Below, one piece after another: positions 1 to 64,000 of a stretch of DNA of 64,000 nt. Position 1 is the stretch's first letter, and each line of letters begins with the position of its first letter. The translations under genes were made by a program, and so were the position numbers. The notes under the pieces are model-generated. The model had not been told where the DNA came from. It ran no database searches and saw nothing but the letters and a program-made list of their open reading frames with translations. This stretch comes from Glaciimonas sp. PAMC28666. GTDB taxonomy: Bacteria > Pseudomonadota > Gammaproteobacteria > Burkholderiales > Burkholderiaceae_D. The stretch covers positions 4,712,001 to 4,776,000 of the forward strand of contig NZ_CP070304.1 of NCBI RefSeq assembly GCF_016917355.1, read 5' to 3'.

Positions 1-1374
1 ATGTTTGGTGCGATACAGTTGTGCTGGCAATGGCAGATTAAGCCCTGCGGTGCCAACTGTCGCAGCGTTTCCACCCAAGGTGCCTGGCGCATAGATATTA
101 TCCGCTGCAATAACGGCAGGATCAGCCACGCTGTCGATACGGAAATCTTGTCCCGGATTCATCGATTCGCTATAGGTGCGCCATGTTAATCCGGCCGCAG
201 TCAGTGCGTTGAACAGGTTGGGCCGGCCCACGATGTTATGCGAGGCTCCGCCTGTGGCACAATTGGTCGGCGCAACCGGATTCGCTATAAATGGTGACTT
301 CGCCAGTCCTGGCTGCGTGTTATCTGGCAATGGCAAGTCTTGCGGGGCATTGGGACCGGTCGCCGCACAGTTCCATTGGTTGTCATCGGTAATACCAAAA
401 TCGTCTGCCCCGCCCAGCGCCGTGTAGTTCGGTTCGCTTGGGTTACCTGTTGCATAGTAGGTCGTGAGCTGATTACCGGCTTTCAAATAACCGTTGATTT
501 TTGGTGCGAAGGCCGAATTCAGAATCGACGACGATGCTTTGTTTTCCAGCATGACGATAAAGATATGGTCATAACGCGGGATGCCTTCGACGTTAAAGGC
601 GGCTTGCTGCGATTGAAGGAATGTAATCGGCGAACGGGTGTCCGTCACCGTGGCCGTTGCCGCCGTCACGTTAGCGAGACCTTTGAGCCGAGGATCGCCG
701 CCTGGCACTGCTAAAGCGTCGGGAAACAAATCACCTCGATCCAGCTTGGTAATCGCGAAAGCAAAACGATTGGACAGCGCATTTGATTCGCTGATCATTA
801 TTTTTTGCGTCACGCCGGAGGCTGTATTGACATCGCTTAGGATGCTAGTGACGGGCACACCTAAACGCGTCGCCAGATTTTGCTTCTCGGCGGCATAGGT
901 ACTGCTATTGGCTTCCATCTGGCGCGCTACTTCCGAGGATAGCGGCCCGACCACTATCGCGCTGCCTTGTTCGTTCACCTGGTCAATTGTCGCCCGGAAT
1001 ACCGTCCGCGTGAGGACCTTCGCCCCGGTCGCGGTATTGATGGCAGTAGTTCCGGTATCAACTAAAACGGGTTGGACCGATGCGCTTTTTAAACTGAAAT
1101 GTCCTGTTGCGTCAGTCAGTACTGGATTTTCGCCCGGATCACACTTTCCATTGTTATTGGCGTCGACGCACACCATCGCGCCCTGATAATATCCCGCCAG
1201 TATCGTCGGGTCCGTAGTACTCCCCGGCTTGAATGCACTAGCGGTGACGACGCCGCCCATTTGTATGGTCCCACTGCTGACGCTATTACCGCCATTGCCG
1301 CAGCCAGTGAGCACGGAGGCCACTGCCAATACAGATAAAGATAAATTAAATACATTTCGTTTTACCACTATCAT
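1..1374 (-). CDS. Phosphoesterase-family lipoprotein (3' end beyond window)
   Basis: Read on the minus strand from ATG at 1374 (AGGGAG ribosome site 5 bases upstream); it stays open to base 1, giving 458 codons without the C-terminus. A signal sequence ends in a lipobox (VLTGC, Cys25), so an exported lipoprotein is likely. Around residues 60-75 there is a calcium-loop-like DANNNGKCDPGE segment. Residues about 265-285 read YDHIFIVMLENKASSS, the start of the PF04185 phosphoesterase domain (acid phosphatase / phospholipase C-like), followed by ALGGADDFGITDDNQW. Enzyme substrate cannot be told. The remaining metal ligands lie outside the window. Confidence 0.8.
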   Translation of the reverse strand, partial: MIVVKRNVFNLSLSVLAVASVLTGCGNGGNSVSSGTIQMGGVVTASAFKPGSTTDPTILAGYYQGAMVCVDANNNGKCDPGENPVLTDATGHFSLKSASVQPVLVDTGTTAINTATGAKVLTRTVFRATIDQVNEQGSAIVVGPLSSEVARQMEANSSTYAAEKQNLATRLGVPVTSILSDVNTASGVTQKIMISESNALSNRFAFAITKLDRGDLFPDALAVPGGDPRLKGLANVTAATATVTDTRSPITFLQSQQAAFNVEGIPRYDHIFIVMLENKASSSILNSAFAPKINGYLKAGNQLTTYYATGNPSEPNYTALGGADDFGITDDNQWNCAATGPNAPQDLPLPDNTQPGLAKSPFIANPVAPTNCATGGASHNIVGRPNLFNALTAAGLTWRTYSESMNPGQDFRIDSVADPAVIAADNIYAPGTLGGNAATVGTAGLNLPLPAQLYRTKH

Positions 1375-1749
1375 ATGTACTCCCTTAAGAATGCAGTTGC
1401 GGTTCCAATAACTGAACGAAGCGCATTCTGACAGTTCTAAATGGGAGATTTATGAACGTTTTATGACATCTACTTTTTTGTTGTGTTTAAGCTTGAATCC
1501 GATTTTTCAAATATTACAGCCGCACACATAGCGTGCCTGGGATATCGACATTGGCGAATCAGGGGATGCTTGATGTGATGTGATGTGATGTGAAGCAAGA
1601 GCAACCTATCGCAGCACGCTCCCAGGTTGTTGAATGGGACGGGAACGTACTGGTGGCCATGTTGGCCAGAGGTTGATGTCAATAACAAGTGAGCCGAAGT
1701 AAGCCAACGTGCGCCAAAGTTAGCCATACAGGCCCACTTGAAATAAAGC
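1375..1749. other. Intergenic region with a short 5-base tandem repeat
   Basis: No convincing gene here. It carries the promoter side of the phosphoesterase gene and the 3' flank of the transporter gene. At 1571-1593 the unit TGATG is repeated four times plus a partial copy. At about 1689-1725 there is a loose run of roughly 10-base AGCCNAAGT-like units. Confidence 0.5.
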
Positions 1750-3132
1750 CTATTTCGTGTTTTTACTCTGCGCGGATTGTTTGACTAACAGAGCGGCTGC
1801 GGCAATCAAGCCGGCGACAGCCAGAATCGAAAAAATACCGCCAATTCCAAACTGACGGCGCGCCAGTTCAGCCACCAGAAACGAGCCAGCGATTCCCCCG
1901 AAACGTCCCAAACCCAACATCCATGCAACGCCGGTCGCGCGTCCCTGCGTCGGATAAAATGCTGCAGCAAGGGCCGGCATCGATGACTGTGCGGTATTCA
2001 TCAATGTTCCGCCTACAAACACGACTAACATCAGGGCGCCCACATTACCGGTGACCTGACCAATCGCGTAGATGCAGACTGCGGTTAGCGCATAGCACAC
2101 GGCGATCACGCGGTTAGCATTGAATCGATCCATCAGCCACCCGCACAATATGGCACCTACGCCACCTAATGGAAACAAGGCGGAAACCAGCGTAGCCGTC
2201 TTCGGTGCCAATCCCGCATCTTTCAGCAACAGCGGCATCCAGTTGATGAGCGCGTAGAAAATCACCAGGCCCATGAAGTAGGTCAACCAAAGCATCACAG
2301 AACCGGTGATGTAAGGACGCGAGAGCACCACACTGGCACCGCTTCTGGCGTTGCCGGTGATGTTCTTTTCGCTCATGATGAACGATCGGGCATCGCCCAA
2401 GGTTGCGGATACGCGGCTGAGAGCAGCACGTATGCGTGCAGCAGGTTGGCCCTTTGCGACCATGTAGCGTACTGACTCGGGCAAAAAATACAGCATCATC
2501 ACGGCCAGCAGCAAAGGTGCTATACCACCAGCGAGCAACACACTGCGCCAGCCCCACTGGGGAATCATCCAGGCAGCGAGAAAACCACCACATGCAGCAC
2601 CGAGAGGAAAGCCACAAAACATGGCGTTGGTGAGAGTTGAACGGCGTTGATCAGGGCAGTATTCACTCATTAGTGTGACTGCGCTCGGCATGGCGGCACC
2701 AAGTCCTAATCCGGTCAGGAAGCGCAAAGCAGTGAGTTGTCCCAAATTCGGAGCAAACGATGACCACGTACAAGCCACGCCGAACAAAAGAACCGAGATG
2801 CTCAATACCAGCTTGCGGCCCATTCGATCAGCCAGCGGTCCGGCAATCAACGCACCGGCCGCCAGGCCAAATAACGCCGCGCTTAAAACCGGTGCAAGAT
2901 CTGGTCTTGTCATGCCCCACTCTTTCAGCAGCGATGGAGCGATGAACCCAATCGCGGCGGTATCGAAGCCATCCAATAAAACGACGATAAAACACAATGC
3001 AAAGATTAACCATTGAAACCGCGAGAACGGGTGCTGGTTAAGAAAGTCCTGGACATTAACGCTTTGCGCGTTGGAACCGGCTACTGCCGGCGGTGTTGCA
3101 CCCTTTTCAGAGAGGGCGTTGTTCTGGTGCAT
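1750..3132 (-). CDS. pcaK: 4-hydroxybenzoate / aromatic acid:H+ symporter (MFS, AAHS family)
   Basis: A 460-residue, 12-helix MFS permease. The N-terminal helix reads LDGFDTAAIGFIAP, the aromatic-acid signature of the AAHS family (TC 2.A.1.15), followed by the loop 2-3 motif GPLADRMGRK. I chose ATG at 3132 because AGGAG lies 7 bases upstream; a longer reading adds 27 unlikely residues. It sits about 200 bases downstream of pobA on the same strand, so import of 4-hydroxybenzoate is the natural role. Substrate is inferred from family and neighbour; protocatechuate or other benzoates are possible. Confidence 0.85.
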   Translation of the reverse strand: MHQNNALSEKGATPPAVAGSNAQSVNVQDFLNQHPFSRFQWLIFALCFIVVLLDGFDTAAIGFIAPSLLKEWGMTRPDLAPVLSAALFGLAAGALIAGPLADRMGRKLVLSISVLLFGVACTWSSFAPNLGQLTALRFLTGLGLGAAMPSAVTLMSEYCPDQRRSTLTNAMFCGFPLGAACGGFLAAWMIPQWGWRSVLLAGGIAPLLLAVMMLYFLPESVRYMVAKGQPAARIRAALSRVSATLGDARSFIMSEKNITGNARSGASVVLSRPYITGSVMLWLTYFMGLVIFYALINWMPLLLKDAGLAPKTATLVSALFPLGGVGAILCGWLMDRFNANRVIAVCYALTAVCIYAIGQVTGNVGALMLVVFVGGTLMNTAQSSMPALAAAFYPTQGRATGVAWMLGLGRFGGIAGSFLVAELARRQFGIGGIFSILAVAGLIAAAALLVKQSAQSKNTK

Positions 3133-3334
3133 GAAGTGTCTCCTATTATTATTAAATTTTGGCATTGATATGCCTATTGTCAGTGCAAAACCGGTACCGC
3201 AATTGCTATCCATTCCAAGGAATGAATCGAGGAACAGCGACCGAATGATTGATGATTAATGCATGCACTACGTCGATGCATGCTGTCTTAATATTAACCC
3301 TCCTTTGGCCGCGATTCGGAGTTTCTTAGCGCTT

Positions 3335-4636
<1,302 letters not shown>

Positions 4637-5530
4637 ATGAGAACGCCCGACATCCCGCAGTTCACGCTTTACGGCGAACTCGCCCCAATCAATTCTGCTG
4701 AATTCCTGCATATCGAATTGATTGAGACGCGCAGTCGTATGTACGACTGGCACATCGCCAGTCACACCCATCAAGGATTATTCCAGATAGTGTTTTTGCT
4801 GGGAGGGCAGGTCAAAGCCCGGATCGATAGCGCCACTTGGGATTGCACGGGTCCGACCGTCATCACCATTCATCCCTCGGTGGTGCATGGATTCGAGTTT
4901 TCGAAAGAAGCGCATGGCTTTGTGTTAACCATGGATCAAAGTCTCCTGTTCGGTACGAAGGCAACACAACATGACGACATTTTTTCCGACCTGTTTTTGG
5001 AACCCCTCGCAATTGACTTGTCCGCAGCACCCGAAATACGCCAGCGCATAGAGTCATTGCTAGGGCATTTAATGGCTGAGTTCGCCCGTCCGCTGGACGG
5101 TCACGCATTAATGCTGGACTGGCTGGCACGCAGCGTCTTACTGCTGTTATTACGCCAGCACACAGATTATCGCAGCGCTAACATCAGCGGACGAGATAGC
5201 TTCGAAACGTTCAGTCGCTTTCGGGCGCTGGTCGAAGCCCATTATCAAGAACAATGGAGCGTAGCGCAGTATGCCCATCAGCTGCATATCGCTGAGATTC
5301 GCCTAAACCGGTTATGCCTTAAATTGGGCGGAAAAACGGCCTTCGATATGGCACAGCACCGTCTGATGCTGGAGGCGCGACGCAAGTTAACCTATGTGCC
5401 AGCCAGCGTATCGAGTATCGCTTATGAACTCGGATTTCAGGACCCGGCATATTTTAGCCGCGCGTTCAAACGTCACACCGGGATGACGCCCAAACAATTC
5501 AGACAGCAAAGTGTATCGGCAGAACCCTGA
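4637..5530 (+). CDS. pobR: AraC-family activator of 4-hydroxybenzoate hydroxylase
   Basis: A 297-residue regulator with an N-terminal cupin-like sensing domain (residues about 15-120, including HIASHTHQGLFQIVFLLGGQ) and a C-terminal double helix-turn-helix (SVAQYAHQLHIAEIRLNRLC and IAYELGFQDPAYFSRAFKRHTGMTP split over residues 205-290). This matches the AraC-type PobR of Pseudomonas and Azotobacter rather than the IclR-type PobR of Acinetobacter. I chose the ATG at 4637 over an upstream GTG at 4508 that lies next to the pobA start and has no ribosome site. Divergent from pobA, as expected for a 4-hydroxybenzoate-responsive activator. Confidence 0.9.
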   Translation: MRTPDIPQFTLYGELAPINSAEFLHIELIETRSRMYDWHIASHTHQGLFQIVFLLGGQVKARIDSATWDCTGPTVITIHPSVVHGFEFSKEAHGFVLTMDQSLLFGTKATQHDDIFSDLFLEPLAIDLSAAPEIRQRIESLLGHLMAEFARPLDGHALMLDWLARSVLLLLLRQHTDYRSANISGRDSFETFSRFRALVEAHYQEQWSVAQYAHQLHIAEIRLNRLCLKLGGKTAFDMAQHRLMLEARRKLTYVPASVSSIAYELGFQDPAYFSRAFKRHTGMTPKQFRQQSVSAEP

Positions 5531-5685
5531 TGAAGACAGTATCAAGATTAGCCGTTGACGGGTGCCCCTTTAATTGCATCTTACCGCCCTATCTTTCAGC
5601 TAACTTTTTTTGCCAATAATAAAGCGCAGCAAGTATTATTTGCGCAACGCGCATCTGCGAAAAAAATGAATACACAGGAGGTACT

Positions 5686-6225
5686 TTGATAAATACACAA
5701 TTCGAGCAAAAATTGTCATACGATGGCGTCGCTCGTGCGCTGCACTGGCTAACGGTACTTTTGATCTCGGCGCAATTTGTCATCGGATGGCTCATGGACG
5801 ATGTCGATCGCAATACCAAAGTTGAGGGCGGCATCTGGTGGCATCTCTTCGTTGGCGGAGCATTGATCCTCGTCATTTTCATTCGCGTGGTTTGGCGTTT
5901 AACCCATTCACCACCCCCAAGTAGATTGACACCCCTGCTTCGTTTTCTATCGGGAGCAACCCACTTTCTTTTGTATGCTGCGCTGGTTGTCACACCGCTT
6001 CTAGGATGGGCAAACGCCTCATCTCGCGGTTGGGTCGTGCGGATTTTAAATATAATTCCCTTGCCTGCGCTGACAGCCAAAGGTTCACCTCTGGGGCATT
6101 CAATGGGAGACGTGCATGGTGTTATGGCCTGGGTACTTTTCGCGCTAATTGTTTTGCACGTCTCTGCTGCATTATTTCACCGCTTCGTTTTAAAAGACCA
6201 GGTGATGGGCAGAATGATTCGCTAA
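5686..6225 (+). CDS. Cytochrome b561 (di-heme membrane cytochrome)
   Basis: A 179-residue four-helix inner-membrane protein of the bacterial cytochrome b561 family (CybB-like). Candidate haem ligands are the His in ARALHWL (helix 1), WWHLFVGG (helix 2), ATHFLLYA (helix 3) and VLHVSAALFHRF (helix 4). The family passes electrons from ubiquinol, in E. coli to superoxide or oxygen. Start is TTG at 5686 with AGGAGG 4 bases upstream. An overlapping seven-codon frame, ATG at 5665 to TGA at 5686-5688, may be chance. It is convergent with icd. Confidence 0.9.
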   Translation: MINTQFEQKLSYDGVARALHWLTVLLISAQFVIGWLMDDVDRNTKVEGGIWWHLFVGGALILVIFIRVVWRLTHSPPPSRLTPLLRFLSGATHFLLYAALVVTPLLGWANASSRGWVVRILNIIPLPALTAKGSPLGHSMGDVHGVMAWVLFALIVLHVSAALFHRFVLKDQVMGRMIR

Positions 6226-6292
6226 TAACGCGAGAGATGAACGTTGATCGCGTTCCCCTGCAGGCGAAATAAAATAAAAAGGAAGATTAATA

Positions 6293-6321
6293 CAAAAAAC
6301 GATGCGGAGACGAACGTCTCC
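6293..6321 (-). terminator. Putative terminator of icd
   Basis: Perfect stem GGAGACG-AA-CGTCTCC at 6306-6321. On the minus strand it is followed by a run of six T (6294-6299). A second GC-rich stem (GACGGCC/GGCCGTC, 6332-6355) lies between it and the icd stop codon, so both may fold in the transcript. Confidence 0.5.
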
Positions 6322-6434
6322 TGCGAACGCCGACGGCCAACGGCCAACGGCCGTCAAAAATAACAAGCCGGTAACGGATCTGCAACCATCACGGCGCAGA
6401 CCCGGATTACCCTATTTACTTACGTAACCTAAGT

Positions 6435-8669
6435 TCAGGCTTGTGCAGCTTTCAACGCAGCATTAAACGTCGCGCTAGGCCGCATGACCGCTTTGATCTT
6501 GTCAAGATCAATCAGGAAGTAACCACCGATATCCACCGGTTTGCCTTGCACCGCCTTGAACTCAGCTGCGATTTTTTCCTCGTTGTCCGTGAGGGACTTG
6601 GCTAACGGGGCAAAATGCGCTTGCAATTGCGCATCTTCGGTCTGCTGCGCCAATGCTTGAGCCCAATACATCGCCAGATAGAATTGGCTGCCGCGATTGT
6701 CGAGTTCACCGGTCCGTGGTGATGGCGATTTATTGTTATCGAGCAATTTTCCGGTGGCGTCATCGAGCGTTTTGGCCAGGATTTTAGCTTTATTGTTGTC
6801 GGTTTTGATGCCGACATCTTCCAGAGAAACAGCCAGTGCCAGGAATTCGCCTAACGAATCCCAGCGCAGGTGATTTTCCTCGACCAGTTGCTTGACGTGC
6901 TTCGGGGCAGAACCGCCGGCACCAGTTTCAAACATACCGCCACCTGCCATCAAAGGCACGATGGAGAGCATTTTGGCGCTGGTACCCAGTTCCATAATCG
7001 GGAACAAATCGGTCAGATAATCGCGGAGAATGTTACCGGTCACCGAGATGGTGTCCTTGCCGCGGATGACACGTTCCAGGGTGTATCGCATGGCGCGAAC
7101 CTGAGACATGATCTGAATATCGAGGCCCGAAAGATCGTATTCTTTCAGGTAAGTTTTGACCTTCTTGATCAATTCGGCTTCGTGTGGGCGGTACTCGTCC
7201 AGCCAAAAAACCGCTGGCATGCCGGATAGCCGGGCGCGTGTTACCGCTAATTTTACCCAGTCACGGATCGGTTCATCCTTGACCTGACACATACGCCAGA
7301 TATCGCCCTCTTCCACATTTTGCTCTAACAATACGTTGCCCTCAGAATCGACAATGCGCGCTACGCCATCGCCAGGCACTTCGAAGGTTTTGTCATGCGA
7401 ACCATATTCTTCCGCTTTTTGCGCCATCAGGCCAACGTTCGGCACCGTGCCCATCGTAGTCGGATCAAAAGCGCCGTTAGTTTTGCAGAAGTTAATCATC
7501 TCCTGATAGATCCGGGCAAACGTGCTTTCCGGAATCACAGCCTTGGTGTCTTTTGGACGGCCATCTGCGCCCCACATCTTGCCGCCAAGACGAATCATGG
7601 CAGGCATCGAAGCGTCCACGATCACGTCGTTAGGTGCGTGCAAATTGGAGATGCCTTTGGCTGAATCAACCATGGCCAGTTCTGGACGATGTTCGTGACA
7701 GGCATGCAAATCGAGTATGACTTCATCTCGTTTCGATTCCGGCAATGTCGCGATCTTGTCATAGACACTGCTGAGACCGTTGTTGGCGTTGACGCCGAGC
7801 TCTTCGAATAACTTTTCATGCTTGGCAAAAGCGTCTTTGTAGAAAATCTTCACCGCATGGCCGAAAACGATCGGATGCGAGATTTTCATCATTGTTGCTT
7901 TAACGTGAAGCGAGAACATGACGCCGGTTTCGAGGGCGTCTTCCATCTGCTCTTCGTAGAACTTGCACAGCGCCTTCTTGCTCATGAACATGCTGTCAAT
8001 GATTTCGCCCTTGAGTAGCGATACTTTGCTTTTCAATACAATGATCTCACCGCTCTTGGTGACGAGTTCCATTTTGACGTCACATGCCTTGTCCAGCGTC
8101 AGGCACTTTTCGCTGGCATAGAAATCGCCACCGTGCATATGTGAAACATGGGTGCGGGATGCCGGGCTCCATTTAGACATGGAGTGCGGATTCTTGCGTG
8201 CGTAACGTTTGACGGCAGCAGGCGCGCGACGGTCCGAGTTTCCTTCGCGCAATACCGGATTGACCGCGCTTCCCAAGGCCTTTGAATACCGCTTGAGAAT
8301 CGATTTCTCTTCATCGGTCTTCGGATCTTCAGGGAAATCGGGAATGGCGTAGCCTTTTCCCTGTAGTTCCCGGATAGCAGCAACCAACTGAGGGACCGAA
8401 GCGCTAATGTTAGGCAGCTTGATAATATTGGTATCCGGCTCCTGAGTGAGGCGACCCAATTCGCCCAAATTGTCTGGCACTTTCTGGTCTGCGGTCAGGC
8501 AATCTGGAAATTCTGCAAGAATCCGTGCGGAAACCGAGACGTCGCTCTTGACGATGTCGATAGCGGCGGGCGCGGTAAATGTCCTGATGATAGGTAGGAA
8601 AGAACAAGTTGCCAGGCGCGGCGCTTCGTCAGTAAGCGTGTAGATGATGGTTGATTTACCTGCAGTCAC
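6435..8669 (-). CDS. icd: Isocitrate dehydrogenase (NADP+), monomeric type
   Basis: A 744-residue enzyme of the monomeric isocitrate dehydrogenase family (about 740 residues, unrelated in length to the 45-kDa dimeric enzyme). It decarboxylates isocitrate to 2-oxoglutarate in the TCA cycle, making NADPH. Family-specific segments include the N-terminal [32 protein letters not shown], and [10 protein letters not shown] near the C-terminus. The start is a GTG at 8669 with AGAGGA about 5 bases upstream. It is transcribed alone towards cytochrome b561. Confidence 0.96.
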
Positions 8670-8942
8670 GGTGATCCTCTTGTCGTTGTGTGTCTTGTTA
8701 ATGTATCGATGTGCCGTCTCGTTGGACGGCGCTCCCTGTCGCCATTCACGATAACTTGCTCAATTAATCTGTAATGCACTTTCAGGGAGAAATATTTCAC
8801 AATGCGAAATGCCATATCATCGCGATATGATAAGTTTACTCGCACTTCGGCCACTTCGGTAAAAGCGCTCAAGAAAAAATCGGCGAATGTCTCCAGCGAC
8901 ATTGCTGCGACATCACTTTATGCCGCTTCTGGGCGGCAATAT

Positions 8943-8967
8943 CTTAAGGGTCGCTTAATTCTTTAAG
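8943..8967 (+). promoter_or_regulatory. PmrA/QseB-like response-regulator box upstream of the two-component operon
   Basis: CTTAAG (8943-8948), five bases, CTTAAT (8954-8959), then TC and TTTAAG (8962-8967). The half-sites repeat every 11 bases, as expected for an OmpR-family dimer. The same CTTAAG-N5-CTTAAT-TCTTT stands in front of the degP-like gene at 11151. It lies about 80 bases before the regulator start, so autoregulation is likely. The 377-base gap 8670-9046 holds no convincing gene otherwise. Confidence 0.7.
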
Positions 8968-9046
8968 GTTAAACTCTTCAAAATACGCATTTTTTGCTCC
9001 GCGTCATAAAGTTCGCCTCAAGTGACTTAAATTAAGGAAAACTCCC

Positions 9047-9727
9047 ATGCGTCTGTTATTGGTCGAAGATGATCTGATGGTCGGTGAAGCCGTGCGCAAG
9101 GGGCTACGATTGGATGGATTTGCGGTGGATTGGGTGCAGGACGGCAAAACTGCCGAAGCCGCAGTCGCACAGGAAGATTATGAATTGCTCCTGCTTGATC
9201 TTGGATTGCCGAAAAAAAATGGCCTGGAGGTGTTGAAGTCGCTGCGGGCACATGGCTGCCGGATTCCCGTTTTGGTCCTGACGGCACGGGATGCCATATC
9301 GGATCGGGTCGCGGGGCTGGATGCCGGTGCGGATGATTATTTGATTAAACCGTTCGATCTGGAAGAGTTGGCAGCACGCATTCGCGCCTTATTGCGACGC
9401 CAATCCGGGCGCGCCGATCCCATTATCGAAGTTGGTCACGTCACGCTAAATCCCGCCACGCATGAGGTGCGGCTCCAAGGCAGCGAAGTTAGCCTGTCAG
9501 CGCGTGAATTTGCGCTGTTACGGGCTTTTTTGGACCGGCCCGGTGCGGTACTGTCACGGGCGCAGCTGGAGGAAAAGCTGTACGGCTGGGATGACAGTAT
9601 CGAGAGTAACGCAGTGGAAGTGTATATCCATGCATTACGTAAAAAGTTGGGCAGTGATTTCATTAAGAATGTGCGCGGCGTCGGCTATATGGTCAATAAC
9701 CCGGTCAATAAAGCGGCGTCCAAATGA
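9047..9727 (+). CDS. OmpR-family response regulator (QseB/PmrA/TctD-like)
   Basis: 226 residues. The receiver domain (1-115) has the acidic pair EDD at 7-9, phosphoacceptor Asp51 (LLLLDLGLP) and Lys near 101 (DDYLIKPF). The winged-helix output domain follows (about 125-220), ending VRGVGYMV. ATG at 9047 is preceded by AAGGAAAAC. The stop overlaps the next gene by 4 bases (ATGA), so kinase and regulator are co-translated. Two matching CTTAAG-N5-CTTAAT boxes, here and before the protease gene, suggest it controls its own operon and the protease. Confidence 0.93.
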   Translation: MRLLLVEDDLMVGEAVRKGLRLDGFAVDWVQDGKTAEAAVAQEDYELLLLDLGLPKKNGLEVLKSLRAHGCRIPVLVLTARDAISDRVAGLDAGADDYLIKPFDLEELAARIRALLRRQSGRADPIIEVGHVTLNPATHEVRLQGSEVSLSAREFALLRAFLDRPGAVLSRAQLEEKLYGWDDSIESNAVEVYIHALRKKLGSDFIKNVRGVGYMVNNPVNKAASK

Positions 9728-11064
9728 AGTCTATACGCAGCAATTTGCTTTTATGGTTAGCGCTAGGATTGAGCGGCGCCATTTTGCTGGCAGGGATAGC
9801 GCTCTACTTTCAAGCGCGTAGCGAAGCTAATGCATTGTTCGACTATCAAATGAAACAGATCGTCGCCTCGTTACCACGGCAGGCCTTTTCTCCTATTGAT
9901 TCCGATCACGACGTTGCGCCAGAGTTAACCGACGACATCATGATTCAGATTTGGGACAATACCGGCGTGGTCATTTACCATTCGCATACGCGGGCAACGC
10001 TTCCGTTGCAGGCCGAACTTGGCTTTACCAATATTCAACAAAATAACGGCATCTGGCGGGTGTATAGCGCTCAGATCGGTCATACCGTGGTGCAAGTTGC
10101 ACAGCCACAAAGGGCGCGACAAATCGTTGCGGCGCAAATGGCCGTCAGGACCGTTGCCCCGTTACTCTTGCTTCTCCCTTTGATGGGGTTACTGATCTGG
10201 GTGGTCATCGGGCGCGGGCTGGCACCCATCAAGCGCGCAGCTGCGGAAGTCCAGACACGCGATTTCCATTCGCTGGCGGCGATTGAGGATGCTGGTCTGC
10301 CGCAAGAGATACAACCGTTGACGCAAGCTCTTAATGATCTGTTGGCCCGGCTCGGCGTGGCGATCAATGCACAGCGCGCCTTTGTCGCTGATGCAGCGCA
10401 TGAACTGCGAACCCCGCTCACGGCGCTGCGGTTACAGGTTCAGCTTGCGGAACGTGCGGTCAGTGATGTCGATCGACAAGCATCCTTCTCGGACCTTAAA
10501 CGAGGACTGGAACGTGCAACGCACCTGCTAACGCAATTGCTCACTCTGGCGCGCCAGGAACCGGGCGCGTTCGAGCCGGCGTTTGCGGACACTGACCTGA
10601 CAGCGTTGCTTCAATCCGTAGTGGGTGATTTTTCTACCGCTGCGGTCGCCCGCAATATCGATCTTGGCATCACCACCGCCACGCAGGCGACTATCTTGGG
10701 AAACGTGGACGCGTTACGCGTGCTGTTCAATAATCTGGTCGATAACGCGCTGTGTCACACGCCAGAACATGGCGTCATTGACGTATCGATCACCGCGGAC
10801 CTTGATGCGGTAACAGTGACTGTACGGGATAGCGGACCCGGCATACCGGACGCGGATCTTCCTCGGGTGTTTGATCGCTTCTATCGCGCGTCTGTCAATC
10901 AGCGGCAATTTCATGGAAGCGGATTAGGTCTGGCCATCGTCAAACAGATAGCGGACGCCCACCACGCGACGGTGACCTTGAGCAACGTCATAAACCCAGG
11001 CAATACCGTCCACACCAGCAACGCCGTTACCGGCTTAGGCGCAAGCGTACGCTTTGAGGTTTGA
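9724..11064 (+). CDS. Sensor histidine kinase (QseC/PmrB-like), partner of the preceding regulator
   Basis: 446 residues with two transmembrane segments (about 7-27 and 140-163) flanking a periplasmic sensor of about 110 residues. A HAMP-like linker follows, then a HisKA H-box FVADAAHELRTPLTAL (phosphorylated His near residue 226). The ATPase domain shows N-box NLVDNALCHT, G1 DSGPGIP, F-box FDRFYR and G2 HGSGLGLAIV. The architecture matches QseC/PmrB-type kinases. It overlaps the regulator gene by 4 bases. The signal is not evident; a DegP-like gene downstream points to envelope stress. Confidence 0.93.
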   Translation: MKSIRSNLLLWLALGLSGAILLAGIALYFQARSEANALFDYQMKQIVASLPRQAFSPIDSDHDVAPELTDDIMIQIWDNTGVVIYHSHTRATLPLQAELGFTNIQQNNGIWRVYSAQIGHTVVQVAQPQRARQIVAAQMAVRTVAPLLLLLPLMGLLIWVVIGRGLAPIKRAAAEVQTRDFHSLAAIEDAGLPQEIQPLTQALNDLLARLGVAINAQRAFVADAAHELRTPLTALRLQVQLAERAVSDVDRQASFSDLKRGLERATHLLTQLLTLARQEPGAFEPAFADTDLTALLQSVVGDFSTAAVARNIDLGITTATQATILGNVDALRVLFNNLVDNALCHTPEHGVIDVSITADLDAVTVTVRDSGPGIPDADLPRVFDRFYRASVNQRQFHGSGLGLAIVKQIADAHHATVTLSNVINPGNTVHTSNAVTGLGASVRFEV

Positions 11065-11150
11065 AGAACTATGCATGGCGGCAACCAGCAAAAAAAGAAT
11101 CGACGACTAAATTGCATATTTTTTTAATTTTGTATGCTTTTTTGTAAGTT

Positions 11151-11172
11151 CTTAAGTCTGGCTTAATTCTTT
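11151..11172 (+). promoter_or_regulatory. Second PmrA/QseB-like box, upstream of the DegP-like protease
   Basis: CTTAAG (11151-11156), TCTGG, CTTAAT (11162-11167), then TCTTT. Apart from the five-base spacer this is identical over 17 bases to the box at 8943. It lies 143 bases before the protease ATG and 86 bases after the kinase stop. Confidence 0.7.
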
Positions 11173-11314
11173 GAATTTATGCTGTATTGCACGGGATGTT
11201 TGTTTCCGCGTCGGTCATCATTTGCTGACCTGGCACTTTGTGATTCGGTGCCTGGCAGCAAGACTGATGAGATGGCGGAGCGACAGAACCCATCCACTTT
11301 CAAAGGAGTGCAGC

Positions 11315-12823
11315 ATGAATCGTCAGACATTTGCTCGTAGCACTATCGCCGCCGCGGTGCTGGTTGTCGTTGCGGGGTTATACGTCCATTCCAACGGTAT
11401 TGGCTCAGGTATCAGCGATGCCAATGCCGCAAACGTTGTGACTACGCCACTGGCATCCACTCCGCCCTCCCCACCCGTGGCCGCTCCTACCGGTAACGTA
11501 ATAGCTATGCCAACAGACTTTTCTTCTATTGTTGAGCGGGCCGGCCCTGCCGTGGTGAATATTAGTGTGACCGGCAGTGCGAAGGCGAGCGATGCATCCA
11601 GCACCGAAGGTGGCTCTGGACAGCTAGACCCTAATGATCCTCTCTCTCAATTCTTCAAGCGTTTCGGCCCGCAATTACAAATTCCGCACGGGCCACAAAT
11701 CATGCGTGGTTTAGGTTCAGGTTTCATCATTAGCTCCGACGGTTTAATTTTGACCAATGCGCATGTGGTCGACGGAGCCCAAGAGGTGACGGTTAAGTTG
11801 ACTGATCGCAGGGAGTTCAAGGCGAAGGTGCTGGGTTCGGACAAGCAGAGCGATATAGCCGTCATCCGCATCGCGGCAAAAAATTTGCCGATAGTACAGA
11901 TTGGCAATCCTGCGCTGACCAAAGTGGGTGAACCGGTGCTAGCCATAGGGTCGCCATATGGCTTTGAAAATACCGCTACAGCTGGCATTGTGAGCGCCAA
12001 ATCGCGCTCTTTGCCGGACGATAATTATGTGCCGTTTATTCAAACGGACGTTGCCGTGAACCCTGGTAATTCAGGGGGACCCTTATTTAATATCAAGGGA
12101 CAAGTGATCGGAATCAATTCGCAAATCTACAGCCAGACCGGCGGCTATCAGGGACTGTCGTTTTCAATTCCGATTAATGTCGCCATGAATGTCGAGCAGC
12201 AGTTGGTACAACATGGAAAGGTAACCCGAGGTCACCTTGGAGTCAGCGTTCAAGAAGTCGATCAGGCGTTGGCAAATTCGTTTGGATTGCCGAAGGCCGA
12301 AGGGGCTTTAGTCGGTTCGGTTGATAAAGGCGGCCCGGCTGAAAAAGGCGGGCTCGAAACGGGCGACGTTATATTGCGATTTAACGGCCAACAAATTGAT
12401 CGTTCAGCCGATTTGCCCGAGTTCGTTGCCGATTCCAAACCTGGAACCACAGCCAATATTGATGTAGTTCGGAATGGGAAGCCTAAATCGCTAGCCATCA
12501 AAGTCGGTCAGATGGAGGTCGGCAAGCTGGCGGCGAATGATGCAAACGGTGGCGCGCAAGGTCGGCTTGGTTTGGCCGTGCGGCCGTTGAGTCCTGACGA
12601 ACGGCAACAGGCCGGTGTCACCGGTGGTTTGGTAGTGGGCGAAGTATCCGGTCCTTCTGCTTTAGCCGGAATCCAGGCCGGCGATGTGATCCTATCGGTC
12701 AACGGCACTGCGGTGAGTAGCGCCGAACAACTGCGACAGTTGGCGAACAAAGCAGGTAAGAACGTTGCCTTGTTGGTCCAACGGGATGGACAGAAGATTT
12801 TCGTCCCGCTTACATTGAGCTAA
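11315..12823 (+). CDS. degP: Periplasmic serine endoprotease DegP/MucD family (Do)
   Basis: 502 residues with an N-terminal signal or anchor, a trypsin-like protease domain and two PDZ domains (about 300-390 and 410-500). The catalytic triad is visible: His150 (LTNAHVVDGA), Asp180 (SDIAVIRI) and Ser253 (NPGNSGGPLF). It degrades misfolded envelope proteins in the periplasm. ATG at 11315 is preceded by AAGGAG; a longer reading from 11171 adds 48 residues that do not look like signal peptide. It follows the QseBC-like pair and carries the same upstream box, so it is probably a member of that regulon. Confidence 0.94.
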   Translation: MNRQTFARSTIAAAVLVVVAGLYVHSNGIGSGISDANAANVVTTPLASTPPSPPVAAPTGNVIAMPTDFSSIVERAGPAVVNISVTGSAKASDASSTEGGSGQLDPNDPLSQFFKRFGPQLQIPHGPQIMRGLGSGFIISSDGLILTNAHVVDGAQEVTVKLTDRREFKAKVLGSDKQSDIAVIRIAAKNLPIVQIGNPALTKVGEPVLAIGSPYGFENTATAGIVSAKSRSLPDDNYVPFIQTDVAVNPGNSGGPLFNIKGQVIGINSQIYSQTGGYQGLSFSIPINVAMNVEQQLVQHGKVTRGHLGVSVQEVDQALANSFGLPKAEGALVGSVDKGGPAEKGGLETGDVILRFNGQQIDRSADLPEFVADSKPGTTANIDVVRNGKPKSLAIKVGQMEVGKLAANDANGGAQGRLGLAVRPLSPDERQQAGVTGGLVVGEVSGPSALAGIQAGDVILSVNGTAVSSAEQLRQLANKAGKNVALLVQRDGQKIFVPLTLS

Positions 12824-12846
12824 TATTGCCTGCGTTGGATAGTATT

Positions 12847-12878
12847 GGGCCGCCCGGTTTTTGACCCGGCGGTCTTTG
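12847..12878 (+). terminator. Putative terminator after degP
   Basis: GC-rich imperfect stem built from GCCGCCCGG and CCCGGCGGT around TTTTTGA, followed by CTTTGTG. It begins 24 bases after the stop codon. Confidence 0.55.
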
Positions 12879-13071
12879 TGCAAATTGAATAGTGAGGGCA
12901 AGGAAATTGGCAAAGGGCCACTCGTCATTTATTAACAATCATGGAAAAAATTAGGTAAAGTTACCGAGAACGATGCGCAATAACAGGATGCGAAGGCTGA
13001 GCGGCAAAGACAAAGCGCGCCTCAAAAGCTACCTGCATCATTAACAGATGACGGGTTATGAAGGAATCGAA

Positions 13072-13383
13072 ATGTCAAAAGTGAGTTCGAAAGACGTCAA
13101 TAACCTGTCGCAACATATCCTGCCATCTTCAGCCACGATGATTGGTGTCTGCATTACCGCCCTCTCGATTATTAAACTAGCCCGGTTCCATGGCCTGGCA
13201 TTGCGGCTCGGGCATTTACTGGCGGTCAATAGCCTGGTGTTTCTGACCAGCGGCGTGCTGTCCTATGCTGCGATGCGATCCGCCGGGAATTCCCGACTTG
13301 AAAATTATGCCGATGGCGCTTTCATCATAGGCTTAACCTTACTGAGCTTGTCGACCGTTTTTATGGCAGTCGTGATTGCTTAG
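13072..13383 (+). CDS. Small membrane protein of unknown function (DUF2721-size, three helices)
   Basis: 103 residues with three predicted hydrophobic helices (about residues 20-38, 48-70 and 83-103). I do not recognise the family with certainty. ATG at 13072 has AAGGA 8 bases upstream and is preferred to an ATG at 13048 in the same frame. It lies between degP and the convergent FAH gene and appears monocistronic. Confidence 0.65.
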   Translation: MSKVSSKDVNNLSQHILPSSATMIGVCITALSIIKLARFHGLALRLGHLLAVNSLVFLTSGVLSYAAMRSAGNSRLENYADGAFIIGLTLLSLSTVFMAVVIA

Positions 13384-13503
13384 CCAGGGAGTCACTATAG
13401 CGGCGATATACGCCGCCTGCGTTGACCCACGCGAATGGATAAACAACGGAAAAACCGATTTAACTGCGTCGATGCTTCGAGATCACCAACGCAGTCGACG
13501 TTT

Positions 13504-14364
13504 TTAATCAAGCAATCCGGCATTCCACGTGTGCACTGTTTGCTGCTGCTCACCTAATTTCTCGATCCCAAGCCGCACGACATCGCCATTTTTCAGAAAG
13601 ACCGGGGGCTTTTGGCCCATTCCTACGCCGGGTGGTGTACCCGTTGAAATGATGTCACCAGGATAAAGCGTGGTGAACTGGCTGATGTAATGCACCAAAA
13701 ACGCTACATTAAAAACCATCGTTTTGGTGGTCCCATTCTGGTAGCGTTTACCGTTAACCTCCAGCCACATGGCAAGATTTTGTGGGTCACCAACTTCGTC
13801 GGCTGTTACCAGCCAAGGCCCCACCGGACCAAATGTGTCGCAGCCTTTGCCTTTATCCCAGGTACCACTACGTTCGATCTGGTACTCACGTTCGGATACG
13901 TCATTAATCACCGCGTAACCTGCGACATGGGTCAATGCGTCTGCTTCATTCACATAGCGCGCTTTGCTGCCGATGATGACCCCGAGTTCAACTTCCCAGT
14001 CGGTTTTGACTGAATTTTTAGGCATGACGATGGGATCGTTAGGTCCGCCGAAGCAGCTGGTCCATTTGTTAAACAGCACTGGTTCGGCGGGAACGTCTAA
14101 GCCCGATTCTGCTGCGTGGTCGCTATAGTTAAGTCCGACGCAAACAAACTTTCCAAGTCCGGTAAAGGGAGCGCCAATGCGCTGCGGTGCTTCAATTTCA
14201 GGCAAGATAGAGAGGTCCAGCGCGCGTAATTTATCTAAACCTGCAGGCGACAACACATCCGGATTGATATCGCTAATGATCGATGACAGATCGCGTATCT
14301 TGCCGCTGGCATCAATTGCCGCTGGCTTCTCCTGGCCCTTTGGACCGTGACGTAATAATTTCAA
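13504..14364 (-). CDS. Fumarylacetoacetate-hydrolase-family enzyme, probable 2,4-diketo-3-deoxy-L-fuconate hydrolase
   Basis: 286 residues of the FAH fold. Conserved features are FVCVGLNYSDHAAE, the metal-binding acidic residues in DWEVELGVI, and ISTGTPPGVGMGQKPP. In L-fuconate catabolism of Xanthomonas and Burkholderia such enzymes split 2,4-diketo-3-deoxy-L-fuconate into pyruvate and L-lactate. The neighbouring SDR fits the preceding oxidation step. Related FAH proteins are often labelled ureidoglycolate lyase, so the substrate is inferred from context. Third gene of a gntR-SDR-FAH set, 118 bases after the SDR gene. Confidence 0.8.
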   Translation of the reverse strand: MKLLRHGPKGQEKPAAIDASGKIRDLSSIISDINPDVLSPAGLDKLRALDLSILPEIEAPQRIGAPFTGLGKFVCVGLNYSDHAAESGLDVPAEPVLFNKWTSCFGGPNDPIVMPKNSVKTDWEVELGVIIGSKARYVNEADALTHVAGYAVINDVSEREYQIERSGTWDKGKGCDTFGPVGPWLVTADEVGDPQNLAMWLEVNGKRYQNGTTKTMVFNVAFLVHYISQFTTLYPGDIISTGTPPGVGMGQKPPVFLKNGDVVRLGIEKLGEQQQTVHTWNAGLLD

Positions 14365-14482
14365 AATAGACTCCTGCTGTTAATTTTAAATGGATACAAA
14401 ATAAGTCTGATGCCAAATTCGAAGAAAGGTTTGATACTTTGCGCGCATTGGTTGAGACTGAGCGAAGATCGTCTGGATCAGA

Positions 14483-15304
<822 letters not shown>

Positions 15305-15378
15305 TTAACAGCGCGGATAAGGTAGGGGCTTGCGATCCGTGCATGCGATTAGAAGTATGAAGATTAAAAAATGGTGGT

Positions 15379-16110
15379 TTACGTGAGCGGCGAATGTGTC
15401 TGGGCCACATTGGTGTTTTGGCTAGCCTTTTTATAGCCATCGCGTACCCGCATCAGGTGACTGCGCATGGCTTGCGCGGAGCGATCCGGATCACGCGCCT
15501 GCAGCGCCGCCAGAATATCGCGGTGATCTTGAAGACTACGCTTCAAAACTGCGGGAATACTGGAAGTGATGGCGCGACTCTTTTTTCCTAATACGTACAA
15601 GCTACCAGCGATACTTTGCATGAAAGGATTGTTGCAGGCATCAATAATCACCTCGTGAAAGGCAACGTCGGCGGCGGCAAAAGTGGCTCCATCGCTGAGT
15701 AACGTGGCTTCGTTTTGCACCGTAGCTGCCAGAAAATCCAACTGTTCGTTACTGATGTGGATTGCCGCCAAAGCCGCCACGCCACTTTCAATAATGATGC
15801 GCGAATCGAACAGCGCATCCAGACTGCCTGCGTTGAGATCGATAATCATTTCTAACGGTTCAAGAAGTTCACGCGGCTGCAACGTACCGACGAAGGTCCC
15901 TTCTCCATGACGAATTCGAAGTAATCCTAATAGTGACAAGCCTCGGATGGCCTCACGCACCGCTGGACGCCCTACCCCTAGCATGCTTGCCAGCTCCCGT
16001 TCCGGCGGCAATTGCTGAGTGGGCTTGAGCTGCCCAGTGCGAATCATATGCAAGAGTCGTTGCGCTACTTGCTCGGCAACCGAGGTTTGAATGATGGGAT
16101 CGAATGACAT
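15379..16110 (-). CDS. GntR-family (FadR/FCD subfamily) transcriptional regulator
   Basis: 243 residues. The N-terminal winged helix is VAQRLLHMIRTGQLKPTQQL then PPERELASMLGVGRPAVREA (residues about 12-55). The C-terminal FCD ligand domain includes His positions in FHEVI and HRDILAAL that bind metal in this family. It probably represses the SDR-FAH genes downstream in response to a sugar acid. A TGGTAAGACCA palindrome 27 bases upstream is a matching operator. Confidence 0.9.
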   Translation of the reverse strand: MSFDPIIQTSVAEQVAQRLLHMIRTGQLKPTQQLPPERELASMLGVGRPAVREAIRGLSLLGLLRIRHGEGTFVGTLQPRELLEPLEMIIDLNAGSLDALFDSRIIIESGVAALAAIHISNEQLDFLAATVQNEATLLSDGATFAAADVAFHEVIIDACNNPFMQSIAGSLYVLGKKSRAITSSIPAVLKRSLQDHRDILAALQARDPDRSAQAMRSHLMRVRDGYKKASQNTNVAQTHSPLT

Positions 16111-16136
16111 ATCTATGAGATCACTTTGAAATTCAG

Positions 16137-16147
16137 TGGTAAGACCA
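16137..16147. promoter_or_regulatory. FadR-type operator candidate
   Basis: TGGTAAGACCA, a perfect TGGT-N3-ACCA palindrome, matching the FadR-subfamily GntR consensus. It is 27 bases upstream of the regulator ATG. I found no second copy in front of the SDR gene. Confidence 0.6.
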
Positions 16148-16546
16148 ATAAACGAAGAATAGGGCCGAAATTTCTTTGTGTCAATCCCGCTGGCGGTTTG
16201 ATTGAGCCCTGGATGCGCTGGATTTGAACGGCAGGTGTGTACAAATTTGAACTTTAAATTAATCCTTGAATTATCAAAAAAACAACTATAGAATGTTAGT
16301 TATTGTGAAATACATAACTTTTATGACCCTGAACTATTTTTTTGTATCAAACTAGAAACGTTCAGTGGCTTGATAGATTGGTTTGGTGCGGATTTCGTTC
16401 CTGGTCTTGTTAGGACCTTCTCTCCTCAAAAGCATTTAAAACAAATGGGCACTCTCGAACGACAAAGATTTTTATGCTGCGCAATGGACTAAGTCACCGA
16501 TCAGAGCAATATCCAGGCGCCTCAGCACTACCGGAGGAATCAGCAA
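16148..16546. other. Intergenic region, no gene seen
   Basis: About 400 AT-rich bases between divergent transcription units. Apart from the operator-like palindrome next to gntR and a ribosome site (GGAGGAATC) for the TssL-like gene, I see no gene or clear RNA structure. Confidence 0.5.
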
Positions 16547-17227
16547 ATGACACTATCCACATCGCATCTAAAGTTATCAATCGGTGCCCTGCTGCGCGAT
16601 ACTGCATTGAAAGTCGCCCTACTTGCGCAGCACGCAGAGCCAGCATCCATGGAGCATCTCAGCGCTGAATGCCTGAAGTTGATCGCTATATTTGATCACG
16701 CCTTAGAACATCGCAAAGTAGCTGACGATGTCAGACACGAAGCGGTGTATGCGCAATGCGGTTTAATTGATGAAATGGTGATGTCCCACCTGCCAGAAAA
16801 TGTAAAATTGAAATGGCGTGCCTCTCCTTTGCATTTCGCCTTATTTCAACATCGCGATGCAGGAGAGCGAATCTATGAACGTCTCGCAGCGCGCATGGCG
16901 CAAATATCGCCGAACCTCGCCATGTTGGAGTGCTATAGCGCGATCCTCCACCTGGGCTTCAGTGGCCGATACAAGTTAGCCGACGAGAAAGAACGAACCG
17001 CGTTAATGGCTCAACTCGATGCGCAAATTGATACGCTTCGCTCAACGCATTCCCTCGAACAGCCTGCGAGCAATGATGCAGGGGATAAAAAAAAATTCTT
17101 TGAAATTGGTGGTTTGTTGCTGCCAACACTATCTCCGTGGGTATTGGCCGGCATAACTGCGTTAGTGACGCTATTACTCTATTTTTTAGTGGGGGAGACC
17201 TTAGAAGAAATATTGACCCATTGGTAG
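16547..17227 (+). CDS. DotU/TssL-like type IV/VI secretion membrane protein, orphan
   Basis: 226 residues of the IcmH/DotU (TssL) family. The N-terminal cytoplasmic helical domain has the family-style segment HEAVYAQCGLIDEMVMSHLP, and a single C-terminal transmembrane helix sits at about 195-217 (PWVLAGITALVTLLLYFLVG). In type VI systems TssL is an inner-membrane anchor with TssM and TssJ. None of those genes is nearby, and no OmpA-like extension is present. It has a strong ribosome site (GGAGG) before ATG 16547. Function without partners is unclear. Confidence 0.75.
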   Translation: MTLSTSHLKLSIGALLRDTALKVALLAQHAEPASMEHLSAECLKLIAIFDHALEHRKVADDVRHEAVYAQCGLIDEMVMSHLPENVKLKWRASPLHFALFQHRDAGERIYERLAARMAQISPNLAMLECYSAILHLGFSGRYKLADEKERTALMAQLDAQIDTLRSTHSLEQPASNDAGDKKKFFEIGGLLLPTLSPWVLAGITALVTLLLYFLVGETLEEILTHW

Positions 17228-17365
17228 GAACAAAAACGTAAAATACGTCTGTCATAGGGGCTTTAGCAATAATAGATTTAACAGCCGTGAATTTGCCAGC
17301 CAGTCTCTCAGGAAAGACAGCAAACTGCTTGTTTGCTGGAACCCTCATTTTTTTCAGAACGCGTC

Positions 17366-17398
17366 ACATTCGAGGTTACATTCGAGGTTACATTCGAG
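17366..17398. repeat. 12-base tandem repeat upstream of the CsgA-like SDR
   Basis: The unit ACATTCGAGGTT occurs 2.75 times, ending 12 bases before the SDR start codon. The period is a multiple of three and is open in the SDR frame, so it would add FEVT repeats if translation began upstream. I favour it being in the leader. Confidence 0.85.
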
Positions 17399-17410
17399 CC
17401 TGGAGTATTC

Positions 17411-18112
17411 ATGCAACTGCATTCTTTTCCCCGTCCTTTCAAAGCGTTAGTCATCGGTGCGACCGGTGCGCTTGGTGCAGCTTTTGTGAGCGTGCTGGAA
17501 TCGAATCCGGATTGTTCGCTTATCGCAGCCCTCCACCGGCAATCCCAACCGCCGATCGACTTTGACCGTGAAGAGAGTATTGCCGAGGCAGCCCAGACGC
17601 TGGCCGTCAAAGGGCCATTTAATTTGATCATCAATGCCGCCGGTATACTCCACAGCTCCGACTTTATGCCGGAGAAAAGACTAGCGGATGTGTCCTATCA
17701 TCAAATGATGGAAACCTTCCGGGCAAATGCTTTTGGTCCGGCGCTGGTGATGCGCCATTTTTCAAAGTTATTGGATAACGAAAGAGGTGTGATGGCGATT
17801 CTCTCGGCCAAGGTGGGGAGTATTGGAGATAATCGTTTGGGTGGATGGTATAGCTACCGCGCCTCTAAAGCAGCATTGAATATGTTCATCAAAACGGCTG
17901 CGATCGAAATCAACAGAACGAAACCCGGCGCAGTGTTGATTGCCCTTCACCCCGGCACGGTTAATTCAAGATTATCGGAGCCGTTTCGCGGGGCACAAAT
18001 TGGACGCACGGCCGATGCGGCCGCCAGAGATATGCTGGACGTCATCGACAAACTTACAGCAGCCGATACCGGGCGATTTTACGCATACAATGGCGCGACG
18101 CTACCCTGGTAG
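17411..18112 (+). CDS. CsgA-like short-chain dehydrogenase/reductase
   Basis: 233 residues. Rossmann motif VIGATGALGAAF at the N-terminus, NAAGIL, Ser in AILSAKVGSIGDN, and the YSYRASK catalytic Tyr and Lys. The ending RFYAYNGATLPW resembles the C-factor (CsgA)-type SDRs, which are common as single genes and have poorly known substrates. ATG at 17411 has GGAG 6 bases upstream. It does not overlap its neighbours. Confidence 0.85.
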   Translation: MQLHSFPRPFKALVIGATGALGAAFVSVLESNPDCSLIAALHRQSQPPIDFDREESIAEAAQTLAVKGPFNLIINAAGILHSSDFMPEKRLADVSYHQMMETFRANAFGPALVMRHFSKLLDNERGVMAILSAKVGSIGDNRLGGWYSYRASKAALNMFIKTAAIEINRTKPGAVLIALHPGTVNSRLSEPFRGAQIGRTADAAARDMLDVIDKLTAADTGRFYAYNGATLPW

Positions 18113-18202
18113 CTAAATTGTCAGCGGACTCAGCAGCAGACTTAGTATCTGACTTTGTGACTAACTTAGTGGCCAATTTTATGGTTGATTTTAATGGCTG
18201 CT

Positions 18203-18757
18203 TTATTTGATACGTTGTTTTTCCAGCTTTCGCGCTAGTGTTCGCCGATGCATTCCCAGGCGGCGCGCCGTCTCAGAGATATTAAAATCTGTCTCCACCA
18301 AAACTTCATGAATACGTTCCCATTCCAGCGTCTTGATCGACGTCACGCGGTTGGGTATTTCGACTTCGGTCACGCCAGCAACATGGCCGAAGGCAGCTTC
18401 AATATCGTCCGTGTTTGAAGGCTTGGCCAAATATTGACACGCGCCGAGTTTAATGGCCTCCACCGCCGTGGTAAGACTAGCGAAGCCAGTCAGCACCACG
18501 ATCAACATCGCGGGATCGTGCTTATGAAGCAGTTGGACGCAGACCAGCCCGGAGGTGTTGCTGTTAAGTTTGAGGTCGACTACCGCATAGCCAGGCGTAT
18601 GCAGAAGCAATAATGCGGCAACTTCCACCAGGTTTGCGGCAAGCAATACGGTATAGCCGCGACGCTCGAACGAACGTCCAAGGGTCCGCGCAAATGCGGC
18701 GTCATCTTCAACGATCAATAATAGACGCTCAAGGCGGTCAAGGGGGTCAGTCGACAT
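18203..18757 (-). CDS. regA: Redox response regulator RegA/PrrA/RoxR family
   Basis: 184 residues: a receiver domain with Asp61 (AVVDLKLN) and Lys in YLAKPSNTDDI, a short linker, and a C-terminal Fis-type helix-turn-helix NISETARRLGMHRRTLARKL. This short domain order and the HTH sequence are typical of RegA/ActR/PrrA global redox regulators. It overlaps the kinase gene upstream by 11 bases. It is the last gene of the cyoABCD-surf1-regBA string, so it may regulate oxidase choice from within the oxidase operon. Confidence 0.92.
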   Translation of the reverse strand: MSTDPLDRLERLLLIVEDDAAFARTLGRSFERRGYTVLLAANLVEVAALLLLHTPGYAVVDLKLNSNTSGLVCVQLLHKHDPAMLIVVLTGFASLTTAVEAIKLGACQYLAKPSNTDDIEAAFGHVAGVTEVEIPNRVTSIKTLEWERIHEVLVETDFNISETARRLGMHRRTLARKLEKQRIK

Positions 18758-20096
18758 TCAGGGCTGCCTCTTCGAGACTGATCGCAGCAAGCGGTAAGCT
18801 GAGTTTTACCGCCGCGCCACCCTCTTCCCGATTGCGTGCGTCGACGGTACCGCCCAATTTTCTGGCAACATTCACGACAAAAAACAATCCCAGCCCACCG
18901 CCCGGTCGCCCTTTGCTGGACTGATAAGGCTTGCCTATCTGCGTTAGCATCGCTGGGGCAAATCCGGGACCGATATCGGTCACCAATAACGTTAATGCAT
19001 CGGCTTCACGCGTTGCTTCCAGGCATAGCCAGCGGGGAGAAGCTTCGAGGGCATTATCCAATACGTTACAAATCATTTGTTTCAATGCAGAGTCAAACAC
19101 CACCGGCATATCATGCTCTATATGATTTTTATAGACAAAAGTGACGATGGCTCGGGTAGCACGAAAATCTTCGACAAGATCACTCAAAAAAGTATTGATG
19201 GTGGTCTTTACAGATGATTCCCCACGTGCTTCTCCGGCTGACAGCAGGATGCCGCTAACGATGGACTTGCAGCGGGTTAGCTGGGTCTGCATTTCACGGA
19301 TTTCTTCCAGCAATTCACTATTTTGACTGAATTCGGGCATACGCCTCCAATCCCCAAGAATGACGGATAACGTCGCTAAAGGCGTACCCAGCTCATGCGC
19401 GGCACCGGAAGCTAACAGGCCCATCCTCACGATATGGTCTTCCTCGGCGGCGCGCTGGCGCAAGTCGGCGAGTTGGGCATAACCGGCACGAAGATTGCGA
19501 CCAATGCGCGTGATAAAAATCACCAGTAACGCAGCGATCAACGCAAAGCAGATCAGCATTCCTTCGACATAGAGGTTAGACAATCCATTGCCATGATCCG
19601 GTGGTAATGTCAGCGGATCGGAAAATAAAGAAAGACTAGCCAGGCAGGCAATGGTGATAACGACGATCGTCCAGGTCGACCAGGCTTCGAGCAACACAGC
19701 ACTCAAAATCACCTGTAATAAATAGAGAAACGCAAAAGGATTGGTGGTGCCGCCGCTAAGATGCAACTGGAACGTCAGGGTCCCAACATCCACCAAAAGC
19801 GCAAGAAAGAGCTCACCGTTCTTCACCACGCGCTGTTCATGCCAACGCAGGTGGCTGGCGATGTTAAAGGCAATCAGGCACGCCAATACCTGTAGCATCT
19901 GCGGTAAAGGAAGGTGGATATCAAAACCGAGAATCACAATAGCGATGGTTGTGATCTGTCCAAACACTGCAATCCAGCGCAGTTGAATTAACTGCAGCAT
20001 GTTGTTGTGCCCTGCGGCATTTTCAAAGCCCGTCGCTTCCGCCCATAACTCTTTTAAGTTCGTTGTTGGGATAAGGGTGTCATTTTTTGTTGGCAT
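18747..20096 (-). CDS. regB: Redox sensor histidine kinase RegB/PrrB/RoxS family
   Basis: 449 residues with about six N-terminal transmembrane helices. The loop motif GGTTNPF (115-121) is the RegB GGxxNPF ubiquinone-sensing heptapeptide. The H-box ASGAAHELGTPLATL places phosphorylated His at 234. Cys276 in RCKSIV corresponds to the redox-active cysteine of RegB. ATPase motifs include NVLDNALEASP and GGGLGLFF. I start at ATG 20096, which overlaps the SURF1 gene by 17 bases; a longer frame to 20189 has no support. Confidence 0.93.
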   Translation of the reverse strand: MPTKNDTLIPTTNLKELWAEATGFENAAGHNNMLQLIQLRWIAVFGQITTIAIVILGFDIHLPLPQMLQVLACLIAFNIASHLRWHEQRVVKNGELFLALLVDVGTLTFQLHLSGGTTNPFAFLYLLQVILSAVLLEAWSTWTIVVITIACLASLSLFSDPLTLPPDHGNGLSNLYVEGMLICFALIAALLVIFITRIGRNLRAGYAQLADLRQRAAEEDHIVRMGLLASGAAHELGTPLATLSVILGDWRRMPEFSQNSELLEEIREMQTQLTRCKSIVSGILLSAGEARGESSVKTTINTFLSDLVEDFRATRAIVTFVYKNHIEHDMPVVFDSALKQMICNVLDNALEASPRWLCLEATREADALTLLVTDIGPGFAPAMLTQIGKPYQSSKGRPGGGLGLFFVVNVARKLGGTVDARNREEGGAAVKLSLPLAAISLEEAALNVD

Positions 20097-21024
20097 CTTC
20101 ACTTTCACGATTGATGCCGGGGCCGGAGCCAATAGCCCTGCCAACATTTTCGCGGCGCACACGAAGCAAGCGCAGGTCGTCGCGCACAACCCAGAATCCA
20201 GCGCCCGCTAACATCAATGCGAGTGCGAACCAGGTTAACGCATACACCAAATGATTATTGGGAAAAGCAATTACCGTCAAACCGGCAACCGGTTGACGCG
20301 ACCTGTTGGCGTCGCCCTTTTCCGTTGAAGGCAGGTTGCCTGCTTCCTGGTCTATAAAGTAAGGTGCCACAGAGCGCAGGCCGCGCGCCAACGCAATGGC
20401 GTGAACATCACGGGAATACCAGCGATTATTTGCAGGGTCGTTATGGCGAAGAAAACCACCACCTGGCTCGCTCATACGAAGTAACCCCGTTACCACCGAA
20501 TTGGCGGAATTATCAGGGTCGGCGGAGTTGGTGAATGGAGCGGAGTTCAATACTCCGGCGCTATCGTGTTTGTCTTGGAAATTGGGAAGAACAAAGCCAC
20601 GATTAATCAGTGTGACGCTGCCATCCTCGCTGCGCAACGGTGTAAGTAGCCAAAATCCGCTACCAAAGTCAGTTGAAGCTTGAACCCGCACCGTGAGTGG
20701 ATAAAGAAACTTTCCGGTTACGCGCACATGGCGATACTCGTCGGCATCCGCATTGATGCCTGACCATTGCGCTAAACCCGGAGCGGCTATGGCGGGAGCG
20801 TGAACTCTCTGGTCGACGCGTTCTATCAGGTCGAGTTTCCATTGCAGGCGCTTGAGTTGCCAGGTACCAAGTGCGACAAAGCCTAAAACCAGCAGAGCGG
20901 CACAAATTCCTAAAAAAATACGAATGGCCGCAGGCCGGGAGCGAGGAGAAGCATCCCGGGCAGCTGATGTTACAGGCCGTCCCGGTGATTTATCGCCCGC
21001 CGTACCACGCGGCACAGGGTTCAT
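20080..21024 (-). CDS. SURF1 family cytochrome oxidase assembly protein
   Basis: 314 residues with one transmembrane helix near each end (about 33-54 and 262-282) around a periplasmic domain. GTWQLKRLQWKLDLIERV, LINRGFVLP and the late NNHLVYALTWFALALML are SURF1 features. SURF1 helps assemble haem-copper oxidases. ATG at 21024 overlaps the cyoD stop by 4 bases, so it belongs to the oxidase operon. The first 30 residues are basic and low in complexity. Confidence 0.92.
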   Translation of the reverse strand: MNPVPRGTAGDKSPGRPVTSAARDASPRSRPAAIRIFLGICAALLVLGFVALGTWQLKRLQWKLDLIERVDQRVHAPAIAAPGLAQWSGINADADEYRHVRVTGKFLYPLTVRVQASTDFGSGFWLLTPLRSEDGSVTLINRGFVLPNFQDKHDSAGVLNSAPFTNSADPDNSANSVVTGLLRMSEPGGGFLRHNDPANNRWYSRDVHAIALARGLRSVAPYFIDQEAGNLPSTEKGDANRSRQPVAGLTVIAFPNNHLVYALTWFALALMLAGAGFWVVRDDLRLLRVRRENVGRAIGSGPGINRESEDANKK

Positions 21025-21491
21025 GGCATATTGTGCATGTTGTGCATTTTGCTCATGTCCTTCGACTCGGGAGCAGATTGCAGAATTGATTCAGGAACAG
21101 TCTCTTGTGCAGATTCCGTCATCACGCCGGGCATCATGTTGTGATTCAGATGGTACATCACCCAAACTGAACCGCTTAGCATGATAAAGACCAGCATCAC
21201 CGTGAAGATCAACGCCAACATTGACCAACCACCTTCGGACTTTGTGTTCATGTGTAAGAAATACACCATGTGCACGACGATTTGAACCGCGGCGAACCCC
21301 AGCACAACCAGGCCAGTGGTACTCGACTTGTCGAATACTTTGCCGATCACCAACCAAAACGGAATCGCAGTCAAAATAACTGCCAGCACAAAGCCCGTAA
21401 CATACGTTCTCAGGCTGCCATGGTCGACGTGATCATCTTCATGGTGACCATGTTGGGGGCCGTGCGCAGGATGTTCTTGATGTCCGCTCAT
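21021..21491 (-). CDS. cyoD: Cytochrome o ubiquinol oxidase subunit IV
   Basis: 156 residues: a His-rich N-terminal tail ([19 protein letters not shown]), three transmembrane helices (about 28-50, 56-77 and 88-110), and a Met/His-rich C-terminus ([13 protein letters not shown]) longer than in E. coli CyoD (109 residues). The helix containing [18 protein letters not shown] is typical of subunit IV. The Met/His tail might bind copper, which is inference. It overlaps cyoC by 4 bases. Confidence 0.93.
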
Positions 21492-22123
21492 GGCAGCACT
21501 CCCATCAGGTAGACAAAGGTGAAGACGCCGATCCAGACAACGTCAAGAAAATGCCAAAACATGGAGAGACACATCAACCGACGGTTGTTTTCTGGTGTAA
21601 GGCCATGGCGACGCACCTGAAACATCAGTGTCGCCAGCCATACAATGCCGAAACTCACGTGCAGACCATGTGTCGCTACCAGGGCGAAGAAAGACGTCAG
21701 GAAACCACTGCGTTGCGGTCCCGCTCCGTCATGAATCAAATGGATAAATTCATAGAGTTCAAAGCCGATGAAACAAGCACCCAGCAGGCCAGTAATCGCC
21801 AACCAGATCATCGTAGCGCGCACCCGTTTGCGCTGCATTTCCAGCATCGCAAAACCATACGTAATCGACGAGAACAACAGCAATGCCGTATTCAACGCCA
21901 CCAATGGAAGGTCGAACAGTTCGGCACCGGTGGGGCCACCGGCATAGTTACGTCCCAGTACGGCATAGGTCGCAAACAATGCGGCGAACACCAGACAGTC
22001 GCTCATCAGATAGAGCCAAAATCCCAGTAGTGTGCCGTTTTCCGGGTGATGCTCGGTCACGTAAAAATGCGAGCTGGGGACAGCGCCTGCAGCGCTAGCG
22101 GTTGACGTAGAAAGTTCAGACAT
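21488..22123 (-). CDS. cyoC: Cytochrome o ubiquinol oxidase subunit III
   Basis: 211 residues with five transmembrane helices, family COX3. [10 protein letters not shown]-type segment ([19 protein letters not shown]), [10 protein letters not shown] and the ending [20 protein letters not shown] are conserved in CyoC. ATG at 22123 overlaps the cyoB stop by 8 bases. Part of the quinol oxidase that reduces O2 to water and pumps protons. Confidence 0.95.
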
Positions 22124-24119
22124 GGCTACCCAGCAGTCGTGTGCGCGCATCTTCCACGCGGACGACTTCGTCCACCGGAATGAAATAATCGCGGTTGTAA
22201 TTGAAAGTATGAACAATGACCGCAGCTAGCATCGCTACGAAGCCGACCCCAGCCAGCAACCACATGTGCCAGATCACGGCAAAACCGACCACTGCGCTGA
22301 GAGCCGCAATGATAAATCCGGCGCTGGTGTTCTTCGGCATGTGGATCGCGACAAAGCCCTCTTTTGGTCGCTCGAAATTTTCGCTTTTCATATGTGTCCA
22401 GGCGTCATTATCGTGAACCCGCGGTGTGAATGCGAAGTTGTAGTCCGGCGGCGGTGAAGACGTCGACCACTCCAGCGTGCGGCCACCCCAAGGATCGCCA
22501 GTAGTATCGCGCAATGATTCACGACGACGGTAGCTCACAACCAATTGCACAATGAATGACCCGATGCCCAGTGCGATCAGGACCGCACCAAACGCGGCAA
22601 TCTGGAACCAGATTTGCAATGACGGATCTTCAAAGCGGCTCAAACGTCGTGTGACACCCATCAGCCCGAGTACGTAAAGTGGCATGAAGGCAAAGTAGAA
22701 GCCGATCGTCCAGAACCAGAAGCTGCACTTGCCCCAGAAGTCATCGAGCTTGTAGCCAAATGCTTTCGGGAACCAGTAGTTAATACCGGCAAACATGCCG
22801 AACAGTACGCCACCGATAATCACATTATGAAAATGCGCAATCAGGAACAGACTGTTATGCAACACGAAGTCGGCTGGTGGAACCGCCAGCAGCACGCCGG
22901 TCATACCACCGATAACGAAAGTGATCATAAAGCCCATGGTCCAGAGCATTGGCACTTCAAAGCGAATCCGACCGCGATACATGGTGAATAACCAGTTGAA
23001 AATCTTTGCTCCGGTCGGAATCGAGATAATCATCGTCGTAATACCGAAGAATGAATTGACGCTCGCTCCTGAACCCATGGTGAAAAAGTGATGTAGCCAG
23101 ACCAGATAGGACAAGATCGTAATCACCACGGTAGCGTAGACCATCGAGGTATAACCAAACAACCGCTTGCTACTAAAAGTAGCGACGACTTCCGAAAACA
23201 CACCGAACGCAGGCAAAATCAGAATGTATACCTCAGGATGGCCCCAGATCCAGATCAGGTTGACGTACATCATGGCGTTGCCGCCCATGTCGTTGGTGAA
23301 AAAATTGGTTCCGACCGTGCGATCCAGCGCCAGCATGCCCAGAACAGCGGTGAGAATAGGAAAGGCGGCGACAATCAGTACGTTGGTGCACAATGCTGTC
23401 CACGTGAAAATCGGCATTCTCATCATGTTCATGCCCGGCGCACGCATCTTGACGATGGTTGCCAGCAAGTTGATACCGGACAGCAAGGTTCCCACCCCGG
23501 CAATCTGTAATGACCAGATGTAATAGTCGACCCCCACATCCGGACTCGCCAATATGCCTGACAACGGCGGATACGCTAACCATCCCGTACGTGCAAACTC
23601 ACCGATGAATAAAGACACCATGCACAACACGCCACCGAAAGCGGTCATCCAGAAGCTGAAATTGTTCAGGAATGGGAAAGCAACGTCACGGGCGCCAATT
23701 TGTAGCGGCACCACATAGTTCATCAAACCGGTTACCAACGGCATGGCAACGAAAAAGATCATGATGACGCCATGCGCCGTAAAAATCTGGTCGTAATGAT
23801 GGGGGGGGAGAAAGCCGTCCCCGCCGCCGAAGGCAAACGCTTGTTGCGCCCGCATCATCAAGGCGTCGGTGAAGCCACGCAGCAGCATAATTAAACCAAG
23901 GACTATATACATGACACCGATGCGTTTGTGATCGATGCTGGTAAACCAGTCGCGCCACAAAGTTCCCCATAGACGGAAATAGGTTATCGCAGCAAACACT
24001 GCCAGTCCGCCAACACCGACCATAATGAAAGTGGCAAGCAGAATAGGTTCGTGATAGGGAATGGCGTCCCAGGTGAGACGGCCGAAGATAAGCTTCGTCA
24101 GATTAATGTGGTCTAGCAT
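22116..24119 (-). CDS. cyoB: Cytochrome o ubiquinol oxidase subunit I
   Basis: 667 residues, the catalytic haem-copper subunit. [14 protein letters not shown] carries a low-spin haem His, and [22 protein letters not shown] carries the CuB His and the His-Tyr crosslink pair. HHFFTMG follows with two further CuB ligands, and [18 protein letters not shown] has the haem ligands. Length fits CyoB (about 660). It is 90 bases downstream of cyoA. Confidence 0.97.
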
Positions 24120-24209
24120 CGTTACTTTCCGAGGAAAAAGAGGAACGCGGCGCTTGCTGCTGTGCCGTTGTCTGCAGGGCGGCGCGCTACACAGCCCTCT
24201 TGTAGGGAT

Positions 24210-25133
24210 TTACTCATGAGGGGCATCCATCTTCATTCCAGTCGCCATCATCTTGTCCATACACAACTGGTTCGGCTCAACGCACCGATTCACGATTGCA
24301 TGATAAAGGTCAGCATCGACCGTGCCGTAATGACGCACTGGATCTCTTTGACTAGGTTTTTCGAGTTGCAAATAGTCGACACGCTTTAACGTATCGCCGC
24401 TTGTTTTAGCTGATTGCACCCATTTATCAAAATTATCCTGAGTCATGCCATGAAACTTGAAACGCATGTCCGAGAAGCCTGCGCCGCTATAATTTGCGGA
24501 GAATCCCTCGAACTCGCCGGGCTTGTTAATCACAGCATTAAGCGATGTCTGCATGCCGGGCATCGCATAAATTTGACCAGCGAGTGCAGGAATGAAAAAT
24601 GAATTCATCACTGAAGACGCGGTGATTTTGAAGTGAATCGGGACATCGACAGGCGCCGCTAATTCATTGACGGTGGCAATGCCTTGTTCTGGATAAATGA
24701 ACAACCATTTCCAATCGAGTGCCACCACTTCAACCGTTAGCGTCCTGGTCTCTGCGGGAATCGGGCGCGTGGCATCCAGGCGGGTTAGTTTTCTGTATGG
24801 GTCCAGCGTATGGGTGCTGATCCAGGTCAACAAGCCAAGCGCGATAATGATGAGCAGCGGTGCTCCCCAAATCACCAGTTCAAGCTGCGTCGAGTGGTCC
24901 CAATCCGGTTCGTAGGCCGCTTTGGTGTTATTTTTACGATAGCGCCATGCAAACAATATCGTGAGCGCAATCACCGGTACGATGATTAACAGCATCAACA
25001 ATGTTGAGACGACGATAAGGTGGCCTTGCTGATTGGCTATATCCCCCGATGGGTTCATTAGCACCGTATTGCAGCCGGCCAACAAAAAGGCGGGTAAGAG
25101 TATCCATCCGCGACGAGCAATTAGAGAAACCAT
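24210..25133 (-). CDS. cyoA: Cytochrome o ubiquinol oxidase subunit II (lipoprotein)
   Basis: 307 residues. A signal peptide ends in the lipobox LLAGC, followed by two transmembrane helices and a cupredoxin-like periplasmic domain (VVALDWKWLFIYPEQGIATVNEL). The CuA ligands are missing, as expected for a quinol oxidase. The end is unusual: residues after about 245 extend with a Cys- and Met-containing tail. ATG at 25133 is chosen; a TTG 27 bases upstream is an alternative. First gene of cyoABCD-surf1-regBA; cyoE is not in the operon. Confidence 0.94.
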   Translation of the reverse strand: MVSLIARRGWILLPAFLLAGCNTVLMNPSGDIANQQGHLIVVSTLLMLLIIVPVIALTILFAWRYRKNNTKAAYEPDWDHSTQLELVIWGAPLLIIIALGLLTWISTHTLDPYRKLTRLDATRPIPAETRTLTVEVVALDWKWLFIYPEQGIATVNELAAPVDVPIHFKITASSVMNSFFIPALAGQIYAMPGMQTSLNAVINKPGEFEGFSANYSGAGFSDMRFKFHGMTQDNFDKWVQSAKTSGDTLKRVDYLQLEKPSQRDPVRHYGTVDADLYHAIVNRCVEPNQLCMDKMMATGMKMDAPHE

Positions 25134-25276
25134 GCAGGAATATTCCAGTCGAAGCAACAAAATATGATAATGTACCTCTAGCGGTATGCCTTGGCAATTG
25201 GACGTTTTGTCCTACCCTCGCTAGCGACATTAGGGTTGGTCCCGTTCAATACCGAAACCTAATTTGAGAACTAATC

Positions 25277-26626
25277 ATGACCAGCATTCACATCCATAAT
25301 AGCGAACTTCCAGCCGATTTTAATCTAGATTCGACGCGTTCTGATGTTCACCACAAGAAATCCGATCACACCCAGATCGCGCCGGGTGAGATTGCCATTG
25401 GCGTGGTCATTGGCCGCGCTTCGGAATACTTTGACTTTTTTGTCTACGCCATGGCGTCGGTTCTGGTGTTTCCGTCGGTTTTCTTCCCATTCGAATCCCG
25501 ACTGGAAGGAACGTTGTATGCCTTCGTCATATTTTCGTTTGCCTTCCTTGCGCGACCGTTTGGCACCATTGCTTTCATGGCGATCCAGCGCAAGTTCGGG
25601 CGCGAGGTAAAGCTCACAGCCGCACTCTTTATGCTAGGAATTTCGACTGCCGGCATCGCTTTCCTTCCTGCATACGAACATTTGGGTTTTGCCTCGATCG
25701 TCATATTGTCTCTGTTGCGTATCGGACAAGGCATTGCTGTCGGCGGCTCATGGGATGGCCTACCCTCCTTGCTGGCGCTTAACGCCCCGCAGAATCGACG
25801 CGGCTGGTACGCCATGCTTGGTCAATTAGGCGCTCCGGTGGGATTCATGATTGCTGGCAGCCTGTTTGCCTACATGTTATCGAACCTGACTACCGACGAT
25901 TTTCTTGATTGGGGCTGGCGTTATCCTTTCTATGTCGCGTTTGCTATTAACGTTGTGGCACTTTTTGCGCGCTTGCGCCTGGTTTCTACCAACGAATACG
26001 CCCGTTTGCTCGACGAACGCGAATTGGAGCCGACCAATGCTATTGAGATGACCAAATCACAGGGACGCAATCTGATCATTGGTGCGTTAGCGGCGTTGGC
26101 CAGTTATGCTTTGTTCCACTTGGTCACCGTGTTTCCACTCAGCTGGATTACATTATATTCATTGCGTTCGACCAGTGAGTTTTTGGTGATTCAGGTAATC
26201 GGTGCAGGCCTCATGGCGTTAGGGGTGATTGCTTCCGGACTAATTGCTGATCGCTTAGGCCGTCGGACCACGCTCGGAGGCTGCGCAATATTGATTGCGG
26301 TGCTCAGCGGGTTTATTCCGACGTTAATGAACGGCGGCGAACTTGGACAGAACATCTTCATCCTGATCGGCTTTAGTTTGTTGGGCTTGTCTTACGGTCA
26401 AGCCGCAGGGGCCGTAACCTCCAATTTTCTTCCCAAATATCGCTATACCGGTGCGGCCCTGACATCGGATCTGTCATGGCTGGTAGGCGCAGGGTTCGCC
26501 CCATTGGTGGCGCTTGGACTATCCGCCCATTTTGGCCTCGCCTATGTCAGTTTTTACCTGTTATCGGGTGCCGCGTGTTCATTGGCAGCCTTGAGCCTCA
26601 ATCGGGCTTTAGAGATTCGGGATTAA
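25277..26626 (+). CDS. MFS transporter, metabolite:H+ symporter (MHS) family
   Basis: 449 residues with 12 helices. ASEYFDFFVYAMASVLVFPSVFFP in helix 1 and RPFGTIAFMAIQRKFGR match the MHS family (TC 2.A.1.6), which carries organic acids and osmolytes. It is divergent from cyoA with 143 bases between the starts. Substrate cannot be told. Confidence 0.87.
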   Translation: MTSIHIHNSELPADFNLDSTRSDVHHKKSDHTQIAPGEIAIGVVIGRASEYFDFFVYAMASVLVFPSVFFPFESRLEGTLYAFVIFSFAFLARPFGTIAFMAIQRKFGREVKLTAALFMLGISTAGIAFLPAYEHLGFASIVILSLLRIGQGIAVGGSWDGLPSLLALNAPQNRRGWYAMLGQLGAPVGFMIAGSLFAYMLSNLTTDDFLDWGWRYPFYVAFAINVVALFARLRLVSTNEYARLLDERELEPTNAIEMTKSQGRNLIIGALAALASYALFHLVTVFPLSWITLYSLRSTSEFLVIQVIGAGLMALGVIASGLIADRLGRRTTLGGCAILIAVLSGFIPTLMNGGELGQNIFILIGFSLLGLSYGQAAGAVTSNFLPKYRYTGAALTSDLSWLVGAGFAPLVALGLSAHFGLAYVSFYLLSGAACSLAALSLNRALEIRD

Positions 26627-26735
26627 TAGACAACTGGCTACCTAAGGCTCTGATCTTGAAGCAATTTAGCTGGAATAGTTAGTCGCGTTATAAGCAAAAA
26701 TTTCAAGCACGCCACTGTTGTTGTTCGATCTAATG

Positions 26736-26770
26736 AAATGCCGAGAATAGTCTTCTCGGCATTTTTTTTT
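26736..26770 (+). terminator. Rho-independent terminator after the MHS transporter
   Basis: Perfect stem AAATGCCGAGAA / TTCTCGGCATTT with a short loop (TAGTC), followed by a run of T to 26770. It starts 110 bases after the stop codon. Confidence 0.85.
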
Positions 26771-26820
26771 GCCAAAACTACACCTTGCAAAATCTATCAT
26801 TTCAACTAGACTTATCAAAT

Positions 26821-26849
26821 AACAATGTTGTATTAAATACAACACTGTT
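26821..26849. promoter_or_regulatory. 29-base palindrome upstream of the BON protein
   Basis: TGTTGTATT-A-AATACAACA is a perfect palindrome (26826-26844). After one mismatch AACA/TGTT extends it to 29 bases. It lies about 140 bases before the BON gene in an otherwise gene-free stretch (26771-26985). Probable operator; the protein that binds is unknown. Confidence 0.45.
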
Positions 26850-26985
26850 GGTGATTGAATAAAACTGCATTTTCACGGAACATTTGTTGATGAAATAAGT
26901 CTAGCAACAAACGCTTCACATATATTTACACTCATCACATCAGGTCTGACGTTTTTGGAATCAACTTTCAATACAGGGAGAGATC

Positions 26986-27315
26986 ATGAAAATCAAGCTG
27001 ACCGCAACCTGCCTTGCAATTGGTGTTTTGCTGGCACCGATGGCGCATTCTGCTGACGACGATGTAAGTACGCATTCAAAACCAGGACTGGTCGTTAAAG
27101 ATTCCGTTATTACCACCAAAATAAAATCCAAATTGACTGCTGAAAAGATGTCCTACGCAAAAGATATTAAAGTCGAGACGGACAGTAATGGCGTGGTGAG
27201 ATTGAGCGGGACGGTCGCTACCAGAGCGGAAATGAACCGAGCCGAATCCATCGCAAAAGATACAGACGGCGTCAACTCCGTTCGTAACTCTATCAGAGTC
27301 ACTGGAGACAACTAG
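26986..27315 (+). CDS. Periplasmic BON-domain protein (OsmY-like)
   Basis: 109 residues. A signal peptide (cleavage near MAHSA-D, residue 23) is followed by a single BON domain (about 37-107): VITTKIKSKLTAEK, VRLSGTVATRAEMNRAESIAKDTDGVNSV split around glycines. E. coli OsmY has two BON domains; this has one. BON proteins bind membranes or lipids and are often induced by osmotic or stationary-phase stress. AGGGAGAG ribosome site before the ATG. Confidence 0.88.
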   Translation: MKIKLTATCLAIGVLLAPMAHSADDDVSTHSKPGLVVKDSVITTKIKSKLTAEKMSYAKDIKVETDSNGVVRLSGTVATRAEMNRAESIAKDTDGVNSVRNSIRVTGDN

Positions 27316-27506
27316 GAGTTCGCGGGTTCAAGTAATCCTATCGACGTCGATCGGTCAAATTAAACACGTGGATGGAGGAAGAAGTGCAGCCGATGTTGGT
27401 TTCACCATCTCTATTCAGTATCCGCACAACAGGACCTGATTATCGATAACAAAAGTGTGAAAAAAGTAGCCTTATTTTGACTAATCCATCTTTACAGGGA
27501 GCGAAT

Positions 27507-27770
27507 ATGTTAACCAAACCTTTAATTATTTCGACCATGATCATTGCAACCTTGTTGGTCGGCTGCAAGAAAACAGGCGACTCATCGGCAGCGGACTCAT
27601 CCCCGGCGGCATCCATGACGGCGCCAGCAGTGGACACCACCCCGGCGACGCCGGCACCGGCCCCTGCTGATTCGACCTCGCCTTCACCTAACGCGCCTGC
27701 GATGGCACCGGGTGCAACTTCGACGCCTTCAGCCGCAAGCGATGGTACCAGCACGAATTCATCTCCTTAA
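27507..27770 (+). CDS. Small Pro/Ala/Ser/Thr-rich lipoprotein
   Basis: 87 residues. Signal sequence with lipobox LLVGC (Cys21), then a low-complexity tail dominated by Ala, Pro, Ser and Thr without a folded domain. It is probably a lipid-anchored envelope protein of unknown role. ATG at 27507 has AGGGAG 7 bases upstream. It lies 191 bases downstream of the BON gene. Confidence 0.65.
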   Translation: MLTKPLIISTMIIATLLVGCKKTGDSSAADSSPAASMTAPAVDTTPATPAPAPADSTSPSPNAPAMAPGATSTPSAASDGTSTNSSP

Positions 27771-27799
27771 GAACATGGACTAATTAGCTGCCGACAAAA

Positions 27800-27825
27800 A
27801 ATACGGATGTTTTAACGTCCGTATT
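27800..27825. terminator. Strong hairpin after the small lipoprotein
   Basis: Twelve-base-pair stem AATACGGATGTT / AACGTCCGTATT (one G-T pair) with a two-base loop. The T-rich tail lies on the minus side (A run at 27796-27801), so the canonical terminator orientation is minus although the nearby genes are plus. Confidence 0.45.
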
Positions 27826-27942
27826 GCGCACCTGAATTCCACCTGAGGGCATCTCTATTTGCACATGCATTTGTACATCATGGAATCCGGTTAGAGACAA
27901 GATGCAGTCATCGATAAATGACATTTTCAGGAGGTTGCGTTC

Positions 27943-28407
27943 ATGAAAGCGATCAATCTCATGCTAATCGTTTTAAGTCTGACGTCAACCGACATCGCAT
28001 TAGGGCAAAATCCCGCTCCAGGTGACATCCAACCGGCCGAATCGGCGCCCTCTTCTGGCGTCAACGTTCATGAGAAAAATCAGAGCGGTTACAGGTATGT
28101 CTGCGGTGGCGTGGGTTCGGATGAGTCAGCCTATCTGAAACAGATCGCTAAAAATTACGATTTAATGTCAACCTTTGCCCGTCGCGACGGCAGCTATCTC
28201 GCGGATATCAGGATTGCTATCAAGGATAAGAATGGCCAGATGCCGCTCCAATTTACCTGTTCCGGGCCGATGATGCTGATCAGTTTTCCGCGTCCCGGCA
28301 CTTATCAAATCCAGGCTGAAGTTGGTGACAGCAAGATTGTGGAAACCGTTCAGATCCCAGCAAAAGGCCAGGCCCATGCAAAGGTTTTTGAATGGCCCGC
28401 CAACTAA
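27943..28407 (+). CDS. Exported carboxypeptidase-regulatory-like domain protein
   Basis: 154 residues with a signal peptide (cleavage near ALG-QN, residue 22). The mature part carries GGVGSDESAYLKQIAKNYDL and RRDGSYLADIRIAIKD, followed by a beta-rich half ending AHAKVFEW. This pattern is found in Burkholderiales proteins annotated as carboxypeptidase-regulatory-like. Probably periplasmic; no enzyme motif is visible. AGGAGG precedes the ATG. Confidence 0.75.
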   Translation: MKAINLMLIVLSLTSTDIALGQNPAPGDIQPAESAPSSGVNVHEKNQSGYRYVCGGVGSDESAYLKQIAKNYDLMSTFARRDGSYLADIRIAIKDKNGQMPLQFTCSGPMMLISFPRPGTYQIQAEVGDSKIVETVQIPAKGQAHAKVFEWPAN

Positions 28408-28626
28408 TAGACGAAGATTTTTTGGTATGGTTTTTGAGCTGCTTTCAGTCATAAATTCAGCATGGAAAGCATCTTTACTGCCTTTTTTCTTGAGGGGCAG
28501 CGCACCACTATAGACGGGGCGCAATTTCAAACAACAAGCATCGGTAATTCCCTAGATTAACAAATGCACAGATGCAAGAAAAAACCGTCACCTGAGATGT
28601 GTGTTCCACTAATTTGTGAGGTTCGT

Positions 28627-29352
28627 ATGCCCAAAGAATTTGTCTACAAGCATAGTCCAACTGAAGCGCCGAAGGCTTCGTCCAATGTAGCGCCTGATCG
28701 GGGACGGAGAAACTTCATGCAATCGGCGATGTGGGCCGCTACGGCTGCGGCCGCACCCACAGTGATGGCGCAATCACAGAATACCGTGGAAAAAAGTCGC
28801 CCTTCCGACGCCGAATTGCTTCTAGTTCCACCGCAACCAGTAACGTTAAACATTAACGGCATGCGGCATCAATTATCACTTGAGCCACGAACCACGTTAC
28901 TCGATGCCTTGCGCGAAACAATTGGATTAACCGGCACAAAAAAAGGCTGTGACCGCGGACAATGTGGTGCGTGCACCGTGATCATCGACGGTCAACGCAT
29001 CAACTCATGCCTCTCACTGGCCGTTATGCAAGATGGCAAAGCAATTCAAACCATCGAAGGCCTGGCGCAGGGAGAAAATCTACATCCCCTGCAAGTGGCA
29101 TTCATCGATTGCGATGCGTTGCAATGCGGTTATTGCACCCCTGGACAGATATGTTCGGCAAAAGCGATGTTGGATGAATTGCGCGCCAATACTGCCAGCG
29201 CAGTAACGCCGGACGTCCGATTACTGTCGGTATCTTTTACGGACGATGAAATCCGTGAGCGTATGAGCGGCAATATTTGCCGCTGCGGCGCGTACCAGAA
29301 CATCGTCACGGCGATTCGACAAGCGATTGTTATGCCACATAGCGAGACTTAA
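28627..29352 (+). CDS. paoA: Periplasmic aldehyde oxidoreductase, [2Fe-2S] subunit
   Basis: 241 residues. A Tat signal (RGRRNFMQ, Arg27-Arg28, then hydrophobic run to VMA-QS) is followed by a ferredoxin-like [2Fe-2S] domain ([14 protein letters not shown]) and a second helical [2Fe-2S] domain ([10 protein letters not shown] and [11 protein letters not shown]). This is the PaoA/YagT type of the xanthine oxidase family, exported folded by Tat. ATG at 28627 is chosen, with GTGAGG upstream. First gene of paoABC. Confidence 0.93.
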
Positions 29353-29366
29353 CCAGCGGAGTCCTC

Positions 29367-30374
29367 ATGCAATCTTTTTCCTACGATCGTGCGACAAATC
29401 TCGAGCAGGCTATAAAGCTGGGAGCGCAACCGGGTGCGAAGTTTATCGGTGGCGGCACCAATTTGCTGGACTTAATGAAAGGTGGCGTCGAGCGACCTCT
29501 GAAGATAGTGGATATCACGCATCTGGCGATGGCTGATATCGTGGAACTACCGGATGGTGGTGTGCGAATCGGCGCTTTGGCCCGCAACAGCGATACGGCT
29601 AATCATCCACTCATAAGACAACGCTATCCTTTGCTGACGCAGGCATTGCTATCCGGCGCTTCGCCGCAGTTACGCAATATGGCAACGATCGGAGGGAATT
29701 TAATGCAGCGTACACGCTGTTATTATTTTTACGATACCGCGTTCGATATGTGCAATAAACGCATTCCGGGTTCTGGATGCGGCGCTAAAGAAGGCCATAA
29801 TCGCATTCACGCCATCCTCGGTGCCAGTGAACAATGCATCGCAGTGAATCCGTCCGACATGAGCGTTGCGCTGGCGGCGCTGGATGCTATCGTCACTGTG
29901 CGAAGCCCGCAAGGTGAACGGCGCATCCCGTTCGATGCATTCCACCGGCTGCCCGGCAACACACCAGAGCTGGACACTACGCTAATGCCGGGTGAGTTAA
30001 TTACGGGGATCTACTTGCCGCCATCGCCGTTTGCAATGCACTCCCATTACCTAAAGATTCGCGACCGCGCTAGCTATGCATTTGCGCTGGTTTCTGTAGC
30101 AGCCGCGGTAGAACTGCGCGATGGCGTGGTACGTTCGGCTCGGCTGGCATTGGGCGGTGTGGCCCATAAACCCTGGCGTGCCATCGATGCAGAACAAGTT
30201 TTGCTCGGTCATCCTTTAGATGACAATGCGCGCGCTAACGCAGCGGCGATAGCTGTACGCGGCGCGCATGGATATTCTGAAAATAATTTCAAAATTGCGC
30301 TGGCGCAGCGCGCGATAATTCGTGCGCTGCACATAGCGGGACAGCAGGCGGGACAGCAAGGAGCGATTGTATGA
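29367..30374 (+). CDS. paoB: Periplasmic aldehyde oxidoreductase, FAD subunit
   Basis: 335 residues. FAD-binding motifs are [16 protein letters not shown] and [18 protein letters not shown]. The insertion with several cysteines ([30 protein letters not shown]) corresponds to the extra [4Fe-4S] cluster of PaoB. It is 14 bases after paoA and overlaps paoC by 4 bases. It has no signal peptide, so it is probably exported with PaoA. Confidence 0.93.
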
Positions 30375-32584
30375 ATACAATAGGCCAGGCAATAAGCCGC
30401 ACTGATGGACATGCGAAAGTGACCGGCACGGCACTCTATTCTGCGGAGCACCCGTTGCCACGTATGGCCCATGCAGTGCTTGTCACCAGTACCATTGCCA
30501 GCGGCAGCATCATGTCCATTGACTCAGCGCACGCAGCCAGCATGCAAGGCGTCTTAATGATAATGACGCATGTGACAGCGCCCAAACTCCCGGCTGGCGG
30601 TAAGGGAGGTGCGGGCTCCCCGCCAGCCGGAAGAATATTAAACTTGCTGCAGGATAACCGGATTTATTACAACAATCAGCCGATTGCCGTGGTGGTTGCA
30701 GATACATTGGAACATGCCGCAGCGGCGGCGCAGCAAGTTCGGTTTACTTTCAAAAAGGAAGATGTTTTAGTCGATTTTGCGGTCGCAAAAAATAATGTTT
30801 TCTCGCCAAAAAAAGCAAAAGATGAAGCTACCGATACCAACAGAGGTGATCTCGAAGCGGGACGGCGTGGCGCCGCGGCGTTGGTCGATGCGGTCTACAG
30901 CACGCCGATGGAACATCACAATCCGATGGAACCCCATGCAACGATTGCGGCGTGGGATGGCGATCATTTAACCCTTTATGATGCCACCCAATATGTCTCT
31001 GGCGTACGAACCACCGTGTCCAAAACGCTGGGAATATCACCAGAAAACGTACGCGTTATTTGTCCCTACGTTGGCGGAGGCTTCGGTTGCAAAGGGTCGA
31101 CCTGGTCCCATGTGGTGTTGGCGGCGATGGTCGCGCGCGAAATGGGACGCCCCGTGAAGTTGTCACTCGAACGGCCTCAAATGTTTGGTCCGGTTGGACA
31201 TCGTCCCAATACCGAGCAACACTTCATGCTGGCGGCAAACACCAGCGGCAAATTCACTGCAATGCAGCACGCAGTCATCGCTTCCACCTCATTCATGGAA
31301 GACTGGCTGGAGACGGCGGCATTGACAACGCGCATGTTGTACGATTGTCCTAACCAGCAAACCAGCCATCGCTTGACGAAAATTCATACTGCGACACCTA
31401 CCTTTATGCGCGCTCCGGGCGAAGCGAGTGGCACCTTTCCGCTAGAATCTGCTATTGATGAAATGGCGTACGCGTTGCAGATAGATCCAATCAGCTTGCG
31501 ACTCCAAAACTACGCTGACAAGAATCCGGAAGATGGTAAGCCGTGGTCAAGCAAATCATTGCGCGAATGTTACCGCACCGGCGCCGAGCGCTTTGGTTGG
31601 GCCAACCGCACGCCACAGCCTCGCTCCATGCAAAAGAATGGCATGCTGGTGGGCATGGGCATGGCAACCGCAACCTACCCGGCCAATCGGAGTCAAGCTT
31701 CAGCAAGCGCGACCATTCTGGCGGATGGGTCTGCCATCGTCCGTTCGGGATCGCAGGATTTAGGCACAGGCACCTATACGATCATGACCCAGGTAGCGGC
31801 GGATGCGCTCGGCTTGCCGCTCAATAAAGTGCAATTTTTGTTGGGTGACTCTCAAATGCCGAAAGCGCCGGTGTCCGGCGGTTCGCAATCGGCCGCTAGC
31901 GTTGCACCCGCAGTAAGGGCTGCGGCGCTGGCAGCTCGCCTGCAACTTATTAATCTGGCTATTGCCGATCCGGGATCGTCGCTGTCTGGCGTGCCGCTGG
32001 AAAATATTTTGGTCGAGGACGGTTGGCTTTCATCCAGCACCGATCCAAAGAGACGAGAATCCTTTGCTGCTGTCATTGCACGTCATGGCGGTTCCCCGGT
32101 CGTGGCAACGATGGATGCAAAACCTGGTGATGAAAAAAAACAATACGCTTTTCATTCATTTGGGGCGGTATTTGTGGAAGTCCATGTTGATCCCGATCTG
32201 GGTACAACCCGGGTCGAACGCGTGGTGGCCAGTTATAGTATCGGTCAGTTACTTAATGCAAAGACGGGACATAGCCAATTGATGGGCGGTATCGTTTGGG
32301 GAATCGGGATGGCCCTGATGGAAGAAACCAATATTGATGCGCGCTTTGGTCGTGCCGTCAACGGCAATCTTGCCGAATATCATGTTCCGGTCAATGCTGA
32401 CGTACACTCTATCGAGGTCATGGTCGTGGATGAAAATGATCCCCATATTAATTCATTGGGTGCGCGAGGTATTGGAGAAATTGGGATTACCGGCGTCTGT
32501 GCGGCAATCGCCAATGCCGTTTATCACGCGACCGGCAAGCGGGTTCGTGATTTGCCGATTACTTTGGATAAGGTGATGACTTAG
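30371..32584 (+). CDS. paoC: Periplasmic aldehyde oxidoreductase, molybdenum cofactor subunit
   Basis: 737 residues of the xanthine oxidase large-subunit family. [33 protein letters not shown] and the terminal [12 protein letters not shown], which holds the catalytic Glu, are visible. The complex oxidises a range of aldehydes, probably aromatic ones, with molybdopterin cytosine dinucleotide. A PaoD-type cofactor insertion chaperone is not encoded next to it. Confidence 0.94.
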
Positions 32585-32864
32585 GGCGAATCTGGCGTCG
32601 AAAGGCATGTTAACACAGCGCATTAGCAGAGCTGGTCATCATTTTCTTGTGCGTGATCCGATCTGTCATTGGGACGTCCTAATGACCCAAATTAGCACTG
32701 ACCTGCACCGAGATTGCGTCCTTCAACAGCGATCAAAGGTTCGCTATTGAAGGAGCGACTTTAGAATGGTCTGTACGTGATTTGCTCAGTTTACAAGCGC
32801 ATGCGCGCCCGATTCTTTAGAAATGTGCGTTAATGATTTTGGCTAAAGCTAAATGTGGCCGGCT

Positions 32865-33314
32865 TCAATTATTCAACAGAAGCTGCAGAATGATGCCGGT
32901 CCCAATAGCGGCCAAAACATAGTCCCCCCCGGTTTGGACCCAATGATAGCCGCGCGGTGGGGCACTTAGATGGTGCCCGCGCCAATCGTCGACCACATAT
33001 TGATTGTTACGATATTCTGGAGGAAGCCGCTCTCCGCGGTGAAATTGATGCTCAGGGCCGGCTCCCCGTTCGTCTCTGCGAGCATCGAAGTTATTATTGC
33101 GGTGATCGTTTCCCCTGCGGTCGTTACCATGTTGCATTTGATCATTGCGCCCTTGATTATCGTGGTCTCGGTCGTTACCATGTTGCATTTGATTATTGCG
33201 CCCTTGATTATCGTGGTCTCGATCATTCCGATTCCCGTAATCCTGACCGAAAGCCAATCCTCCCGCAGACAATGATAATGCCATGACGGTGGAAATAAAT
33301 ATTTTACTTTTCAT
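32865..33314 (-). CDS. RcnB-family periplasmic protein with internal repeat
   Basis: 149 residues. A signal peptide (cleavage near AFG-QD) is followed by an Asn/Asp/His/Arg-rich low-complexity region and a C-terminal RcnB domain (PPEYRNNQYVVDDWRGHHL, PPRGYHWVQTGGDYVLAAI). RcnB in E. coli is a periplasmic protein of nickel and cobalt homeostasis. The His-rich linker contains two tandem copies of a 17-residue unit (DNA 33123-33224). ATG at 33314 has GGAG upstream. Confidence 0.83.
   Translation of the reverse strand: MKSKIFISTVMALSLSAGGLAFGQDYGNRNDRDHDNQGRNNQMQHGNDRDHDNQGRNDQMQHGNDRRGNDHRNNNFDARRDERGAGPEHQFHRGERLPPEYRNNQYVVDDWRGHHLSAPPRGYHWVQTGGDYVLAAIGTGIILQLLLNN
33123..33224 (-). repeat. 51-base tandem duplication inside the RcnB-like gene
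   Basis: Two adjacent 51-base units (33123-33173 and 33174-33224) that differ at only two bases. Each encodes a 17-residue Asp/Asn/Gln/His-rich unit (RDHDNQGRN-Q-MQHGND). The near identity suggests recent duplication. Confidence 0.9.
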
Positions 33315-33594
33315 GCTGGACTCCATTATGTTGTGAAGCTTTATGCGCATGCAGCAATGTGGCGAACACCATATGCTGATTCCGAAGAGACCCGCCCTAA
33401 ACGACTTTGATTGATCGTTAAGATTGAAAAAAAAGTCTCTGAATATAGACCGATAAAACGTGAGACAGTTCATTACTTAGAAGTAATAGCTTGGGCGATC
33501 GTCAACCCACCATTCTTTAATCGAAACGAATCCTGTTTGAAAATGGACCGCGCAAGTTCAAAATAGCCCACTTGTCTTCACCTGCTTTGATGCA

Positions 33595-35001
33595 TCAATT
33601 ATGCGATGGTTGCGAAGCGAACCGTGGGTGTATTACCCCAATTTTGCACCAATACGCCAAGACAGCGGCCATTAGTAACATCACCATCGAAGTCAACATG
33701 GCCCACCGTATGTTGATAATGATGTCTGAGGTGGAACCAGAGGCGATCAATGCGCCGAAAATGGCAACACCCATCGCGCCGCCAACTTGTCGCGCGGTAT
33801 TGAGGATAGCAGACGCGGTGCCCGCCTGATGCCGTTCCACGCTCGATAAAATTGAGGTCGTCATTGCCGGGACCGCCAGTCCCATACCGGCGGGAATTAG
33901 TGCCAACCCCGGCAACATCTCAAGAAAGGTGGAACTCGTCGATATTCCGATTGCCCCCAGCATCGCATACCCCGCCGCGCCAATCAGCCCGCCCAACATC
34001 ATGGGTATACGCAAGCCGGTACGCGCCACCATCCATCCACAAGCGATATTCGAAATGATAAACGTGCCGGTGAGCGGCAGAAAAATCAGCCCCGCCTGCA
34101 GGACAGAAAATCCACGTACTTTTTGTAGATAAAAACTTAAAATGAAAATCACGCCGTAATACGAAAAATTGACCAGTACGCCAAACAGGACCGCTCCGGA
34201 AAAACTGCGCTGACGAAACAAACGCAACGGCAACATCGGTGCCTTTGAGCGTTGTTCAACGATCAAAAATGCCGCGCCGGAAATAAAGGCCAGAGCAAAA
34301 CCGGCTTGCACAAAATGGTGCGATATACCCAGCGGCTCAATCTCAATGACCGCACCTATAAATCCGGTCAGGGCGACAATTGCTAATAACTGACCTGGCA
34401 CGTCGAATGAGCGTCCGGTGTCTTTGCTCGGCATAAGCGGCACGATTTTACGCGTGAGCAAAAATCCGGCAATACAAATGGGAACATTGACCCAAAAAAT
34501 GCTGCGCCACCCAATACTGGACACGAGTAAACCACCAACCACAGGTCCGGCGGCTATCGAAACACCGCCAGCTGCGGTCCACCAGCCGATAGCCTTGGCA
34601 AGTAACTTTTTATCGTGTGCGTAAGCGAAATTAAGAATCGCCAGGGAACTTGGTACAAGTAATGCGGCACCCACCCCCTGCACTGCCCTTGCAATATTGA
34701 GCGAGGTAGCATTCGGGGCCAGGGCGCAGGACAAAGAAGCCAATGCGAAAAGCACGAACCCGCAGAGGAAGACGCGTTTGGAGCCGAACTTGTCGCCCAT
34801 CACGCCGCCCGACAAGAGAAAAACAGCAAAGCCCAGCGTGTAAGCGTCGACTACCCACTGCAGATCACTTACGCTGGCCCTCAGTTCCTGGCCAATCTGC
34901 GGCAAAGCGACGTTCACAATGGTCACATCTAACTGAACAATGACAAAAGCAAAGCTCGTCGCTAATAAAATTCCCAGTGAAGGCGACTGTGCCGATTTCA
35001 T
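33595..35001 (-). CDS. MFS drug efflux transporter, DHA2 family (EmrB/QacA-like)
   Basis: 468 residues with about 14 helices. LDVTIVNVALPQIGQEL is the DHA2 helix-1 motif, followed by GDKFGSKRVF in loop 2-3 and motif C in helix 5 (GGVSIAAGPVVGGLL). DHA2 pumps expel lipophilic or cationic compounds by proton antiport. ATG at 35001 has AAGGAA upstream. No membrane-fusion partner is adjacent. Just upstream lies a 40-base AT-rich palindrome. Confidence 0.88.
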   Translation of the reverse strand: MKSAQSPSLGILLATSFAFVIVQLDVTIVNVALPQIGQELRASVSDLQWVVDAYTLGFAVFLLSGGVMGDKFGSKRVFLCGFVLFALASLSCALAPNATSLNIARAVQGVGAALLVPSSLAILNFAYAHDKKLLAKAIGWWTAAGGVSIAAGPVVGGLLVSSIGWRSIFWVNVPICIAGFLLTRKIVPLMPSKDTGRSFDVPGQLLAIVALTGFIGAVIEIEPLGISHHFVQAGFALAFISGAAFLIVEQRSKAPMLPLRLFRQRSFSGAVLFGVLVNFSYYGVIFILSFYLQKVRGFSVLQAGLIFLPLTGTFIISNIACGWMVARTGLRIPMMLGGLIGAAGYAMLGAIGISTSSTFLEMLPGLALIPAGMGLAVPAMTTSILSSVERHQAGTASAILNTARQVGGAMGVAIFGALIASGSTSDIIINIRWAMLTSMVMLLMAAVLAYWCKIGVIHPRFASQPSHN

Positions 35002-35130
35002 CGTTGATTCCTTATCGATTGCATTCAACAGCCTTACGATAGCCGGATGCTGGTGGTAATTTATAAAAATAAATAGCCCCGATGATAAGCTGATTTCGCC
35101 ATTTCAGCGCATCTGAATCGACACGCAAGT

Positions 35131-35170
35131 TATTAATATAAAATTTCTTTGAAGAAATTTTATATTAATA
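35131..35170. promoter_or_regulatory. 40-base perfect AT-rich palindrome between efflux pump and kinase
   Basis: Arms of 19 bases, TATTAATATAAAATTTCTT and its exact reverse complement, separated by only TG. It sits 130 bases upstream of the efflux pump start and 224 bases upstream of the kinase start, in a 392-base gene-free gap. It could be an operator or a cruciform-forming element; it has no GC stem and no T-tail of a terminator. Confidence 0.75.
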
Positions 35171-35393
35171 TCAGAAAGATAGAGAACACTATCCGCGGGG
35201 GCCATAAACGACATCAACGGTGATGTCCGCTGGTTGATAGCAAAGGATTGATTACCCCTCTGTCCTCTTTTATTGCTCCATCGTTCACCCCAACGTTACT
35301 CCAGAGTATTGCCTATTTTTAATCTTTCACTAAATCCAGTTGATATGTTATTCTGTGATTGTTTTGTTAACTAAATTCCCATAGGCAATCCAA

Positions 35394-36755
35394 GTGAAAA
35401 AAATTACTTCTGCGTCGCTACCGGGGTATGTAATGGTTCTGTTTGTGATTTGCCTATTGATGTTTGCAGGAATAGCCATCAATAATTATCAAAACCTACA
35501 GAATCTGAAACAAAATAATGAGGAGATGGAGCGTAGTTGGAGCGTTAAGGATCACCTTAAGAATATTAATATATTGATAATTGACGCAGAAAGCAGCCTG
35601 CGCGGATATTACATATCGGGCGACCAATCCTTCCTCATTCCATGGAGGACCGCGAAAGAACAATTAGATCCGGAATTTTCTACCTTAGCGACGTTGACTG
35701 ATGGCAATCCCACCCAGCAACGATACCTCGCCAGTCTGCGCATCTTATTTGATCGGAAGCTCAAAAAATTTGACGAAGGGGTTTCATTATTTGAAACCGG
35801 AGGTTTGCAGGACATTGTCAAGAGAGTAAAAATCGGCGAAGGAAAAGAAATCATGGACGAAGTGCGCGCACTCGAATTTGTCATGGAAAAAGATGAATTG
35901 GAATTATTGGCGTCGAGACGTGGTCGCTTCTATCTGGAATTCAATCGCGCATTGTGGGTCGGGACTAGCATCAATTGTCTCGGATTAATCATTCTCATTT
36001 TGTTTTACCGGATGATCCAAACGAACTTCACCAGACAGCGTGTTGTAGAAAATCAACTAAAACTGACGAATGAAAATCTGGAGTCCATAGTGTTTTCCCG
36101 GACTGAGCAACTGTCCGTATTATCCCGGCATCTGTTAAAAGTTTCAGAAGACGAAAAAGCACAACTGGCGCGTGAACTACACGATGAAATGGGATCGACT
36201 TTAACCGTAATTGGCATGACGTTATCGAATGTCACATCGGAGTTGGAAAAAACCGCGCCGGCAATCGCCAATAAATTACTCAGAGCTAAAGAGGCCTTGC
36301 AAGAAACGGTAAGCGTCAAGCGCCGCATCATAGAAAATTTACGACCGAGTATGTTGGACAATTTAGGCTTGAGTGCATCAATAGAAAACCACTGTGAAAA
36401 TATCACTAACATGGCGGGACTCATTTATGAAACGGATATCACGGAAGATTTTGACAATATCGATCCGGCCTGGGCGATTGCCTTGTTTCGCATAGTACAA
36501 GAGTCGCTCAATAATGTTATGAAGTACGCTAACGCTTCCACTATAAAAATTACATTAAAACGAAGTCCAGGCGGAATCTGGTTGCAAATACTCGATAACG
36601 GCATAGGCATTCCAGATGATGCGATTACCAAGCCAAAATCGCACGGATTGTTAGGAATGCGAGAGCGGGTCCTGTTGTTAGGAGGAACCTTCGCCATCGG
36701 TCGTCGCAAGGACGCCAGTGGAACTTCAGTTGAGGCTTTCATCCCAGCTTCATGA
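35394..36755 (+). CDS. Orphan NarL-type sensor histidine kinase with CHASE3-like sensor
   Basis: 453 residues. Two transmembrane helices (about 11-31 and 190-210) enclose a four-helix CHASE3-like domain (LLIIDAESSLRGYYISGD-type: IIDAESSLRGYYISGDQSFL). HisKA_3 follows with LARELHDEMGSTLTV (His263). The ATPase domain has LNNVMKYANAS, DNGIGIP and HGLLGMRER. GTG start at 35394. Kinases of this class normally pair with LuxR/NarL regulators, but none is adjacent, so the partner must be elsewhere. Confidence 0.88.
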   Translation: MKKITSASLPGYVMVLFVICLLMFAGIAINNYQNLQNLKQNNEEMERSWSVKDHLKNINILIIDAESSLRGYYISGDQSFLIPWRTAKEQLDPEFSTLATLTDGNPTQQRYLASLRILFDRKLKKFDEGVSLFETGGLQDIVKRVKIGEGKEIMDEVRALEFVMEKDELELLASRRGRFYLEFNRALWVGTSINCLGLIILILFYRMIQTNFTRQRVVENQLKLTNENLESIVFSRTEQLSVLSRHLLKVSEDEKAQLARELHDEMGSTLTVIGMTLSNVTSELEKTAPAIANKLLRAKEALQETVSVKRRIIENLRPSMLDNLGLSASIENHCENITNMAGLIYETDITEDFDNIDPAWAIALFRIVQESLNNVMKYANASTIKITLKRSPGGIWLQILDNGIGIPDDAITKPKSHGLLGMRERVLLLGGTFAIGRRKDASGTSVEAFIPAS

Positions 36756-36764
36756 CCCATCTTT

Positions 36765-36908
36765 GATCGGAAAGCGGGTTTCCCTTCTGGCGCGCCCGAG
36801 TTGATTCTCTATTCGGACCGAGGCAGTCAATATTCCAGCGCCAAATATTCGACTTGGTCAGCAGACCATCGATTTTTGCGAACCGCGACTTTCCGGCCCT
36901 TTCTCTAA
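36765..36908 (+). pseudogene. IS3-family transposase remnant
   Basis: A 47-codon run contains PELILYSDRGSQYSSAKY, the second catalytic Asp region (HSDRGSQY) of IS3-family DDE integrases. It then loses similarity and stops. No start, upstream transposase sequence or inverted repeats are visible, so it is a scrap. The rest of the 36756-37171 gap holds no gene that I can see. Confidence 0.65.
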
Positions 36909-37171
36909 GGAAGCTAATACGGCTCACTGCGTAGCGGCAACTGTTTCTTCACGCTTCTAATACCAAAACCGTGATCAGACTCACCCGGCAAATATTAAGT
37001 ACAGGATATTTGATCAATGTAGGTCTCCTCCTACGCGTATTAAATCCGTCGACTGATCGTACGATCCCCGTAAAAATTTTAAGATAATAATTTGACAGCA
37101 AAATATCAACATTCGCTGCGCGATACGGAAGCGCGTATTTAGCAAATTAACCTATTATCAGGAGAACTGTT

Positions 37172-38332
37172 ATGCGAGCACTGGTCTATCATTCGAGCAA
37201 TAACGTCAAAGTCGATACCGTACCAGACCCTGTTATCCAGGAGGCGGACGACATAATATTAAAGGTAACGGCGACCGCCATTTGCGGATCTGATTTGCAT
37301 CTTTATCGCGGCAAAGTACCAGGAATGAAAGAAGGGGACATTCTTGGACATGAATTTATGGGAATTGTTGTCGATGCAGGCCCCGGCGTGACAAATTTAA
37401 AAAAAGGCGACAGAGTGGTAGTTCCCTTCGTAATTGCCTGCGGTAGCTGTTTTTTTTGCGATATGCATTTGTTCTCCGCCTGCGAAACCACCAACCCGGA
37501 CCGCGGTACCATCATGAACAAAAAGAGCTTGCGATCCGGCGCGGCGCTGTTTGGTTTCAGCCATTTCTATGGCGGCGTCCCTGGCGGACAAGCAGAATAT
37601 GTGCGAGTGCCGAAAGCGAATGTCGGACCGATCAAAATTCCTGACACTTTAGCCGACGAACAGGTTCTTTTTCTGAGCGATATTTTGCCGACCGGCTATC
37701 AAGCGGTATTGAACGCCAACGTTGGCGAGGGATCTTCTCTGGCGATTTTTGGTGCTGGCCCGGTTGGGCAAATGGCCGCCGCATCGGCGCGCATGTTGGG
37801 TGTTGATCGTATATTTATGGTGGATCATCATCCCTACCGGCTTGAATTTGCCCGTGCCCAATATGGCGTGATCCCAGTCAATTTTGATGAGGTCGATCCG
37901 GCCGCATTCATTATCGACAATACCTCGTATCGCGGCGTGGACGCCGTGATCGACGCCGTCGGTTTTGAAGCCAAGGGAAGCACTATCGAGACCGTAATGG
38001 CGACGTTGAAACTTGAAGGCAGTAGCGGTAATGCCTTGCGTCAGTGCATCGCCGCTGTGCGCCGCGGCGGCATGGTCAGTGTCCCCGGTGTGTATGCCGG
38101 GTTCATTCATGGGTTCCTTTTCGGCGATGTTTTCGAGAAGGGCATTGGGTTTAAGACCGGACAAACGCATGTGCAACGGTTTATGCCGGAATTATTGGAA
38201 TTTATTGAAGCGGGAAAGCTGCGCCCTGAAACTATTATTTCGCATAGGATGAAGCTCGAAGAAGCGCCGACCGGATATCGTATGTTCGATAAGAAAGAAG
38301 ATGAATGTCGAAAGATTGTGTTGTCGCCATAA
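37172..38332 (+). CDS. Zinc-dependent alcohol dehydrogenase (formaldehyde-dehydrogenase-like MDR)
   Basis: 386 residues of the medium-chain dehydrogenase superfamily. Catalytic zinc ligands are Cys in [11 protein letters not shown] and His in [12 protein letters not shown] structural zinc lobe ([18 protein letters not shown]) is present. The Rossmann motif is [12 protein letters not shown] with acidic [12 protein letters not shown]. The length and the [31 protein letters not shown] insert region resemble glutathione-independent formaldehyde dehydrogenases. Substrate is unknown. AGGAGAA precedes the ATG. Confidence 0.87.
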
Positions 38333-38618
38333 TTCTGCTTTTGCGTCTCCCGATTAGGCACGGGTACGCAACGGGAACATGTGAACAAGCAGCTCTAGGG
38401 GGACAATGGTTGATTAAGTGGACGTGAGCCTCCTCTGCCCGCAACCTAAGTAAGGTGAAGACGCAGTAATAGCGTGGCAGAGAAGGCTTTTCCGGTGATA
38501 GCGGTGCTTTGTCTCGCTCTATTGCGCTCTGATCGTGAATAGGCCAATCATGCAGAATTTGCGGACAAGCTCTTCGAGGACATTATCGGATTTTATAATT
38601 AATCGATATTGCATTCAA
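38333..38618. other. Intergenic region, no gene seen
   Basis: 286 bases after the alcohol dehydrogenase gene. No supported ORF, hairpin terminator or repeat was identified. Confidence 0.4.
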
Positions 38619-38952
38619 TTATTTATCTGTCACCTTTGGCTTTTGAGCCAAAAACTTCTCAAAAACCTCATGTGTTATCTCGTTGCTGTTGGCCCCAACA
38701 GCATGCTTATTTACGGCGCAAAGGAACAAAAAATTATCGTTTCTTTTGCGGTCTGACTTGCTGACATGATAAGCGCATCGCTGCATTCATGCGATTCCAC
38801 AGCGCGTCATGCTGCCCTCCTTTTTTAGCCACTTCCTTCTCAGCGATATTGGGGTCTAAGTTGGGGGATAAATTTGGGCCTGGGATATCCTGGTTTAGAT
38901 GAGGGCGTTGTAAAAATTTATCTTCTTCGCGAAACAATGGGCCACGAGGCAT
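38619..38952 (-). pseudogene. Possible frameshifted small gene (hypothetical)
   Basis: A 72-codon frame from ATG 38952 (GGAATGAA upstream) runs to 38734 and holds DPNIAEKEVAKKGGQHDALW. In the +1 frame a protein-like stretch continues from about 38786 to a stop at 38619, including FLFLCAVNKHAVGAN and EITHEVFEKFLAQKPKV. Either one gene has suffered a frameshift or two short genes overlap by 53 bases. I recognise no family. It faces a divergent ORF that also looks shifted. Confidence 0.4.
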
Positions 38953-38974
38953 AATTCATTCCATTTCAAACAAG

Positions 38975-39319
38975 ATGATTGGGGGCCACCTACAATTTTT
39001 ATTTTTTTGTGCTCTGAAGAAATCAGAGACGGCGGAATATGATTTGGGCCGAGTGAAGACAGACCAGGTTAAACAATTTATTATAATTTCTGACGAATGG
39101 GAAGGAGAAGCGCAATTCAAACCACCACAATTCAGACTCAATAAACCCTACAAAGTTTCAATAAAAATTGAAGATCGGCTTACTTTATTCAGTACAACCA
39201 ACAGGATAATCTTGTTGCAGATTATGAACCGCCGAGTTACACCTTGCGTATTAATGATTTTGAAATATTGTTCTGTGTGCGAAAGGTTTTCGTCTACTTT
39301 CGTTACTGTGTCTCAATAG
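38975..39319 (+). pseudogene. Possible frameshifted hypothetical gene
   Basis: A 114-codon frame from ATG 38975 reads plausibly to about 39190 (SDEWEGEAQFKPPQFRLNKP, then YKVSIKIEDRL). It then turns into unlikely sequence. From about 39178 another frame reads AYFIQYNQQDNLVADYEPPS followed by YTLRINDFEILF. A shift near 39175-39195 would join them. No family recognised; there is no good ribosome site. Together with the opposite ORF this suggests a decaying divergent pair. Confidence 0.35.
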
Positions 39320-39333
39320 TTTTACAGCAGATT

Positions 39334-39367
39334 AAAAAGGCTCACCCTCCGTCCCGAACGTGAGCCT
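39334..39367 (-). terminator. Rho-independent terminator of cspA
   Basis: On the minus strand an eight-base stem AGGCTCAC / GTGAGCCT with a 14-base loop is followed by TTTTAATC. It lies 38 bases after the cspA stop. Confidence 0.8.
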
Positions 39368-39405
39368 AGTCATGAGCAGGTACTGGATTTTGTACCTGGC
39401 GTGCG

Positions 39406-39609
39406 TTAAGGATTTTGAATATTTGAGGCTTGTTTTCCCTTGGGGCCTTGCGTAACGTCAAACGTTACTTTCTGTCCTTCTTTTAAAGTTTTAAATCCCC
39501 CCATTTGGATTGCGGAGAAGTGAGCAAACAAATCTTCCCCTCCGTCGTCTGGGGTAATAAAGCCGAAGCCTTTTGAGTCATTGAACCACTTGACGGTACC
39601 CGTTGCCAT
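39406..39609 (-). CDS. cspA: Cold-shock protein, CspA family
   Basis: 67 residues, one OB-fold. RNP1 (KGFGFITP) and RNP2 (DLFAHFSAI) nucleic-acid-binding motifs are intact. It acts as an RNA/ssDNA-binding chaperone in the cytoplasm. ATG at 39609 is preceded by AAGGAT. The upstream region is long and holds a 23-base hairpin at 39690-39712, compatible with a structured leader or with the end of the preceding transcript. Confidence 0.95.
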
Positions 39610-39689
39610 AATGCATCCTTCCAAGTCAAAACACCGAACGAGCTAATGTGACATCAGTGAAGCGATATCTGTTTAACTCTCCTCTAATT

Positions 39690-39712
39690 ACAGGCCACAT
39701 ATTGTGGCCTGT
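39690..39712. terminator. Perfect hairpin between the small membrane peptide gene and cspA
   Basis: ACAGGCCACA-TAT-TGTGGCCTGT, a ten-base-pair stem with a three-base loop. It lies 132 bases past the 23-residue peptide gene and 81 bases before cspA. There is only a weak AT tail on the minus side (AATTAG), so it could end the upstream operon or be part of the cspA leader. Confidence 0.5.
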
Positions 39713-39843
39713 CACTATTCTCCTGTTTTAAAGTCACTCAAAATCATTCATCCCCATGTTCCTGCAACTTGCCGCAAGGCTTCTTTATTTGGCGGCAATC
39801 GCTCGAGCGGTTTGAATTAATGATCACTGAGACGACAATAAAA

Positions 39844-39915
39844 CTAATGTAGCAAGGCAAGCAAAATGATAATCGGAATAGGAATGCCAATAAGCCATAG
39901 AAGTATTGAGCCCAT
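39844..39915 (-). CDS. Very small hydrophobic membrane peptide (23 residues)
   Basis: ATG at 39915 with GGAGA 7 bases upstream, stop TAG at 39844. The peptide starts MGSILLWLIGIPIPI, continues with a run of Ile and Leu, and ends in His. It is one transmembrane helix with a Pro-Ile-Pro kink. From memory, near-identical short proteins recur in proteobacteria as uncharacterised proteins; that needs a search. It lies 76 bases downstream of the 341-residue membrane protein gene and may be in its operon. Confidence 0.6.
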   Translation of the reverse strand: MGSILLWLIGIPIPIIILLALLH

Positions 39916-39991
39916 AATGTTCTCCGGTAAAAAAATGTAAGATGGTGCGCTGTTCAAAAGTAGTCTGACGAGAAAAAGGTGAGATGCAAGC

Positions 39992-41017
39992 CTACCGTGC
40001 CGCCCGCTCCCAGACCCGATCACGTTGCTTTCCGCCCATCGTCGCCATCAAGCTAGCGAAGAACGCTCCCAGTAATAGCGCTACAAAAATCCACAATGCT
40101 GACTGCGCGGCGGCTTTACGAGCGGTATCAGCCGTTTGTTTGGCAGCATTTTCGGTATCTGTTTTTGCTTTTAACATGCGTGCATAAACATCATCCACGC
40201 GCTTGTCGGCATCGGCTCTGGACATACCAGTCACCTGGGAAACTTGCTGCGACAAATATTGCTTATCATCGGGCGACAAGCTGCCGGTACGAAGATCGTT
40301 AGCAAAAATTCGCACTACTTCAGCACGCAGGGGGGCGTTATCGCCGATTCGTCCGGCGGTTGACGAAGGCATCGCAAGCGTTCCCGTTGCACTGGTACCC
40401 GTTGGCATTGCGCCATTCCCGTTCGTACTCACATTAGCGTTAGGGTTTGAACTGGCATTGTCGGTGGACATGGTGGTTGCGTTGTTAGCTGAATTTGGCC
40501 GCAACAGCATATCTGAGAAGTAGCTCACCGAATTAGCGCTCGCCCCCACTGTGGCACCCACGGTTGTTGCCGCTGCACCGCCGACATCAATCGCGCCACT
40601 CGTGACGGCACGTAATGCACCGGTCACGAACAAAGCGGTCAGCAAAGTTGCCACAGCCCATGCTAATAGTCCGTGCGCGGTATCGCGAAAGTAGACTTCT
40701 GTGGTGTGCACGCTCGACCATTTCACGCGAAGGCGACCTGCCATATAACCGCCGATTCCAGCGGCAGCGAGTTGGGTGAACGCGAGCCAGATGATCGTGG
40801 CCTTGCCCATAGGTACGGAATTGGTTGACCAGGGCGACACCGCAGATAATCCTAGACCACCGCCCAGAATAAATAGCACGAGAGATAAGGCCGCCGCAGC
40901 GGCAGCACCGGCAAATACCGCGGCCCACGAAACACCAGAATTATTCCCATCAAAGGCAGCATAGCCCCTATCAACTTCGAGCGGATTTAAACCGGCAACT
41001 CTGGGTTGAGCATCCAT
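39992..41017 (-). CDS. Conserved membrane protein of unknown function with low-complexity insert
   Basis: 341 residues. Four predicted helices: about 30-53 (VSWAAVFAGAAAAAALSLVL), 72-92, 114-135 and 312-334. A Gly/Ala-rich loop and an Asn/Ser/Thr/Ala-rich region (about 175-225) are followed by an acidic-basic helical segment with SRADADKRVDDVYARM, and the helix bearing ALWIFVALLLGAFFASLMAT. I recognise the architecture from uncharacterised proteobacterial proteins but no function. GAGGAG precedes the ATG. Confidence 0.75.
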   Translation of the reverse strand: MDAQPRVAGLNPLEVDRGYAAFDGNNSGVSWAAVFAGAAAAAALSLVLFILGGGLGLSAVSPWSTNSVPMGKATIIWLAFTQLAAAGIGGYMAGRLRVKWSSVHTTEVYFRDTAHGLLAWAVATLLTALFVTGALRAVTSGAIDVGGAAATTVGATVGASANSVSYFSDMLLRPNSANNATTMSTDNASSNPNANVSTNGNGAMPTGTSATGTLAMPSSTAGRIGDNAPLRAEVVRIFANDLRTGSLSPDDKQYLSQQVSQVTGMSRADADKRVDDVYARMLKAKTDTENAAKQTADTARKAAAQSALWIFVALLLGAFFASLMATMGGKQRDRVWERAAR

Positions 41018-41404
41018 CTGACTCTCCTCAATATGTCTAAAAAAATGAAATTAAATTGATGCTACTCGGCGGAAACCTACTAGCTCGGCGTACGGCAGAT
41101 TTTGTGCCCAACCGCACGAAAAAACGTTCCGCTCCCAAATTACGGTTAGAGATTATCGGCCCCTGTAGTTAGCAGATATCGGCGAAACACTGATTTTTCT
41201 GTAGGAAACGGCGAAACACCGATACGACTCTGCCATGGTTTTCTTATCGCTTGACGCTGTGCCTCGATCGCTCTGCAAAATGATACGAGCGGGTAACTAA
41301 ATGCGCACGCAGCGGGCTTTACTTTTTTTAAATGGTCTTCTACATTTAAATTCATCAACGGGAGACTATCTTCGCCACTGCTTTACTTTATTCAAAGGAG
41401 CAAC
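41018..41404. other. Intergenic region with an imperfect direct repeat
   Basis: No gene seen. CGGCGAAACAC is repeated at 41180-41190 and 41209-41219, each followed by YGAT, 29 bases apart. AAAGGAG at 41394-41400 serves the hemerythrin gene. Confidence 0.45.
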
Positions 41405-41881
41405 ATGGACACCAGCGAAAATAAACCACGCTTCAAAGATGCCATCACCATGCTTGTGCATGATCACGACACGGTGAAAGCAATGTTTAAAAAATATGAG
41501 GGATTGGGCGAGAATGCCTACGTTGGCAAGAAAAATTTGGCGGACGAGATATGTTCTGCATTGAGCGAGCATTGCGTCATAGAGGAAGAGATTTTTTATC
41601 CAGCTGTTCGACGGGCGTTAAAAGAAGGGCCTCCCTTGGTTAATGAAGCCGTCGTTGAACATGCCGGCGCCAAGGAACTGATCGCCCAACTACAGGCGAT
41701 GTCGGCAGACGATGAGCTGTTCGATGCCAAGGTAAAGGTCTTGTCTGAACAGATCGATCACCATGTAAAGGAAGAAGAAGGTGAAATGTTTCCGGAAGCG
41801 AGAAAGTCACATCTAAACCTCGTTGATTTAAGGGATCAAATGATAGAGCGAAAAGACCAGTTATCTGCGGAGGGTATCTAG
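41405..41881 (+). CDS. Hemerythrin HHE-domain protein
   Basis: 158 residues of the hemerythrin HHE cation-binding fold. Di-iron ligand candidates are in HDHDTVKAMFKKYE, HCVIEEEIFYPAV, EHAGAKELI and HHVKEEEGEMFPEA. Such proteins bind O2 or NO, or store iron. Cytoplasmic, without signal peptide. Divergent from the 341-residue membrane protein gene. Confidence 0.9.
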   Translation: MDTSENKPRFKDAITMLVHDHDTVKAMFKKYEGLGENAYVGKKNLADEICSALSEHCVIEEEIFYPAVRRALKEGPPLVNEAVVEHAGAKELIAQLQAMSADDELFDAKVKVLSEQIDHHVKEEEGEMFPEARKSHLNLVDLRDQMIERKDQLSAEGI

Positions 41882-42015
41882 AACCAAATTTCAACCGCAA
41901 CTAGACGCTCGCCGGGAGCTATCTCTCAGCTCTCCACCTGCGTCCGTCAACCCGGCTCTTTGACGGGATGGCTTACTGGTCAGATTAGTCCTTAAATTAG
42001 TCCTGATGCATGTAT

Positions 42016-42060
42016 GGGCGGTATTGCGAAAACACTAGTTGCGATACCGCCCTATCCTTT
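42016..42060 (+). terminator. Hairpin between the convergent hemerythrin and Nramp-like genes
   Basis: Twelve-base stem GGGCGGTATTGC / GCGATACCGCCC (one G-T pair) with a 13-base loop. On the plus strand it is followed by TATCCTTTCTCC. It is about 135 bases after the hemerythrin stop and 124 bases after the Nramp-like stop on the other strand; nothing else is seen in 41882-42183. Confidence 0.6.
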
Positions 42061-42183
42061 CTCCTCGCTCTTCCGCCATTACCGGCTGTGTCCTCATGAC
42101 AGTTGTACTGCCAACGGGCGGAACAATATTCAAAAGCCGCGTAAAACAACAGGCTGATAAAAACAATTCGGCGTCGTCCTTGG

Positions 42184-43458
42184 TTACTTCAACATAGCGT
42201 AAAACATAGCTATAACCGAAATCGCCATGACGGCTGTGCACACCCAACCTAACGTTTTTAGTCGCGTGCTGATAACGAACACACCCATCACTTCTGACCG
42301 CGTTGCCATCAACATCATCACGCACATAATCGGCACCGAAATGACGCCATTGAGCACTGCGCTCCAATACAGCGCCTTAATTGGATCGATGCGGGTAAAG
42401 CAAAGTGCAACTCCGAGTAACGTCGAAATCGCAATGATGCTGTAAAATTTTTTCGCCATCATGGGCTTTAGTTCAAGGCTATTCTTCCACCGAAAAGCAC
42501 CTGCCATTGCGTACGCCGCGGACCCTGCCAGCACAGGAACGGCTAAAAGTCCGGTGCCTATGATGCCTGCGCTAAAGAGCCAGAACGCAAATTCTCCGGC
42601 AATGGGACGCAATGCGGCGGCCGCTTGCGCAGAGGTTTGAATATTTGTTATGCCATGTTGATTCAGGGTTACCGCTGTGGTTAGAATAATGAAATATGCA
42701 ACAATATTAGAGAAACCCATTCCGACGAATGTATCAATCTTTATGCGATGAAAATTTGCAGGTGCCTGCTCAGGGGCGATTTTCAAAGGTTTGGCCCGTA
42801 CATCGGCTATCTGCTCTTCCACCTCTTGGGACGTTTGCCAAAAGAACAAATACGGGCTGATGGTCGTGCCGAATATCGCCACGACCGAAGTAATAAATTC
42901 TGGCTTCCAGCTTAAGCTGGGGAGGAACGTTTTTTCTAGCACGTGCGTCCAGGGAATGTGGACAACGAACGCGGTCGCCACATAGGCCAATAGCGCCAGC
43001 GTAAGCCATTTCAACACGCGAACATAGCGATTGTAAGGAACAAAGATTTGCAGGATGAGCGACAAAATGCCAAATCCCAGCGCAAATAGATGTGCCGGGC
43101 CGCCAGCCAGCAACTTCAGCGCTTCTCCCATTGCTGCAATATCTGCAGCAATGTTGATGGTGTTGGCAATCAGTAACAGCCCCACGATGACGTAAAGCAG
43201 CCATGGTGGATAATACCGACGAATATTGGTGGCTAGACCATGCCCGCTTACACGACCTATTTTGGCGCTGATAATTTGAATTCCCACCATCAAAGGATAG
43301 GTGAGTACCAGCGTCCAGAGCATATTTACGCCAAACTGGGCGCCTGCCTGGGAGTAGGTGGCAATGCCACTAGGATCATCATCAGCAGCACCGGTAATCA
43401 GTCCAGGACCGAGTTTTTGAATCCAGGTTTTTTCAGGTTCGACGCTAGTGCTATCCAC
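42184..43458 (-). CDS. Nramp-related divalent metal transporter (non-canonical site)
   Basis: 424 residues with about 11 helices, Nramp fold. Helix 1 reads DDDPSGIATYSQAGAQFG, where classical MntH has DPGN. Helix 6 reads GTTISPYLFFWQ in place of the MPHN motif. The ligands for Mn2+/Fe2+ are therefore altered, so the ion may differ (Mg2+ or other); that is inference. I chose GTG at 43458 with GGGGAG 9 bases upstream. A longer frame to ATG 43566 adds 36 Phe/Cys-rich residues without ribosome site. Confidence 0.85.
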   Translation of the reverse strand: MDSTSVEPEKTWIQKLGPGLITGAADDDPSGIATYSQAGAQFGVNMLWTLVLTYPLMVGIQIISAKIGRVSGHGLATNIRRYYPPWLLYVIVGLLLIANTINIAADIAAMGEALKLLAGGPAHLFALGFGILSLILQIFVPYNRYVRVLKWLTLALLAYVATAFVVHIPWTHVLEKTFLPSLSWKPEFITSVVAIFGTTISPYLFFWQTSQEVEEQIADVRAKPLKIAPEQAPANFHRIKIDTFVGMGFSNIVAYFIILTTAVTLNQHGITNIQTSAQAAAALRPIAGEFAFWLFSAGIIGTGLLAVPVLAGSAAYAMAGAFRWKNSLELKPMMAKKFYSIIAISTLLGVALCFTRIDPIKALYWSAVLNGVISVPIMCVMMLMATRSEVMGVFVISTRLKTLGWVCTAVMAISVIAMFYAMLK

Positions 43459-43673
43459 TGGAATATTCTCCCCTCGTTTTGAAAAGGCAATTGTGCTATC
43501 CAGCAAAATAATACGACAAAAGCAAAAAAATACATATCCACTGTGACGAAAAAATACAACGATCATTAACCTTAAAGCCTGATGCGCCTTAAGCGGTTAA
43601 ATAGCGTTGCATATAGAAATTTCTTTTAAATGGCCGAATTGACCGGTTCGCTTAAAAGTGGAAATAGCGACGA

Positions 43674-45947
43674 CTAATTTTCAAGCGCCCACCATTTTGG
43701 CAAAAGACGAACAATTTTGGGGTCTGTAAATCTATCATCGATCAAATGTATGGTTCCGCGATCAAGCTGGGTTCTGATGACTCGGCCAGCTGCCTGAACG
43801 ACTTTGCGAATGCCAGGAAACAGGTAGGTATAGTCATAACCGAGATCGGACCCGAAAGTCGCACTCATACATTGCATCATCTGGTTATTAACGGGATTGA
43901 GCGGCGGTAATCCAAGGGTGGCAATAAACGCGCCAATCAGACAGTCCCCGGGAAGGTCAATACCTTCCGCGAAGGCTCCACCCAGTACGGCAAATCCAAT
44001 GCCCTTGCTACCGGATGAGAAACGCGCCAAAAACTGTTCACGCTCCAACTCTCCCATGCGGCGCGACTGTATCCATACAGGCGTGTCCGGATATCGGTTT
44101 GCAAAAAGGTCCGCTACGTTTTGAAGGTAATCAAAGCTGCTGAAAAAAGCGAGGTAGTTCCCTTCCATTTTGTTGTAGGTATTACCCATTAGCCCGACGA
44201 TCGGTTCCAATGATTTTTCACGATCTTTATATCGCGTGGAGATATCGCCGATATGCACAGATAATTGTTCCGCACCAAACGGCGACTGCACGTCGATCCA
44301 TGCCGTATCGGCTGGTAGCCCGAGGGTATCAGAATAGAAATTTGATGGAGTCAACGTAGCGGAGAACAAAATGACCGAGCGCGCTGCGGCAAAGCGCTGG
44401 GCAAGAAAAGGCCCTGGAATAATATTTCGCAGGCAAAGACTTACCCCGCTTTGGATAGCCCGCGATCCTGATACCTCGGTATTTTTAGATACATCGAATA
44501 AAGAATGAGAGTCAAACAGCGCCGCCATGTGAGAGAAATGGAGCAAGTCAAAATAGAACCGCAATAAAGAGGAATCAAGGCCGACAGGGGTATCATTCAG
44601 ATATTCAGACACTGTGCTGATGGTCTGCTGCATTGCATTGATAAAAGCTGGCGGTATAGCGCTTACCACCAGATAGGGAGTTGTCTGATTTTTGTGTAAC
44701 GCATTCCACTGACGGTTGAAACGCTCAAGTGTTTTTTTGAGTCCTGGCGGTGAGTCCCGCCGCGCGCGTTTGAGATCGCCCTGCTCTAGTTCGGCCGAAT
44801 ACATTTGGCGCGCACGCTCTACCATATTGTGCGCCTCATCAACCAGCACAGTGACTCGCCATTGGTTTGCAACGGTGAGTCCATATAGCATCGCATTCAA
44901 ATCAAAGTAGTAGTTATAGTCACCCACCACCACGTCGCTCCATCGCACCAGATCCTGACTCAAATAATAGGGACACACCTGATGCTCAAGCGCCACCGCA
45001 CGAATGGCCGCTTTATCCATCGCATGGGCGCTAACGGCAGATTTACGTGCCATCGGCAAACGATCATAAAAACCTTTGGCGAGCGGACAAGAATCACCAT
45101 GGCAAGCTTTGTCTGGATATTCACAGGCTTTATCGCGTGCCACTAACTCAAGTACGCGAAGCGGTAGTGCGGAGGCGCTGTTTTTAATTAATTTCAGCGC
45201 ATCCAAAGCCAGATTACGGCCGGAGGTTTTGGCCGTTAAGAAAAAAATCTTATCCAGGCCTTGTTTGGGACAGGCCTTCAAAGTCGGAAATATGGTGCCG
45301 ATGGTTTTTCCGATGCCTGTAGGTGCCTGCACCATCAGGCATCGGCCACTCGTCGTGGCGCGGTAAACATCTTCGGCCAATGCGCGTTGGCCCTGGCGGA
45401 AAACGGCATGCGGAAACTGCAATGCGTTTAGCGCCTGGTCTCTTGACGCGCGGTGTAAGAGCTCCCTATCCGCCCAATCTGAAAATCGCTCACATTGATT
45501 GTCAAAGAAAATCTTTAGAGCGTCTGCCGTATGCAGCTCGGCTATCTCCGTTTCCTGCTGACTGCCGATGTCAAAATAGACCAACGCCAGGCGCACTTCA
45601 GAAAGGCCACGTTCCTGGCAAAACAACCATCCGTAGATTTTTACCTGCGCCCAATGCAGCTGGCGATGATTGTTCGGTATCTGATTAAAGTCGCCACGAT
45701 ATGTCTTGATTTCTTCGAGTTGATTTTTGTCTGGATCATAACCATCGGCCCGCCCGGTAACACGCAAATTGTGTGCTTCCCCAGAAAGCGATATCTCCGA
45801 CTGATAGGATTTTTTGCGGCGCGCTCGAACGATTCCGTGACCAGCGATGCCGTCCTGTGCCGAGGGGGATGGCGTGAAACGTAAATCAAGATCGCCGCAT
45901 TTGGCGGTAAATTCGCATAAGTTACGAACCGCCACCACGTATGTCAT
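43674..45947 (-). CDS. DinG/Rad3-type Fe-S DNA helicase with N-terminal Cas4-like nuclease domain
   Basis: 757 residues. The N-terminus (about 1-180) has a PD-(D/E)XK nuclease pattern: GRADGYDPDK then EEIKTYRGDF and QVKIYGWLF. Walker A is APTGIGKT (208-215). Four cysteines of the XPD-type iron-sulfur domain follow (ACEYP, ACHGDSC, VCPYY). Walker B is VDEAHN and motif VI is QAAGRVIRT. It is predicted to unwind 5'-3' and to cut DNA. ATG at 45947 overlaps the upstream nuclease gene by 4 bases (ATGA), so the two are made together. Confidence 0.9.
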   Translation of the reverse strand: MTYVVAVRNLCEFTAKCGDLDLRFTPSPSAQDGIAGHGIVRARRKKSYQSEISLSGEAHNLRVTGRADGYDPDKNQLEEIKTYRGDFNQIPNNHRQLHWAQVKIYGWLFCQERGLSEVRLALVYFDIGSQQETEIAELHTADALKIFFDNQCERFSDWADRELLHRASRDQALNALQFPHAVFRQGQRALAEDVYRATTSGRCLMVQAPTGIGKTIGTIFPTLKACPKQGLDKIFFLTAKTSGRNLALDALKLIKNSASALPLRVLELVARDKACEYPDKACHGDSCPLAKGFYDRLPMARKSAVSAHAMDKAAIRAVALEHQVCPYYLSQDLVRWSDVVVGDYNYYFDLNAMLYGLTVANQWRVTVLVDEAHNMVERARQMYSAELEQGDLKRARRDSPPGLKKTLERFNRQWNALHKNQTTPYLVVSAIPPAFINAMQQTISTVSEYLNDTPVGLDSSLLRFYFDLLHFSHMAALFDSHSLFDVSKNTEVSGSRAIQSGVSLCLRNIIPGPFLAQRFAAARSVILFSATLTPSNFYSDTLGLPADTAWIDVQSPFGAEQLSVHIGDISTRYKDREKSLEPIVGLMGNTYNKMEGNYLAFFSSFDYLQNVADLFANRYPDTPVWIQSRRMGELEREQFLARFSSGSKGIGFAVLGGAFAEGIDLPGDCLIGAFIATLGLPPLNPVNNQMMQCMSATFGSDLGYDYTYLFPGIRKVVQAAGRVIRTQLDRGTIHLIDDRFTDPKIVRLLPKWWALEN

Positions 45948-47713
45948 GACGCCGCCCATTGGACGTAACATACCGCAACCGGCATCTGGTGCTTCGCGCA
46001 ATAGTCCAGCCATCGTAACTGGTTATCTTGCAGCCTGTCTCCCGGCCCTTTCACCTCAATCATGCGGTATGTTTTTTGATCTGGCCAGAACTGGATCAAA
46101 TCCGGCATTCCGGCACGGTTGGATTTTATATCTGACAAAACCCGCTCGAAGCATCGTTTTAAATGATCTGCGGGCAGGCATAGTAGCGCCAGATCAAGCA
46201 ATTCGTCGGTCAATAGATGCCAGAACACAAACGGCGACTGCACTCCCGCTTTCTCCTTGAAGCATTGCCGTATGGTGGAAAGATATTGGTCGGTATCCAG
46301 CTGTCGCAGACACTCACCAAATTGCTGCTCGCGACGTTGGTGAAAATCCGGGCTCTGCAGGTCAACCGGTCCGGTATGAAAGGGGTGAAAAAAAGCATTC
46401 GGAATCGGCGCAAAAACCGCACTCCAGCAAAGTAGACCAAACAAAGAATTAATCAGACCATTTTCCACATAAAAAACCCGCGACTGCGCGTTGAACGCAG
46501 GCGAGTCTACTTGCCTTTGTTCGATTTTTTCCAAATGATCCCTGGCGTGCTCTTCTACGGATACTGGCGCAATCGCTGGCCATATTGACAAGTCGATGCG
46601 TTGATGCGAAATTTTGGCAATCGTTGGTTCTTTAGGTCGACCTAACTGACGACTTAACCTGGGGAGTATACGTGCAAGCTGCTGTTTTTCTGCTTCGCTT
46701 TCTGGATGGCACTGAGCGGTTTCAGCCAGCGCGAGAGCCAATCCAAATTGACCACATCGCTCCATCGACCGAATTGCACGGACCCTTGCGCCGGAATAAT
46801 TACTACGCTCATACACAGCAACGGCAGCGCCATACGCTTTGTTTTTTTCGTAATGCTGTCCTATCTGAAACAGCAGCTTGTTGCGTCGCGCTTCCAGTAA
46901 CGTGTTGCTATAACAAGCATTTGGTATATCGTTCAGCACCACCTCCGGATCCTCGCCCTCCAGGAAACGTTCGCGGCATTGAAAGAGGTAGTGATAATCA
47001 TCGACGTCTTGTCGACTTTGAAACCCGCGTGAGGACGACGTAAAAGCCACTTTTTCATAGGTAAACACGCCGAGATCGGCGAGCACGAACTCAGTCCAAT
47101 CCTGATGAAGATTCCCGAAAAACAACAACTTGATATCGTCGCAAATTGCGCTGATACGAAGCTGATAGACGCACTCCACCGACTGCGGATACCAACCTGA
47201 GAAGCACTGTTGGCCTTGAGCGGTAGTACGCAACGCCAACAGTTGTTCCGTTTTGGTCGGCGTTCGATTGGCCGTTTTTAAAAGATCCGACCCAAAGATA
47301 TGGGTAATTTCGGATTTCTTTAACTGGCCGAACAATGCTTCAAGGTCGAGTAAGGGCCTGTCGTCGACCCATCCACATGCGACAAGTGGTGCCATTGCGG
47401 CATCGACTACCCCGATTTCGTCGTATATTAATTTATCCGAACGAAACAAATCACCTTTACGCATTACCATGCGTGTTAATAGCGCTCTGGACGCTCGAGG
47501 CAGCGAATGGAAATGTTCAATGAACTGCCGCTCTTCATGCCTTAAAAGGTCGTCGTAGCGTTGCGCAACCCAAGTCAGAACAAGCTGAAAGTTATCAAGA
47601 TAATAAAAACGATTTTCGAGCAACTTCGCCATTTTCGATTGAAAAATAGTTCCGACATTTTGCGGACGCCCGACGGCGCCAACATATTGATGTTTTTTCG
47701 CCAGAGCAGTCAT
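45944..47713 (-). CDS. FAN1-like VRR-NUC nuclease
   Basis: 589 residues. The C-terminal VRR-NUC domain has GMPDLIQFWPDQKTYRMIEV followed by KGPGDRLQDNQLRW, the D..ExK catalytic motif plus Q of FAN1 nucleases. The N-terminal two thirds are helical (SAP/TPR-like region with RNKLLFQIGQHYEKNKAYGA), as in bacterial FAN1. FAN1 cuts DNA near interstrand cross-links. The gene is the first of a coupled pair with the nuclease-helicase. Confidence 0.92.
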   Translation of the reverse strand: MTALAKKHQYVGAVGRPQNVGTIFQSKMAKLLENRFYYLDNFQLVLTWVAQRYDDLLRHEERQFIEHFHSLPRASRALLTRMVMRKGDLFRSDKLIYDEIGVVDAAMAPLVACGWVDDRPLLDLEALFGQLKKSEITHIFGSDLLKTANRTPTKTEQLLALRTTAQGQQCFSGWYPQSVECVYQLRISAICDDIKLLFFGNLHQDWTEFVLADLGVFTYEKVAFTSSSRGFQSRQDVDDYHYLFQCRERFLEGEDPEVVLNDIPNACYSNTLLEARRNKLLFQIGQHYEKNKAYGAAVAVYERSNYSGARVRAIRSMERCGQFGLALALAETAQCHPESEAEKQQLARILPRLSRQLGRPKEPTIAKISHQRIDLSIWPAIAPVSVEEHARDHLEKIEQRQVDSPAFNAQSRVFYVENGLINSLFGLLCWSAVFAPIPNAFFHPFHTGPVDLQSPDFHQRREQQFGECLRQLDTDQYLSTIRQCFKEKAGVQSPFVFWHLLTDELLDLALLCLPADHLKRCFERVLSDIKSNRAGMPDLIQFWPDQKTYRMIEVKGPGDRLQDNQLRWLDYCAKHQMPVAVCYVQWAAS

Positions 47714-47821
47714 TTAGGAAACGCAAAAACGTTTCGGGCGTAGATACTTAGTATAGCGAAATAACGAGACGTCGCGAGAGACTGCGGGAGACCGCAAGAG
47801 ACCGCACCAGATAGCGGATTT

Positions 47822-48049
47822 TTACCGTGCTGCACACAAGCGAATTAACCATATCCGAAGAAACAGTAATTCGAGATACCCCGGAGCAAGGCCTGTTCTC
47901 CACTCAATGATGGGATTCGGTGTGTAATAGCGCTTGCGATTGTCGCGCGATATCGAAATTTCGCGCCCGCCGATTCCGATACGCAAGCCCACCATCGCAG
48001 GGTTTGGTTGAAAGGTAGTCTCGTGAGTAATGGAATGAGAGGTTGTCAT
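47822..48049 (-). CDS. Small hypothetical protein
   Basis: 75 residues with ATG at 48049 and AGGG about 10 bases upstream. The sequence reads like a real protein (VGLRIGIGGREISISRDNRK, then YYTPNPIIEWRTG) with a hydrophobic C-terminus, but I recognise no family. Lies between ligD and the FAN1-like gene on the same strand. Confidence 0.45.
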   Translation of the reverse strand: MTTSHSITHETTFQPNPAMVGLRIGIGGREISISRDNRKRYYTPNPIIEWRTGLAPGYLELLFLRIWLIRLCAAR

Positions 48050-48261
48050 AGCGGGTTATCCCTAAGATTCTTAACATCGAAACCATAGCTTACCATAACA
48101 ACTGTATGGATATACAGTAAAACTAGTTTTGTCTCTTTTTGACGACCTGTTTTTGCCACCCGCAACAGCCGGATTTAACTTCTGGATGTTCGGCGCTGCG
48201 ACGATACAGCTCAGCGGAAGCGATTCGTTCTACCTTAGCGCCCTGGACGAAACTCTCCAAT

Positions 48262-50919
48262 TTACTCCGTCGCATCCGGCTTGAAACCTAGTTTGCGCAT
48301 TGCGGCCGCCAAGCCTTGCGCAGAGGTGGCATAGTTGTCCCAAGGAATATTCCCTTGATCGAGACGAGTATGAATGGTGCGGATGGTCCAGTGCGCTCCA
48401 CCGGTCACGTGATTCAGTTCGTCCCATGCGATCGGTACCGAGACGCCCATTCCCGGCCTGGCGCGCGCAGACCATGCGCATACGGTGGTGGCCCCAAAAC
48501 CATTACGAAGATAGTCGACGAAGATTTTTCCGACGCGATTACGCGGGCCACTTTTCACCACAAAATGCGTTGGTATTGCTGAGACCAGATGCGCAACGAT
48601 AGCGCGTGAGAATGCCTTGACAGTTTCCCAGCCGTGCCGCTTCGCAATCGGCACGACGATATGGAAGCCTTTCCCGCCGCTAGTTTTCACGAACGATGTC
48701 AGTCCTAACTGATCGAGGAGCGCTTTGACGAGCAAGGTTGATTCTTGCATGGTTCCCCATTCCACGCCCTCCCCCGGATCAAGATCGAAGGTCATGCGGT
48801 CCGGTTTGTTGATTGCGGTCTTGATCGCATTCCAGGTATGAAACTCGACCACATTCATCTGTGCCGCCGACAACAGTCCCTCGGGTCGCGCAACCTCAAG
48901 TAAGCGCTCATGATCAGGATCAAGGTCGGCCGCCAGCTGTGCAATGCCAGCCATCTGCGCGATGGCTAAATGTTTTTGGAAAAAAACCTGTTTTCCCACA
49001 CCATCAGGGGCGCGCATCAGCGACACGGGACGTCCTTTAAGGTGAGGCATCATCAATGGCGCTACCAGAGCATAAAATCGCAAAAGCTCGATTTTGGTGA
49101 TGCCGCTGGCAGAATCTACCTCACGTTCTGGATTCGTAATCTTCAACGAAGATGGTAGCGCAGACGAAGCGCCGAGCTTCTCTTCCACATGCTTTGGAAC
49201 TTCACGCACGATTGATCGTGCCGGTTTATCACTGCGCAATCCGTGATAAACCGGATGTCTTATCCGTCCGCTTTTGGTCCACTCTGCGAACGAGACCTCC
49301 GCTAACAATTCTGGCTTGACCCAATGCCCTTCGGGCCGTACATCGCTCACGGCGTTAAACGGGCATTTCTCACTCTTTATTGCGGTCAATGCGGCTGTTA
49401 GCGAGCGCAAGGTTTTTTCATCAAAACCTGTTCCTACCTTGCCTGCATAACGCAATTTTCCATCGGCATCATGTACCCCAAGTAACAATGCTCCCAGACC
49501 GGACCGGCTTCCCTGTGGATCGGTATAGCCGCCGATGACAAACTCCTGTCGGTGACTGCACTTGAGTTTAATCCAGTCCGGGGAGCGACGACTAAGGTAG
49601 GGTGCGTCCCGCTTTTTGCCAATCACTCCCTCCATTCCGAGTTGACAAGCAGATTTCACAATATCCGCGCCAATTGCCTCGAAATTTTCACTAAAGCGGA
49701 TCGTTTGTGAGTTATTCTTTTCGAGCAAAGATTGTAAGATCGTTCGCCGCGCCATCAGAGGGACCTGGCGTAGATCAAATCCGGAGGAAAATGGAAGATC
49801 GAATAAAAAATAGACAATGCGTTGCGTCCTTTTTGCGTCAAAGGCACCTTGTAACGCCTGAAAATCAGGAATGCCATTTTCACCCGGCATGACGATTTCA
49901 CCGTCATACCATCCGTTAGGGAGTTTGGCCTCTCTCAGCGCCTCGGCCAACGCCGGCAGTTTTTCCGTCCAATCATGGCCGTTGCGTGTGATCAGGGAAA
50001 TCTTTTTTCCATCAATGCGGGACAATAATCGATACCCATCGTATTTTATTTCATACAGCCAGTCTTCGGAATCAGCGGGCGCGCTATCTACCAGCGTTGC
50101 CAGTTGCGGAACCAATTTAGGTGGAAGTGGCGCTTTTATCGCACCAGAAGGCATGGCAATTTTTTTTGAACCTGATATTTTTTCTGTTTTTTCTGTTGTT
50201 ATGGGCACGGACTTTTTGGTAGCAAGTGGTGACTGGGGTTTGCGTTCCTTTTTAGTGGCGTTCGCGGCGTCGCGATTGGCGGTGGTGACGTTCTTGGGTT
50301 TAAGGGCGCTTTTTGGCGATGTGGTGTTTTTGGATGTCGGCGGCGGCAATTTTGCGACGCTATCCGGCATTTCATCGACCACACTGAAGTCCAAGGCTGG
50401 CCGCGCAAACGCATCTTTTTCTTTGATCAGTAACCATGTTGGCTTTTTGTTCTTATCGGACGCCGTGTCGGTATCGTCTCTATTTTTTATCCTGAGCAGC
50501 GCCCAGTTCCCGTGCAATTTATGACCCTGCAGCGAAAATTTTAAATTACCGTCACGCAATCCGATCTCCGGGTCATCAAGCGGTTGCCAGATACCCCTAT
50601 CCCAAATAATCACTTTACCGGCGCCGTATTGTTTGGCCGGAATTTCACCCTCAAACTGGTTATACGCAATCGGGTGATCCTCAACCTGCACCGCCATGCG
50701 TTTATCCTTAGGATCAAAACTTGGTCCCTTAGGCACCGCCCAGCTCCGCATAGTGCCCTGGAATTCAAGCCGGAAGTCGTAATGCAAACGCGTGGCCCAG
50801 TGTTTCTGCACAACAAAGGCAAAACCAGACCCGACGGTGTCACCGCCGTCCTGAGGTTCTGTTGTTTTATTAAAATCACGTTTGGTTTTGTAAATCTTCA
50901 ACGGATCGGAACGTGCCAT
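48262..50919 (-). CDS. ligD: Multifunctional NHEJ DNA ligase D
   Basis: 885 residues in the order phosphoesterase, ligase, polymerase, as in Pseudomonas LigD. Phosphoesterase (1-170): LHYDFRLE, WAVPKGPS, VEDHPIAY and EIPAKQYGAG. A Lys/Pro/Thr-rich linker covers about 190-270. The ATP-dependent ligase domain has catalytic Lys292 (EIKYDGYR). The polymerase/primase domain has DLDPGEG near 711 and KTSGGKGFH. ATG at 50919 has GGGAG upstream; an upstream reading to 51126 is not needed. It is 91 bases downstream of ku. Confidence 0.96.
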   Translation of the reverse strand: MARSDPLKIYKTKRDFNKTTEPQDGGDTVGSGFAFVVQKHWATRLHYDFRLEFQGTMRSWAVPKGPSFDPKDKRMAVQVEDHPIAYNQFEGEIPAKQYGAGKVIIWDRGIWQPLDDPEIGLRDGNLKFSLQGHKLHGNWALLRIKNRDDTDTASDKNKKPTWLLIKEKDAFARPALDFSVVDEMPDSVAKLPPPTSKNTTSPKSALKPKNVTTANRDAANATKKERKPQSPLATKKSVPITTEKTEKISGSKKIAMPSGAIKAPLPPKLVPQLATLVDSAPADSEDWLYEIKYDGYRLLSRIDGKKISLITRNGHDWTEKLPALAEALREAKLPNGWYDGEIVMPGENGIPDFQALQGAFDAKRTQRIVYFLFDLPFSSGFDLRQVPLMARRTILQSLLEKNNSQTIRFSENFEAIGADIVKSACQLGMEGVIGKKRDAPYLSRRSPDWIKLKCSHRQEFVIGGYTDPQGSRSGLGALLLGVHDADGKLRYAGKVGTGFDEKTLRSLTAALTAIKSEKCPFNAVSDVRPEGHWVKPELLAEVSFAEWTKSGRIRHPVYHGLRSDKPARSIVREVPKHVEEKLGASSALPSSLKITNPEREVDSASGITKIELLRFYALVAPLMMPHLKGRPVSLMRAPDGVGKQVFFQKHLAIAQMAGIAQLAADLDPDHERLLEVARPEGLLSAAQMNVVEFHTWNAIKTAINKPDRMTFDLDPGEGVEWGTMQESTLLVKALLDQLGLTSFVKTSGGKGFHIVVPIAKRHGWETVKAFSRAIVAHLVSAIPTHFVVKSGPRNRVGKIFVDYLRNGFGATTVCAWSARARPGMGVSVPIAWDELNHVTGGAHWTIRTIHTRLDQGNIPWDNYATSAQGLAAAMRKLGFKPDATE

Positions 50920-51010
50920 GACGATCTCCCGTATTTTAATATTCCAGGTCCTTAACGCGATGAGTCTGGGTGACCCTGCGTGACGATGTGAGTGACAATC
51001 TGAGTGGTGA

Positions 51011-51931
51011 TTAAACCGACTTTCGTTTAGTAACAGTTTTTTTAGCGGGTGCGGGTGCGTCAGCCGCTTTCGGTTTGGTGGCAACGCGTTTGGAGGGAGC
51101 GCTTTTCGTCGGCGATTTACCGACATTGTTCAAACTTCGCTGCAGCATTTCTGTAAGGTCGTAAATACGTGCGCCAGCGCCTGATTCACCGGGCTCTTTT
51201 TCGACAGGTGAAACCATTTCGGTTTGGCCAGCCTTGACTTTCTCTTCTACCAATTTGAGGATCTGCTCTTTGAATGAATCAGAAAACTCTTCCGGATTCC
51301 ATGCGCCGCTCATATCGCGGACCAGTTGTTCACCCATTTTCATTTCTTTATCACTAAGACCGGTCGCCTTGATGCCTTCAGCCGGCAAATCAAGTTCATC
51401 CCAGCCCCGGACCTCGGTTCCCCAGCGCAACAAATCCAATACCAACGCAGGGCCGCAGGGCATCAACACTGCCAGATGCTGCTTGGTCTGGATCACCACT
51501 TTAGCAATGCCGACCTTTCCTGTTTTAAGCAACACTTCCCGCAATAACGCATAGACTTTCGCACCTTTATTAATCGGCGACACATAATAAGGTCTCTCCA
51601 GGTATAAAAACGGAATGTCGCCAGCATCCACAAAGCTTTCGATTTCTATCGTTTGTGTCGCTTTTGGATAGGCCGCAGCTATTTCTTCCTGCGACAAAAT
51701 CACGTACTGGCCGTCCTCATACTCAATGCCTTTAACAATATTATCTTTGTCGACGTCTTTGCCGGTTTTCTTATTGATCCTCTTGTAACCCACGGGGTCC
51801 ATACTACGTTTATCAAGCCAGTCAAAATTGAGGCCCTGCTCTGCTGTAGCGGAATGTAATGCGATGGGAATATGCACCAACCCAAACGAAATTGCGCCTT
51901 TCCACAAGACACGTTTGCTTGAAGTAGCCAT
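51011..51931 (-). CDS. ku: Non-homologous end-joining protein Ku
   Basis: 306 residues. Bacterial Ku core: LWKGAISFGLVHIPIALHSA at the N-terminus, VGYKRINKKTGKDV, and the C-terminal bridge region. The tail is Lys/Ala/Pro-rich (KRVATKPKAADAPAPAKKTV), typical of DNA-binding extensions. It binds DNA ends as a homodimer and recruits LigD. It precedes ligD on the same strand. Confidence 0.97.
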   Translation of the reverse strand: MATSSKRVLWKGAISFGLVHIPIALHSATAEQGLNFDWLDKRSMDPVGYKRINKKTGKDVDKDNIVKGIEYEDGQYVILSQEEIAAAYPKATQTIEIESFVDAGDIPFLYLERPYYVSPINKGAKVYALLREVLLKTGKVGIAKVVIQTKQHLAVLMPCGPALVLDLLRWGTEVRGWDELDLPAEGIKATGLSDKEMKMGEQLVRDMSGAWNPEEFSDSFKEQILKLVEEKVKAGQTEMVSPVEKEPGESGAGARIYDLTEMLQRSLNNVGKSPTKSAPSKRVATKPKAADAPAPAKKTVTKRKSV

Positions 51932-52055
51932 CGCTGTACTCCCCTGGCGTTGATAAATTAATTAATCAGTGACGATATTTTGTGTCCCTGTTTTTGAATG
52001 AAAGGCGGGCAGGATATTACCTGCCCTAATTGCGTACTAATACTTTTTTTAAGCA

Positions 52056-52478
52056 TTACAATCTTGGCGTAGTGTCGACATACCCATCAGAACCATAATA
52101 GGTATCAATTTCACTTGACCAACTTTGATCTGCCATATCAGGCCAATGATCCTTATCGAAACCTGGAGCGCTCTTTAGACGATCTTTATCGACATCCAGG
52201 ATGAAGCGCTCATTCACCGAATCAAGTTTCAGAACGCTCCAAGGGACGGCGAATAATTTTTCGCCCATTCCAAGAAAACCGCCAAATGACAGAACTGCAT
52301 AATTCACCTTACCTGTGCGGGTGTCGATCATGAGTTCTTTGATGTCGCCCAAGTCTTCGCCCGATTGATTACATACGTCGTTTCCAATTAGCGTATCTGC
52401 GCCGAGAACGTCTGGCCCAGGCCCTCCATTCACATTGTTTTTATATATGCCGTAGGTATCGCGATCCAGGTAGCTCAT
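52056..52478 (-). CDS. PRC-barrel domain protein
   Basis: 140 residues. PRC-barrel core: ADTLIGNDVCNQSGEDLGDI, KELMIDTRTGKVNYAVLSFG, FLGMGEKLFAVPWSVL. These stress-associated cytoplasmic proteins are often found near Ku/LigD and other stress genes. ATG at 52478 has AAGGAG 8 bases upstream. It is the first gene of the PRC-ku-ligD string. Confidence 0.9.
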   Translation of the reverse strand: MSYLDRDTYGIYKNNVNGGPGPDVLGADTLIGNDVCNQSGEDLGDIKELMIDTRTGKVNYAVLSFGGFLGMGEKLFAVPWSVLKLDSVNERFILDVDKDRLKSAPGFDKDHWPDMADQSWSSEIDTYYGSDGYVDTTPRL

Positions 52479-52786
52479 TTTTTGCTCCTTTCGAGAAATT
52501 TCAAGATGGATTACGTTCATTAAAACGTACCGAACGTAAGCGCTAGACTTCGACGAATTATCAAAGTTCCCGTGGAATTAACAGAAACTTCAAGTTAGTA
52601 ATGGAGGGAAATTTTTGAGCAGATAACGCGCTGCAATGTTGTTTCGTGGCATGCCGTATGAGCACGACGGGGATACGGGCTCAACCCTTTTCGTCGCGCT
52701 CTTAACGGCTTATCCAACAGCCATGAATATTAAGCAAAGGAAATGATTGCACTTACGCGGGCGCAGAAACGTACCTACTTAGCGTG
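52479..52786. other. Intergenic region, no gene seen
   Basis: 308 bases between the PRC-barrel gene and the 3' end of the recombinase gene. No supported ORF, terminator or repeat was found. Confidence 0.4.
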
Positions 52787-53764
52787 CTATTTTGGTCGAC
52801 GCAACAAATGGCCTGCGGCATTTTCATCGAAGCGCCCCGCCTCCTCAATATACCCCGACACTGTTCCGTCATGTTGCCAGCCACCCTGCCGTTTAATATC
52901 CTGAAACCGTGCACCGGCGCGATAAGCGCTGGTGGCTAAGCCGCGACGAAGGCTGTGACTGCTCAACTGAGGAACATAAGGTAAACCGGCAAGCGTAGCC
53001 GCTGCCGCCAAAATACCGTTTAGACTGGCTTCATGGATCGCTTCGGAACCAAGCTGTCCCCATTTATTAATGCTTCTGAAGATCGGTCCCGAAGTGATTT
53101 CCGCGGCCTGGCACCAGTCACGCAAAGCACTGGGCGGGCAACAGACTTGCTCACCAAAAGGAATTGCCTTGGTAATCCCTTCACCTTTTTGATCAGTCTT
53201 TGAGCGCGGTAGCGTGATAAGAACGCCCTCTGGCTCCCAGGTGAGATGCGTAATTTGAAGACGCACAACCTCACTGCGTCGATAAGCCCCAAAGTAAGAT
53301 ATCTGCAGTAATGCATTATCGCGAAGCGCTTTTAATGTGCCCTGCTCCCGCAACGCCATGACGATCAACGCCAGATCCTCCACGGGGAGCGCCTTTGCCT
53401 TTTTAGCAGGCAGCCCATTTTTGCGCTGGATGCCCAGCAACGTTTTGCGTACGGTAGGCGTCGCTGCAGGATCAGGAAAGCTTTGTTGAATATGCCATTG
53501 CGATAACGCTGTTAAGCGCAAGGCCAGCGTTCTTGGATTGAGCGCGTGAGAGTAAGCGAGCAGGTAACGAAGAACCGACGATTCATCGGCAGGAAGCACG
53601 CCTCCCCATGTTAAAAAGTGGCGAATCGCGGAGCGATAAGTACGACGCGTGTTGTCCGACGTGGCTGCGGCAAGAAATTCATGGTGCTGTTGACGCCACT
53701 CCGCGAGGGAATCATTGGGCGTTATGCTAACCCCATCTGCACCATCGATAATTTGAATACTCAT
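52787..53764 (-). CDS. Tyrosine recombinase (XerC/integrase-like)
   Basis: 325 residues. N-terminal SAM-like core-binding domain (about 18-120: NTRRTYRSAIRHFLTWGG). The catalytic domain has Arg162 (GAYRRSEVVRL), Lys189 in the beta hairpin (RSKTDQKGEG), His270 and Arg273 (SSHSLRRGLA), Trp296 (GGWQHDG) and nucleophile Tyr305 (GTVSGYIEEAG). All catalytic residues are present, so it should be active. It is divergent from a KfrA-like gene; a loxP-like site lies between them. Confidence 0.92.
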   Translation of the reverse strand: MSIQIIDGADGVSITPNDSLAEWRQQHHEFLAAATSDNTRRTYRSAIRHFLTWGGVLPADESSVLRYLLAYSHALNPRTLALRLTALSQWHIQQSFPDPAATPTVRKTLLGIQRKNGLPAKKAKALPVEDLALIVMALREQGTLKALRDNALLQISYFGAYRRSEVVRLQITHLTWEPEGVLITLPRSKTDQKGEGITKAIPFGEQVCCPPSALRDWCQAAEITSGPIFRSINKWGQLGSEAIHEASLNGILAAAATLAGLPYVPQLSSHSLRRGLATSAYRAGARFQDIKRQGGWQHDGTVSGYIEEAGRFDENAAGHLLRRPK

Positions 53765-53793
53765 TTAGTCAGTTCATCCCAATCAGCGCTTCA

Positions 53794-53817
53794 AATTACA
53801 CCGCATCAGGTGTAATT
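53794..53817. promoter_or_regulatory. Inverted repeat at the recombinase promoter (GGTGTAAT box)
   Basis: AATTACACC-GCATCA-GGTGTAATT, a perfect nine-base inverted repeat with a six-base spacer, 30 bases upstream of the recombinase ATG. The GGTGTAAT half recurs at 54053-54060 near the divergent kfrA-like promoter. Confidence 0.65.
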
Positions 53818-53982
53818 ATTTTTACTTTCCAGTCGTGTTGCCATAACCGATGACTAACGACCATCTCGAAATGAATCCCTTTCCGCAAAAATGCCAACCA
53901 TGCGGGATCGCTTTAAACGTCAAAAATTGCCCCATTTTGCAGCGTAATGCCCATTACAAACAGGAAGCTGGCAACGACAATC

Positions 53983-54016
53983 ATAACATGCGATAACATA
54001 CATTATCGAACGTTAT
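53983..54016. other. loxP/dif-like candidate recombination site
   Basis: Left arm ATAACATGCGATAA (53983-53996), spacer CATACA, right arm whose reverse complement is ATAACGTTCGATAA (54003-54016). Arms match at 12 of 14 positions. The inner bases ATAA-N6-TTAT and the six-base spacer are as in dif sites of XerC/XerD; on the other strand the spacer reads TGTATG against TGTATA in E. coli dif. It lies in the promoter region between the recombinase and KfrA-like genes. Confidence 0.65.
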
Positions 54017-54052
54017 AAATACGCACAAGAAGATATTAATTTTATAAAATTT

Positions 54053-54081
54053 GGTGTAATATTACGTATTATGTATTACGT
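54053..54081. promoter_or_regulatory. GGTGTAAT box and 18-base palindrome before the KfrA-like gene
   Basis: GGTGTAAT (54053-54060) is followed by an imperfect 18-base palindrome (54064-54081, ACGTA / TACGT ends, 14 of 18 symmetric). TATTACGT appears twice, 14 bases apart. It ends 15 bases before the ATG, over the likely promoter, as expected for autoregulation by a KfrA protein. Confidence 0.5.
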
Positions 54082-54096
54082 TATTAAAGGAAAAAA

Positions 54097-55158
54097 ATGG
54101 GACGGATTGGAATTTCGTACGTCGACGTTAGTCAATCAGCCGATAAATTGGTGGCCGAAGGCAAAAATCCAACGGTAGATAGCGTTCGGGAAGAGTTAGG
54201 AAGTACCGGAAGTAAAAGCACTCTTGCCCCTCTGCTGAAACGTTGGAAGGCAGAACATCAGGAAAACATGGCCAGCGCGGGCGTCGGCATGCCGTCCAAT
54301 TTGGTGGACGCTATGAAAAGTGTTTATGACAACCTTCAGGCCGACGTGGAGCAAAGAATCGCCCTGGTGCAAGATGCGCATCAAATCGCGTTGGCAGAGT
54401 TGGGCGAAATAGTCCAGCAGCAACGGGAAGAAAATGCCATCGCCGTTGAAACGAATGCCCAATTAAATGAAGAGGCGAGCCGCGCGCAGCAAGTGTTCGA
54501 ACAACTGCGCGCTGAACAACGCGCACTAAATCTAGCGCTGGCGACGGCCCAGGCCGAAAATACAGGATTGCTCAATCGCCTGGCTGATCGCGCTGCAGAA
54601 ATTGTGACGATGCATCAACAATTAAGTTACGCCCGAACACAGTTTGAACATTATCAGGAAGCCAGTACCATCCAACGGGCCGAAGAGCGTAGCGGATTTG
54701 AGCAAAAGCTCATGCGTGGAGAGCAAGAACTTGCCACCATTCGTCAACAATCCAATGATCAACAGTTAAAATTAATCCAGCAGGAAAATCGGCTTGCCCA
54801 ACTTCCAACCTTAGTGCAGGAAGTGCAGCGATTGCAGGACATCGCGAACATTGAGCGCCAACAAGCAGCAGTCATCGGCGCAGAACATACCCAACTAACC
54901 TTTCAGGTACAACAATTGATGACGGAGCGCGCGGAGCTGAAACATAGACTGGAAACGACCCAGCTAGCCTTCAATGAAATCACTTTGCGCTGTGCTGTTG
55001 ATGAAAAAGAAAAGTGGATGCTTGAAAAGCATATCGCTGAAGCGGAAGTCAAAATGGATCAACTCAGAGAAGATAAAATGGGTCTTATGCAGGAGCGCGC
55101 CACCTTGCAGGCGCAGGCTTCGGCTAACGCGATGCAGGCGCCCGCCAAGGCCATATAA
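54097..55158 (+). CDS. KfrA-like DNA-binding coiled-coil protein
   Basis: 353 residues. The N-terminal 100 residues match the plasmid KfrA N domain (PF11740 type): ADKLVAEGKNPTVDSVREEL, STLAPLLKRWKAEHQ. The rest, about 105-345, is a long coiled coil rich in Gln and Glu. Plasmid KfrA proteins bind their own promoter and act in partition or structural roles. Here a chromosomal copy is paired divergently with a tyrosine recombinase. ATG at 54097 has AAAGGA upstream. Confidence 0.85.
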   Translation: MGRIGISYVDVSQSADKLVAEGKNPTVDSVREELGSTGSKSTLAPLLKRWKAEHQENMASAGVGMPSNLVDAMKSVYDNLQADVEQRIALVQDAHQIALAELGEIVQQQREENAIAVETNAQLNEEASRAQQVFEQLRAEQRALNLALATAQAENTGLLNRLADRAAEIVTMHQQLSYARTQFEHYQEASTIQRAEERSGFEQKLMRGEQELATIRQQSNDQQLKLIQQENRLAQLPTLVQEVQRLQDIANIERQQAAVIGAEHTQLTFQVQQLMTERAELKHRLETTQLAFNEITLRCAVDEKEKWMLEKHIAEAEVKMDQLREDKMGLMQERATLQAQASANAMQAPAKAI

Positions 55159-55213
55159 TTCTTTTAAATCTGAAGCGGCGCTTCCTCTGTTGTAAACGAA
55201 GCGCGCAGCCAAA

Positions 55214-55408
55214 CTATGTCTGGGGATTCATGACCAAAACAGCGATCTGATCACCGCCAAAGACCGCCGCAACAGTCGCAACGCCACCGATTTCGGCAAG
55301 AGCCAGCTCCATCTTGGGCATCTTGTCGATCATAAAAATAGCCAGCGCGGTGCCGGTGCCGGGTTGCGCACCGATGACCATCTGAGCCTGCGTGGCGGGA
55401 AAGGCATT
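55214..55408 (-). pseudogene. C-terminal remnant of a minus-strand gene
   Basis: Open from 55408 to a stop at 55214. Its best part starts MVIGAQPGTGTALAIFMIDK and includes GGVATVAAVFGGDQIAVLVM. The sequence is clearly protein-like but truncated by a stop after AF at its 5' side, with no ribosome site. I do not recognise the family. It meets another remnant at about 55409-55420. Confidence 0.45.
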
Positions 55409-55420
55409 TTATTGTAGGCG

Positions 55421-55672
55421 GATGTGCAGCCGCTGGCGAATGGGGAGCAGCTTGATATGGCAGCTGCGGGTGGTCAGCTCGATACGATACTCGCGCAAAT
55501 GGCATCCTTAAACAATGCCGCAAAGCTGGCACACGCTGAAATCACCGATCTGAGAGCAGAAAATCACTAGATGCAAACCAGCGTCAAGACGCTTAAGGAG
55601 GAGTCGCAGAGAATCTTGAGTAATGACTTCATTATTACCATTACTGAGGCTCTCTTTCAGATATATTCTTGA
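55421..55672 (+). pseudogene. 3' remnant of a coiled-coil gene with an in-frame amber codon
   Basis: A plus-strand frame opens after a stop at 55415-55417 and reads LANGEQLDMAAAGGQLDTIL, NNAAKLAHAEITDLRAEN, then TAG at 55568-55570. It continues in frame as MQTSVKTLKEESQRILSND to TGA at 55672. The heptad-like pattern suggests one coiled-coil protein that has lost its 5' part and gained a stop. It could be related to KfrA-like or plasmid proteins. Confidence 0.45.
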
Positions 55673-55677
55673 ATTTA

Positions 55678-55709
55678 TTCGATATTTCAATTATTATTGA
55701 AATATCGAA
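55678..55709. promoter_or_regulatory. ArsR operator candidate
   Basis: Perfect inverted repeat TTCGATATTTCAAT-TATT-ATTGAAATATCGAA, 14-base arms and a four-base spacer, ending 39 bases before the arsR ATG. It fits a winged-helix ArsR dimer covering the promoter of the ars operon. Confidence 0.8.
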
Positions 55710-55748
55710 GCATCGGCTTTACTGCACACTATAAATAGGACAAACGCT

Positions 55749-56093
55749 ATGGAAACTAAAGGCGTTATCACCGCGCTATCGGCGTTGGCGCAAGACTCGC
55801 GGCTTGCGGTATTTCGCCTTCTGGTACAAGCCGGTCATGCGGGTATGCCGGCCGGAAAAATCGGCGAAGCCGCGGGAATCTCTCCTTCATCGCTTTCGTT
55901 TCACATGAAAGAATTAGCCCATGCGGAAATGGTGACATCGCGCAATGAGGGGCGATTTGTGATTTACGCGGCTAATTTCAGTACGATGAATGGACTCATC
56001 GCGTTTCTTACTGAAAATTGTTGTGGCGGTATTCCGTGCCTCCCCGATTGCAGCCCTGCAACCCTGTCCGTATCTCCGGCCAAGATTCTGTAA
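55749..56093 (+). CDS. arsR: Arsenic-responsive ArsR repressor
   Basis: 114 residues, winged helix (ISPSSLSFHMKELAHAEMVTSR). The usual ELCVC metal site of E. coli ArsR is absent. The cysteines are near the C-terminus (TENCCGGIPCLPDC), as in the ArsR group with a C-terminal As(III) site. It likely represses arsR-acr3-arsC-arsH through the palindrome upstream. Confidence 0.92.
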   Translation: METKGVITALSALAQDSRLAVFRLLVQAGHAGMPAGKIGEAAGISPSSLSFHMKELAHAEMVTSRNEGRFVIYAANFSTMNGLIAFLTENCCGGIPCLPDCSPATLSVSPAKIL

Positions 56094-56223
56094 TAAGACA
56101 ACGACGACGTGTTTAATTGGATCAATGTCATCGCCGGGACAAAATTGCGACGAAGGTACGCAATCCCAGTCCCATTCTGCTGTCATACGAAACCCAGAGT
56201 TATCCGAATTTTGCGAGAAAATA

Positions 56224-57291
56224 ATGTCCGCCCAATGTGAACTGACCGGTAGGCGTGCCGCTGGTGTCTCCATGAATCTTTTTGAACGTTATCTCACGGT
56301 CTGGGTGGCGCTCTGCATCGTCGTTGGGGTTCTGCTAGGCCGGGGCTTTCCCCATGCGATTCAAGCCATTGGCGCAGTAGAAATCGCTAAAGTGAATCTG
56401 CCAGTCGGCGCCCTAATCTGGGTCATGATCATTCCCATGTTGCTTAAGATTGACTTCTCTGCCTGGAATCAAATCAAAGGACATGTCCGTGGAATCGGGG
56501 TAACGTTATTCATCAACTGGGCTGTTAAACCGTTCTCGATGGCGTTTTTAGCATGGGTGTTTATCCGACATTGGTTTGCGCCGTATCTACCCACTGAACA
56601 GTTGGATTCTTATGTTGCTGGATTGATTCTCCTGGCGGCGGCGCCTTGCACAGCGATGGTATTTGTCTGGAGTCGGCTGACCGGCGGCGATCCTTATTTT
56701 ACGCTCTCGCAAGTCGCCATGAACGATGTGATCATGGTGTTCGCATTTGCACCGTTAGTCGCCTTATTGCTAGGTGTATCCAGTATAACCGTGCCATGGG
56801 CAACGCTAATGACATCGGTCACGCTATACATTATCGTTCCGGTGACCATTGCACAAGTTTGGCGGAAACGCTTGCTTGCGAGCGGACAAGCAAACTTCGA
56901 CAAGGCGATGGACCGTATCCAACCTTGGTCGATCACCGCCCTATTACTCACCCTCGTTTTGCTCTTTGCTTTTCAGGGTAATGCGATCATTGAGCAACCG
57001 CTAGTGATTGGGTTGCTGGCGATTCCAATTTTGATACAGGTCTTTTTTAATTCTGCGCTGGCGTATTGGCTGAATAGAGTTGTCGGTGAAAAGCATTCTA
57101 TTGCATGCCCATCGGCATTGATCGGTGCATCAAATTTTTTTGAATTGGCAGTTGCGGCAGCGATTAGTTTGTTCGGCTTTAAATCCGGCGCCGCACTTGC
57201 CACCGTAGTCGGGGTATTGATCGAAGTGCCTGTGATGCTGCTCATTGTTCGCATCGTCAATCGAACGCAAGGCTGGTACGAAAGACGGTAG
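56224..57291 (+). CDS. acr3: Arsenite efflux transporter Acr3
   Basis: 355 residues with ten helices, the Acr3 (not ArsB) type. FERYLTVWVALCIVVGVLLG at the N-terminus, NLPVGALIWVMIIPMLLKID, and the essential Cys142 in AAPCTAMVFVWSRLTGGD. GASNFFELAVAAAISLFG is the helix 9 motif. It expels As(OH)3 using the proton gradient. ATG at 56224 is chosen; a frame to 55990 overlaps arsR and is unlikely. Confidence 0.95.
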   Translation: MSAQCELTGRRAAGVSMNLFERYLTVWVALCIVVGVLLGRGFPHAIQAIGAVEIAKVNLPVGALIWVMIIPMLLKIDFSAWNQIKGHVRGIGVTLFINWAVKPFSMAFLAWVFIRHWFAPYLPTEQLDSYVAGLILLAAAPCTAMVFVWSRLTGGDPYFTLSQVAMNDVIMVFAFAPLVALLLGVSSITVPWATLMTSVTLYIIVPVTIAQVWRKRLLASGQANFDKAMDRIQPWSITALLLTLVLLFAFQGNAIIEQPLVIGLLAIPILIQVFFNSALAYWLNRVVGEKHSIACPSALIGASNFFELAVAAAISLFGFKSGAALATVVGVLIEVPVMLLIVRIVNRTQGWYERR

Positions 57292-57497
57292 GCCCTGACA
57301 GTGAGCAAACATTCAGGGTGGCGCATTTCTGGATAGAGAATCATTCAGTGCTTATCTTTTGTAGAGGAACCCGGGAGCGGGAAGCAGAAATCTCTTTTCC
57401 TTAGTTGGCGTCGCGTTGTTGGATGCTATTTTTTTACTTATTTAATCAATCTTTCATTGCAGGCCGCTGGCCAGCAAGCCCTCAAGAAAGCCTCACC

Positions 57498-57929
57498 ATG
57501 AACATCACCATTTACCATAATCCCAAATGCGGCACTTCGCGTAACACGCTGGCATTGATACGCAATGCGGGAATTGAGCCTGAAGTGATTGAGTACCTGA
57601 AACATCCGCCGACTACTGCCACGCTTGCGCAATTGATCGCCGATGCGGGACTCACGGTGCGCGATGCTATTCGGCAAAAGGAAACTCTGTATGCGGAACT
57701 TGGGCTGCATAAGGACGAACTGCAGGACGCGGATCTGCTGGCTGCCATGCAAGCCCATCCAATGTTGATCAACCGTCCGTTCGTGGTCACGCCGAACGGG
57801 ACGCGCCTATGCCGCCCATCCGAATTGGTGCTCGATATGTTGCCCCTTACTCAAAAAGGCCCATTCGCCAAAGAGGACGGCGAAGTGGTCATCAATGCGG
57901 AGGGGCAACGTGTCACACCATCTGTTTAA
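57498..57929 (+). CDS. arsC: Arsenate reductase, glutaredoxin-dependent
   Basis: 143 residues of the ArsC/Spx thioredoxin-fold family. Catalytic Cys11 is in [31 protein letters not shown] carries the arginines that bind arsenate. It reduces As(V) to As(III) for Acr3. ATG at 57498 is the family start; the upstream 31 codons look non-coding. It overlaps arsH by 20 bases if arsH starts at GTG 57910. Confidence 0.95.
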
Positions 57930-58632
57930 TTTACCGAATGTCGCAGCCGAGCTCTTCCGGGCGCCGGTCGCATCGGATTTCGATGGTGCCGTTCGGTCGT
58001 CTCATGCGCCGCGTTTTTTGCTGCTTTACGGTTCGTTACGTGAAAAATCTTATAGCCGTTTGCTGACGATGGAAGCTGCCCGATTGCTGGAAGCAATGGG
58101 CGGAGAGGTTAAAATTTTCGATCCCCACGGACTGCCATTGCCGGACGAGCAACCGGATAGCCACTCAAAGGTGCAGGAACTCAGAGCTCTGGCGCAATGG
58201 GCCGAAGGCATGGTCTGGTGTTCGCCTGAGAGGCATGGCGCCATGACTGGCATCATGAAAGCGCAAATCGACTGGATACCGCTAGCTATCGGTGCCGTGC
58301 GTCCGACACAGGGAAAGACACTCGCACTGATGGAAGTATCCGGCGGCTCGCAGTCGTTCAATGCCCTCAATCAGATGCGCATATTGGGCCGCTGGATGCG
58401 GATGATCACGATCCCTAACCAGTCCTCAGTTGCCAAGGCATTTCTAGAGTTTGATGACACTGGTCGTATGAAGCCCTCGGCCTATTACGAACGTGTCGTT
58501 GATGTAATGGAAGAGTTATTCAAATTTACCTTGCTTACCCGCGATGTGTCGTCCTTCCTGGTAGACCGCTATAGCGAACGGAAGGAAAGTGGGGAAGCGT
58601 TGAGCAAGCGTGTAAATCAAAAATCGATCTGA
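57910..58632 (+). CDS. arsH: NADPH-dependent FMN reductase ArsH
   Basis: 240 residues, flavodoxin-like fold. FMN motif [16 protein letters not shown] and the conserved [19 protein letters not shown]. ArsH oxidises trivalent organoarsenicals and reduces quinones. I prefer GTG 57910, which has GGAGGGG 4 bases upstream; ATG 57895 would add five residues. Last gene of the ars operon. Confidence 0.94.
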
Positions 58633-58988
58633 CGTGCAAGTGAAGTTCGAGCGAGGTGCAAATAAGGTACGAGCGAGGTGTGAACAAGCTAGATCAACCC
58701 ATAGATGGTGCGTTAACTTCTCCCACCGTCTTATGCTGATTAAAGGGTGACATTCCAGAGTACGAAGTCATAGCTGGTTTATTCATGGGTTGATATTGGT
58801 ACCTACTTTCGTAGATCCGATGCCGGTTTCCATACCAGTGAAATGACGGGCCGCTGAGATAAACGATCTTATGAAAATTCGGCGGGCTTGAAGTTGAAAC
58901 CCGCCGAGAAACCAGCCTACCAGGTCCCACCGAAACCTCAAGTATCAAAGGTCTGATGCCGCTGGTTGGAGAACTGGCTTAAAACCAA
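58633..58988. other. Intergenic region with an inverted repeat, no supported gene
   Basis: ATCAACCCAT at 58693-58702 is inverted as ATGGGTTGAT at 58785-58794, 82 bases apart. An 84-codon minus frame across it has no recognisable features. The porin terminator is at its right side. Confidence 0.4.
58872..58906 (-). terminator. Terminator of the porin gene
   Basis: Stem CGGCGGG / CCCGCCG (58880-58906) with a 13-base loop. On the minus strand it is followed by AATTTTCAT. It is 83 bases after the porin stop. Confidence 0.65.
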
Positions 58989-60101
58989 TTAAAACTTGTG
59001 ACGAATGCCGACGCGTAAAACATGTTGCGTTGCGTCGTCGTCCGGCGCATTGCTATAGGCAGCGTTAATCACACCGGGATTATTTGCGCCGTTTGCACGT
59101 TGCTTGGTATAAAACCCGTAAAAATCAGTGCGTTTCGAGACGAAGTAGTCAACCCCAAGGTTAAGCTGGGTGGTGCTGACTTTGGTCGAACCGACCGTTT
59201 GACGTCGGATATCAGCCCGGTCATGAATGACACTTCCCAGCAAGTGAACACTCGGAGAGAGTGCAAAATCAACGCCCAGGTCAATGATATTCGCTTCAGA
59301 TGCAGAAGTGATATTCACCAGGCCCACCGTCGCTACCGAACTCACAAGGGGTTGTTTTACGTGGGACCACGCGCCGTAGAGCTTGGCCTGGCCTAACTGG
59401 TAACTGGATCCCAGCGTAAAGGTTTTCAAATCGGTGTAGCCGGGTTTTGCGGGCAACGCGCCAACTGCGAGTTTGCTCTGAAAATATCCGATGCCGACTC
59501 CAAATGGGCCATTGGCATAATTTCCGCCGATACCAAACGACTGACCAGCCGAAAGTTGTCCAGCGACTTCACCAAAGCCGTAAAACAGGCTACCGGTAAA
59601 GCCGACGTAATTGAGGCTGTCATAACGGATCGAGTTGTTGGCACGCATACCGGCGACACGGTCCAGATTATTAAAATGGCCGCCTTTAATGCCATTACCG
59701 CCGAAGGTTTGAACTGATGTATATTTACCGCCAATATCTTCCAGGAAGTCGGTTTGACGGCCTACGGTGACCGTACCAAACGCACCTGTTAAACCGACGA
59801 CTGCTTTACGATCAAACAATGTATTTGCAGCGGCAAACGCGCCGTTATCGACATTAAACCCGTTTTCCAACTGGATAATGGCTTTTAGGCCGTTCCCAAG
59901 ATCTTCCGTCCCTTTGAAACCAATGCGGGAAGCTGAGGTATCACCAGAATCCAGACTAAGACCACTGCCATTGTTTGGACCGACTTTACTGGTGTATGTT
60001 ACCCCCGCATCGACGATCCCATAGATGGTAACGTTGGTTTGTGCTTGCGCATTAGCGCCGATTAAGCTGAGGGCTGCTAATGCGAATAATGTTTTTTTCA
60101 A
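58989..60101 (-). CDS. Gram-negative porin (porin_4 / OmpC-like)
   Basis: 370 residues. Signal peptide MKKTLFALAALSLIGANAQA, then QTNVTIYGIVDAGVTYTS, the typical first strand of betaproteobacterial trimeric porins. SRIGFKGTEDLGNGLKAIIQ is the next conserved strand. The last residue is Phe (HKF), the beta-barrel assembly signal. It forms an outer-membrane diffusion channel. Confidence 0.94.
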   Translation of the reverse strand: MKKTLFALAALSLIGANAQAQTNVTIYGIVDAGVTYTSKVGPNNGSGLSLDSGDTSASRIGFKGTEDLGNGLKAIIQLENGFNVDNGAFAAANTLFDRKAVVGLTGAFGTVTVGRQTDFLEDIGGKYTSVQTFGGNGIKGGHFNNLDRVAGMRANNSIRYDSLNYVGFTGSLFYGFGEVAGQLSAGQSFGIGGNYANGPFGVGIGYFQSKLAVGALPAKPGYTDLKTFTLGSSYQLGQAKLYGAWSHVKQPLVSSVATVGLVNITSASEANIIDLGVDFALSPSVHLLGSVIHDRADIRRQTVGSTKVSTTQLNLGVDYFVSKRTDFYGFYTKQRANGANNPGVINAAYSNAPDDDATQHVLRVGIRHKF

Positions 60102-60355
60102 TTTCTATCCTTTGTTGAAAATAATGCTTTCTGCTCGTTAAGGTGAATTAAGTTGAAGATTCACAGCGCAGATATTCGAACTGATAAATATCGACACTGA
60201 AAAAGTTGCCATAACGTCACTAAGCGAAGAAGATTATAATTCCCCAAGGAAATAAACCGCGGTTATTACCCTTTCTCAATAGCAAAGTTAGATGTTTTAC
60301 TTATATAAGCCCATGTAAATGAGCAAAATTTCAATCATTTTCTAATGATGCATTG
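60102..60355. other. Porin upstream region
   Basis: About 250 AT-rich bases that must hold the porin promoter. No gene is seen here or in 60403-60595. Confidence 0.4.
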
Positions 60356-60402
60356 ATCGCTTTGAAAGCGATTTAAAATCGATTTCAACGCGATTTAAGA
60401 TT
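60356..60402. promoter_or_regulatory. Clustered CGATTT repeats and palindrome upstream of the porin
   Basis: ATCGCTTT-G-AAAGCGAT is a perfect palindrome (60356-60372). It is followed by CGATTTAA, CGATTTCA, CGATTTAA and CGATTG copies over the next 30 bases. It is about 255 bases upstream of the porin start. Candidate regulatory site. Confidence 0.4.
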
Positions 60403-60595
60403 CGATTGGGAAATATGGCATACGTTTTGATCACAAGCGCTACAACACTGGCTGCTCTGAATGCAGGCAAGTGGTGACAATCAAAATAGCGCAGGGGAAG
60501 AAAACTAAACAGATGGGGGTGCGGCGGGCGGCAACTAACGAGTAGAAGATTCACCCGCGCTTTGGCGGGCGAACAATAACGGGCGGCAGGCGATT

Positions 60596-61396
60596 CTAAT
60601 CTACGATTTTTTCTGCGACGAACACTTTCGTATTCGCTTCTTTAAATACATTCACTAACGTTTCCGGTATCGGTTGATCGGTAAATAATGCGTCGATCTT
60701 GGACAACTCGCTGAGCTGTACCAGAGCCGGACGCATGAACTTTGAATGATCAGCCACTAAAAATACGCTTCGGGAATGGGCAATAATCGCTTCCGCAACT
60801 CTTACTTCCCGATAGTCATAATCCCGTAATGCCCCGTCGGGATCGATACTGGAAATGCCTATGATGCCAAAGTCCACTTTAAAGCGTTGGATAAAATCGA
60901 TCGTTTCTTCGCCAGTGACACCCAAATCACGGGCTCGTACTACGCCACCGGCAATGATCACTTCGCAGCCCGGATAACCGCTCATAATCGCAGCCACGTT
61001 AAGATTATTCGTGATGACGCGTAAATTACGACGGCGACTGAGCGCCTTGGCGACTTCTTCGGTGGTGGTACCGATATTGATAAACAATGTTGCCTGATCG
61101 GGAATATGTTCAGCCACCAACGCCGCGATTCTGCGTTTTTCTTCAGACTGCAACCCCTGCCTATCGCCATAAGCAATATTTTCAGCGCTGGAAGGAAGAC
61201 CGACGCCTCCGTGATAGCGTTGCAATAAATTCTGCTCCGCCAGCATGTTGACGTCGCGACGGATCGTTTGTTGCGTCATTCCAAACCGATTCGCCAGATT
61301 TTCAACAGTGACGAAACTTTCGCGCTGAACGTAATTGATGATTTCTTGCTGCCGTGCATTCAGTGTGACGATGGGTATCTGGGCCATATTACGCAT
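60596..61396 (-). CDS. glpR: DeoR-family repressor, GlpR-like
   Basis: 266 residues. N-terminal helix-turn-helix RQQEIINYVQRESFVTVENL and GMTQQTIRRDVNMLAE. The C-terminal sugar-phosphate sensor has NIGTTTEEVAKAL, ITNNLNVA and DFGIIGISSIDPDGALRDYD, which match GlpR of the glycerol-3-phosphate regulon. No glp genes are adjacent, so assignment rests on sequence. ATG 61396 has GAGATC upstream; ATG 61387 is an alternative. Confidence 0.85.
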   Translation of the reverse strand: MRNMAQIPIVTLNARQQEIINYVQRESFVTVENLANRFGMTQQTIRRDVNMLAEQNLLQRYHGGVGLPSSAENIAYGDRQGLQSEEKRRIAALVAEHIPDQATLFINIGTTTEEVAKALSRRRNLRVITNNLNVAAIMSGYPGCEVIIAGGVVRARDLGVTGEETIDFIQRFKVDFGIIGISSIDPDGALRDYDYREVRVAEAIIAHSRSVFLVADHSKFMRPALVQLSELSKIDALFTDQPIPETLVNVFKEANTKVFVAEKIVD

Positions 61397-61438
61397 TCGA
61401 TCTCAAAATTCTTAACAAAACTGTTCGGGCGTCGCCCA

Positions 61439-62083
61439 TTAGTTTACCCGTAATGCGACCAATGTAACCAGCGCCTGGCGACGAACATCGCCGTTCACAT
61501 CACCGCGTATTAGCGTCATCGAAGAACGCGACAGATACGCCCGCGCGCCCGAGATCGGCAACAATGGCGTAACCTCACGTAGCGCCGCGATCAGTTCAGG
61601 TGTCAGCTTATCCAATACCGGGCGGACTTCAAGCGCCAGATTAGGTGCATCTTGAAACTTATACGCGGGTGGGAGCGTATTGCGCCAACCTGCTAATAAA
61701 TCACGTTGCATAATTTTTCCGGCATCAAATTGATTTTGAAAGAAAGCCCGAACAATCTCGCCATCCACACCGCCCAAGGTCGCGGCTTGCGCCGTGACAC
61801 CATCCAGAATCTGCACCTCACGCTGCGGGTCGTCCACCGCGGCACCGGAATTCCATTTAGATTTTGCCACTTTTGACGCAACGTTTAAGCGCTGATCCAT
61901 CAGGCCCAATAAATAATCAATTTTCTTTGCGTCAGCAGGTGAAATAACGCTCCTCTCCGATTTCGCCCCGTCCTGCAGGGTCGGCGAGTAGGCCTGACAA
62001 GCGCTCAACGTTAGCAACACGATTAAACACCCTAGATAGCGCAAGTAGGACACAGGAGACTTCGACAAAATGGGTGTAGGCAT
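61439..62083 (-). CDS. Exported chorismate mutase, AroQ gamma type (putative lipoprotein)
   Basis: 214 residues. Signal sequence with lipobox-like LLTLSAC, then the all-helical AroQ domain: LLGLMDQRLNVASKVAKSKW, DDPQREVQILDGVTAQAATL, AFFQNQFDAGKIMQRDL. Such periplasmic or secreted mutases turn chorismate into prephenate; their physiological role outside the cytoplasm is debated. ATG at 62083. Confidence 0.88.
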   Translation of the reverse strand: MPTPILSKSPVSYLRYLGCLIVLLTLSACQAYSPTLQDGAKSERSVISPADAKKIDYLLGLMDQRLNVASKVAKSKWNSGAAVDDPQREVQILDGVTAQAATLGGVDGEIVRAFFQNQFDAGKIMQRDLLAGWRNTLPPAYKFQDAPNLALEVRPVLDKLTPELIAALREVTPLLPISGARAYLSRSSMTLIRGDVNGDVRRQALVTLVALRVN

Positions 62084-62237
62084 GAAAAGTTTCTTTTACT
62101 GTTTATTGTAATTTGGAGACACGTTATCAGGTATTCCGGGAAATTTCTCGTTTTGGCATAAAATATTGTACAAGTAACAACACAATACATAGCGATAAAA
62201 CGTACACTATCATTTTTGCACCTTAGAAACATTTTTT

Positions 62238-64000
62238 ATGCTGTCTCTTCTTAAACTGATCGACGCCGACGTCAGCGCTGCGTTACCTTCCGATGACGTC
62301 GCATATGCAATCGCATTGGTCAAAACGTTGCGTCCCCGTTCGCCCGGAAATAGCGACGAAGCGCAGAAGAACGTTGCCGCACTCGTTTTAATTTTACAAA
62401 ATAATCCTGACTATTGTCGTGCTCTGCGGCATTACCTATTGCGCATCTACGCTACCCGCCGCCAAACCAGTCTTTATACCGATATCGGCATTCTTCCAAA
62501 CGCGGGGTTTTTCACAGAACTATTCCAGCGCATGGCCTATAGAATTTTGCCGCCAGCACTGGATGAAAACTATCTCCGCGATTGCCTGGATCGTCTGCTA
62601 CCGTTCGAAACCGATTATATCTGGCTTAACGCCGTACCCACGGCGACGTGGTTAGCGCTAATCGCAGTGTTGCATGATGCTGCACGGAGAAAAGAATCCC
62701 CTTCTTTTAACGTGGAAAGCACCGATGGTAGTAAGGCAGATCAAGATCTTGATGGCAACAATTTGGCGATTTTTAACGCGGCCGTGAGGCAGGCCAACGA
62801 GATCGAAACGAACGAAGCCCGTGACCGTCACAAGACCATTACCGAGTTACTCGATGCAACGCAAACGTTGTCTTATCGGATCAGCGCCATGGGGTTGGAA
62901 CCCTCGTTAATTCGCCTATATCCGGAAATGGAGGATTTCGAGTCGCCTTTTCTGATGCAAAACGTTGAGTTACACCGCTATCTTGCCGGTTATCGTCATC
63001 TTTTAGACCCTGCTGGGACAACAACGCATGCCATAAGCAACGCGATCGGTAACGGTTCCGACGCGATTAAAAATAATCCAGATGATGCGGCGTCGCGCGA
63101 GCTGCTGATACCAGCGCTCATCGAAGACGCCAGGCATTTACAGGTCATGCTCGATCAATGCGACGATGTAGTGATCAAAATTCGCAAGAAAGCCCTAAAA
63201 ATGGGCACCAGTGTCGCGCTCACTTATCTACTGGTGCGCCTGGATCAGAGCATTTCTCGTTTGAGCAAGCTGCTCACCTTGGTTGCTGCGGGCGACACCA
63301 GCGATCCAGAAAACCAGCCACAACTAGCATCCGCAGATGTAGTCAGTGCTAGCGATAGCGACGGTTATAGCGATCCAACTATTGCTGTATCCCCTCCTCC
63401 TCCGCCTTCAGAACAACTGGCCAAGCGAACTGCGGCAGTGGCGCTGGCACGAGAGTTGATCGAGGCGCATAACCGCAAATACGCGGTTCGCGAACTGTTC
63501 GCCAGCAACATCAATTTGCTGGCCCGAAATATTACCGAAAATGCGAGTCGGACCGGAGAGCATTACATCGCAGAAGATCGCAATGAATTCGTTGCCATGT
63601 TTCGCTCAGCCGCCGGCGCCGGCTTGGTTATCGGATTCATGGCGATGATGAAAATTCTTTATTCATACCTCCGCGCCGCCCCCCTCGTGGAAGCTTTTTT
63701 ATTCAGCATGAATTACTCGGCAGGTTTTATGCTGATTCATGTATTGCACTTTACCGTCGCGACCAAACAACCCGCAATGACCGCTTCACGGATAGCGGCT
63801 GGCCTGCATAGCAAAGATAGTCGCCATATTGATATTGACAGTCTGGTTGGGCTTATTGTCAAAGTTTTCCGAACCCAGTTTATCGCCGTTACCGGCAATC
63901 TATTGCTGGTTTTCCCCGTCGCGTACATTATTAGCGTTGGATGGTTTCACCTGTTTGGGCACCATCTGGTAACGCCTGATAAAGCGCAACATTTGCTCCA
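62238..64000 (+). CDS. PF10136 'site-specific recombinase' (Gcr) family membrane protein, C-terminus beyond window
   Basis: 587 codons visible from ATG 62238, open at the right edge and missing from simple ORF lists because no stop is reached. Conserved segments are LVRLDQSISRLSKLLTLV, INLLARNITENASRTGEHY and AAGAGLVIGFMAMMKI. Several hydrophobic helices follow after residue about 450. The family name comes from a gonococcal gene and does not match known recombinases; the protein looks like a membrane protein. It contains an acidic, Ser/Pro-rich insert near residue 360-390. Confidence 0.85.
   Translation, partial: MLSLLKLIDADVSAALPSDDVAYAIALVKTLRPRSPGNSDEAQKNVAALVLILQNNPDYCRALRHYLLRIYATRRQTSLYTDIGILPNAGFFTELFQRMAYRILPPALDENYLRDCLDRLLPFETDYIWLNAVPTATWLALIAVLHDAARRKESPSFNVESTDGSKADQDLDGNNLAIFNAAVRQANEIETNEARDRHKTITELLDATQTLSYRISAMGLEPSLIRLYPEMEDFESPFLMQNVELHRYLAGYRHLLDPAGTTTHAISNAIGNGSDAIKNNPDDAASRELLIPALIEDARHLQVMLDQCDDVVIKIRKKALKMGTSVALTYLLVRLDQSISRLSKLLTLVAAGDTSDPENQPQLASADVVSASDSDGYSDPTIAVSPPPPPSEQLAKRTAAVALARELIEAHNRKYAVRELFASNINLLARNITENASRTGEHYIAEDRNEFVAMFRSAAGAGLVIGFMAMMKILYSYLRAAPLVEAFLFSMNYSAGFMLIHVLHFTVATKQPAMTASRIAAGLHSKDSRHIDIDSLVGLIVKVFRTQFIAVTGNLLLVFPVAYIISVGWFHLFGHHLVTPDKAQHLL

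Follow-up and report, generated by a model that had tools for sequence, protein, structure and literature searches.

In the published rst architecture, genes for a tyrosine recombinase and a helper diverge from one another, and the resolution site between them combines an IR1-IR2 crossover with an IRa-IRb repeat (PMC7157771). In E. coli, Cre-loxP acting inside ter and aided by FtsK is able to take the place of XerCD-dif (PMC2680272); for resolution systems that use accessory sequences, efficiency falls steeply when the sites are 100 kb apart (PMC11724359). A chromosomal locus from Glaciimonas sp. PAMC28666, lying within a 64-kb window (the whole stretch of DNA analysed), was assigned with high confidence to the TnpS/TnpT/rst type. 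It appears to be a transposon resolution module that has outlived its transposon and persists near the chromosome terminus. A literature search for chromosomal orphan TnpS/TnpT modules near dif, with most subscription journals outside its coverage, returned no description.

The recombinase gene (52787..53764, minus strand) encodes a TnpS-like (Cre-like) tyrosine recombinase of 325 aa (PF00589, E=2.3e-13). It matched Cre in the PDB (E about 1e-11 over residues 57-308), and comparison with Tn4651, for which tnpS and tnpT were located on pWW0, gave 39% identity to TnpS over 305 aa (E=8e-62); scores against XerC and XerD fell far below the cut-offs. Catalytic residues R162, K189, H270, R273, W296 and Y305 are all present, and the R/K/H/R/W/Y set was invariant in 63 of 63 recombinase homologues. 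Divergent from tnpS, on the plus strand (54097..55158), is a gene for a TnpT-like KfrA_N-domain coiled-coil protein of 353 aa (PF11740, E=1.5e-24). This was 28% identical to TnpT of pWW0 over 220 aa (E=3e-14), which itself matches PF11740. TnpS-like proteins on plasmids pYS1, pND6-1 and pADP-1 matched the window recombinase at 64-72%, and each of their genes adjoins a divergent gene for a DNA-binding protein; at the DNA level, plasmids gave no near match.

The relatives considered below belong either to clade A, which is that of the window recombinase, or to clade B, which comprises 57-61% relatives of Tn4651. Gene trees grouped largely by genus. The recombinase tree united the Glaciimonas sequences (100/100) and also the chromosomal Janthinobacterium copies, with weaker support for one member and with G211 apart; forks between genera were mostly unresolved. 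Site and partner are not retained in every copy: in G211, a Janthinobacterium, the recombinase (L153) lies 35 kb from dif, and neither a KfrA/TnpT partner nearby nor a recognisable core was detected.

A 332-bp gap (53765-54096) separates the two genes and holds an rst crossover-type core (53983..54016, no strand assigned), ATAACATGCGATAA-CATACA-TTATCGAACGTTAT, in which two 14-bp arms, symmetrical at 12 of 14 positions, flank a 6-bp spacer. It can alternatively be parsed as 13-bp arms around an 8-bp overlap, ACATACAT. The core is identical to loxP at 25 of 34 bases, including 7 of 8 in the overlap. The initial annotation had described these arms and spacer, and had taken them for a site of lox or Xer geometry, distinct from a standard chromosomal dif, that belonged to a neighbouring recombinase with its catalytic residues intact. 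The sequence agrees with that description, and the attribution is upheld by the matches of enzyme and site to P1 Cre and loxP; what it missed is the TnpS/TnpT identity of the locus, i.e., a Tn4651-type resolution system, and its location near the terminus.

The window contains six repeats with 14-bp arms, a 6-bp spacer and at least 12 of 14 matches, and symmetry alone is therefore the weaker evidence; among simulated 332-bp intergenic regions, such a repeat arose in 9 of 2000 simulations. It is conservation, more than symmetry, that is decisive for the reality of the core. A protein search returned G. immobilis at 79% identity, in keeping with the genus Glaciimonas. Orthologues were found in three of four other Glaciimonas genomes (81-83%), and in all three the arms match at 14 of 14 positions around the same CATACA spacer. 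The inverted repeat is thus present at orthologous loci, where its absence would have refuted the initial annotation. The core letters are identical (22/22) across the four Glaciimonas sequences. Elsewhere in the intergenic region little can be aligned, the exceptions being a GTAAT..ATTAC palindrome towards the recombinase gene and a TAATATTACGTATTATGTATTACGTTA block towards kfrA. The middle three arm bases vary by species, and the three other Glaciimonas change both arms together (ATG/CAT, ATT/AAT, ACA/TGT), which is the behaviour expected of a protein-bound palindrome; the window copy is the only slightly asymmetric core among the four. In the wider family, sampled at 61 distinct loci, information content was approximately 1.8 bits per column for the six innermost bases of each arm, against 0.46 for the spacer and 0.46-0.50 for the flanks. 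The spacer is fixed within Glaciimonas, is mostly GCGATC or GCAATC in Janthinobacterium, and varies between genera, a pattern to be expected if it is a crossover overlap, which need match only its own copy.

Two further elements lie in the gap, again with no strand assigned. On the tnpS side, the palindrome GTAATG-CC-CATTAC (53944..53957) has halves, GTAAT and ATTAC, that are conserved in the four Glaciimonas, unlike the neighbouring DNA; it is a possible accessory element. On the tnpT side, the repeat GTAATATTACGTATTATGTATTACGTTATTAA (54056..54087) hardly varies within Glaciimonas, is conserved in other genera and on plasmids as well, and is likely to be a TnpT-binding site and the kfrA/tnpT promoter region. 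The intergenic regions of Tn4651 and clade B have aligned counterparts of both the core and this repeat, in the same order as in the window: a GATAA-N-TTATC core, followed by a TATGTAATTACGTATTATGTAATACATTA block near tnpT. TnpS, with TnpT, would be expected to recombine DNA site-specifically at the core. The conservation of TnpT and of the extra repeats suggests that the helper is used, unlike in helper-free Cre/lox pairs.

The position of the inverted repeat between divergent genes would also suit an operator, bound by TnpS, the KfrA-like protein or both, that controls the divergent promoters after recombination has fallen out of use. KfrA-type proteins regulate their own promoters, and within the gap the tnpT-side repeat, equally conserved, is the better operator candidate. 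Retention of every catalytic residue in all 63 homologues speaks against this account, however, and a lox-type geometry with a spacer that is fixed in Glaciimonas yet differs between genera better suits a crossover site; the operator reading was judged unlikely.

Searches for the 22 core letters, allowing up to three mismatches, gave one match in the window (none in 100 shuffles) and one match in the whole 5.23-Mb genome. One site per genome is also the rule in relatives. The initial annotation had suggested that a second copy elsewhere would mark an excisable segment, and that recombination could switch or block the two promoters. Neither suggestion is supported: excision and inversion were rejected for want of a second site, and an invertible promoter switch would need two inverted copies where the genome has one. 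Of the initial reading, then, the lox/Xer geometry, the distinction from dif and the conserved arms stand, while excision and promoter inversion do not. A related proposal is that the core serves for the integration of plasmids or islands with the same rst core, or ends an excisable segment. Related modules do ride on plasmids, and a second copy was found on a plasmid-sized contig (G255:C2) in Janthinobacterium. However, the coexisting plasmid copy has a different spacer (GCTCGA vs GCGATC), which should block Cre-type exchange, and the Glaciimonas genome offers no second site, so this use was considered very improbable.

No trace of a Tn3 transposase (DDE_Tnp_Tn3) was found in the 64-kb window, and the genome's only Tn3 transposase gene lies ~2.1 Mb from the module. 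A Tn3-family transposon was therefore rejected as the current identity of the locus. Transposase sequence was likewise absent from the Glaciimonas stretches and from those of the main Janthinobacterium cluster, and among the complete clade A genomes that were screened, seven (the six Janthinobacterium G051, G122, G156, G220, G236 and G261, plus G275) were without any Tn3 transposase. Transposon ends, sought at three related loci, gave nothing convincing. Transposase sequence was present in 10 of 60 clade A stretches (up to 20 kb read for each); given this, and its absence at the window, the family would seem to include complete transposons that carry such modules, the window module being an orphan.

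The neighbourhood of the module was also examined. The DNA after kfrA/tnpT (55160-55660) looks, on reading, like the degraded remnant of a coiled coil of KfrA type. A putative arsenic-resistance gene set (55749-58632) separates kfrA from a porin gene; within it, ArsR was recognised by family search, and a transporter, an ArsC-like and an ArsH-like protein by reading. The set is possibly former transposon cargo. In G004 the porin gene directly adjoins kfrA, without the arsenic set, and relatives of the arsenic-set transporter occur near the module in G036 and G066. Just beyond the recombinase are genes for LigD and Ku (48262-51931), i.e., bacterial end-joining; these are also present in G004 and absent from the two other Glaciimonas orthologue stretches.

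All but one of 37 good-quality Janthinobacterium genomes carried the module, and its right flank was common to 24 of the Janthinobacterium stretches read and to 4 of 4 Glaciimonas. By simple pairwise estimates, dN/dS of TnpS and TnpT in Janthinobacterium came to about 0.13 and 0.155, respectively; among Glaciimonas pairs dS was saturated or above 2, with dN of 0.10-0.15. This shows that TnpS is under purifying selection. One Glaciimonas genome is without the module, which is thus not essential. The module was considered to be an intact, selected orphan with good confidence, and its retention without a transposase suggests later domestication.

In the window's genome, a perfect-scoring dif-like site, CGCATAATTAGTATTATGTTAAAT, was located at C1:4687543-4687566, opposite dnaA and 78 kb from the core. 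Identity of the core with chromosomal dif, a 28-bp XerC/XerD site, was rejected, since the dif-like site is elsewhere, in a genome that also has genes for XerC and XerD; the XerD protein scores above the cut-off of its model, and for the second gene XerC gave the best match, just under its cut-off (324 vs 335 bits). Proximity to dif is general among the relatives: of the 52 clade A modules that share a contig with dif (9 genera), 51 lay no more than 160 kb from it, and for clade B the figure was 32 of 33 within 90 kb, although these counts include close relatives and are not independent events. The clade A recombinase gene points toward dif in 48 cases, and clade B shows no orientation preference (16/33). 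Among 22 genomes, chosen mostly as complete, 21 had the module no further from dif than 4.5% of a half-chromosome; G150 alone did not.

Control genes showed how far such a position can be interpreted. Other tyrosine recombinases, a set in which XerC, XerD and three clade B modules are counted, were within 5% of a half-chromosome in 14 of 126 cases, against 6.3 expected, an excess of about two-fold. Tn3 transposases were within the same distance of dif in 15 of 24 chromosomal hits (on the chromosomes of G268, G292, G160, G029, G239, G278, G169 and G171); in G160, the start of one is 191 bp away from dif. Given that Tn3 transposases are equally clustered, terminus position is by itself no evidence of function, and the argument from location to function was rejected. 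The position near dif is probably a legacy of the places where ancestral Tn3-family elements landed or survive. Tn917, another Tn3-family element, may also prefer the terminus, although the literature searched did not confirm this. A separate arrangement was noted in G160 (L185 and L186) and G182 (L187), where dif has a clade B TnpS/TnpT module on either side, the two being inverted relative to each other. The G160 modules lie about 10 kb from dif, and inversion of the dif region between them seems unlikely because their two cores have different spacers.

These distributions bear on whether the module is a passive relic, i.e., a resolution cassette left over from a Tn3-family element in a terminus hot spot, which still works and brings the host no benefit. 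In favour of such a relic are the clustering of Tn3 transposases at the terminus of these genomes, the transposase sequence that remains near some clade A modules, and the two orientations of near-dif clade B modules, as would be found among insertions. It sits less well with low dN/dS, invariant catalytic residues and a core preserved at saturated synonymous divergence, or with a near-universal single copy at one locus in Janthinobacterium. A passive relic is a possibility of rather low probability, and ranks close behind the resolution of sister or dimeric chromosomes at the terminus.

The latter reading would run as follows. The most likely vehicle for the module's arrival in the lineage is a Tn4651-type transposon of the Tn3 family that landed near the terminus; the transposon would then have lost its transposase, the module being kept by selection. 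TnpS would cut and rejoin DNA at the 34-bp core, with strand exchange over the 6-8 bp spacer in the manner of Cre at loxP, and TnpT would bind the tnpT-side repeat (54056-54087) and help TnpS. With one site per chromosome, the only substrates are sister or dimer copies, or a plasmid that enters with a matching spacer. The present activity is most likely to be the resolution, in the terminus region, of copies in direct repeat, by recombination between the one site on each sister chromosome or between the two in a dimer, as an auxiliary to XerCD/dif. By analogy, a TnpS/rst module near dif could act like Cre-loxP at ter. Chromosome dimer resolution is already covered by intact XerC, XerD and dif, which counts against it as the benefit, and so does the poor performance of accessory-sequence systems over 100 kb. 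Terminus sister or dimer resolution is thus the most likely use, and is advanced only tentatively. As a whole, the explanation of a transposase-less, selected module that derives from a transposon and serves terminus resolution is moderately favoured. The stronger proposition, that a transposon cointegrate-resolution system was domesticated in Oxalobacteraceae as a second, Cre-like and helper-dependent terminus recombination system, separating sister chromosomes beside XerCD/dif, is more doubtful. If correct, it would exemplify the recruitment of a transposon function to chromosome maintenance. The locus also provides a test case for the accumulation of Tn3-family elements at the terminus in this family and its causes, and the dozens of natural TnpS/rst pairs, with their differing spacers and arms, should be useful for the study of site specificity.

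Among described systems, the KfrA protein of IncP plasmids shares with the window protein a KfrA_N DNA-binding domain and a coiled coil, but the latter is paired with a divergent recombinase and is better called TnpT-like. XerCD/dif, XerS/difSL and XerH/difH resemble the module in that each chromosome has one site for a tyrosine recombinase, close to the replication terminus; they differ in both recombinase and site, and here the enzyme gene adjoins its site while a normal dif, XerC and XerD coexist. The module resembles TnpS/TnpT/rst of Tn4651 (Tn3 family, pWW0) in each element of its anatomy: a divergent tyrosine recombinase and KfrA_N helper, with a core inverted repeat and a tnpT-side repeat between the genes at aligned positions. 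Its proteins are nevertheless 39% and 28% identical to those of Tn4651 and belong to a distinct clade, its core sequence is another, and it is chromosomal, without transposase, terminus-located and stably inherited. Cre/loxP of phage P1 likewise has a Cre-like recombinase adjoining a 34-bp lox-type site, but protein identity is low, and the window system has in addition a divergent helper, conserved extra repeats and a chromosomal location. Experimenters have placed Cre/loxP at the E. coli terminus to replace dif; in the chromosomes considered here, a Cre-like system of natural origin and its site have apparently been kept near many termini.
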